NCBI GenBank assembly: GCA_011321725.1
Contig: DROX01000194.1
Span: 1-34,609, forward strand
Length of the DNA stretch: 34,609 bases
Source: Nitrospirota bacterium
GTDB lineage: Bacteria; Nitrospirota; Thermodesulfovibrionia; Thermodesulfovibrionales; JdFR-85
Direction: 5' to 3'
The notes below the pieces were generated by a model. The model ran no database searches. It had not been told where the DNA came from and saw nothing but the letters and a program-made list of their open reading frames with translations. How positions within the stretch are numbered: position 1 is the first letter of the stretch; each line of letters opens with the position of its first letter. Positions 1 to 34,609 of the stretch are shown here, piece after piece. Both the position numbers and the translations under genes were made by a program.

Positions 1-118
1 CTAAAACAAGTAAAGAAACAAACCCTATAGGCCCAGAGGTGGTGAAGAATGCCATGATGAACCACCTCTCTACTCCGAAAAATCTCCGATTTTTCATGGT
101 GCCTTCTTCACTGCTAAC

Positions 119-158
119 CCATCAACTCATCCACTCATCCACCCATCTACCCATCAAC
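119..158. repeat. Tandem repeat, five copies of an 8-bp unit
   Basis: Five adjacent octamers follow the pattern YCATCNAC: CCATCAAC, TCATCCAC, TCATCCAC, CCATCTAC, CCATCAAC. The period is exactly 8 bp, so it is not codon-phased, and no reading frame uses it. The last unit is also the start of the left arm of the 17-bp inverted repeat at 151-167. Copy number may vary between strains. Confidence 0.75.
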
Positions 159-347
159 TGCTCACTGTAATAAGGTGTGGTGCTTATTTTTCTTCGGCAC
201 CCTGCCTTGGTTTATATATTCTGAGATTATTTTGGACACTACTCATTCCTAATAAATATATTATATCACTGGCATCTAAAATAATTCAGTTTTGTTAACA
301 AGGCAGGGCGATAAGAGAGTCAACAGTGAGCAGTGAGCAGTTGATGG
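151..347. repeat. 197-bp segment bounded by perfect 17-bp inverted repeats
   Basis: CCATCAACTGCTCACTG at 151-167 is the exact reverse complement of 331-347. A second, nested inverted repeat lies inside: CCCTGCCTTG at 200-209 against CAAGGCAGGG at 299-308. The interior is AT-rich and encodes nothing recognisable. The arrangement resembles a MITE-like element, but no clear target-site duplication flanks it, so that label is an inference. Confidence 0.55.
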
Positions 348-361
348 TATAAAAATTTTAC

Positions 362-391
362 TTGACTTTTCCTCCCGGTTAATGTCATCAT
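362..391 (+). promoter_or_regulatory. Candidate sigma70 promoter for the cold-shock gene
   Basis: TTGACT (362-367), an 18-bp spacer and CATCAT (386-391, 4 of 6 matches to TATAAT). Transcription would begin near 398 and give a leader of about 120 nt that contains the hairpin at 429-456. Long structured leaders are usual for csp mRNAs. The -10 match is weak, so this is tentative. Confidence 0.35.
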
Positions 392-428
392 AGGGACAAG
401 TTTCAGAGGTTTTTGTATGCTTAACACG

Positions 429-466
429 GGCCACAAAGACTTTGAGCTTTGTGGCCTTTATTTTTA
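429..466 (+). terminator. Hairpin with T-rich tail in the csp leader
   Basis: GGCCACAAAG (429-438) pairs perfectly with CTTTGTGGCC (447-456) around an 8-nt loop, followed by TTTATTTTTAGG. It looks like an intrinsic terminator. It lies about 50 nt upstream of the cold-shock start codon with no gene visible before it, so it is either the end of an upstream transcript or an attenuator in the csp leader. Confidence 0.55.
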
Positions 467-516
467 GGCAACATCCTTTCTGATACTTGATCTCACAATG
501 GAAAGGAGGTGCAGCA

Positions 517-717
517 ATGATTAGTGGAACAGTAAAATGGTTCAACGACACAAAGGGCTATGGTTTCATCACAAGTGAAGATGGCACTGATGTATTTGTC
601 CATTACTCATCCATAGAGGGTAATGGCTTCAAGTCACTGGCAGAAGGTGATGAAGTAAGCTTCAGCATTGAGCAGGGCAGCAAAGGCCCAAAGGCAATTA
701 ATGTGGTTAAAATATAA
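517..717 (+). CDS. Cold-shock domain protein (CspA family)
   Basis: A 66-residue single cold-shock domain, the usual size of CspA-type RNA chaperones that bind single-stranded RNA/DNA and melt secondary structure. The RNP1 motif (KGYGFI, residues 13-18) and the RNP2 motif (DVFVHY, residues 25-30) are both intact, and the N-terminal [10 protein letters not shown] stretch is typical. The start at 517 is chosen over an in-frame TTG at 487 because a strong Shine-Dalgarno sequence (AAGGAGGT, 503-510) lies just before it and the shorter protein matches family length. It is monocistronic: a strong terminator follows at 741. The leader has a hairpin that could make expression temperature-dependent; that is inference. 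Which paralogue it is (CspA, CspC, CspD) cannot be decided from sequence alone. Confidence 0.96.
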
Positions 718-740
718 TTGACCAACAATTTTGCCACTTA

Positions 741-772
741 AAACGCCCCTTTAACGAAAGGGGCGTTTTTTA
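741..772 (+). terminator. Intrinsic terminator of the cold-shock gene
   Basis: A perfect 12-bp stem, AAACGCCCCTTT (741-752) with AAAGGGGCGTTT (757-768), around a 4-nt loop, runs into a T tract. It is 23 nt after the cold-shock stop codon and is the clearest Rho-independent terminator in the window. Confidence 0.93.
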
Positions 773-858
773 TTGGGATCATGTCTGACGAGAGTGTTAT
801 ACCTAAAATCTGCGATAGAAAAAGGTTATGGGTACTGCAGGTCTGAAGAGCAACGATC

Positions 859-867
859 TGTTATAAT
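859..867 (+). promoter_or_regulatory. Extended -10 promoter, candidate leaderless start
   Basis: TGTTATAAT is a perfect extended -10 element (TG-N-TATAAT). No -35-like hexamer lies at 16-18 bp upstream. The -10 ends 8 nt before the ATG at 876, so transcription would begin at or within about 2 nt of the start codon. No Shine-Dalgarno sequence precedes this ATG, which fits a leaderless mRNA. Confidence 0.6.
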
Positions 868-875
868 ATAGAAAT

Positions 876-2069
876 ATGAAGACAGCCGTAGAAGAAGAGA
901 CCTTTGAGTACCTTAAAAGGATAAGACGGAAACTCCATCAGTACCCGGAGCCATCCTTTCAGGAGTTCAAGACCTCGGAGATAATATCCGAGGAGCTGAA
1001 AAGGCTTTCCATCTGGCACAAGAAGGGGATCGGGAAGACAGGCATAATCGCCAGGCTTGATTCACCCTACGAGAATGCACCCACTATAGCCCTGCGGGCT
1101 GACATGGATGCACTCCCCATTGAAGAAAAAACAGGACTGCCCTTCAGTTCCCGACACCCCGGCTATATGCATGCCTGTGGGCATGATGGCCATATGGCCA
1201 TACTCCTGGGAGCTGCAAAACTTCTGAGGGATTCAGGGCCTGAAGGGAATGTGGTGTTCATCTTTCAACCTGCCGAAGAGGGTGGTGGTGGAGCAAGGGT
1301 AATGATAGAGGCAGGTGCTGTTGATGATGTGGATATGATATTTGGTGGACACATTGATATGCATTTCCCGATGGATACCATTGCAATCAGGCATTATATG
1401 GATTCCTCCTACACGGACAGCCTTGAGATCAGGATTGTTGGTAAAGGTGGACATGCCGCACGCCCTCATGAGACCGTAGATGCTGTGGTGGTAGGAAGTC
1501 TCTTCGTGACCTCACTGCAAACCATAATCTCACGCACTATAGATCCACTGAATCCAGCCGTGATAAGCATAGGGAGTTTCCATGCCGGCCGTGCCTATAA
1601 CGCCATTGCTGATGATGCCGTTCTCAGGGGCACCATAAGAACAACGGAGAAGAAGACAAGAGAGATGATCATAAAGAGGATCAAACAGACAGCCTCCTCC
1701 TTTTCCTCTCTTTATGGTGCGGAGATATACGTCTCTGTACAGGAGGGTTATCCGCCTGTCATAAACCACCCTGTTGCCTACAGGATCGCAAGGGATGCGG
1801 CAAAGGCTGTTGTGGGAGAGGACAACTTCCTGAGGGTGGAACAGCCCAGCATGGGTGGAGAGGATTTCTCCTACTACCTGCTTGAGGTGCCAGGCTGTTT
1901 TGTCAGGTTTGGTGCCCAGAGAGGCCCTCACAGATCAGCACCTGCCCATAGCTGCCAGTTTGATTTTGACGAAGGGGTTTTGCTGACAGGAACACTTTTT
2001 TATACAGAGATCGTTAAAAGAGCAACAGCCTTTCTGAGGGAAAACAGTGCTTCTCTTCAAGAAAAGTAA
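876..2069 (+). CDS. M20 family metal-dependent amidohydrolase (M20D)
   Basis: A 397-residue member of the M20D group (N-acyl-amino acid amidohydrolase, hippurate hydrolase, IAA-amino acid hydrolase), cytosolic with no signal peptide. These enzymes hydrolyse the amide bond of N-acylated or peptidyl amino acids with a dinuclear metal centre. Visible metal-site residues are the MHACGHDGH motif (Cys101, His103), Glu134/Glu135 in QPAEEGGGGA, His159 and His358. The dimerisation (lid) domain is roughly residues 185-295. The SMGGEDFSYYL motif near 325-335 is typical. It is first in an operon: its last 23 nt overlap the next gene. No ribosome-binding site is seen, and the promoter suggests leaderless translation. 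The substrate cannot be named; the neighbours (carboxylate-amine ligase and gamma-glutamyltransferase) hint at gamma-glutamyl or similar amides, which is inference. Confidence 0.92.
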   Translation: MKTAVEEETFEYLKRIRRKLHQYPEPSFQEFKTSEIISEELKRLSIWHKKGIGKTGIIARLDSPYENAPTIALRADMDALPIEEKTGLPFSSRHPGYMHACGHDGHMAILLGAAKLLRDSGPEGNVVFIFQPAEEGGGGARVMIEAGAVDDVDMIFGGHIDMHFPMDTIAIRHYMDSSYTDSLEIRIVGKGGHAARPHETVDAVVVGSLFVTSLQTIISRTIDPLNPAVISIGSFHAGRAYNAIADDAVLRGTIRTTEKKTREMIIKRIKQTASSFSSLYGAEIYVSVQEGYPPVINHPVAYRIARDAAKAVVGEDNFLRVEQPSMGGEDFSYYLLEVPGCFVRFGAQRGPHRSAPAHSCQFDFDEGVLLTGTLFYTEIVKRATAFLRENSASLQEK

Positions 2070-3144
2070 GGGGCCCACCATCGGTGTAGAACTGGAATTA
2101 CAGATTATTGATTGTGAAAGTTATGACCTCATAAACATGGCCCCCCAGGTATTGAAAAAGACAGACCCATCCTTCAGAAAAAGAATAAAGGAGGAGTTCC
2201 TGAAGTCAATGATAGAGCTTAACACAGATGTATGTGAGAACCTGCAGGAAGTGGAAGCTGATCTCAGGGCATCTCTCCATCATCTAAATGAAGTACTTAA
2301 ACCTTTAAATGCAATTTTCTACTCAGCCAGTCTCCATCCCTTTGCAAGGGGCAACAAACAGCTGGTAAGTGAAAACCCACGATACTTAAAGATCATGGAG
2401 GAGCTACAGATCGTTGGAAGGAGGTTTATCACACAGGGGCTTCACGTACATATCGGCGTGGAGGGTCCTGAGAAGGCTGTAAACATAACAAACACAATCA
2501 GGATATACCTTCCCCTTCTGCTTGCATTGTCAACCTCGTCACCCTTTTATGAGGGCGAGTATACAGGCCTCTATTCCTACAGGACGAAACTCTTTGAAGC
2601 TCTCCCCAAGGCAGGCATGCCCGACTACATATATGGATGGGATGGTTTTACAAGGCTTGTTGATACACTCCTCAGGGCAGGGTATATTGATTCTGTAAAG
2701 GATCTATGGTGGGATGTGAGGCCCCATCCGGAATTTGGCACCGTGGAGGTGCGTATCTGTGATATTCCCTGCAGACTCCGTGACATATTGGCAATAACCG
2801 CACTGATTCAGGCACTTGTTGTATATACAGCGAAGATGCCTCCCCAGCCGGATACGAACATACAGATACTGAGGCTGAACAAATGGCAGGCAGCCAGATA
2901 CGGGCTTGATGGTTTATTTGCAGACCCATCCACAGGGAGGCAATTACCAATCAGGCAGGCCATAGAGGACCTTCTTATCATGCTTGAAGCAGAGGCCACC
3001 ACCCTTGGTTCAGGGGATTATCTGCAGTGCGTAAATGATATCCTCAAGGAGGGGACAGGTGCGGACCTGCAGATGAAATACTATGAAAAGACGGAGGATT
3101 TCAGAGAGGTTATCAAAATGCTCACCCTGGAGTTCTATAAATGA
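2047..3144 (+). CDS. GCS2/YbdK-type carboxylate-amine ligase (glutamate-cysteine ligase-like)
   Basis: A 365-residue protein of the GCS2 (YbdK) family, ATP-dependent ligases related to glutamate-cysteine ligase that join a carboxylate, often the gamma-carboxyl of glutamate, to an amine. Family signatures in order: GVELELQIID near the N-terminus; QGLHVHIGV around residues 133-141; a LPLLLALSTSSPF stretch near 155-167; and the WWDVRPHPEFGTVEVRICD block near 221-239. The start is GTG at 2047, inside the end of the preceding gene (23-nt overlap), preceded by a GAGGGA Shine-Dalgarno. The stop overlaps the next start by 4 nt, indicating translational coupling. YbdK proteins have weak glutamate-cysteine ligase activity and their true amine is often unknown, so a role in glutathione synthesis should not be assumed; no glutathione synthetase gene is present here. 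Confidence 0.9.
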   Translation: MLLFKKSKGPTIGVELELQIIDCESYDLINMAPQVLKKTDPSFRKRIKEEFLKSMIELNTDVCENLQEVEADLRASLHHLNEVLKPLNAIFYSASLHPFARGNKQLVSENPRYLKIMEELQIVGRRFITQGLHVHIGVEGPEKAVNITNTIRIYLPLLLALSTSSPFYEGEYTGLYSYRTKLFEALPKAGMPDYIYGWDGFTRLVDTLLRAGYIDSVKDLWWDVRPHPEFGTVEVRICDIPCRLRDILAITALIQALVVYTAKMPPQPDTNIQILRLNKWQAARYGLDGLFADPSTGRQLPIRQAIEDLLIMLEAEATTLGSGDYLQCVNDILKEGTGADLQMKYYEKTEDFREVIKMLTLEFYK

Positions 3145-4553
3145 AGGGTGCCGTTGCTTCAGGGCACCACCTTACCACAGATGCGGCAATAGAGATCCTT
3201 GACAGGGGAGGAACCGCCTTTGATGCCCTGGTGGCTGCAGGGTTTGCCGCCACTGTCACAGAGCCGACCCTTACGAGCCTTGGCGGTGGCGGGTTCTGCC
3301 TGGTTCACAGGGCTGACAGGAGGGAAACGGTCCTTTATGATTTCTTTGTCAATACCCCCGGGCTGGGTCAGGACCTTACAAAAAAGCCTCAACTGATCCC
3401 TGTTGATCTTCAGTTCAGATCCACCCTGCAGAGGTTCTATATCGGGCCTGGTTCTGTTGCTGTGCCGGGTATGCTGAGAGGTCTGCTGGACTGTTACACC
3501 GGGCTCTGCAACATGGATATTGATGACATCATAGCACCTGCGATAAGATACCTGAACGAGGGTGTCACGCTTACAGCACAACAGTGTTATCAGCTACAGA
3601 TCCTCAGACCAATCCTTAATTTCAGCAGCTATGGGAAAGAGATTTTCAGACCTGACCGCAGGGGAAGGATCTACAACCCCCTTCTCAAGGAGTTTCTCTC
3701 TCTGAGATCAATAAGCAGATGGCTTGATATATTTTATGGTTCAGGTGCTAAAAAACTCCAGGAAGAGATGCAAAAAGAGGGGGCATGGCTAAACCTCAGG
3801 GACATGCAGAGATATGAAACCGTGAAAAGAGCACCTCTGAGATGTAATTATCGCGGTTTTGAGATAATCACCAACCCGCCACCATCATCAGGAGGCTCAC
3901 TAATCTGTGCTGCCCTGGGACATATGGACAGGCATGAATACAGTAACCTTTCCTTTGCTGAACGTATGCTCCTGAGGGTAAGGGCAATGGAAGAGATGAT
4001 TCAACTGAAGGCCTCCTCAGCAGGCACCACGCACATAAGCATCATTGACTCCCGGGGGAATGCTGCATCAATGACCACATCAAATGGCACAGGCTCTGGC
4101 TGCTTCTTCCCGGATACGGGGATCATGCTCAACAACATGATGGGAGAGGATGATCTCCATCCAGAGGGCTTCTTCACCCTTCCTCCGGGTACAAGGATAG
4201 GCTCCATGATGTCGCCCACATTTATCAGGAAAGGAGACCTCATCCACGCCATCCTTGGCAGTGGCGGCAGCAAAAGGATTCGTACTGCCATACTCCAGGT
4301 CATCTCAAACCTCATAGATGAGTCAATGGATGTCAGAGATGCTGTTAATTTCCCCCGGTTCCACCTTGATGACAAAGGTGTCCTCCAGGTGGAACCGGGC
4401 TTTCCTGATGAGATAATAAAAAGGCTTGAAGGGGATTACACCCTGAATGTCTGGACAGAGAAGGATCTCTACTTCGGGGGTGTCCACACTGTAACGGCTG
4501 ATTTTTCAGGAGCAGGCGACCCCCGCAGGGATGGCTCATTCAGGAGGATATAA
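3141..4553 (+). CDS. Gamma-glutamyltransferase family Ntn-hydrolase, short and without signal peptide
   Basis: A 470-residue gamma-glutamyltranspeptidase-like enzyme, an autoprocessing N-terminal nucleophile hydrolase that cleaves or transfers gamma-glutamyl groups. The N-terminus (MKGAVASGHH, then GGTAFDALVAAGFAATV and SLGGGGFCLV) matches the start of mature GGTs. The Thr-Thr-His of the autocleavage site is at residues 296-298, so Thr296 is the predicted nucleophile; NPPPSSGGSL (245-254), MSPT (357-360) and GSGGSKRIRTAILQ (373-386) are the other family blocks. It is shorter than the usual 530-580 residues and has no Sec signal, whereas most bacterial GGTs are periplasmic, so a cytoplasmic role is suggested. 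The ATGA overlap with the ligase gene supports co-translation. It could degrade, or trim, the product of that ligase (inference). Confidence 0.9.
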   Translation: MKGAVASGHHLTTDAAIEILDRGGTAFDALVAAGFAATVTEPTLTSLGGGGFCLVHRADRRETVLYDFFVNTPGLGQDLTKKPQLIPVDLQFRSTLQRFYIGPGSVAVPGMLRGLLDCYTGLCNMDIDDIIAPAIRYLNEGVTLTAQQCYQLQILRPILNFSSYGKEIFRPDRRGRIYNPLLKEFLSLRSISRWLDIFYGSGAKKLQEEMQKEGAWLNLRDMQRYETVKRAPLRCNYRGFEIITNPPPSSGGSLICAALGHMDRHEYSNLSFAERMLLRVRAMEEMIQLKASSAGTTHISIIDSRGNAASMTTSNGTGSGCFFPDTGIMLNNMMGEDDLHPEGFFTLPPGTRIGSMMSPTFIRKGDLIHAILGSGGSKRIRTAILQVISNLIDESMDVRDAVNFPRFHLDDKGVLQVEPGFPDEIIKRLEGDYTLNVWTEKDLYFGGVHTVTADFSGAGDPRRDGSFRRI

Positions 4554-4557
4554 TGGA

Positions 4558-4586
4558 TTGATTTTATTTATTTTTATAGTTATAAT
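4558..4586 (+). promoter_or_regulatory. Sigma70 promoter for the zinc-ribbon response regulator
   Basis: TTGATT (4558-4563), a 17-bp spacer and a perfect TATAAT (4581-4586). It starts 4 nt after the gamma-glutamyltransferase stop codon. Transcription would start near 4593, leaving a leader of about 22 nt that carries an AAGGG ribosome-binding site (4599-4603). The response regulator is therefore probably independent of the upstream operon. Confidence 0.75.
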
Positions 4587-4614
4587 ATTGGAAACCTGAA
4601 GGGAACCGGTTTAT

Positions 4615-5202
4615 ATGGAGGGGAAGACAAAATACTGTCTCTGCTGTGACGAGGAGGTCCCCTACAATGTGATTGAAAGGCATGAAAGAAGGGAACTCAC
4701 CTGTCAGTATTGCGGCTTCACCCTTGATGTGGAAAAACTCTGGGAGAAGAAGCAACCCCGTACGAACTCAATAGCATTAATAGCAGAGGATTCCCGGTTC
4801 ATACGGACCCTCCTGAAGGAGATGTTGCTCAAGAAGTCCATAGTGAAGGAGGTCAATGATTCTGAAAATGGCCTTGATTTTGTCTCAGCCTATACCCGCT
4901 TGCTCAATGAAAAGAAAAGACCGGCCTTTGTAATACTTGACCTGAACATGCCGGTAATGGATGGCCTGACCGCTGCCAGAACCATGAGGGCACTTGAGAA
5001 GAAGATGTCCGTCCCCAATACACCGATCATATTCTTCTCTTCAATAAAGGCAGATGATGGGCTCAAGAAACAGATGGCACTCCTTGCACCTGCAAACTAC
5101 ATAAACAAAGGTTCATCACCTGAACCAGAGGCTCTTGCAAGGAGGGTGGGGTTTCTGCTGAATTTCATATTGGAGCAGAGACAGGGCGGTTCAGCTGTGT
5201 AG
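4615..5202 (+). CDS. Response regulator with N-terminal zinc-ribbon-like domain
   Basis: 195 residues. Residues 1-45 carry a Cys cluster (Cys8, Cys10, Cys11 and a CQYC pair at Cys30/Cys33) that looks like a zinc ribbon. Residues 52-185 form a receiver domain: acidic pair Glu58-Asp59, phospho-acceptor Asp109 in VILDLNMPVMDG, and conserved Lys165. There is no HTH, GGDEF or other classical output domain, so the zinc ribbon may be the output or a docking element for protein or nucleic acid (inference). The gene has its own promoter. Its 3' end overlaps by 12 nt, tail to tail, the hybrid histidine kinase gene on the other strand, which is a plausible phosphodonor by proximity only. Confidence 0.87.
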   Translation: MEGKTKYCLCCDEEVPYNVIERHERRELTCQYCGFTLDVEKLWEKKQPRTNSIALIAEDSRFIRTLLKEMLLKKSIVKEVNDSENGLDFVSAYTRLLNEKKRPAFVILDLNMPVMDGLTAARTMRALEKKMSVPNTPIIFFSSIKADDGLKKQMALLAPANYINKGSSPEPEALARRVGFLLNFILEQRQGGSAV

Positions 5203-7422
5203 CAACTCCCTTATCACCACTGCAATATCCTTTATCTCAAAGGGTTTCGTAACGATCCTGTCAAAGCACTGGAGCATGTGCCGCTGGTCATCCGGCATCA
5301 GGGGGTATCCACTTACAGCAATGACCTTGACATCAGGCCTGATCTCCCTTACCCTGTTGCAGAATTCCATCCCGCCCATCTCGGGCATAACCAGGTCTGT
5401 CAGGATGAGCGCTATCTCATCGCTTTTCTGCCTGAACACATCCAGTGCCTCAACACCATTTGTAACACTAACAGTCCTGTACTGGAGCTCTCCAAGAAGT
5501 GTGGTGAGGAAGTTCCTCACCTCCTCATTGTCTTCAACAATCAGCAGGATCTCTCCCTGTCCCATGGGGTAGGGATGATGTTTTGTGGGCTTGGTGGAAA
5601 CCTCAGCGTCTGTCTCGGGCAGATAAATGGTAAAGACCGTACCCTTGCCCACCTCTGAACGGACATCAATAAAACCACCGTGCTGGGTGATGATCCCGTA
5701 AACCTGGGAGAGGCCAAGCCCTGTGCCATGTCCAACGGGCTTTGTAGTATAGAAGGGTTCAAAGATGTGGGGAAGGCATTCATGAGGAATCCCGGAACCC
5801 GTGTCGGTGAAATCAATAACCACCCACCTTCCAGGGGGCATATCAGGAAAAGGAGGATGCTCCAGGTACTCCTTCCTGACCGTTATGTGTATCTTCCCGC
5901 CTTCCGGCATTGCATCCTTGGCATTCACAACAAGGTTCGTAAAGACCTGCTGCATCTTGGCAGGATCAGCACATACCTTGCACCTTTCAAGTTGTGTGGA
6001 AAATTCAATCCTGATCGTCTCGGGCACCACCCTGGCTGCAAACCTGACAAACTCCCTCATAAACGATACAAGATCAAAGACCGCCTCCTCGGATACGGAT
6101 TTTCTTGAAAAGTCCAGTATCTGTTTCACCATATTTGCAGCCCTGATTCCGCTCTGTAGAATGATATCAATCCTCTTCTTCACATAGTAGGGTAGCCCCT
6201 CCTCTGACATCAACATCTCTGCATATCCGATTATCCCTGTGAGGATGTTATTAAAGTCATGGGCAATGCCTGCTGCCAGCTGTCCCACAGCGGCAAGCCT
6301 TTCCTGCGCAAGCAGTTTTTCTTCTGTTTTTCTCTCCTCTGTAACATCCCTTATGATAAAGACAATACCAAGCACCCTGCCGTCAGCCCTTACACGCCTG
6401 CCACCAATCTCAAAAATCCTTTCCACAGCACCCGATTTTCTTGACACCTCGTTCCAGATGATAGCGGGAGGGGAGATTATATACTCCTCAATGGGCTTAC
6501 CCTGCAGGGCTGTTATTGTATCACCGGGTTTCAGCCCCTCAAGATAAGCCAGATATTCGGCAGCCAGTGGTGTGGCATGTGCAAGGGTATGATCGCTGTC
6601 AATAAAGAAGACCCCCACAGGAAGGTGCTCAAAGAGGGTGGAAAGAATGTTGTAAAGGCGGGTCTTCTCTTTTTCCGCCTCTACATGATCAGTAATATCA
6701 TCAAGTATCCCATCCACATACTGGGGATTACCATGGATGTCACGTTTAAGGGTTGCATGGATCTCTGCATGGAAGGTGGATCCGTCAATGCGCTTCATCT
6801 CTGTCTTGAAGTCTGTAACAAAGCCTTTCCTGTTCAACTCTTCAACAAGATAATCCCTCTTCTCAGGATGAACGTAGAGGGATTTGAGGTTGTACTCTTT
6901 TATATCATCAAAGTTTAAACAGCCAAATATCTTCAGCCCTGAGGGGTTCATCTCTACAATCCTTCCGTCAATGGTTGACCGGTACACACAGACAGGCAAT
7001 CTGTCAAAGAGGTCCTTGTATCTATGCTCAGCCTCTTTTGCCTTGATGGCAAGGGCTGTCTTCTGAAGCACACCCTTTACAGCTGCGGGAAGCCTCTTGA
7101 AGTGTTTTGGTGATTTAAGGATATAGTCATCAAGGCCGGACTTCATTGCCTCTACAGCAACCTCTTCGCTGCCGGTCCCTGTGAACATAAGCACAGGCTT
7201 TTCAGGATAAAGCTCCTTTACCCTTTTTACCACATCAAGACCGGAGGCCCACTTGAGCTGGTAGTCCGTTATTACAAGGTCAAATCTCCCCCTGGTGAGG
7301 ATATCCTCAAACTCATCCCTGTCCAGCGCCTCCAGGTACTCAACGGACCTGAGCGACTCGTTGAGCACCATTTTCACCATCACTCTGTCATCAGGATTGT
7401 CGTCAACAAGAAGGATTCTCAC
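5191..7422 (-). CDS. Hybrid histidine kinase (REC-PAS-PAS-HisKA-HATPase-REC)
   Basis: 743 residues, soluble, with no membrane segment. Domain order: N-terminal receiver (1-120, Asp53), PAS (about 132-250), a second PAS-like region (about 255-365), HisKA with phospho-acceptor His388 in GIAHDFNNILTGI, HATPase (about 480-605; Asn500 of the N box, DTGSGI 540-545, GTGLG 566-570), and a C-terminal receiver (about 623-743; Asp676, Lys726). The start is GTG at 7422, only 4 nt after the stop of the receiver gene upstream, with AAGGGA as ribosome-binding site. A receiver at both ends suggests it takes input from another kinase and passes phosphate internally or onward. It is the last gene of the minus-strand signalling run. 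No diagnostic output is encoded next to it, so the controlled process is unknown. Confidence 0.94.
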   Translation of the reverse strand: MRILLVDDNPDDRVMVKMVLNESLRSVEYLEALDRDEFEDILTRGRFDLVITDYQLKWASGLDVVKRVKELYPEKPVLMFTGTGSEEVAVEAMKSGLDDYILKSPKHFKRLPAAVKGVLQKTALAIKAKEAEHRYKDLFDRLPVCVYRSTIDGRIVEMNPSGLKIFGCLNFDDIKEYNLKSLYVHPEKRDYLVEELNRKGFVTDFKTEMKRIDGSTFHAEIHATLKRDIHGNPQYVDGILDDITDHVEAEKEKTRLYNILSTLFEHLPVGVFFIDSDHTLAHATPLAAEYLAYLEGLKPGDTITALQGKPIEEYIISPPAIIWNEVSRKSGAVERIFEIGGRRVRADGRVLGIVFIIRDVTEERKTEEKLLAQERLAAVGQLAAGIAHDFNNILTGIIGYAEMLMSEEGLPYYVKKRIDIILQSGIRAANMVKQILDFSRKSVSEEAVFDLVSFMREFVRFAARVVPETIRIEFSTQLERCKVCADPAKMQQVFTNLVVNAKDAMPEGGKIHITVRKEYLEHPPFPDMPPGRWVVIDFTDTGSGIPHECLPHIFEPFYTTKPVGHGTGLGLSQVYGIITQHGGFIDVRSEVGKGTVFTIYLPETDAEVSTKPTKHHPYPMGQGEILLIVEDNEEVRNFLTTLLGELQYRTVSVTNGVEALDVFRQKSDEIALILTDLVMPEMGGMEFCNRVREIRPDVKVIAVSGYPLMPDDQRHMLQCFDRIVTKPFEIKDIAVVIRELLHS

Positions 7423-7426
7423 TTAT

Positions 7427-7882
7427 CTATCCCTTGATATCCGGTTTTTCATTCATTATCAGCCAGTACAGGTGAAGTTCTTTAACTATCCTTATAAGGT
7501 CCTCAAACCTTACGGGTTTGACCAGATAGGAGTTTGCGCCAAGTTCATAGGCACGGTTTATATCAGGGGATTCGCTGGATGATGTGAGTATCACCACTAT
7601 AATCTTCTTCAGATCCGGTTCGTTCCGGAGCCATCTCAGGAACTCAAATCCATTCATCCTTGGCATCTTTAGGTCAAGCAGGATCAACACTGGAAGGGGG
7701 TTTTTCTTCCGGTCGCCGAACTCTCCCGTACCTTTCAGATAGGCTACAGCCTGCTCTCCGTCTGTGACGAACCTCAACGGATTAACCACCCCGCACTGCT
7801 GGAATGCCCTCTTTATCAGGAGAACATCATCGGTATTGTCTTCAACAATCAATATACTGTAGTCCTCCAAACTGACCTGCAC
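7427..7882 (-). CDS. Single-domain response regulator (Rcp1-like receiver)
   Basis: 151 residues, a receiver domain and nothing else. The acidic pair is Glu14-Asp15, the phospho-acceptor is Asp70 in LILLDLKMPRMNG, and the conserved Lys is Lys122. The insertion between strands 2 and 3 (GTGEFGDRKKNPLP) and the C-terminal LVKPVRFEDLIRIVKEL are typical of the Rcp1-type regulators paired with PAS/GAF kinases. The start is GTG at 7882 preceded by GGGAG; an ATG two bases upstream is out of frame. It sits 14 nt after the sensor kinase gene and 4 nt before the hybrid kinase gene, so it probably shuttles phosphate between them (inference). Confidence 0.93.
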   Translation of the reverse strand: MQVSLEDYSILIVEDNTDDVLLIKRAFQQCGVVNPLRFVTDGEQAVAYLKGTGEFGDRKKNPLPVLILLDLKMPRMNGFEFLRWLRNEPDLKKIIVVILTSSSESPDINRAYELGANSYLVKPVRFEDLIRIVKELHLYWLIMNEKPDIKG

Positions 7883-7896
7883 ATCAACTCCCGTGT

Positions 7897-10416
7897 CTAA
7901 GCCTTTTTAAGCTCTATCCAGAATCTACTGCCTTTACCGGGCTCTGAGACAAGCCCAACGGTGCCCCCGATCTTTTCAACTCCCCTTTTAACGATTGCAA
8001 GACCGATCCCCGTGCCAGGATACCTCTCTATCCCGTGAAGACGCTCAAATATCTTGAAGATCCTTTCATGATATTCTTCGGCTATGCCGATACCGTTGTC
8101 TTGAATATTGACTCTGACGGTATCGCCTTTTTCTTCAGCCCAGATCCTGACCTCTGGTCGTGTCTCCTTTTTAACAAACTTTATTGCATTAGAAATAAGA
8201 TTTAAAATAACCTGGTATAGTATGTTGCGGGCTGCTAACACTTTTGGGAGGGGCTTTTCTATCTGTATCAAGGCATCCCTCTCCTTTATCTCAACCTCCA
8301 GTGCCCTCCGCGCCTCGTTAAGGACATCCTCCAACGAGATAGGCCTGAGTATAATCCTCTGCCTTGTTAATCTACTATATGCTAACAAATCCTGGATCAA
8401 ATTGTCCATTCTCTGGGCAGCCATAAGAATCCGCCTTGCATACTCCCTGCCTGTCTCGTCAAGACTGTCACCATAGTCCTGAAGAAGCGCCTCTGAGAAG
8501 CCCTGCATCGCCCTTAGAGGTGCGCGCAGGTCATGGGATACGGAATACGCAAAGGCCTCAAGCTCCTGGTTTGACTCCTGAAGTCTTCTGGCAAGTCTCT
8601 CTGATTTCCTGTAGGCAGCCTGAAGATCCTCAAGGAGATTAAGCATCCCTCGGTTCAGAAGCTCTACCTCTTCAACCCTCTTCTTCAACTCCTCTGTCTT
8701 TTCCGCTACAATGCGTTCAAGCTCCTTCTGATACTCCCTCTGAAACCTCTCTGCCTCCTTCCTGTCTGTTATATCACGGATTATGGCCACCACCTCATCC
8801 TGGGTATACTGTTTAATCCTTGCCTCATAATACCTGAGCTTACCCTCAATGGTAAGCGAATACTCAAAGGACTGGATCTGGCCTGTCTCAAAGGTCTCCT
8901 TTATAGCCCTTTCTGCCTTTTCCGCCACATCCTGGGGCAGAACCTCCCGCATCTTCTTGCCAAGAAACGCCTCAGGTGGGGCGTATAAGGGATAAAGATA
9001 GGAGTCCTTGTAGTCAATGAATCTGCCATCCCTTGTTATCCTGAAGATGAGATCAGGGATGGCCTCCATGAGTGCACCAATTCTCTCCTGCTCTTCCTTA
9101 ATCCTCTTTTCAGATTCCTTCTTCTCTGTTATATCCCTTACTATCGCAAGCACAGCCGGTGTTTCCCTGCCGTTTTTATGGGTGAATGTAATCCTCCTCA
9201 ATCTGACCTCAACGGGAAACTCCGTACCATCCTTTCTCCGTGCCACCCATTCAAACTCCTGGGGGCTGCCTTCAAGGGCAAGCCTGATTTTATCAAGGGC
9301 CATCTCAAAATTACATCCACGGCCCATCATGTTCTCCGGTGAAAGGTTCTTGAACTCCTCAGGAGTATAGCCATAGCACTGCGTTACGCTGTCATTTACA
9401 TCAAGAACACGGCCATCCACATCATGGATAAAGATCATGTCCGGTGTTGCATCATATATGGTCTTTATGTAGTTTCTTGACTGTTCAAGGTCATGGAGCC
9501 GTCTTGAAAGCTCCTCTGTCTTTCTCTTTACCTGGCTTCTGAGCCATAAACTTATCGCCAGGAACATCCCGATAAGAGATGATATTACCACCAGTGTCCA
9601 TTTAACCCAACCGGGAAGCCTTGTGACCGGTTTTACACCTGTGTAGCGCTCAATGGATTTATGATAAACAGAGTCTTTGTCTTCCTTCAGGTTCTTTATG
9701 TAGGAATCAATCCGTTTGATATCATAAAACCCAAGCCTGCCCTTCTTGCTGAACGCCAGCCTGAGTTCAACAGGAGAGAACAAAATGGAGGTCTTTTTAA
9801 TATTCTGGAACCTTGATTCTTTTATCAGACCGCAGAGCCTGTTCACAACACCCGCATCCACCTGACCGGAATTAACAGCCTTGAATACATCATCATAACT
9901 CTCCACCAGGGCAAGATGAACTGGCACACCAAAGGCCGAGACCATCTGCAAAAATTCATTCACATATATATCGTCCCTGAGCATGGCAATGCGTTTGTCC
10001 TTCAGGTCGGTAATGGAATCAATCTCCGAATCTTTGTTTGCATAGACCACTGCCCAGTTAATAAAGATATTTTCCTTGTTGTACAGGAATCGCTGTGCCC
10101 TCTCTTCTGAATAGGCCGTGGAGGTCTGGATATCAATCTCCCCTTCCTCAAGCTGCCTGAGACAATCATCCCAGTTGCATGGCACATACTCTACCTCCCA
10201 GTCCTCTCTTTTCGCAATATATTTCAGGATATCAATGTAGATACCTCCTGGCCTTTCAGGCTCTTCATAAAAGACAAGTGGTGGATTCTGGTAGATCCCG
10301 ATTCTTACCTTTGTGGATGCCTCTGAAATGGAAATTACAAGAAGCACTGCCAGAAGGGCGTGCAAGAACATCCTGGGCACAGGCAGGAAACCCCTGAAAA
10401 AAGCTGTTCTCTTCAC
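7897..10416 (-). CDS. Membrane sensor histidine kinase with periplasmic solute-binding domain
   Basis: 839 residues. An N-terminal signal or anchor helix (about 15-32) is followed by a family-3 solute-binding domain (about 36-262: VRIGIYQNPPLVFY, then GGIYIDILKYIA, typical of SBP_bac_3), a membrane helix (about 273-292), a short coiled coil, PAS (about 313-432), a second PAS (about 440-552), a coiled coil (555-620), HisKA with His628 in SYSVSHDLRAPLRAM-type context, and HATPase with Asn743, DNGIGI (773-778) and GTGIGLA (801-807). The layout resembles BvgS-like kinases that sense a periplasmic ligand, probably an amino acid or similar small molecule; the ligand is not predictable. The start is GTG at 10416 with AGGGA seven bases upstream. 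It is followed after 14 nt by the receiver gene. Confidence 0.94.
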   Translation of the reverse strand: MKRTAFFRGFLPVPRMFLHALLAVLLVISISEASTKVRIGIYQNPPLVFYEEPERPGGIYIDILKYIAKREDWEVEYVPCNWDDCLRQLEEGEIDIQTSTAYSEERAQRFLYNKENIFINWAVVYANKDSEIDSITDLKDKRIAMLRDDIYVNEFLQMVSAFGVPVHLALVESYDDVFKAVNSGQVDAGVVNRLCGLIKESRFQNIKKTSILFSPVELRLAFSKKGRLGFYDIKRIDSYIKNLKEDKDSVYHKSIERYTGVKPVTRLPGWVKWTLVVISSLIGMFLAISLWLRSQVKRKTEELSRRLHDLEQSRNYIKTIYDATPDMIFIHDVDGRVLDVNDSVTQCYGYTPEEFKNLSPENMMGRGCNFEMALDKIRLALEGSPQEFEWVARRKDGTEFPVEVRLRRITFTHKNGRETPAVLAIVRDITEKKESEKRIKEEQERIGALMEAIPDLIFRITRDGRFIDYKDSYLYPLYAPPEAFLGKKMREVLPQDVAEKAERAIKETFETGQIQSFEYSLTIEGKLRYYEARIKQYTQDEVVAIIRDITDRKEAERFQREYQKELERIVAEKTEELKKRVEEVELLNRGMLNLLEDLQAAYRKSERLARRLQESNQELEAFAYSVSHDLRAPLRAMQGFSEALLQDYGDSLDETGREYARRILMAAQRMDNLIQDLLAYSRLTRQRIILRPISLEDVLNEARRALEVEIKERDALIQIEKPLPKVLAARNILYQVILNLISNAIKFVKKETRPEVRIWAEEKGDTVRVNIQDNGIGIAEEYHERIFKIFERLHGIERYPGTGIGLAIVKRGVEKIGGTVGLVSEPGKGSRFWIELKKA

Positions 10417-10505
10417 TTATATTCCCTGATAAATCTGTTTTTTTGAAACCTCTGAGGAATATAAAAGCCCTCTCCGTGTTGTATATTTATCGGCACCCCT
10501 GATAT

Positions 10506-11081
10506 TCATTCCGGCTCCTCCAGGGGATCGTCTACCACAGGGGTAAGACCAGCTGCCCTTATCTGTTCTTTTAAGAGCCTGATTATCCTTTTCAACTCAG
10601 CTATCCGCACTTCACGGCCTGCCATGGCATTAACAACCCTCTGAAGCTCCTCCGTTCTTTTCAGAACCTCACGCTCAAGGTTCTCGTTAAGTTCCCTGAG
10701 CTGTTCATAGGCCCTGGCCTTATCTGTGATATCCCTGCCCACCTCAAGGCATCCTTTCAATTGGCCTTTATCATCATATACAGGCACAGCCCTCAATTCC
10801 CATACACGACCGTCAGGGGTACGAACCTCTTCCATCTCTATCTTGCCGCTCCTCATGGCCCTCTGTACAGGGCATATCCTGCAGGGCTCTTTACGGGCAT
10901 GCCATAGGCTGTAGCAGTACTGTCCTATAAGCTCATCAACATCCTTACCAAGCCCCTCTGCTGCCCCTCTGTTCGCCCACAACACCCTCAGGTCAGTACT
11001 CTGGTAGGTCAGATTGTCAGCAATCAGATCCAGCAGTCTTAAGAGGTCATCTTTCAGGTCAGAATGGGGGGTATTGTCCAT
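10506..11081 (-). CDS. PAS protein with CxxC motif and coiled-coil tail, no kinase domain
   Basis: 191 residues: one PAS domain (about 12-122) and a C-terminal coiled coil (about 124-176). Inside the PAS domain is Cys56 followed by a CRICP motif (Cys67, Cys70), a variant seen in PAS domains proposed to sense redox state or bind metal; that role is inference. No HisKA, HATPase, GGDEF or HTH follows. The tail (142-191) closely matches the tail of the PAS protein encoded just upstream. The ATG at 11081 is preferred to one at 11111 because GAGGAG (11094-11089) is correctly spaced before it and the gene then begins right after the upstream stop codon. Probably an accessory input module for the kinases encoded downstream. 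Confidence 0.86.
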   Translation of the reverse strand: MDNTPHSDLKDDLLRLLDLIADNLTYQSTDLRVLWANRGAAEGLGKDVDELIGQYCYSLWHARKEPCRICPVQRAMRSGKIEMEEVRTPDGRVWELRAVPVYDDKGQLKGCLEVGRDITDKARAYEQLRELNENLEREVLKRTEELQRVVNAMAGREVRIAELKRIIRLLKEQIRAAGLTPVVDDPLEEPE

Positions 11082-11085
11082 TGCT

Positions 11086-13053
11086 CTACTCCTCAAGCAG
11101 TGTATCATCAACCAATGGCCGGAGGCCTGCGGTGATCAGCTGATTCTTCAACCTTTTGATCACCTCTTTCAGTTCAGCCATCCTCACTTCACGACCTGCC
11201 ATAAGATTGACCATCCTCTGTAGTTCCTCCGTCCGCTCCCGGACACGCTCTTCAAGCTCTTCTGTCTGTCTCTTGAGCCTTTCCTCAAGTCTTTTCCTTT
11301 CTGTTACGTCACGCTTGATCCCCACACAATGTGTTATCTCACCCTGACGATTCCTCACCGGATAGGCAACCAGCTCAACGATTCTTTCCTCTCCCTCTTT
11401 ACTGACTGCCCTGTATATGCCCCTGCAGAACCCTTCCTTGAGAAAACGGCTATAAATCTCTGCATAGGTATCTTCCCCAAGAAAGATTGCAGGTGTCTTG
11501 CCAGCAATCTCTTCGTTGGTATACCCGATGAGCCTTCTATGGGCATCGTTCTGGATATGATAATATCCCTCGCTATCAAGGACAGCAATGGCATCCAGGG
11601 CATTGTCAAAGATGTTCTTGTAAAGAATCAGCTCTTCTTCTCTTTTCTTCAGTTCTGTTACATCATAGCCGGTTCCTATAATTGCCGGGGCACCCCTGTA
11701 TATAATCCTGTCTGCTGTATAATCTATCCACCTGATGGTTCCATCCTTTCTTACAATCCTGCATGTATAATGTGGGGGCAGGTCCTCTCCAGCCATCCGT
11801 GCATAACCACGCTTTTTGATCACCTCTCTGTCGTCAGGATGGATAGGGTAATAGAAGGGTTTCCCTATAAGTTCATCTCTGCTGTAACCGGTGATTCTTT
11901 CAGTAGCTGGATTTACATAGAGGAATGTCTCCCTTGTAATAAATATGGCTGATGACGTGGCCTCAGCAAGTGCCCTGAAACGTTCCTCGCTTTCCCTTAA
12001 TGCCTTCTCTGTCTCCTTCCTCTGGGTTATGTCACGGGCCACAGCAATTATGTATTCCCTGTTGCCTCGTGCTACATAACGGAAGGCCGTCTCAACGGGG
12101 ATGGTTGAGCCATCTTTCCTCTTGTTATTACCTTCAATCACCACATGGCCTTCTCTCTTGAGCCTATTCACACAGCCCTGCCACACCACATTGTCTGTTA
12201 TCGCCTCTTCAACATCATGGATACGCATCTGCATAAACTCGTCATATGTGTACTGGAGTTCATTACATGCATGAGTGTTTACATCAATAAATCTTCCATC
12301 CCCTGGCTCAATCACAAAGATGGAATCGGAAACCTCGTTAAGAAGGTCCCTGAAAAGCTGTAGCTTTTCTGTTAAACGCCTCTTTTCTTCAAGTTCAAGA
12401 CCGAGTTCAAAGTTGGTACGGGTAAGTTTTTGTGTCTTCTCTTCTATCTCCTTTGTAAGCTCCCTGTTCATATCCGTGATCTCTTCCATCAGGGATATGT
12501 TCTCAATACGGTATGAGACAATCTCGCAGACCCTGTCTATAAAAGCTTTTATATATAGAAGATGATCATAAGGTCTTTCATAGTTGACAAATACGAAATG
12601 CCCCGAGGGCTCACCCCTGATCAGGAGCGGTTTTATGTAGAAACTCCTCTGTGACTTTCCATTAATCTCGTATGGCAAAAAGCTTAGGGAATCCCTGTCG
12701 GATTTAACCTTTGCGTAGAATGCTGAATCCGTAAAGAGAGGCCTTTTTACTTCAATCACATCTCCCTTGAGAGAGGCCATACAATGGCGGGAATAATCAT
12801 ATATCACCTCAGCCTCAGCCTCCGCCTCGTTTGTTATAAGATATGCCGCATAATCAATGCCTTTGTGGTTACCCAGAATCTCAAGGATGGCCTTGATTAC
12901 ATCAACATCCCTTCTTGCACTGGAGATCTCCTCAAAAACCCTGTTATACACGAAAAGGTCTTTACTGTCTCTCTGCAGGCTTTCCTTTTCTTTCCTGAGC
13001 TGCTGGAGTTCCTCTCTGAGCTCCTCCAGCCTCCTGGTCAAATCCCTTTCCAA
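11086..13053 (-). CDS. GAF-like/triple-PAS sensor protein without kinase domain
   Basis: 655 residues, cytoplasmic. A coiled coil (1-33) is followed by a GAF-like region (about 34-185), a coiled coil (186-232), then three PAS/PAC units (about 233-350, 352-470, 475-588), each ending in a DIT/DVT-type PAC motif. The last 65 residues form a coiled coil ending in LVDDTLLEE. No histidine kinase, cyclase or DNA-binding domain is present. The start is TTG at 13053 with GGAGG just upstream; the nearby ATG is out of frame. The tail closely resembles that of the following gene, which starts 4 nt after the stop. It may work as a scaffold or signal-input partner for the kinases of this cluster (inference). 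Confidence 0.88.
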   Translation of the reverse strand: MERDLTRRLEELREELQQLRKEKESLQRDSKDLFVYNRVFEEISSARRDVDVIKAILEILGNHKGIDYAAYLITNEAEAEAEVIYDYSRHCMASLKGDVIEVKRPLFTDSAFYAKVKSDRDSLSFLPYEINGKSQRSFYIKPLLIRGEPSGHFVFVNYERPYDHLLYIKAFIDRVCEIVSYRIENISLMEEITDMNRELTKEIEEKTQKLTRTNFELGLELEEKRRLTEKLQLFRDLLNEVSDSIFVIEPGDGRFIDVNTHACNELQYTYDEFMQMRIHDVEEAITDNVVWQGCVNRLKREGHVVIEGNNKRKDGSTIPVETAFRYVARGNREYIIAVARDITQRKETEKALRESEERFRALAEATSSAIFITRETFLYVNPATERITGYSRDELIGKPFYYPIHPDDREVIKKRGYARMAGEDLPPHYTCRIVRKDGTIRWIDYTADRIIYRGAPAIIGTGYDVTELKKREEELILYKNIFDNALDAIAVLDSEGYYHIQNDAHRRLIGYTNEEIAGKTPAIFLGEDTYAEIYSRFLKEGFCRGIYRAVSKEGEERIVELVAYPVRNRQGEITHCVGIKRDVTERKRLEERLKRQTEELEERVRERTEELQRMVNLMAGREVRMAELKEVIKRLKNQLITAGLRPLVDDTLLEE

Positions 13054-13068
13054 GGGGCCTCCATCTTT

Positions 13069-13137
13069 TTATGAAGCCGCTTTATAACCATTGATATCCA
13101 ACAGGCACTTCCTGACCACAAACTTTCCGTCAACCAT
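13069..13137 (-). CDS. Possible 22-codon leader ORF
   Basis: An ATG-initiated frame of 22 codons ends 15 nt upstream of the TTG start of the triple-PAS gene, inside its predicted leader. The peptide (MVDGKFVVRKCLL, then DINGYKAAS) looks protein-like but has no good ribosome-binding site. It may be a leader peptide, a remnant of a gene end, or chance. Confidence 0.2.
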   Translation of the reverse strand: MVDGKFVVRKCLLDINGYKAAS

Positions 13138-13156
13138 TGTTATCTTGAGAATGTCT

Positions 13157-13184
13157 ATTATATTTTAACATCTCCTGCCCTCAA
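13157..13184 (-). promoter_or_regulatory. Candidate promoter of the PAS/kinase operon
   Basis: Reading the minus strand: TTGAGG (13184-13179), a 16-bp spacer and a perfect TATAAT (13162-13157). Transcription would start near 13150, about 97 nt before the TTG start of the triple-PAS gene, and could run through the five-gene minus-strand signalling block. Confidence 0.5.
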
Positions 13185-13243
13185 GTATCTCTATGGTGCA
13201 AAGAAGAGCATTATCTTCTGGTTTTTATATATAGTTTACTTAA

Positions 13244-13252
13244 TGTTATAAT
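13244..13252 (+). promoter_or_regulatory. Extended -10 promoter of the MNT-HEPN pair, candidate leaderless start
   Basis: TGTTATAAT, the same 9-mer as at 859-867. The -10 ends 6 nt before the ATG at 13259, and no Shine-Dalgarno is present. Transcription would start at about the A of the start codon. No good -35 element is seen. Confidence 0.55.
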
Positions 13253-13258
13253 TGCTAT

Positions 13259-13648
13259 ATGTTATCGTTAAACCCCAAAAAGAACAACCACAGGCTTTCT
13301 GCACTGCTCCAGAATGCCTCTTTCAATTATAATGAAGAAAGGGCTATCTGTGGAGCGATAAGGGAACTTTCAGAAAGATATCCATTCATAAAAAAAATAA
13401 TCCTTTATGGTTCTAAGGCACGTGGAGATTTTGTGGAGGACTCAGACATTGACTTGCTCTTTATAACAGACATTGATGTGCCACGAGCTACTAAATATGA
13501 AATTTATGACATTCTGTACAGGTACGAATTAGAAAATAATATTGTATTTTCAGCAGTTTTTGTTAGAGATGAGGACTTCAAAAAAAGAAAGAATCTCTTC
13601 CTGATCAATGTAAGAAAGGAAGGTATAGTTTTATGGTCGAAAGACTGA
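13259..13648 (+). CDS. MNT-type minimal nucleotidyltransferase (predicted antitoxin)
   Basis: 129 residues of the DNA polymerase beta-like nucleotidyltransferase superfamily. The active-site pattern is intact: GSKARGD begins at Gly51-Ser52, and SDIDLL supplies Asp63 and Asp65, giving the GS-x10-DxD motif. About 45 residues precede the motif, a little longer than many minimal MNT proteins. MNT partners of HEPN toxins neutralise them, in characterised pairs by adding AMP to the HEPN protein. The gene overlaps the HEPN gene by 16 nt, so the two are translated together. The start codon has no ribosome-binding site but sits directly behind an extended -10 element. Confidence 0.88.
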   Translation: MLSLNPKKNNHRLSALLQNASFNYNEERAICGAIRELSERYPFIKKIILYGSKARGDFVEDSDIDLLFITDIDVPRATKYEIYDILYRYELENNIVFSAVFVRDEDFKKRKNLFLINVRKEGIVLWSKD

Positions 13649-14052
13649 GCAGAAAAGAGGCACGTTTACTTGCCGAGCAGGAACTCCAGAGGGCCATTGA
13701 AGAGATCAAAAGCGCTGAAATCCTGAAAGAACACGGTATTCATTTTAAAAGTGTAGTGTCTTCCTACTACTCAGTTTTTCATGCTGCAAAGGCTGCACTT
13801 CTACTTAAGGGGGTTACACCAAGAAGCCATGAAGGCGTTGAAAGAATGTTCAGTCTTTACTACGTTAGATCCGGCACAATAGATGTTGATATAAGCAGAA
13901 TCATTGGAAGACTTATGAAGCTCAGAGAAGAAGCTGATTACTTCCCTGAATCCCCCTTCACGGAAAAGGATTCTGCCGATGCCCTGAAGATGGCGAAACA
14001 TTTTTTTACAAAAATAAAACCCCTCTTTCAAAAATCCCGATCAAAAAAATAA
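13633..14052 (+). CDS. HEPN domain protein (predicted toxin partner of MNT)
   Basis: 139 residues, alpha-helical, matching the HEPN family: SSYYSVFHAAKAALL (43-57), RSHEGV (64-69) and LREEADY (97-103) are the typical blocks. HEPN proteins paired with MNT are often ribonuclease toxins, but the Rx4-6H catalytic motif of such nucleases is not evident here, so the protein may be a non-catalytic or divergent HEPN. AAGGAAGG at 13616-13623 serves as the ribosome-binding site within the MNT gene. The C-terminus is basic (KSRSKK). It converges on the lipoprotein gene with only 12 nt between them and no terminator visible. Confidence 0.85.
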   Translation: MVERLSRKEARLLAEQELQRAIEEIKSAEILKEHGIHFKSVVSSYYSVFHAAKAALLLKGVTPRSHEGVERMFSLYYVRSGTIDVDISRIIGRLMKLREEADYFPESPFTEKDSADALKMAKHFFTKIKPLFQKSRSKK

Positions 14053-14064
14053 ATCGTCTCCTAT

Positions 14065-14835
14065 CTATTCCTGTTTAACCGGCTTCCTTTCAGCCTCTTC
14101 TTTAATTGTGATGACAAACTTATAGATCGTCTTTCCACCACGACCATCCTCTACGGAGATCTCTACGGGAGTGTTCCCCTTAAAGTCATCTGGAACAACC
14201 CATTTGAAAAGACCACTCTGTTCATTCAGTTTGGCACCGTCAGGGGCTTTTATAAGCCTGTATACAAGGCTGTCTCCGTCCGGATCAGTGGCTTTAATCT
14301 GTTTTGTTACGGTCTTACCATCAAAGTCAAAGCTGTTATCATTTACCACCCTTGGCGGGGTGTTCCTGATATCAATGCTGAGCCTTCTTTCTGAGCTGTA
14401 ATCCTGTCCATCAAAGGCCCTAACCCTTACCAGGATACTGTCGCCACCCCTGAACTCATAAAACCGTTCACCATCGCCTGCCTCTTCCCCGTTCCTGTAC
14501 CATTTATACTCCATCTCAACATCATCACCGTCAGGATCAGCCGCCTGCGCTTCTACCCGGAGCACAGGTCTGTCACCATCCACATCCAGTACCAGCTTTG
14601 CATCCTTTATGACAGGAGGGGTGTTTTCTGTTTCTGCTACAGGTCCCTTGCCAGGATTTTCCATAGTGCCTGGAGGCTGAACATCCGCACCAGTGGAGTG
14701 GACCTTTTCGGTCTGTTTACCAGCGGCATCCTTGTTTTTTTGAACCTGCTCAGCCCTTTCCTTGCTACAGGCTGCAAGCTGAAGAGATATAAAAACAAGG
14801 AGTATAAAAAGAAAAAATGTCTTTATTGTTTTCAT
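14065..14835 (-). CDS. Lipoprotein with tandem Ig/cadherin-like domains, end of pilin operon
   Basis: 256 residues. A signal peptide ends in a lipobox (LAAC, Cys23, followed by Ser, so outer-membrane sorting is likely if E. coli rules hold). Residues 26-70 are a Lys/Glu/Gly/Pro-rich linker. Two beta-sandwich domains follow (about 72-157 and 158-245), each opening with NTPP and carrying an acidic turn (DPDGDD at 99-104; DPDGDS in the second) of the type that binds calcium in cadherin-like folds. The gene begins 35 nt after the PilX stop and is the last of the minor-pilin operon. It may help anchor or assemble the pilus tip at the outer membrane; that is inference from position. No named family is recognised. 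Confidence 0.85.
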   Translation of the reverse strand: MKTIKTFFLFILLVFISLQLAACSKERAEQVQKNKDAAGKQTEKVHSTGADVQPPGTMENPGKGPVAETENTPPVIKDAKLVLDVDGDRPVLRVEAQAADPDGDDVEMEYKWYRNGEEAGDGERFYEFRGGDSILVRVRAFDGQDYSSERRLSIDIRNTPPRVVNDNSFDFDGKTVTKQIKATDPDGDSLVYRLIKAPDGAKLNEQSGLFKWVVPDDFKGNTPVEISVEDGRGGKTIYKFVITIKEEAERKPVKQE

Positions 14836-14870
14836 CTTATATTTATCCTGTTGAGTTTAAACATCCCAAC

Positions 14871-15473
14871 TCAATAAGCATATAACGCTAAAACTTCGGC
14901 CGTATCTGAAGGGTCGTTATTATTTATGGTCTTTATAGCGATTGTATAGCCTCGTGGGACAGCCACCTGTCCGCTTTCACTATAAGGAGATACAACACCT
15001 CCAACCCTTATATTTTCGCCAAGTCTCGTGTTGCCCTCTACAGTATCAATGATTTTCAGATACACGGTATAATCCCCAAGACTCAGGACCATATCGGGTG
15101 AAACAGTGGGATCACTGTTTTCCTCATCAGCACTGCATGACACCCATTGATCTGTGTTATTTTCGTCTCTTTTTCTGTTCTCAAGTTTATCCTCAAAACA
15201 GTTCAAATTATTTACAGTGACCTTGCCTGTGGGATCAACACCTTTAAAGGCTATCACCTTGGTGGCTGTTCGTGCAGCCCCTTTAGCAGCAGCAAGGGCA
15301 CTGGTATAGCGCTTTTCCGTACCTGACAGACTCGTGCTCTGGAGCACCATGTAGATTGTGGCGGTTGCTATTGCCATGGAGACCAGAGCCAGTATCAGGG
15401 CAGTTACAAGAGCTATACCTTTTTCGTTCTTTATATAAATCCAGAGCCTGGAACCAGCCATGCTAAAGCTCAT
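14871..15473 (-). CDS. pilX: PilX-like minor pilin
   Basis: 200 residues. A short positively charged leader ends in NEKG (Gly19), followed by the hydrophobic IALVTALILALVSMAIATATI helix region characteristic of PilX N-termini, which lack the usual Glu at +5 of the mature protein. The helix continues into a small globular domain with two Cys residues (in NCFE and SCSADE) that could form a disulfide. PilX is a minor pilin that helps prime type IV pilus assembly. The start at 15473 has GGGAGG upstream. It lies 55 nt after the PilW stop and precedes the lipoprotein gene; a 7-bp stem (14851-14857/14868-14874) straddles its stop codon. The symbol is given by position and N-terminal signature. Confidence 0.83.
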   Translation of the reverse strand: MSFSMAGSRLWIYIKNEKGIALVTALILALVSMAIATATIYMVLQSTSLSGTEKRYTSALAAAKGAARTATKVIAFKGVDPTGKVTVNNLNCFEDKLENRKRDENNTDQWVSCSADEENSDPTVSPDMVLSLGDYTVYLKIIDTVEGNTRLGENIRVGGVVSPYSESGQVAVPRGYTIAIKTINNNDPSDTAEVLALYAY

Positions 15474-15528
15474 CTCTTCCTCCCTTTAAACTCACTTGAT
15501 CAACTATAAAATAAATATCAAAGATTCC

Positions 15529-16833
15529 CTATTGGCCGCTTATATTCTCGGGCTTTACAATCAGGGTATATACCTTCCAGCGGTAGAAGCTGTATTCAGG
15601 GTCACCAACGAGTGCTGACAGATCCCTGTTACTGCCAAGGCCGAACTCACCAACAGTAACCGTCTGTTGGCCGAAGTTATAATCCATATCCCGTTGTCCT
15701 TCTTGGGCAAGTATATAAATTCTTATCTCCTTTAGCCTCTTCCTCAAAAGGGATGCACTGGACAATGTAGCCTGTACTTCAGCTGAAGTTGCATTTTCAG
15801 ATGAAAGTGACAATAGGGGAGAATCTACCACAGAAGAACCATCTGCATTTGAAAATGTACCTATCACACCGTCTTCATCCATATCAAGACCCAAAATCAC
15901 CTGAAAATCAGCAACACAATCAATAAGTGGTGAATCATCGGCAAGCTTACCATCCGATTGGTTCACTACCGACTTTCTTAAAACACCTGTACCTGGGGCA
16001 CAATGGGCAGGTACATTGCTTGTTGATATGTAGTAGTCAGCCCTGTTAAAGGGCATTCTTAACGAGTTGTCTGGCCCTACAGCGAAAAGAAGCACATTTT
16101 CTTTAGGCTGGAGGGTAAAGTTCCCTACCGCCTGCCCAAGGGTGGAACCGAAAAGATTATCATTACTGTTCTGGGGTGAATAAGTTAATAACATTCTCTC
16201 CACACTACTGGTCTGCACCGGTTTTACCGCGATCACCATTGTATTGTTCTGTATGTCCTCCACAGGATCAGGGCTGTTGCAATCCCCTGACCAGCAGTTC
16301 AGATGATCATTTGTACCATCATTCCAGATATAGGTCCACTTCTGTGCCTCATCACTATTTCTCACAACAGTGGACTTGATAACAAGATAATCAGTACCAT
16401 TAGCACACACATTATTGCCTCCCACTATAGCCCTTGGCGCATTGTTGGGAGCATCATTATAGGTATCAATGGTATGGCCTGTATTACATACCTCTTCCTT
16501 AGCAGCCTCATTGTATCCCGTTAAACTATTCCAGTCATCTGTGAAATTATTATTAGTATTAATGTCGTTTACATACCAGGGTAGTCCCAGCCCGGCATGC
16601 TCTATGTCCCACCTCAAAAGCTCAAGCCCTATTATCTTCTCCATCTGAGCCTCTGCTACCTTGCTCTGCTGTTTGGAGTTTTTTAGCACTGTAACAAAGC
16701 TGTTGGTGGAAAGTGCAAGGGCTACAAGGAGGATAAACATCACCACTATCAGTTCAATAAGGGTAAAACCCCTATTGTTCATCTTTGCTGCCTGTTTTCC
16801 CTGTTTTTTTAGATTGTCTGCTACATTCATCAT
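15529..16833 (-). CDS. pilW: PilW-like minor pilin
   Basis: 434 residues with a class III prepilin signal: NNRG (Gly22) then FTLIELIVV, giving Phe1 and Glu5 of the mature protein (Glu27 in the precursor). The hydrophobic N-terminal helix is followed by a large globular domain with several Cys residues, longer than the main pilin, as expected for PilW. The start ATG at 16833 overlaps the PilV stop codon (ATGA), but the Met18 codon would give a more typical short leader, so the true start is uncertain. It should be processed by a PilD-type peptidase, which is not encoded in this window. It acts in the pilus tip priming complex with PilV, PilX and PilY1. Confidence 0.86.
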   Translation of the reverse strand: MMNVADNLKKQGKQAAKMNNRGFTLIELIVVMFILLVALALSTNSFVTVLKNSKQQSKVAEAQMEKIIGLELLRWDIEHAGLGLPWYVNDINTNNNFTDDWNSLTGYNEAAKEEVCNTGHTIDTYNDAPNNAPRAIVGGNNVCANGTDYLVIKSTVVRNSDEAQKWTYIWNDGTNDHLNCWSGDCNSPDPVEDIQNNTMVIAVKPVQTSSVERMLLTYSPQNSNDNLFGSTLGQAVGNFTLQPKENVLLFAVGPDNSLRMPFNRADYYISTSNVPAHCAPGTGVLRKSVVNQSDGKLADDSPLIDCVADFQVILGLDMDEDGVIGTFSNADGSSVVDSPLLSLSSENATSAEVQATLSSASLLRKRLKEIRIYILAQEGQRDMDYNFGQQTVTVGEFGLGSNRDLSALVGDPEYSFYRWKVYTLIVKPENISGQ

Positions 16834-17246
16834 TGTCTCATAGAACTCATTGTATGGGTATAATTAACACCCCTGTACGGCCAGGTTACGCTTAACGTTA
16901 TTTCTTTTACATTATAATAGGTGCTCACTGTAGCTGAAAGGGAGTAGGTTACCGAAAAGTTTCTGAAGTTTCTTGTAACTTTAGCATTTGCGTACCCTAT
17001 TGAGCCAAAATCAGATTCTCCCCACGTGCCTGTTGTCAACTTGTCAACAGGTAAAGTGAGCATTCTATTCATAACCTCCTGTGCCACCTTTACCCCCTCG
17101 TCCCTGATGACATTTTTCATGTTTGTCATCATGGACATCTCTGTAACCTTGTAAAGCCCAAGCATGGTAATGAGAATGATTGAGAGTGCAAAGAGCACCT
17201 CTATGAGGGTAAACCCCTTTTTACCTGTTAACACAGCTTGCACCAT
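16830..17246 (-). CDS. pilV: PilV-like minor pilin
   Basis: 138 residues. The leader MVQAVLTGKKG is cut after Gly11; the mature protein starts FTLIEVLFALSIIL with Glu at +5 (Glu16). The following helix and small beta domain match the PilV/GspI type of minor pseudopilin. The gene overlaps the upstream GspH/FimT gene by 26 nt and the downstream PilW gene by 4 nt, so these three are tightly coupled. The TWPYRGVNYTHTMSS segment at the C-terminus is like the final strands of PilV/GspI proteins. The name rests on operon position and N-terminal pattern. Confidence 0.86.
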   Translation of the reverse strand: MVQAVLTGKKGFTLIEVLFALSIILITMLGLYKVTEMSMMTNMKNVIRDEGVKVAQEVMNRMLTLPVDKLTTGTWGESDFGSIGYANAKVTRNFRNFSVTYSLSATVSTYYNVKEITLSVTWPYRGVNYTHTMSSMRQ

Positions 17247-17748
17247 TCCACTTCCCCAGTTTAATACGTGTATTCGCTACGTTAATACAATCATACTCAG
17301 CATCATTATTCCGGTTAATCCTTATGCGTCCATTCACGTTAGCAAGCCCCTTATGGTCAAAGACTATCCTGCTTGTATTACCACCAAAGTTCCATGTGAG
17401 ATCATAGATAATCCCACTTTTTGTTAAATCATCAACAGGGGTATCACCAGGATTGTCCACCTGACCATCCTGGTCATTATCAATATATGTGGTATAAGAG
17501 TTTGTCGCAAGCTGTATCAGATACTGCTGGTTCCGGTAAAGCGCACGCATCCTTGCAGTGATCAGGTCAGCATAAAGGTCTTTTATCTCCTTCTCTATAT
17601 TGTACCTCACCATATAGGAATTGTATGCAAGGGCTGCAAGAGAAAGCAGCGCTATGATTATAGCAATGACTATCAACAGTTCCACAAGCGTAAAACCCTT
17701 GTTGTTTTTTAAATAATTCATCTTCTTACCCTTTATCATATACCTCAT
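17221..17748 (-). CDS. GspH/FimT-type minor pilin
   Basis: 175 residues. The prepilin motif KNNKG (Gly18) is followed by FTLVELLIVIAIIIALLSLAA with Glu at +5 (Glu23). The globular part contains a DNDQDGQVDNPGD stretch that resembles an EF-hand-like calcium loop, as in some minor pilins, and ends WNFGGNTSRIVFDHKGLANVNGRI, the signature of the GspH/FimT/FimU domain. Possible starts are Met1 (17748), Met4 and Met10; Met10 gives the most typical leader length and is preceded by AAAGGG, so the start is uncertain. It lies 21 nt after PilY1 and overlaps PilV. It equates by position to FimU/FimT of other type IV pilus clusters. Confidence 0.85.
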   Translation of the reverse strand: MRYMIKGKKMNYLKNNKGFTLVELLIVIAIIIALLSLAALAYNSYMVRYNIEKEIKDLYADLITARMRALYRNQQYLIQLATNSYTTYIDNDQDGQVDNPGDTPVDDLTKSGIIYDLTWNFGGNTSRIVFDHKGLANVNGRIRINRNNDAEYDCINVANTRIKLGKWNGASCVNR

Positions 17749-17769
17749 TACCTATAGCCTTCAGCCTTT

Positions 17770-20700
17770 TTATTTCTCCTTTATGAATATAAAGTTCTCC
17801 AACGGATCAGGAGCCCCCAACACTGCAATCCCCTCACCCTGTGGTGGCACACCACTGATAGAAGCTGTTCTTCTATTGTTTTTTGTTGTAAAGACATCCT
17901 TTATAGCCACTTCTTTGATCTCCCCAGTGGAGAGTTGAAGCAGGGCCTTGCCTTTAAGGGCAGTGCTAGGTGCCTGGCCACCTGTCCTGTAGTCAACCGC
18001 CCAGATATAACTGTTACCACCATATCCACAGAGATCAGATGTAGGGCTGAAGGTGGTAAAGAATACAACCCCTGCAGAAGATGCCACAGGATTGGTAATA
18101 ACTCTTTCGGCAGAATATCCACTTGGTGCATTGCCTTCACAGGCACTGTTATTGTCAGTTGCAGAACAGTCAAGTTTTACATACCAGCCCTTAAAGGATG
18201 AAGAATATGCCTCGCTAACTGTGTAAGTCGTGGTAGTGGCGTCTTTGAGATCGCCTTCATTTACAGTGGTAGTACATGTAGGGCTTATATTATCAGTTGC
18301 GGCTGAATAGCAGGGTTCTTTTACCCCGTAGAGACGACGTCTGCCATCTGGATCATCAGTTTTGTAGAAATACCTGCCAGTTCCAAAGAACAGCCACAGT
18401 GTGTGTTGCTTTTTACTCCTTGCGTAGGCAACAGAAGTCGTGACAGGACCTGCGTCAAATTCAATGAACTTGCTCCACTTCCAGTCATTCGGATCAATAG
18501 ATGGTTTGGTTTTACTATTTGAACCACTGGTGGCAAGCCTTATGATACCTCCTCCTGTCCATGATGCATTGTTCCCGCTACCCACCTTTTTCACATAACT
18601 GATGTACATTACATCATCCTGGTAATCATCATCAAGGTCAATAGTTTGATAATACTGTGAGCCAGCAAATGCATTCTGTATGCCTGTATCAATTGTTCTC
18701 AGCAGTGTTCCTGTCTTGAGATCAAGTATAAAGAGTTTCAGGTTCTGGTCTGATTTTCCCTTGAATTCATTGTTAGCTGTGTCTATTGGCCCTGTGGGCC
18801 CCGAAGGAAGGACAACAAACCAGCGGCCGTTCTTCGTGTTGTCAGGTGAGCCACCTGTTGTTTTTGGACTGACCTTGACCACCACAGGTCCTGCAGTGGA
18901 AAATCCAAGACCGGGATCAGAGAATTCCCATAACAGTTTGGGATTCTTCTGGTCAGTTATATCAAGGGCAAAATATGAAGAATAACCCACATTACTGGTG
19001 GGAGTCTTTACACAGTCAGTACAGGTGGACGAGATATCCCTGCAAGCTCCTCCGAGCCTCATGCTCCCGATAAGTATGGTTCTCCATGTATCTGTTGTTT
19101 TTTTGCAATCCCAGTAGTTCGTCTCAGAGCATCCTGTGGTGCCAATGCTTGCATCAAACAGGAAGGGTGAGGCATCCACATAGTAGAGATGACAGTAGTC
19201 CGGTTCTTTGAGATACTTCAGGTAGGGCAGGGCATTCTTCGGAATAAATGCCCAGACCTCATCCCCAGGGCTGATACCATCAGATGTGTCAGGGTCTGTA
19301 ATCTTTGCCTTTTTTTCTGGATTATCAAGGTCATGGATCATCTCCAGCTTTCCAAGATAAAAGGCATGTAGCATCCCGTCGTTTGCTCCCACATAGACCA
19401 TGCCCCTGTCAGTATAGATTTTTGTTGTCTTTGGGCTACCGTCTGACTTAAGGTCATTCACATAATCATAGTATGTATTGTCATTGTACCTCTTGTAATA
19501 ATTGTTCAGTGAAATCCATGACTGTATCCTTGGAGTTGAATGAACTATGTCACCAAGTTTCCATGTGTTTGTAACAGAATTTATCGTTGCCGTTCTGCTC
19601 CTCAGGGATGTGCATGTCTCCCCTGCGGGACAGTCAGAATCAGTGGTGCAGACAGTTGTGGTTGTTGTGGAGCAGACTTTCAGGTCCTCGCCTCTGACAT
19701 ATCTTATGATTATATTTGCCTCATCAGTGCCAGAGGCATTCAAGAGACTCTCAAATGTTGGGTTACTCGTTGTCATCACCTCAAAGCTGTCAAGCGTGGA
19801 GTCATCATCAAGGTTTGTATATATCGTTCTGTCTGAAGGGGATTTCTGGAAGAGTTTCTCTCCTGCCTCCCAGAGGTTTTTAAGCTCTTCAAAATCCACA
19901 GTAGGTTTTGTGTTATCACAGTCTCCATCGCCATCACTGTCTTCACAGAGTGATGCCCTTGTCTTTCCAGCAGCATTATCAAAGTAAATACTTGTTATAT
20001 AATCCTGTTTGAGGTTGAGTTTGGAATCACTGATTGTATCCTCTCTTATGCTGCTCAGGTCAAAGAAGGGGTCAATGTAGTACCAGAGGTTCTGAAGCCT
20101 TCCTGTCCAGGAAAGCTCTGTCTGAACTGTGGACCCGTAGGTCTTCTTCGGATAAAACACAGCCTGTAGCAGATTCGCACCCTGTCCTTCACCTGAGGCA
20201 AGCACTGAAACAGCAGTACCAGAGGAGGCACGTTTGAGGATATTCTCAATAGCAGCCCTTAGCTGCTGTACAAGCTCACTTCCAGAGTCTGCACTGAAAT
20301 AGGTATCGGGCATACCATCTGCGTCATAATCCCATTCCCTGCACATCTCATCCCACTGGTCTGACGGATTACATGGATTCAGGGGCAGCAGATTACTGGT
20401 ATCTCTGCTGTTTGACTGCGGATAATTGGTCCTGTTATAAGGCCATGTGTTACTGTCAAAATCATCAAAGGCACCATACATTGCAATCTGCTGCATTGCT
20501 GTACGGCCTCCGGCTGCTGAAGCACCAAATGCCTCAAAGAGGGTATAGTGAATTAATGACTGCTTGCCTGTAATATCTGGCCTTATATCGTCTACATGGC
20601 TCTCCCTGACCTCATCAATGGGGTCTCCACCGGTGTTCCATTCACCATCTGAAAGGGTAAAGAGAAAACTCTTTCTGCAGGCAACAGCAGTGCCATTATC

Positions 20701-22284
20701 ATACCATGGATCTTTGCTTGAACCCTGTCCCTGAATAAAGGCATTGTTGCTGGAGTTGCAGCTTGTATTAGAATAGTTATCATTCTGCGTGAAATAATCA
20801 ATCGCCTCCTGGATGGCGTATGCTGTAGGTGTTGCACTTGAAGGGTCAATATTCTGGATCTGATTTATCAGGGCGCTCAGGTCAGCACCATCCACACCCA
20901 CCCTGATACGGGCACAGGAACCACTGAAGGTCATCAAGCCAATCCTTGGTGCATCGCTGTCATAGCTACAATCACCATCCTTGTCTGCCACCTCCAGGAT
21001 CACACCTTCTGTCCTCTTGCCCTCCGGCACATCCACACGGACATAGGCATTGGAGAGTGAGCCCACAGGACAACCACCTGAACTCTGACAGTATACAAAC
21101 TCATCATAAACACCCGTATCTGATGTACTTGCATCATATGATGCCACATCCAGTCCTATCAGCACAGGATCTGTCATGGTAACAGTAACATTACCCCTGT
21201 AATTCCAGTTAGTACCGTCCGTTGAATAATAGGCATAAAAGGTATCCCCCTGTCTAACAAGCCTCAGCCATACCGGATTGGTGTTGCCTAAATTAACATA
21301 ACCGGCAAAGGTATCTGTCAAGCCTCCATCGGTAAGTCTCCTCGCAAACTGGAGTGTCCAGCCTGTCCCGGATTGATAAGTAACATTGGCCATCACATGT
21401 CTGCTATCCGTTGCAGTTGACTGCCTTACCATAAGACCCGCCTTTGCCCATGTTTGTCCGGAAAGAGCCCCTGGAGGGTTTATAACCCTTACTCTGATAT
21501 CAAAGTCACCGCTCACAGACTGGTATACATAGGTGAATTCATCTGTATCACTCCATATCTGCTGACCATTTGTTTGAACCGAGAGATTCCCCCCGCTTTC
21601 CGTGATCGTACTTGTCACAGAGGGTGACTGGCTTCCTATGTCTGCCACAGTCCATTTTGAATCAAAGGAGGCATCATTGAAGTCATCTGAATACACTGTA
21701 TCCGGTGTACACTGGCTTGGCCCACTACCATAGGTGCTTATGGTTATGCGATGAGAAAGCCCCGAGGGACTCTGAACCTGAAAGGAACATCCCAGATTTG
21801 AATCATACACTGTCCAGTCACTGCCCTCTCCGTACAGGGTGTTTATGTTACACTGGTTTGAGGATGCCTTTCCACCTATCAATGCCATTCTCATTACATC
21901 CACCCTTGACATAGTTGCCCAGTTGAGGAGATTTCCTGAGATACAGTCAGGGCTTCCGATCCTGTCTGTATCTGTACAGGTATCATTTACAAAGAACTTG
22001 TTGCTCTGGTACTTGTAATACTTGTCTGACTTGAAATAACCGTAGTAATCTGTATTTGGATCATAGGTCTCATTCAGTGAATTACAGGTGTAACTCTCAC
22101 AACTCAGATAGGCAGGCCATTGCATACTGCCGGAGAAGTCAAGGTTCAGCATAATGTTGGGAGCCAGGGTGGTCATGATAAAGGGGGGTTTTACACAATA
22201 GTCATTCATTGTCTGGCTTCTACCTGTCACAGGCATTATAAGCACAATAACAAATGCTAAAATATATTTCCATATTCCCTTCAT
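17770..22284 (-). CDS. pilY1: PilY1-type tip adhesin with lectin-like insertion
   Basis: 1504 residues counted from the ATG at 22284, chosen over a GTG at 22290 because AAGGAG (22295-22290) is ideally spaced from it. A signal peptide (about 1-24) is followed by a von Willebrand A domain with an intact MIDAS: Asp49-x-Ser51-x-Ser53 in LDFSGSM, a Thr in SSATPTA near 485, and Asp546 in TLSDGEWN. Between these parts, residues about 196-399 form an inserted concanavalin/LamG-like (DUF1349-type) domain. The C-terminal half is the PilY1 beta-propeller, with GANDGMLHAF near 965 and an Asp-rich DLDDDYQDD site near 1215 like the calcium site of Pseudomonas PilY1. A Thr/Cys-rich stretch lies near 868-893. 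PilY1 caps the pilus, promotes extension and binds surfaces. Confidence 0.94.
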   Translation of the reverse strand: MKGIWKYILAFVIVLIMPVTGRSQTMNDYCVKPPFIMTTLAPNIMLNLDFSGSMQWPAYLSCESYTCNSLNETYDPNTDYYGYFKSDKYYKYQSNKFFVNDTCTDTDRIGSPDCISGNLLNWATMSRVDVMRMALIGGKASSNQCNINTLYGEGSDWTVYDSNLGCSFQVQSPSGLSHRITISTYGSGPSQCTPDTVYSDDFNDASFDSKWTVADIGSQSPSVTSTITESGGNLSVQTNGQQIWSDTDEFTYVYQSVSGDFDIRVRVINPPGALSGQTWAKAGLMVRQSTATDSRHVMANVTYQSGTGWTLQFARRLTDGGLTDTFAGYVNLGNTNPVWLRLVRQGDTFYAYYSTDGTNWNYRGNVTVTMTDPVLIGLDVASYDASTSDTGVYDEFVYCQSSGGCPVGSLSNAYVRVDVPEGKRTEGVILEVADKDGDCSYDSDAPRIGLMTFSGSCARIRVGVDGADLSALINQIQNIDPSSATPTAYAIQEAIDYFTQNDNYSNTSCNSSNNAFIQGQGSSKDPWYDNGTAVACRKSFLFTLSDGEWNTGGDPIDEVRESHVDDIRPDITGKQSLIHYTLFEAFGASAAGGRTAMQQIAMYGAFDDFDSNTWPYNRTNYPQSNSRDTSNLLPLNPCNPSDQWDEMCREWDYDADGMPDTYFSADSGSELVQQLRAAIENILKRASSGTAVSVLASGEGQGANLLQAVFYPKKTYGSTVQTELSWTGRLQNLWYYIDPFFDLSSIREDTISDSKLNLKQDYITSIYFDNAAGKTRASLCEDSDGDGDCDNTKPTVDFEELKNLWEAGEKLFQKSPSDRTIYTNLDDDSTLDSFEVMTTSNPTFESLLNASGTDEANIIIRYVRGEDLKVCSTTTTTVCTTDSDCPAGETCTSLRSRTATINSVTNTWKLGDIVHSTPRIQSWISLNNYYKRYNDNTYYDYVNDLKSDGSPKTTKIYTDRGMVYVGANDGMLHAFYLGKLEMIHDLDNPEKKAKITDPDTSDGISPGDEVWAFIPKNALPYLKYLKEPDYCHLYYVDASPFLFDASIGTTGCSETNYWDCKKTTDTWRTILIGSMRLGGACRDISSTCTDCVKTPTSNVGYSSYFALDITDQKNPKLLWEFSDPGLGFSTAGPVVVKVSPKTTGGSPDNTKNGRWFVVLPSGPTGPIDTANNEFKGKSDQNLKLFILDLKTGTLLRTIDTGIQNAFAGSQYYQTIDLDDDYQDDVMYISYVKKVGSGNNASWTGGGIIRLATSGSNSKTKPSIDPNDWKWSKFIEFDAGPVTTSVAYARSKKQHTLWLFFGTGRYFYKTDDPDGRRRLYGVKEPCYSAATDNISPTCTTTVNEGDLKDATTTTYTVSEAYSSSFKGWYVKLDCSATDNNSACEGNAPSGYSAERVITNPVASSAGVVFFTTFSPTSDLCGYGGNSYIWAVDYRTGGQAPSTALKGKALLQLSTGEIKEVAIKDVFTTKNNRRTASISGVPPQGEGIAVLGAPDPLENFIFIKEK
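21088..21699 (-). other. Lectin-like domain inserted in the PilY1 VWA domain
   Basis: Codons for residues about 196-399 of PilY1. The region opens YSDDFNDASFDSKW and contains SGDFDIRVRV, AGLMVRQS and VWLRLVRQGDTFYAYYSTDGTNW, the typical run of a DUF1349/LamG-like beta-sandwich found in secreted glycan-active proteins. VWA sequence resumes right after it (RIGLMTFSGSCARIRV). Cys residues flank it closely. Confidence 0.75.
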
Positions 22285-22293
22285 ATGCACTCC

Positions 22294-22656
22294 TTAACTC
22301 TTGAATTTGAGGATCTTCACTTTACGCACACAGTCCTCTCTATTGCTGTAGAATGCCTTTACCTCAGCGGCCTCTTTGAGCAACCTCATCTTAATAGCCT
22401 GGCCATTTTCATTAAAAACCTTCACCCTTCTGCAGAGAGGATACTCCTCCTCATTTATTACCATAATAGAGCCTTTTTGCCAGGTTACACCACCAACCAC
22501 CACCTCATCACCGGGCAAAACCGTATCTGCACCCTCTTCAATATATTTCCCTTCCTCCTGAGCATATGCATTTATCTTATATACAGAGAACAGAAAACCA
22601 ACCAGGCAAATGATAACTATTAAAGCAAGTCTGCTATAAATACTATCTCCTCTCAT
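22294..22656 (-). CDS. Small secreted protein, first gene of the minor pilin operon
   Basis: 120 residues. A hydrophobic segment (10-27) ends in a good signal peptidase I site (AYA, residues 30-32), leaving an 88-residue mature protein with two Cys residues (Cys75, Cys109) that may form a disulfide. No family is recognised. The sequence pattern VLPGDEVVVGGVTWQKGSI suggests a small beta-barrel, which is a guess. A strong ribosome-binding site (GAGGAGGT, 22671-22664) precedes the ATG. The stop codon overlaps the PilY1 ribosome-binding site, so translation is coupled, and the protein is probably a periplasmic partner of PilY1 or the tip complex. Confidence 0.8.
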   Translation of the reverse strand: MRGDSIYSRLALIVIICLVGFLFSVYKINAYAQEEGKYIEEGADTVLPGDEVVVGGVTWQKGSIMVINEEEYPLCRRVKVFNENGQAIKMRLLKEAAEVKAFYSNREDCVRKVKILKFKS

Positions 22657-22726
22657 TTCAAATACCTCCTCATGGATACTAACCCATATAGTTCAGCCAT
22701 ATAACCCTCACAACACTGAAAATGAT

Positions 22727-22742
22727 AGCAATATTAATGCCA
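22727..22742 (-). promoter_or_regulatory. Candidate sigma54 (-24/-12) promoter of the pilin operon
   Basis: The minus strand reads TGGCATTAATATTGCT: GG and GC separated by exactly 10 nt, matching TGGCAC-N5-TTGCW with one mismatch. Transcription would start near 22716, giving a leader of about 60 nt ahead of the first gene. Pilin genes are classic RpoN/PilR targets. No competing sigma70 promoter was found here. Confidence 0.5.
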
Positions 22743-22796
22743 CCTTTCTTTCCCACCTCAGGGCTTGCAAGTAGTGCTCTCCTGATAAAATATCTA

Positions 22797-22810
22797 TGTA
22801 ACATGTTTCA
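22797..22810. promoter_or_regulatory. Possible activator site upstream of the sigma54 promoter
   Basis: TGTAACATGTTTCA holds a perfect AACATGTT palindrome and outer TG/CA, 12 of 14 positions symmetric. Its centre is about 87 bp upstream of the predicted start, the usual distance for an enhancer-binding protein. Only one copy was noticed. Confidence 0.3.
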
Positions 22811-22894
22811 CATCTTGGGTATTTAGCTTCTTAATAAAGATCAGGACAGACTTGCTCCTATAGGGTAATTCATGGTCATTAAAAGAACAAGTGG

Positions 22895-22944
22895 ATTACC
22901 CGATCAAGCCTGTCCCCGAGGACCTTAATCGGGGGTCGGGTAAT
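22895..22944. repeat. Nested palindromic (REP-like) element
   Basis: ATTACCCGA (22895-22903) pairs with TCGGGTAAT (22936-22944), and inside it CCCCGA (22914-22919) pairs with TCGGGG (22929-22934). It resembles dispersed palindromic intergenic elements. Copy number in the genome cannot be judged from this window. Confidence 0.5.
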
Positions 22945-23060
22945 GACAACTAATGTATAATGTATTCCTCGGTCAATCATGACCTATAGCTCGGCCATGA
23001 GGTTGGACAATGGCAGGAAAGGTAAAACCTGAAGATTTTAAATTTCAGAGTACATTGAAA

Positions 23061-23180
23061 CTATACCTCAAAGGACCATACAATCTCAACACCTTTGTTG
23101 CGGGCATACTCCTCAGTCTCAGGTCTGGCAGAATAGGTCACTATGAAGAGAAACCTCTCGCCACTTATGACTTTGGCAGA
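23061..23180 (-). pseudogene. Decayed 3' end of an unidentified gene
   Basis: About 39 codons before a TAG read SAKVISGERFLFIVTYSA and continue RPETEEYARNKGVEIVWSFEV, with the alternating hydrophobic strand-helix-strand pattern of a real protein C-terminus. Such endings occur in PD-(D/E)XK-like proteins, but the match is not certain. No start, ribosome-binding site or longer domain lies upstream, so it appears to be a remnant. Confidence 0.35.
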
Positions 23181-23222
23181 ATATGGTGAAGTCTGATGCC
23201 ACCTGACTGATGCCTGAGACCG

Positions 23223-23264
23223 GTGTAACCAGGTACTGTCACGGGGCAAGCGAGCATGTCCACG
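23223..23264. repeat. Intergenic block shared with the selA upstream region (copy A)
   Basis: GTGTAACCA (23223-23231) and GCGAGCATGTCCACG (23250-23264) recur at 34125-34133 and 34166-34180 in the same order and orientation, with one mismatch in 24 positions but a different gap (18 versus 32 nt). This copy ends 12 bp before the -35 element of trpB2. Origin and function are unknown. Confidence 0.5.
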
Positions 23265-23276
23265 GGTTCTTTATTT

Positions 23277-23306
23277 TTGCCTAATTTCTCATTGAATTTG
23301 TATAAT
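23277..23306 (+). promoter_or_regulatory. Sigma70 promoter of trpB2
   Basis: TTGCCT (23277-23282), an 18-bp spacer and a perfect TATAAT (23301-23306). Transcription would start near 23313 and the roughly 26-nt leader contains AGGAGGT (23327-23333). The leader is too short for a T-box or tryptophan attenuator. Confidence 0.65.
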
Positions 23307-23338
23307 CTTATTGAACTATTACATCCAGGAGGTTTCAG

Positions 23339-24688
23339 ATGGAGACAAAGATAATGCTTTCCGAAAGGGACATCCCGAAGAAATGGTACAACATAATGGC
23401 AGACATGCCAAACCTTCCCAGACCTCCGCTTCATCCTGCCACAAAGGAACCCGTAGGGCCTGATGATCTTTCAGCCATATTCCCCATGAGCCTGATCGAG
23501 CAGGAGGTTACACAGGAGCGCTGGATTGAAATCCCGGAGGATGTTCTAAAGGTATACACCCTATGGAGGCCTTCGCCCATGTACAGGGCATACAGGCTGG
23601 AGGAGGCCCTTGGCACCCCGGCAAAGATCTACTACAAGTATGAAGGGGTGAGTCCTGCAGGTAGCCACAAGCCAAACACATCGGTACCACAGGCCTATTA
23701 CAACAGGGAGGCCGGGATCAGAAGGATTGCCACTGAGACAGGTGCAGGCCAGTGGGGCTCTGCACTGTGCTTTGCTGGAAGCCTCTACGGAATAGATGTA
23801 ACTGTCTATATGGTAAAGGTCAGTTACAACCAGAAACCATATCGCAGGATTGCCATGGAGACATGGGGTGGCACCGTATATGCCAGCCCAACCGACAGGA
23901 CAGAGGCGGGAAGGAAGATCCTTGAGGCTGACCCTGACAACCCTGGAAGCCTTGGCATAGCCATCTCTGAGGCAGTTGAGGACGCTGCCACCCATGATGA
24001 CACAAACTATGCCCTTGGTTCTGTTCTCAATCACGTACTTTTACATCAGACCGTCATAGGCCTTGAGGCGCAGAAGCAGTTTGAACAGATTGGTGATTAC
24101 CCTGATATTATTATAGGATGCTGTGGTGGGGGGAGCAACCTTGCTGGTGTGAGTTTTCCTTTCCTGAGGGACAAGATAAACGGTAAAGAACTTCGGGTGA
24201 TTGCTGTAGAACCTGCATCATGCCCTACACTTACAAAGGGTGAGTTCAGATATGACTTTGGTGATACAGCAGGCCTTACACCACTGCTTATGATGTATAC
24301 ACTGGGACATGACTTTGTCCCCCCGGGTATTCATGCAGGAGGCCTGCGTTATCATGCTGATGCACCACTTGTATGTCAGCTATACCATGATGGTCTCATA
24401 GAGGCAAAGGCCTATCCTCAGACAACGGTCTTTGAGGCTGCCATACAGTTTTCACGCACAGAGGGGATCATCCCGGCCCCTGAAAGTGCCCATGCAGTCA
24501 GGGCAGCCATAGATGAGGCACTTGTTGCCAGAGAGGAGGGTAAGGAAAAGACGATCCTCTTTAATCTCAGCGGACATGGATATCTTGACCTTCAGGCCTA
24601 CGCTGACTATCTGGAAGGCAAACTTGTGGATTATGAGTACCCTGAGGAGAAGATAAAGGAGGCACTTTCAAGGCTGCCTGTAATATAG
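23339..24688 (+). CDS. TrpB2-type PLP-dependent tryptophan synthase beta-like enzyme
   Basis: 449 residues, longer than the roughly 400 of canonical TrpB and with the N-terminal extension and [14 protein letters not shown] segment of the TrpB2 group. The PLP Lys is Lys111 in GSHKPNTS, the catalytic Glu is Glu133 in [10 protein letters not shown], and the phosphate-binding loop is GGGSN (263-267). TrpB condenses indole with serine to give tryptophan; TrpB2 proteins often act without TrpA, sometimes to salvage indole. No trpA or other trp gene is nearby: it stands alone with its own promoter, a strong ribosome-binding site and a shared terminator downstream, which supports the salvage-type role (inference). 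Other PLP chemistries remain possible for this group. Confidence 0.93.
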
Positions 24689-24690
24689 AA

Positions 24691-24713
24691 AATCACACCT
24701 ACGAGGTGTGATT
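24691..24713. terminator. Hairpin between convergent trpB2 and Uma2 genes
   Basis: AATCACACCT (24691-24700) and AGGTGTGATT (24704-24713) form a perfect 10-bp stem with a 3-nt loop. It starts 2 nt after the trpB2 stop and overlaps the Uma2 stop codon. The T run is short on both sides (TTTTC on the minus strand), so it is a moderate bidirectional terminator. Confidence 0.6.
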
Positions 24714-25269
24714 AGATGCTGGTCTGAAATATTGCTTCAATATCAAGCCTGAATCCATCAAGAAGTAGAGATTCAATTTCCCCTGTTACTTCTGACTTAG
24801 ATGATATTGAAAAGCTTCCCTTGGCATTTGAATAAATCTCTACTGACCTCATTTCTGGATCAACAATCCAGTACTCCCTCACCCCGCTTCTTTCATATAC
24901 TCTGAACTTCTCTTTTAAATCATACCCTGCTGTTGATGGAGAGAGTATCTCAATTACAAGGTCAGGGGCTCCGTATATTCCGTCCTCTTTAATAATGTGC
25001 TGCCGATCCCTGGCGATATATATGATATCAGGCTGGAAGGCATTCTCACTGTCAAGATAGACATCAATAGGTGAAACTAACACAATCCCCATGTCTTTTT
25101 CATCACAATAATCAGATAAGTGTCTAAAGATCCTTCCCAGGATTATCTGATGTTTTGGATTTGGTGCTGGTGTTATGACAAGTTCTCCCTCAATGAGCTG
25201 ATATGGTGCCCCTTCTGGCAAGATTTTATAATAATTTATGTTGAGCCTCTTTTCTTTAGCTAAAGGCAT
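24712..25269 (-). CDS. Uma2 family (DUF820) PD-(D/E)XK-like protein
   Basis: 185 residues. The family core is clear: QLIEGELV near the N-terminus, FQPDIIYI (Asp81), PDLVIEILSPST (Glu107) and a Lys in the following DLKEKFRVYERSGVREYWIVDP block. Uma2 proteins have a restriction-endonuclease-like fold, occur in many copies in cyanobacteria and other bacteria, and have no established function, though nuclease activity is predicted. The ATG at 25269 follows AGGAGGT. A TATAAT on the minus strand at 25290-25285 could be its -10. It is monocistronic and converges on trpB2. Such genes move readily between genomes; nothing here shows that directly. Confidence 0.88.
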   Translation of the reverse strand: MPLAKEKRLNINYYKILPEGAPYQLIEGELVITPAPNPKHQIILGRIFRHLSDYCDEKDMGIVLVSPIDVYLDSENAFQPDIIYIARDRQHIIKEDGIYGAPDLVIEILSPSTAGYDLKEKFRVYERSGVREYWIVDPEMRSVEIYSNAKGSFSISSKSEVTGEIESLLLDGFRLDIEAIFQTSI

Positions 25270-25440
25270 AAGACCTCCTTTTCCATTATATCATATCTCA
25301 CAAATTTGCAGACAAAACCCTGGCATTATGCCGAACTTGTTTTGGCATCTCCAAAAAGCTTAGAGTGGTCAATAAGTGGTAAGGAGGATCAGATGCCCTT
25401 TTTTATCCCTGAACTCTCGGTGGTTTAAATTAAAATTGAG

Positions 25441-26115
25441 CTATATATTTATGTACTCCTGCCAGTAAAGAAAGAGCTCCCTTGTAGCAAAGAGGTCTCT
25501 AACGCAATAGCGGGCAATCTCCTCAAACCTGCCTGCATCAAAAAGCTCCTTCACATCCTTGCCGGAGACTCCTTCTTCCTTGGGGCTCTTTATTCCAAAG
25601 GCCCTGCACCACATATCAAGACTGAACCTCCTGCGGGAGGCCCCAAAGAAGGTCAACTGGTCAAGCAGGTCAATGTGGTTTCCATTGTATCGGTTTGGCA
25701 TGAGTTGACGTGTTGGCTTTATCCTGTGGATGGCAGAACGTATCATAATAAATGGACAATCAAACCCCCTGCCATTGAATGTTATGAACTGGTCATACTC
25801 CTTGATCTTCTGCCAGAAGTTCTCAAGTATGGCCCTTTCGGTTCCAGCCTCATACCTTACCCCATCCTCTTCAAAGGGAGCTATCAACTGGCCGGGTGCC
25901 TGGAAGTAGACCGAGCCCTGGAGGGTATCCGGCTCAAGCATACCAATAGCAACAATCTCACCTGTTATGGGATAGAGCCCGAGGTCATTCTTTACCTTTT
26001 CTATCTCCTCATCCGTCTCAGCGTATCTGAGAAGATACTCCTGCTGAGAGAGGTCAAGTCTGTCAAAATCCATTCCGATTGTCTCTATATCAAAGATTAT
26101 CCTTTTCATACTCAC
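25441..26115 (-). CDS. Predicted 3'-5' exonuclease (PolB exonuclease-like, DEDDy)
   Basis: 224 residues resembling the stand-alone exonuclease domain related to family B DNA polymerases (DNA_pol_B_exo2). The DEDD residues are visible: Asp9 and Glu11 in FDIET, Asp119 in NGRGFDCPF, and Tyr203-x3-Asp207 in ARYCVRDL, the DEDDy pattern. HIDLLDQL and the SLDMWCRAFGI segments are typical. The start is GTG at 26115 or the ATG six bases on; no strong ribosome-binding site helps decide. It follows ctpA by 9 nt and is the last gene of the ftsE operon. It probably degrades single-stranded DNA or RNA ends in repair or turnover; the actual substrate is not known. Confidence 0.88.
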   Translation of the reverse strand: MSMKRIIFDIETIGMDFDRLDLSQQEYLLRYAETDEEIEKVKNDLGLYPITGEIVAIGMLEPDTLQGSVYFQAPGQLIAPFEEDGVRYEAGTERAILENFWQKIKEYDQFITFNGRGFDCPFIMIRSAIHRIKPTRQLMPNRYNGNHIDLLDQLTFFGASRRRFSLDMWCRAFGIKSPKEEGVSGKDVKELFDAGRFEEIARYCVRDLFATRELFLYWQEYINI

Positions 26116-26124
26116 ATTCTGTCT

Positions 26125-27423
26125 TTAGACCTTTTCTTTGAATATCCGCCAGCTTTTCAGAAGGTCTATCGCCCTCTGCAGCTGTGTATCCTCTGATTCA
26201 TCAACCTTTACTGGAACAATCTCCTTCTTTTTTTCCTTCTTGCTATCAACCTCCGGGGCCTGTTCATTCGGAAGGTGACGTTCCAGATCTTTCTCCCTGA
26301 TGGCAATGTGCCCCTTACCATCCTTTGGTTTTAACTCCACTACAATATCAGGCTCAATGCCCGTGTTCTGGATGGATATGCCTTTTGGTGTATAATACTT
26401 CGCCGTGGTGATCCTGAGACCAGAGCCATCACTGAGGGGGATCACACTCTGTACAGAACCCTTTCCGAATGTTGTAACGCCAAGAATGACACCTCTCTTC
26501 CAGTCCTTCAGCGCACCCGCCACAATCTCTGAAGCTGATGCACTTCCCTGATTAACAAGGACGATCACGGACCAGTTGTAATGCTTCCTTTTACCCCTTG
26601 TCCTGTACTCTGTCTTCTCACCGCTTCTTCCCTTGATATAAACAACCAGCTTGCCAGGTGGCAGGAACTGGTCAGCCACATCAATTGCGCTTGAAAGAAG
26701 CCCTCCAGGGTTGTTTCTGAGGTCAAGTATGAGGGAATCTATACCCTTTTTATCAAGGTCTTTGAGGGCCTTTTCAAGGTCAGCAGCGGTGTTCTGCTGG
26801 AACTGTTTTATCTTGACGTAGCCTATCCTGTCATCTATGAGCTTGTATTTAACACTCTTGAGCTTGATTATATCCCTTACAATGGTAAAATCCTTTGTCT
26901 CCTTCCATCCCTTTCTGTATATAGTGAGGGTCACCTTGGTTCCTTTCGGGCCTCTCATCTTGTTCACTGCCTCAAAGAGGCTCATATCCTTTGTGGGCTC
27001 ACCGTCAACCTTTATTATCCTGTCACCCGCCTTGAGACCTGCACGCCATGCCGGGGTGTCCTCAATGGGCGCAATAACAGTCAAGACACCATCCTTGATG
27101 GCAATCTGGATTCCAAGACCACCAAACTCCCCTGTGGTGTCAATCTTCATCTCCTTGTAAGCCTCTGGAGGCATAAAGCCTGAATGGGGATCCAGGCTTC
27201 TCATCATGCCCCTGATGGCACCGTATATGAGGTCCTTTGTCTTGACCTCCTCAACATAGTTCTTCTGCACAATATCAAGCACCTCTGTGAAGAGTTTGAG
27301 TTGTTCATAATCTGATGAATCGGCATCTGCAATATTAAGTGGGAGCTGTGTGGCGGAAATAAACACAAAGAGCGTAATTGCAACCGAAACCCATAGGGCA
27401 ATAAGGATTTTTATTTTTCTCAT
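26125..27423 (-). CDS. ctpA: S41 C-terminal processing protease (CtpA/Prc)
   Basis: 432 residues. An N-terminal membrane anchor or signal segment (about 5-25) is followed by a helical region, a PDZ domain (about 95-180, FGGLGIQI and AGLKAGDRI) and the S41 catalytic domain. The predicted Ser-Lys dyad is Ser296 in GSASASEI and Lys321 in FGKGSVQ, with the usual 25-residue spacing. The C-terminal tail (after about 365) is charged and low in complexity. It acts in the periplasm, cutting envelope proteins near their C-termini; in several bacteria CtpA controls peptidoglycan hydrolases. A strong AAGGAGG precedes the ATG. It directly follows the EnvC-like gene, which fits a role in controlling cell-wall cleavage. 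Confidence 0.94.
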   Translation of the reverse strand: MRKIKILIALWVSVAITLFVFISATQLPLNIADADSSDYEQLKLFTEVLDIVQKNYVEEVKTKDLIYGAIRGMMRSLDPHSGFMPPEAYKEMKIDTTGEFGGLGIQIAIKDGVLTVIAPIEDTPAWRAGLKAGDRIIKVDGEPTKDMSLFEAVNKMRGPKGTKVTLTIYRKGWKETKDFTIVRDIIKLKSVKYKLIDDRIGYVKIKQFQQNTAADLEKALKDLDKKGIDSLILDLRNNPGGLLSSAIDVADQFLPPGKLVVYIKGRSGEKTEYRTRGKRKHYNWSVIVLVNQGSASASEIVAGALKDWKRGVILGVTTFGKGSVQSVIPLSDGSGLRITTAKYYTPKGISIQNTGIEPDIVVELKPKDGKGHIAIREKDLERHLPNEQAPEVDSKKEKKKEIVPVKVDESEDTQLQRAIDLLKSWRIFKEKV

Positions 27424-27437
27424 CTTCTATGGCCTCC

Positions 27438-28640
27438 TTAACCTTTTTTTCTCTTTAACCAGTGCAGGGGATTGAGGGGCTTGCCTTTGTAACGCACCTC
27501 AAAGTAAAGGGCTGGGGCACTGAGTGTGCCAGATTCACCAACTCTTCCTATCTCATCCCCTTTATTTATTATATCTCCTTTGGACAAAAAAATCTCGCTC
27601 AGGTTTGCATAGACAGTATAGTATCCCTCACCATGATTCACTATTACCACCTTACCATACCCCTTGAACCAGTCTGCAAAGACCACCTTGCCCGGGTAAA
27701 CAGACCTGACAATATCACCTTCTTTTGCCCTTATATGTATGCCATTCCTGAAAACAGGGGTCTTGAATTTAGGATCCCTGTAGCTACCATAGGGCAGGGC
27801 GAGTCTGCCCTCCACAGGCCAGGGGAGCCTCCTTTTCATCTTTGAGAACCCCTTGAGGGCATATCTTGCCTTCTCCGCCTCCTCTATCATCTTACGAAGC
27901 TTCCTTGCCGATGCCTTGAGTTCTGAAATCATGTTCTTGTAGAGTTCCCTTTCACGTTTGACCTTTGCAAGGAGCATCCTCTTGCGGTGCTTGCTCTTGC
28001 GCAGCACCTTCTCCCGTCTGACAAGTTCCCTTTTCTGTTCGTTCAGTTTCTTTAACAACAGGGACATCTCTTCTTCTTTCTTTTCCAGACCACGGAGATT
28101 GTCATTATAGTCGCTCAGCAGAGAGTACTCATACTCTGCCATCTGTTTCAGGTACCTTAGCTGTCTCAGGAACTGGGAAAGGTTATCCGCATTGGCAAGC
28201 AGTATTATTGACTCCATCAAGGTATTGGAACTGGCTGATTTGCTGAATCTGTTAGAAAATACAAAAGGGCTGTTCCCATATTTCTGGATTGCCTGGATCT
28301 TCCTTATAAGATATCTCCTCTGTAGCCCGATACGTCCTGTCAGTTTTTTTATCTCCTTTTTCAGAAGGGCTATCTTCTTTCTTGTACTGGTTATACGTCT
28401 TCTCTGTTCCCTGATCTCCCTTTTTGTTACATCAAGTTTCCTGCTTACCTTCTCAAGCTCTGATAGTATGGATAGTTCCCTCCTCTTTGCCTTTTTAATC
28501 GCCTCTGCATGCTCTTTTATCCTTTCCTTGACGTCTCTGTATTTCTTCTTTATGCTTTTGACACTGGTTGCAGTGGCATTAAAGGAAGGGGTTAGAGAAA
28601 AAATGAAGAACACCAGAACTATGAATAGCCCTCTACGCAT
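27438..28640 (-). CDS. EnvC-like murein hydrolase activator (coiled coil plus degenerate LytM)
   Basis: 400 residues: a signal peptide (about 1-24), a long coiled coil (about 27-265) and a LytM/M23 domain (about 276-395). The metal-binding residues of active M23 peptidases are not conserved: the expected HxxxD is reduced to His302 in NGIHIRA, and the HxH motif is replaced by ALYFEVR. That is the state of EnvC, which has no hydrolase activity itself but activates amidases when FtsEX hydrolyses ATP. GYGKVVIVNHGEGYYTVY matches the EnvC pattern. Its start overlaps the ftsX stop by 8 nt, so the order ftsE-ftsX-envC supports the assignment. No amidase gene is in the window. Confidence 0.92.
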   Translation of the reverse strand: MRRGLFIVLVFFIFSLTPSFNATATSVKSIKKKYRDVKERIKEHAEAIKKAKRRELSILSELEKVSRKLDVTKREIREQRRRITSTRKKIALLKKEIKKLTGRIGLQRRYLIRKIQAIQKYGNSPFVFSNRFSKSASSNTLMESIILLANADNLSQFLRQLRYLKQMAEYEYSLLSDYNDNLRGLEKKEEEMSLLLKKLNEQKRELVRREKVLRKSKHRKRMLLAKVKRERELYKNMISELKASARKLRKMIEEAEKARYALKGFSKMKRRLPWPVEGRLALPYGSYRDPKFKTPVFRNGIHIRAKEGDIVRSVYPGKVVFADWFKGYGKVVIVNHGEGYYTVYANLSEIFLSKGDIINKGDEIGRVGESGTLSAPALYFEVRYKGKPLNPLHWLKRKKG

Positions 28641-29505
28641 CCTGATACTTCAACCTGCCAAGTGCTATTGTTGAGCCAGCCGCCCCAAGGGCCAAACCGA
28701 CAACAGGTAACACCGCTACAAAGGGCATGGGAAGTTTCAGGTAAGCCAGAAAAGGCACAGGATTATTATAACCCTTCAGTATAAAGACAAAACCAAAAAT
28801 CGCTGCTGAAGCAAGACATCCTCCCAGGGCACCAAGGACAGAGCCTTCAATTATAAAGGGTGATCTGATAAAACCCTTTGTGGCTCCAAGGAGCTTGTAT
28901 ATCTCTATCTCCTCGTTTCTCCGGTAAAATAGAATCTTAACCGTGCTGTAAGATACAAATACTACAGACAAGGAAAAGAGCAGAATGATACCAAGCCCCA
29001 AGAGCCTGAAGCCTCTTGATAACTTCTCAATGGACTCAAATAGCCTGGCTGCGTATATCACATCATCCACCCTGCTCATGCCCTTGATCCTGTCAATCAA
29101 TTCCATGACCTTGTTCTTGTCAAACTCTGAACTCTTTATCCTTACCACAACTGATGGAAAAAGGGGATTCTCATCTATGCCTTCAAGTATATAGGCTGCA
29201 TCCTTCAGTGACCTCCTCAACTCCTTCAGTGCATCCTCTTTGGAGATGTATCTGTAATCCTTGACAATGGGGGATCTTTTCAGATACTTGATAAGCCCTT
29301 TTATATCCCTGTCAGTAGCCTTGTTTGAGAGAAAGACGTTTATTGTAAACCTCTCGGGCATATGGGATGCGATCTTTTCAACATTATACAGGGAAAAGAC
29401 TACAACACCAAGGATAAACAACCCTGTGGCAATTGTAATTACCGAGAGCAGATTAATCCATCTGTCATGCCACAGGCTCTTCAGTGCAAGCCTCAAGGAA
29501 TACAT
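28633..29505 (-). CDS. ftsX: Cell division permease-like protein FtsX
   Basis: 290 residues with the FtsX layout: cytoplasmic N-terminus, membrane helix 1 (about 17-40), a periplasmic domain (about 41-160), then three helices (about 166-190, 215-243 and 260-283). The YRRNEEIEIYKLLGATKGFIRSPF segment after helix 2 is the FtsX/MacB coupling motif. With FtsE it forms an ABC-type complex that does not transport but signals across the membrane to the periplasmic EnvC-like activator. The start is ATG at 29505, 3 nt after the ftsE stop, with AAGGGCG as ribosome-binding site. It overlaps the EnvC-like gene by 8 nt. Confidence 0.95.
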   Translation of the reverse strand: MYSLRLALKSLWHDRWINLLSVITIATGLFILGVVVFSLYNVEKIASHMPERFTINVFLSNKATDRDIKGLIKYLKRSPIVKDYRYISKEDALKELRRSLKDAAYILEGIDENPLFPSVVVRIKSSEFDKNKVMELIDRIKGMSRVDDVIYAARLFESIEKLSRGFRLLGLGIILLFSLSVVFVSYSTVKILFYRRNEEIEIYKLLGATKGFIRSPFIIEGSVLGALGGCLASAAIFGFVFILKGYNNPVPFLAYLKLPMPFVAVLPVVGLALGAAGSTIALGRLKYQDA

Positions 29506-29508
29506 TTA

Positions 29509-30171
29509 TCACGCCCTTTCATCACGTACAAGGTTTCCGTTATCCAGTTTCAGGACCCTCAAACCCGTGTTCTTCACAAGCTCCATGTTGTGGGTTGCAA
29601 ATATGATGGTTGTACCTTTGGCATTGATCTCCCTGAATATCCTCATTATGCCAGCAGTGTTATCAACATCAAGATTACCTGTTGGCTCATCAGCGATCAG
29701 CACCGTGGGCTCACCCACGATGGCCCTTGCAATGGTTACACGCTGCTGTTCTCCACCTGAAAGGGCAGAGGGAAAGCTCTCGGTCTTGTGTCTCAGGTTG
29801 ACCAGCTTCAGTGCCTCATGGACACGGGATTTAATCTCGCTCTCCTTAACACCTCGTATTCTCAGGGCTATCGCAATATTATCATACACGTTTTTATTTG
29901 GTAGAAGCTTGAAGTCCTGAAAAACAATTCCTATGTTTCTTCTTACAAAGGGAATAGCCTTCTCCTTCAACGAGAGGGTTTCCCATCCTGCTATGGAGAT
30001 ACTTCCCTCATCAGGCTTCTCCGCAAGATAGATCAGCTTAAGAAGGGTGCTCTTGCCTGCACCACTTGGACCGGTCACAAATGTAAACTCCCCCTTTTCA
30101 ATACTGAAGGATACCTTTCTGAGGGCGGTTATGTTTTCGTAGACCTTTGTTACCTCATTGAATTTTATCAT
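29509..30171 (-). CDS. ftsE: Cell division ATP-binding protein FtsE
   Basis: 220 residues, the standard length. Walker A is GPSGAGKS (34-41), Q-loop Gln85, signature LSGGEQQR (137-144), Walker B VLIADEPT (157-164) and switch His194. It drives the FtsX membrane protein at the division site. The ATG at 30171 is chosen instead of an upstream in-frame start at 30261 because the family begins MIKFNEV-like, and a strong promoter (30224-30196) lies inside the would-be extension. The leader is about 18 nt and the ribosome-binding site is weak. It heads an operon ftsE-ftsX-envC-like-ctpA-exonuclease on the minus strand. Confidence 0.96.
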   Translation of the reverse strand: MIKFNEVTKVYENITALRKVSFSIEKGEFTFVTGPSGAGKSTLLKLIYLAEKPDEGSISIAGWETLSLKEKAIPFVRRNIGIVFQDFKLLPNKNVYDNIAIALRIRGVKESEIKSRVHEALKLVNLRHKTESFPSALSGGEQQRVTIARAIVGEPTVLIADEPTGNLDVDNTAGIMRIFREINAKGTTIIFATHNMELVKNTGLRVLKLDNGNLVRDERA

Positions 30172-30195
30172 GGCACTATAGTCTTCAACTTTGAT

Positions 30196-30224
30196 ATTAT
30201 AAATTATTACACCCTCTTTTTCAA
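30196..30224 (-). promoter_or_regulatory. Sigma70 promoter of the ftsEX operon
   Basis: Minus strand: TTGAAA (30224-30219), a 17-bp spacer and a perfect TATAAT (30201-30196). Start of transcription near 30189, about 18 nt before the ftsE ATG. It supports the 220-residue form of FtsE. Confidence 0.75.
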
Positions 30225-30260
30225 AGAAGTGACAGGGAGGTTCATACCGGAGCTGTGACA

Positions 30261-30992
30261 ATGGATGAACTGGATAAGAAGACGCAGAGGAGGCTCATCT
30301 CTTATGCTGATGCCCTGAACAGGGCAGCCCCTGGCAATATTATCAGTATTATTGCCTACGGCGACGTAACACTGTCCCGGCCTGCGGGGATTCAAACTCT
30401 CATTGTAGTAGAAAGGATCGGTTCTGAATTCCTCCTTCAGTATTCAAGACTGAAAAGGAGATTTCCAGGATTTGCCCCTCCCCTTTTCTTTACCCTTGAT
30501 ATACTCCGCTCATCAGGAGATGTCTTTCCCGTTGAGATACTCAATATAAAGGATTCCTATGTTGTAGTCTATGGCGAGGATGTACTTCAGGAGATAAAGG
30601 TAAGACTGGAGGACCTCCGTACCGAGGTTGAACAGCAGGTTAAAAGACAGTTCCTGAAGCTCCTTGATGAATTCCTCTACTCACTGGAGAGGAAGGCAGA
30701 CCTTGAGCAACTCCTTACGAGCTCGCTTATCGCATTTGTTCCCCTCTTCAGGAATATACTGAGGCTTATCAAGAAGGAGTGTCCTGTTGAGGGCACATTG
30801 TTCAAGGAGTTCTGTGAGGAGCTGGGGCTGAACGACAGTGTTTTTTTCAAGATCTGGGATATCAAAATGGGAAGGAAAAGATTTACAAAGAAGGAACTCC
30901 TCAATATCTTTGATAGTTATACTGGGGAGATAGAAAAACTTATAGCCAGGCTTGAGAGCCTCAATTCAGCAAGAGGTTACTGCATACCATAG
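30261..30992 (+). CDS. Nucleotidyltransferase-like protein with degenerate active site
   Basis: 243 residues, cytoplasmic. The first 100 residues look like a polymerase-beta-type nucleotidyltransferase fold (IISIIAYGDVTLSRPAG at about 25-41), but the GS and DxD positions read YGDV and GIQTLIVV, so catalytic Asp residues appear lost. The next block (FPVEILNIKDSYVVVYGEDVL, about 93-113) and a helical C-terminal half (about 115-240) resemble uncharacterised proteins of this class in anaerobes. ATG 30261 is preferred to GTG 30255 because CGGAG (30248-30252) is better spaced. It diverges from ftsE (90 nt between starts) and ends 1 nt from the convergent aminopeptidase gene. Its function is unknown; a regulatory nucleotide-binding role is only a guess. 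Confidence 0.75.
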   Translation: MDELDKKTQRRLISYADALNRAAPGNIISIIAYGDVTLSRPAGIQTLIVVERIGSEFLLQYSRLKRRFPGFAPPLFFTLDILRSSGDVFPVEILNIKDSYVVVYGEDVLQEIKVRLEDLRTEVEQQVKRQFLKLLDEFLYSLERKADLEQLLTSSLIAFVPLFRNILRLIKKECPVEGTLFKEFCEELGLNDSVFFKIWDIKMGRKRFTKKELLNIFDSYTGEIEKLIARLESLNSARGYCIP

Positions 30993-30993
30993 C

Positions 30994-32130
30994 CTAAACC
31001 AGATCCTTCCTCAGCCTGCCTGCCTTTAAAAGTACAACTCTTTTGCCGTCCTTCATATGAAGCGTGACGGTGGGATGGAAAAATACAAAGTCCTGATGAA
31101 AGGGTGTGCTGATTCTGCCACCAAAGGAGCTGTTGTCGCCAAGGGCTATATGAATCGTACCCAGTATCTTTTCTGATTCCAGGATATTGTCAGGCCTGCT
31201 CGCCCTGTCATTTGTGCCTATGCCAACCTCGGCAATGTTTGCATTTTCAGGCCTCTCCGAAAGTTTTTCTTTCAGGACCCCAGCAAAGGGTTCTTTGCCA
31301 TCAATACTGACAACCAGGCCATCCTTAACTGTCAGGTAGATTCTGGATTCAAGTTTCCTTGTGGGAGCCCACTCAAGAACCATTGTTCCACGGGCTGAAC
31401 CCTCAAGGGGTGCAAAAAAGACCTCTCCTGCAGGCAGGTTTCCGAAAGAACCGGGCCTCCTCAGATTTCCAGAATCAGCCCGTGCCCTTCTGCCTTTCTT
31501 TGAGAGCCTTATCTCTGTACCATTGCCCGTTCTGATACTAACCTCTGTAGCCATGTTAACAATCTGCTGTATCTTCCTCGTTCTCTTCTGGAGGGCCTTC
31601 CAGTCAACAGACATGGGACCTTCAAACATCTCCACATCAAAAAGTGGCATACTTGCATACCTTGCCTTACATACCCTTGTCAGCAGGTCCCTGAATCTTG
31701 TATGGCTGGTTGAATAGTAAGACAGGGCTATAACCGCATCCACTGCCCTGTCCCTGTTCCTCCTGACAATCTCTTCAATCTCTTTAAGCATCTCTGGTGA
31801 GATGCGCTTGTTAATGAGCCTCTTAAGCAATCCCTTCCTGTTCAACTGTGCGATCGTTCCGTCACCAAAGGCAAGCCTCCATAGCTTCTCCGGTGGTTCC
31901 TTACCATGTCCACCCCTTGAGGTATAGATACAGGATAGTATCTCCTTGCAAAAGGCACGGCCTGTTTCTTCTACAAGCATCAGGATGTCCTTCAGTGCAG
32001 ACCATTTCCTTATTTCATCATCCGAGAGGGTATCTTTTTTTGTCGGTCGGTCAGTAAAGACCAGCACCCTTTCATTGCTTTTTACTGCAAGGTTTGTCTT
32101 GTATATCTCCCTGATAGCAGCTGTGAGCAT
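30994..32130 (-). CDS. M29 family aminopeptidase (thermophilic metallo-aminopeptidase type)
   Basis: 378 residues. The conserved half of the M29 family is visible: NLPAGEVFFAPLEGSARGTMV (with predicted metal ligand Glu236), AEVGIGTND (Glu301), GTIHIALGDN (His327) and PFHQDFVF (His345, Asp347). M29 enzymes such as AmpT/AmpS are dimeric dinuclear-metal aminopeptidases that remove N-terminal residues from peptides in the cytosol. The ATG at 32130 is chosen over 32166 since AAGGGGGG precedes it and the family start fits. It begins 2 nt after the fur stop codon, so it is presumably co-transcribed from the Fur-box promoter, an unusual partner for fur. The N-terminal third (about 1-150) is more divergent. 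Confidence 0.85.
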   Translation of the reverse strand: MLTAAIREIYKTNLAVKSNERVLVFTDRPTKKDTLSDDEIRKWSALKDILMLVEETGRAFCKEILSCIYTSRGGHGKEPPEKLWRLAFGDGTIAQLNRKGLLKRLINKRISPEMLKEIEEIVRRNRDRAVDAVIALSYYSTSHTRFRDLLTRVCKARYASMPLFDVEMFEGPMSVDWKALQKRTRKIQQIVNMATEVSIRTGNGTEIRLSKKGRRARADSGNLRRPGSFGNLPAGEVFFAPLEGSARGTMVLEWAPTRKLESRIYLTVKDGLVVSIDGKEPFAGVLKEKLSERPENANIAEVGIGTNDRASRPDNILESEKILGTIHIALGDNSSFGGRISTPFHQDFVFFHPTVTLHMKDGKRVVLLKAGRLRKDLV

Positions 32131-32132
32131 AT

Positions 32133-32573
32133 TTACCCCCCTTTCTTTCTCTGGCACTGTCTGCATATACCGTAGAGATACATCTTGTGTCCCGTCAGCT
32201 TGAAGCCATGCTTCCTGGCAAGCCTCTCCTGGAGTTTCTCTATATCCTCATCCACCACCTCAACCTCTTTGTTACATTCTGTGCATATAAGATGATCATG
32301 GTGTTCTCTTCCGATATGGGACTCGTAACGGGCAACGCCATCTCCGAACTCCACAGCCCTTGCAATGCCTGACTCGGAAAGGAGCTTTAACATCCTGTAA
32401 ACCGTTGCCTGGCCGATGGAGGGGTCTCTCTTTTTCACCAGGTCGTAGAGTTCTTCTGCAGAGATATGACCCTGTTTCTTCAAGAAGATGTCAAGTATAA
32501 GAGCACGCTGGGGTGTCATCCGCAGGTTTTTCTTCGTTATGAAATCATTGAAAAGCTCGGCAGCCTTCTTCAC
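32133..32573 (-). CDS. fur: Fur family metal-responsive repressor
   Basis: 146 residues with the Fur fold: N-terminal winged helix (about 1-85; MTPQRALILDIF, SIGQATVYRMLKLL recognition helix) and a metal-binding dimer domain (HHDH at 91-94, Cys97-x2-Cys100, Cys137-x2-Cys140 structural zinc site). It represses target genes when loaded with its metal, most often Fe(II). Fur is favoured over PerR or Zur because a near-perfect Fur box overlaps its own transcription start, implying autoregulation. The start is GTG at 32573 following GAGGGAG; no in-frame ATG occurs before residue 19. The next gene starts 2 nt after its stop. The metal specificity is inferred from the operator, not shown. Confidence 0.92.
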   Translation of the reverse strand: MKKAAELFNDFITKKNLRMTPQRALILDIFLKKQGHISAEELYDLVKKRDPSIGQATVYRMLKLLSESGIARAVEFGDGVARYESHIGREHHDHLICTECNKEVEVVDEDIEKLQERLARKHGFKLTGHKMYLYGICRQCQRKKGG

Positions 32574-32584
32574 ATCTCCCTCTC

Positions 32585-32603
32585 TATAATGATTATCATT
32601 TTC
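32585..32603. promoter_or_regulatory. Fur box (operator)
   Basis: The minus strand reads GAAAATGATAATCATTATA, 17 of 19 identical to the classical Fur consensus GATAATGATAATCATTATC. It spans the predicted transcription start (about 32599) immediately downstream of the -10, so bound repressor would block RNA polymerase. Confidence 0.9.
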
Positions 32604-32605
32604 AT

Positions 32606-32634
32606 ATTATATAATAACAACCACCACCTGTCAA
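32606..32634 (-). promoter_or_regulatory. fur: Perfect consensus sigma70 promoter of fur
   Basis: Minus strand: TTGACA (32634-32629), exactly 17 bp, TATAAT (32611-32606). Both hexamers are perfect. It directly abuts the Fur box. Confidence 0.9.
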
Positions 32635-32794
32635 GAAAAATACAACAATCCAAGATTGCGATAAAAACTTTTCAGTTAGAGCCGTTTCTGAAAAAAACCT
32701 TTGCGTGGATAACCAACAGTGGGAAAACCATCAGGACAAGGTAAAAACACACTGATATGAAAATGGCCGAAGAGGAAGTATCTGGACCAAGAAT

Positions 32795-34060
32795 TTATGT
32801 AAACAGTCTGTAGGAGGGAACTGCCCAAATAGAAGGTTCAGCAATTTTTCTTATCTCATCCCCTCTGTATATTACTATCCCTCCAAGCCACTCCGTGCCT
32901 ATCCTTTTTGCAATCTCCTTCATTGCCCTTATGTCACCTGATGCGAGGGTCTTTCGTGCCTTTATTTCCATGCCTATAAGTCCACCTCCCGTCTGTAATA
33001 TTATGTCAAGCTCAAGGCCAGAACGGGTGCGATAAAAATAGGGTTCTGCATCTTTCTGAGCAGTCTTTAACCACTTAATAATCTCACCCACAACCATGGT
33101 CTCATATATTTCACCACTAATTGTATCTCTGTATCCACTTAAGTGTCTTAGCAATCCTACATCAATCCAGTAAAGTTTTGGACTCTTAATCACAGTGCTG
33201 GTTATATTTCTGTAATATGGCTTCAAAAGAATCACCTGATAAGAAATCTTTAAGTATTCAATATATCTTCTTGCAGTATCCACACTTATTCCTGCATCTC
33301 TTGCAATTTCAGAGTAATTAAGTAGCTTTGCTGACCTCAAAGCAGAGAGCCTCTGAAATTCTCTAAAAGGCAAGAGATCATCAAGTCTTGCCAGGTCGGA
33401 AAGATCACATTCAAGATAGGTATATCCATAATCTCTCAGCCATTTCCACCTTTCATTGTCTGACAGGTTTAAAAGAGCAGGCATCCCTCCCCAATTCAAT
33501 AAATACCGCTCTGCCTCTTTCCTCAATACCGCCTCTTTACCCAACAGCACAGAAGGAACATCCCTTAAGACCTTATCAATCGTTACACCATCAAATAGCC
33601 TGTCAAACAAGGGTGGACTTGTCGTCTTTTCATCAATACTATAAAGAAGCTCACACATCATTAATGGCCATAGTTCGTATATGGATACCCTGCCCGCAAG
33701 GGTCTCCCTTATCTTCTTCAAAAGAAGTATCTGACTTGAGCCAAGTATTACCTGAAATGATATATCACCTTCGTCATAGGCATACTTTATCTTCTCAAAT
33801 ACTACTGGTAATTTTTGTGCTTCATCAATCACCGCATCTCCCACATCTTTATACCACAACTCTGTAGGGATCAATCTTATGGCATCTCTGTTTTCAGGGG
33901 CGTCAAGATTGATGTATCTCAGGCGAGCATACCTCCTACGGGCAAGGGTAGTCTTGCCCGTCTGCCTGGCCCCAGTAATAAGGACAAGTCTTTTTTTCTT
34001 TTTTGAATACCGGGGCAGAAAGTCATTTAAAAAACGATATTTATATAATTTTTCGCTCAT
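32795..34060 (-). CDS. AAA family ATPase with DUF4143 C-terminal domain
   Basis: 421 residues. The N-terminal AAA_14-type ATPase has Walker A GARQTGKT (30-37) and Walker B AVIDEAQ (Asp79, Glu80), and the C-terminal DUF4143 domain (about 205-370) carries the SGLELDIIL...GMEIKA pattern, a PD-(D/E)XK-like core. A winged-helix-like stretch (EIARDAGISVDTARRYIEYLK, near 255-275) may bind DNA. Such proteins are numerous in bacteria and archaea, often accessory, with unknown function; defence or regulatory roles have been proposed. It stands alone, diverging from selA, and has a promoter whose -10 lies just before the ATG with no ribosome-binding site. It is cytosolic. Confidence 0.86.
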   Translation of the reverse strand: MSEKLYKYRFLNDFLPRYSKKKKRLVLITGARQTGKTTLARRRYARLRYINLDAPENRDAIRLIPTELWYKDVGDAVIDEAQKLPVVFEKIKYAYDEGDISFQVILGSSQILLLKKIRETLAGRVSIYELWPLMMCELLYSIDEKTTSPPLFDRLFDGVTIDKVLRDVPSVLLGKEAVLRKEAERYLLNWGGMPALLNLSDNERWKWLRDYGYTYLECDLSDLARLDDLLPFREFQRLSALRSAKLLNYSEIARDAGISVDTARRYIEYLKISYQVILLKPYYRNITSTVIKSPKLYWIDVGLLRHLSGYRDTISGEIYETMVVGEIIKWLKTAQKDAEPYFYRTRSGLELDIILQTGGGLIGMEIKARKTLASGDIRAMKEIAKRIGTEWLGGIVIYRGDEIRKIAEPSIWAVPSYRLFT

Positions 34061-34068
34061 TATCGTAA

Positions 34069-34098
34069 ATTTTACAGTAAATTATCGCTTACTGTCAA
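34069..34098 (-). promoter_or_regulatory. Sigma70 promoter of the AAA/DUF4143 gene, candidate leaderless
   Basis: Minus strand: TTGACA (34098-34093), 18 bp, TAAAAT (34074-34069). The -10 ends 8 nt before the ATG at 34060, so the transcript would start within about 2 nt of it, and no Shine-Dalgarno exists. A near-palindrome (TTTACAGTAAA, 34071-34081) overlaps the -10 and may be an operator. Confidence 0.6.
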
Positions 34099-34124
34099 TC
34101 TTTTGCTTTAGTTACACTTACGAC

Positions 34125-34180
34125 GTGTAACCAAGGGTAGGGGATTAGATTTTTAATCCAGCCTGGCGAGCAAGTCCACG
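34125..34180. repeat. Intergenic block shared with the trpB2 upstream region (copy B)
   Basis: GTGTAACCA (34125-34133) and GCGAGCAAGTCCACG (34166-34180) match copy A near 23223-23264. Here the gap includes a small hairpin (GGATTA 34142-34147 with TAATCC 34154-34159), and GTGTAAC at the left also pairs with GTTACAC (34111-34117). It is between the divergent promoters of the ATPase and selA genes. Confidence 0.5.
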
Positions 34181-34193
34181 TAGCCGTGTCCAC

Positions 34194-34205
34194 GGAGATA
34201 TCTCC
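34194..34205. promoter_or_regulatory. 12-bp perfect palindrome upstream of selA
   Basis: GGAGATATCTCC is fully self-complementary and lies 17 bp upstream of the selA -35 element. It could be a regulator site. No second copy was noticed in the window. Confidence 0.3.
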
Positions 34206-34221
34206 AGTTTTCGCCCAGTGC

Positions 34222-34250
34222 TTGACAAAAAAATGGACAATAAGGATAAT
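34222..34250 (+). promoter_or_regulatory. selA: Strong sigma70 promoter of selA
   Basis: A perfect TTGACA (34222-34227), 17 bp, then GATAAT (34245-34250, 5 of 6). Start of transcription would be near 34257, only about 4 nt before the selA ATG, so the mRNA would be nearly leaderless. Confidence 0.75.
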
Positions 34251-34260
34251 TGATAGTATC

Positions 34261-34609
34261 ATGAATGTTGAAAAAGGCAAACTCCTTCGTCAGATCCCCT
34301 CTGTGGATGAGGTGTTAAAGAGTCCTGAAGGCAGGAAGTGGCTTGAAAGCTATCCCAGGATTTTTGTCCTGAAGGGTATCCGTGAGGGTATCTCACGATT
34401 CAGGAATGAGATACTGAAAGGTGAAAGAGGGGGCTTCTCATCCGAGGAGCTTTACCTGCAGATAGAGAGATCAATAAAAGGATACTCTTCACTGAGCCTG
34501 AAACCCCTCATAAATGCCACCGGTGTGGTAATCCATACCAATCTTGGCAGGGCCCCACTTCATAAAGGTGCCATAGAAAACATGGTAAAGATATCCGGAG
34601 GATATTCAA
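34261..34609 (+). CDS. selA: L-seryl-tRNA(Sec) selenium transferase, N-terminal part
   Basis: The first 116 codons of SelA, truncated by the window edge. SelA is a PLP enzyme that turns seryl-tRNA(Sec) into selenocysteinyl-tRNA(Sec) using selenophosphate. The N-terminal LLRQIPSVDEVL (about 8-19) is the tRNA(Sec)-binding signature, and NATGVVIHTNLGRAPL (85-100) is the hallmark of the family. The catalytic Lys and most of the PLP domain lie beyond the end. No ribosome-binding site is correctly spaced (AAGGA is about 14 nt off) and the promoter -10 is 10 nt before the ATG. Its presence implies selenoproteins such as formate dehydrogenase elsewhere in the genome; selB and the tRNA(Sec) gene are not in this window. 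Confidence 0.96.
   Translation, partial: MNVEKGKLLRQIPSVDEVLKSPEGRKWLESYPRIFVLKGIREGISRFRNEILKGERGGFSSEELYLQIERSIKGYSSLSLKPLINATGVVIHTNLGRAPLHKGAIENMVKISGGYS

Follow-up and report, generated by a model that had tools for sequence, protein, structure and literature searches.

PilY1 homologues are located at the pilus tip and are required for piliation. The locus described here raises the question of whether the VWA domain of one such protein is interrupted by a domain of another fold and, if so, where this head came from and what it might do. It lies on a stretch of 34,609 nucleotides from a Nitrospirota bacterium (contig DROX01000194.1), referred to below as the window, for which a sequence-only reading had proposed a lectin-like (DUF1349/LamG-like) domain of about 204 residues (21088-21699, residues 198-401) within the VWA domain of PilY1. 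The gene and its downstream neighbours are the following:

17770..22290, minus strand: pilY1 coding sequence, 1506 residues, GTG start
18316..19413, minus strand: PilY1 beta-propeller, residues 960-1325 (Pfam T4P_PilY1)
17221..17748, minus strand: minor pilin FimT/GspH (Pfam), syntenic with the window's family
16830..17246, minus strand: minor pilin with an N-methylation motif, in the PilV position (Pfam)
15529..16833, minus strand: minor pilin PilW (N_methyl above the cut-off, PilW just below it), syntenic with the family
14871..15473, minus strand: minor pilin PilX (Pfam PilX_N)

The identification as PilY1 holds, given the propeller (residues 960-1325 match the T4P_PilY1 profile with 32.2 bits against a cut-off of 28.1) and the minor-pilin operon, in which Pfam recognizes FimT/GspH, N_methyl, PilW-like and PilX_N genes immediately downstream. 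The tail moreover matches the PilY1 structure 3hx6 of the PDB (E 1.8e-7). No second PilY1 was found in assembly GCA_011321725.1, where ORF 17770..22290 is the sole PilY1 match. The minor pilin operon ends with a predicted lipoprotein-like protein carrying a bacterial Ig/cadherin-like domain (Big_9, He_PIG; 14065-14835, minus strand), a relative of which is found near pilY1 in L171 (8433-8972).

The N-terminal part of the protein is organized as follows:

21730..22209, minus strand: VWA head, first part, residues 28-187, with helix GNLLNWATMSRVDVMRMALIGGK (alignments, AlphaFold model)
22126..22140, minus strand: MIDAS motif 1, D51-F-S53-G-S55 (DxSxS, residues 51-55), invariant in 13 heads
21073..21729, minus strand: inserted block, spanning residues 188-406 and missing from the empty-site homologues L027/L057
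21088..21708, minus strand: DUF1349/ConA-like beta-sandwich, residues 195-401, between C194 and C401 (Pfam; fold match 3o12)
20224..21072, minus strand: VWA head, second part, residues 407-689 (alignments, AlphaFold model)
20830..20832, minus strand: MIDAS Thr487, invariant in 13 heads
20647..20649, minus strand: MIDAS Asp548 (LSDGEW), invariant in 13 heads

Alignment with the empty-site homologues L027 and L057, in which 37 residues separate the fully matched flanks, as against 251 in the window protein, delimits an extra block of about 214 residues (approximately 188-406), starting after ...RITISTY and ending before CPVGSLSNAYVRVDV. The block is placed between MIDAS motif 1 (51-55) and the MIDAS residues Thr487 and Asp548; thus, the location originally proposed stands, the size being slightly larger than the 204 residues first given. 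The DxSxS...T...D signature of the MIDAS is complete, D51, S53, S55, T487 and D548 being invariant in the 13 aligned heads, which indicates that the insert was gained without loss of the metal site. The Pfam VWA profile matches the window protein with 15.2 bits against a cut-off of 23.8 and over residues 443-505 only, as one would expect of a VWA domain split by the insert.

When the whole protein is searched, the Pfam family DUF1349 (PF07081) is recognized on residues 231-384 (E 6.7e-9, 36.1 bits versus a cut-off of 32.4), together with GH43_C2 above its Pfam cut-off (E 3.9e-5); the insert alone gives E-values of 2.3e-10 and 1.1e-6, respectively. In the AlphaFold model of the head, built with 13 sequences (mean pLDDT 76), the insert appears as an all-beta block with strands in the order of the family, located between elements of the VWA fold, its first strand and the linkers having pLDDT values below 50. 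The best Foldseek match is 3o12 (yeast YJL217W; E 1.1e-9, TM 0.72 by target), which is covered over nearly its whole length, followed by numerous GH43 xylosidases and, lower in the ranking, by the lectin domain of ERGIC-53. Profile, alignment and fold search therefore confirm the proposed lectin-like domain: model and search returned a beta-sandwich (3o12, GH43) and not a VWA fold, and the empty-site homologues together with the fold match rule out that the insert is an ordinary part of the latter. As modelled, residues ~195-401 form a DUF1349/GH43-type (ConA-like) beta-sandwich inserted in a single inter-strand loop of a VWA domain whose MIDAS is intact. A search for a phage source of the insert gave no match among 50,697 phage records, and nucleotide composition, considered as a sign of recent foreign DNA, was uninformative (GC 0.467 for the insert, 0.459 for the gene).

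We further analyzed the distribution of the domain. The DUF1349 module occupies this PilY1 site in 10 genomes from two Nitrospirota orders, of which two (the window and G048) contain a linear form and eight a permuted one. Of 177 genomes from the window's order, three contain the close domain clade, namely the window, G048, where the site is the same, and G005, where the domain belongs to a different PilY1-like protein (L032). A Nitrospirota sample of 396 genomes yielded 4 further carriers, and in the order to which these four belong 8 of 47 genomes are positive, all eight domains being found in PilY1 heads. As the proposed comparison with relatives bears out, the insert is limited to some lineages, with L027 and L057 as empty-site homologues; among the Nitrospirota genomes searched, the DUF1349 block is a clade-specific addition to the PilY1 VWA head. 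Identity of the module core across the two orders is 42-71%, and the placement of the insert cores in a whole tree with distant outgroups was mostly unresolved, owing to long branches. The G048 pilY1 gene (L002/L052) contains one in-frame TAA after 1067 codons, reflecting either an assembly error or decay. The PilY1-like protein of G005 (L032, 2153-6508), a second protein of this kind from the window's family, carries a linear DUF1349 domain and no recognisable VWA; the reading frame upstream of its gene looks interrupted.

The same interval accommodates other cargo in other PilY1 proteins: He_PIG Ig-like domains in L040 and L038 (E 1.6e-13 and 5.3e-13, above the cut-off) and, in L058/L036 and L039, a block of some 200 residues without assignment. 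L070 shows a weak PA14 match, below the cut-off, in the corresponding region, and a PA14-like region is seen in the same part of the protein among L068, L070, L034, L042 and L043. In L035 and L045 the insertion point is a different one, immediately after MIDAS motif 1, and contains repeat-like segments.

Comparing the inserts of the two orders, it becomes apparent that the strands are not connected in the same way. In the eight permuted genomes, which represent seven genera (L053, 2706-7232; L054, 5977-10620; L160, L161 and L164-L167), strand 1 is shifted to the C-terminal end and the remainder is colinear with the linear form. In L053 and L054 positions 35-196 of the profile come first and are followed by positions 7-64, of which only approximately 7-34 are convincing. 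The segment with which the domain begins in the window and G048 (e.g. SDDFNDASFDSKWTVADIG) is the one that ends it in L053/L054 (DDNFDDGSFNSTVWTAEDIN). With approximately 30 residues the moved strand is short, and taken as a single sequence it matches only weakly (13.2 and 10.4 bits), as one might expect if the permuted order were an artefact of alignment or an error of assembly. We consider such an origin hardly credible. Indeed, the six further genomes present the same permuted order and the same cysteines as L053/L054 (one ahead of the new first strand, two where the old ends are joined, another following the moved strand and a last one just before the return to the VWA), and no strand-1 motif is left ahead of the permuted core in any of the eight. 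Moreover, the inserts of L053, L054, L160 and L161 score 36-70 points higher on a doubled than on a plain linear insert (window or G048), and none of 500 tail shuffles reached the observed score in any of the eight comparisons with these two references. The more distant L032 provides a weaker test when used as reference (0, 3, 4 and 14 of 500 shuffles). At the sequence level, the DUF1349 domain at the same site in the second Nitrospirota order is thus circularly permuted, and since linear and permuted forms have the same VWA flanks, they represent one inserted domain in two connectivities.

The linear order is the normal one of the family, since GH43_C2 covers the linear G048 insert at profile positions 1 to 202 of 203, and the permuted form was probably derived from it. 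Permutations usually arise when a tandem duplication is followed by loss of its outer portions; an intermediate with such a duplication was not seen among the module carriers found. Core identity is 66% between linear G048 and permuted L053, and 54% between the permuted L053 and L054. The AlphaFold model of permuted L053 is weak (mean pLDDT 66), with 3o12, GH43 and CBM66 as top matches at low TM, and grouping of the permuted heads as a single clade was neither supported nor rejected (p-AU 0.115 and 0.129).

Head and tail of the window protein have different relatives. Two further features are concerned:

20131..20310, minus strand: head-tail junction region, residues 661-720, around SSGTAVSVLASGEG (sliding identity; discordant trees)
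22294..22656, minus strand: small predicted secreted protein, 120 residues, upstream of all ten insert-bearing heads

Sliding identity reveals that the nearest relatives switch at residues ~660-720, with a junction near 690, around which the motif SSGTAxSVLASGEG, or a close variant of it, is common to PilY1 proteins. In the head tree, calculated with the insert excluded and five insert-bearing heads sampled, the window groups with the other insert-bearing heads (97/96), beside the empty-site heads L027 and L055, and forcing it into its own family is strongly rejected (dlnL 291, AU p 1e-56). In the tail tree it groups with the family member L003 (100/99), and forcing it into the insert-bearing clade is likewise rejected (dlnL 691, AU p 1.3e-28). 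The permuted heads also sit on different tails, L053 and L160 on one type and L054 on another. One might suppose that the gene was inherited or transferred in its entirety and that long branches or paralogy produced the conflict between trees, the heads being fast-evolving and the window's family having several PilY1 paralogues per genome. Such an explanation is very improbable in view of the strength of the conflict in both directions (AU p 1e-56, 1e-28), of the identity profiles, which cross near residues 660-720, and of the two gene flanks, which track different relatives. The window pilY1 is thus a chimera, with a head and a tail of different ancestry that switch near the conserved junction. 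The only congener with the gene, G001, has no head because its contig ends there. In two members of the window's family (G006 C58, G016 C80), several pilY1 genes lie close together on one contig, which suggests alternative tips.

The flanks concerned are, on the downstream side, minor pilins syntenic with those of the window's family (about 50% identity to L168) and, upstream, the gene of the 120-residue protein, which resembles the neighbours of G048 and of the permuted heads. Each of the ten insert-bearing heads has such a gene upstream, and more distant relatives precede many other PilY1 genes. Pfam gave no match for the protein, and the name PilY2 was considered and dropped for this reason. 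Since upstream gene and head follow the insert-bearing loci and minor pilins and tail follow the family, head and partner would have travelled together; judged from these sequence relationships, they appear to have moved jointly onto a resident tail, and the head may be functionally paired with the predicted secreted small protein.

As to the role of the sandwich, we favour, as the rather more probable reading, a carbohydrate- or surface-polymer-binding DUF1349 module, carried as a VWA loop domain at the PilY1 tip, permuted in relatives and belonging to a protein of chimeric head and tail. The conserved tail and the minor pilins would keep pilus assembly going, and the VWA head, at the extreme tip of the pilus, would bear the sandwich, on which extension, binding and retraction might exert a pulling load through the VWA head. 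C194 and C401 at the ends of the sandwich are a putative staple against pulling, and the permuted form may have gained a second cysteine pair at its new ends. Whole heads would spread by recombination onto resident tails, which in turn would need to remain compatible with the minor pilins of the host. Glycan binding by the insert is plausible in view of its fold, its relationship to domains found in carbohydrate-active enzymes and the precedent of S. sanguinis PilC: the non-pilus sequence relatives of the insert are haloarchaeal pectate lyases and DUF1349 proteins, and the fold relatives of the inserts include GH43 xylosidases, CBM66 and ERGIC-53. No binding residues could be identified in the insert, and no citable literature on an established DUF1349 ligand was found.

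GH43_C2 domains are often structural, and the sandwich might accordingly be a spacer or brace that binds nothing, gives the VWA head more length or stiffness and leaves adhesion to the MIDAS. The differing modules (He_PIG, unassigned) at the same site in other PilY1 proteins are what one would expect if only bulk mattered. We hold this to be unlikely, as the module has been conserved in both orders, with 42-71% core identity, recurs in the second PilY1-like protein (L032), and has a counterpart that is a real lectin, the ConA-like module at the pilus tip of S. sanguinis (PilC; PMC9934059). Equally doubtful in our opinion is that the module has a protein or a metal as its ligand, or acts as a regulator of the VWA MIDAS, instead of recognizing a glycan: its closest non-pilus sequence and fold relatives include carbohydrate-active enzymes, even if LamG/ConA-like folds also bind proteins. 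The position of the insert within the VWA, between MIDAS motif 1 and the MIDAS Thr, would suit such a role, VWA domains being often protein-binding (PMC9109919).

Insertions in PilY1 VWA heads, as in Acinetobacter ComC, and ConA-like pilus-tip lectins, as in S. sanguinis PilC, are already known. Like the window protein, ComC variants have a lineage-specific insertion within the VWA scaffold of the tip adhesin, a finger in the vWFa domain whose deletion impairs adhesion, twitching and DNA uptake (PMC10374093). The authors of that study argue that PilY1 VWA scaffolds take lineage-specific insertions; in contrast to the window, the finger described there is a Tyr-rich protrusion with no recognisable domain, and no description of permutation or head-tail chimerism was found in the part consulted (PMC10374093). 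To this the present loci add identifiable domains and a shared insertion site. Myxococcus xanthus PilY1.1/1.2, which have DUF4114 heads (PMC9109919; PMC13190605), likewise have a domain of sugar-binding type in their N-terminal half and a propeller tail that is conserved, but DUF4114 replaces the VWA whereas the ConA-like domain of the window is inserted within an intact one. In Streptococcus sanguinis PilC, a ConA-like beta-sandwich is also found at a type 4 pilus tip, as a proven lectin (PMC9934059); that module is grafted onto a minor pilin and is a proven glycan binder, whereas the window module lies in a PilY1 VWA and its binding is presumed. DUF1349 proteins and GH43 C-terminal domains (3o12, 2exh, 6ms3) share sequence family and fold with the insert, but are free-standing or attached to enzymes and not inserted in an adhesin loop. 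Concanavalin A offers a parallel in that the ConA-like fold is known in normal and permuted order; its permutation is post-translational, whereas the Nitrospirota inserts differ in gene order between lineages. Concanavalin A is a circularly permuted legume lectin (PMC3320104).

A 2026 survey reports that, besides vWFA and DUF4114, no further N-terminal domains of PilY1 have been identified, and calls the origin of PilY1 head diversity an open question (PMC13190605). In the open-access literature we found no report of DUF1349/LamG in PilY1 or of a permuted pilus-tip module, nor of this PilY1 head-tail chimerism. The loci add a third recognisable N-terminal domain of PilY1, inserted inside the VWA fold, and one gene with a head and a tail of different ancestry is direct evidence for one route to diversity. 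Occurring at one site and with core identities of up to 66%, the linear and permuted forms constitute a natural experiment on how an adhesin is affected by where its termini are placed and by the direction of force. It seems that pilus tips are assembled from exchangeable head modules. More tentatively, and with slightly more doubt than conviction, PilY1 heads could be regarded as cassettes, consisting of the partner gene and a VWA head with cargo in a fixed loop, that recombine at the junction, the cargo having been permuted in place in one lineage. If this is true, the permuted sandwich would join the head by a different edge, which may alter what the pilus grips.
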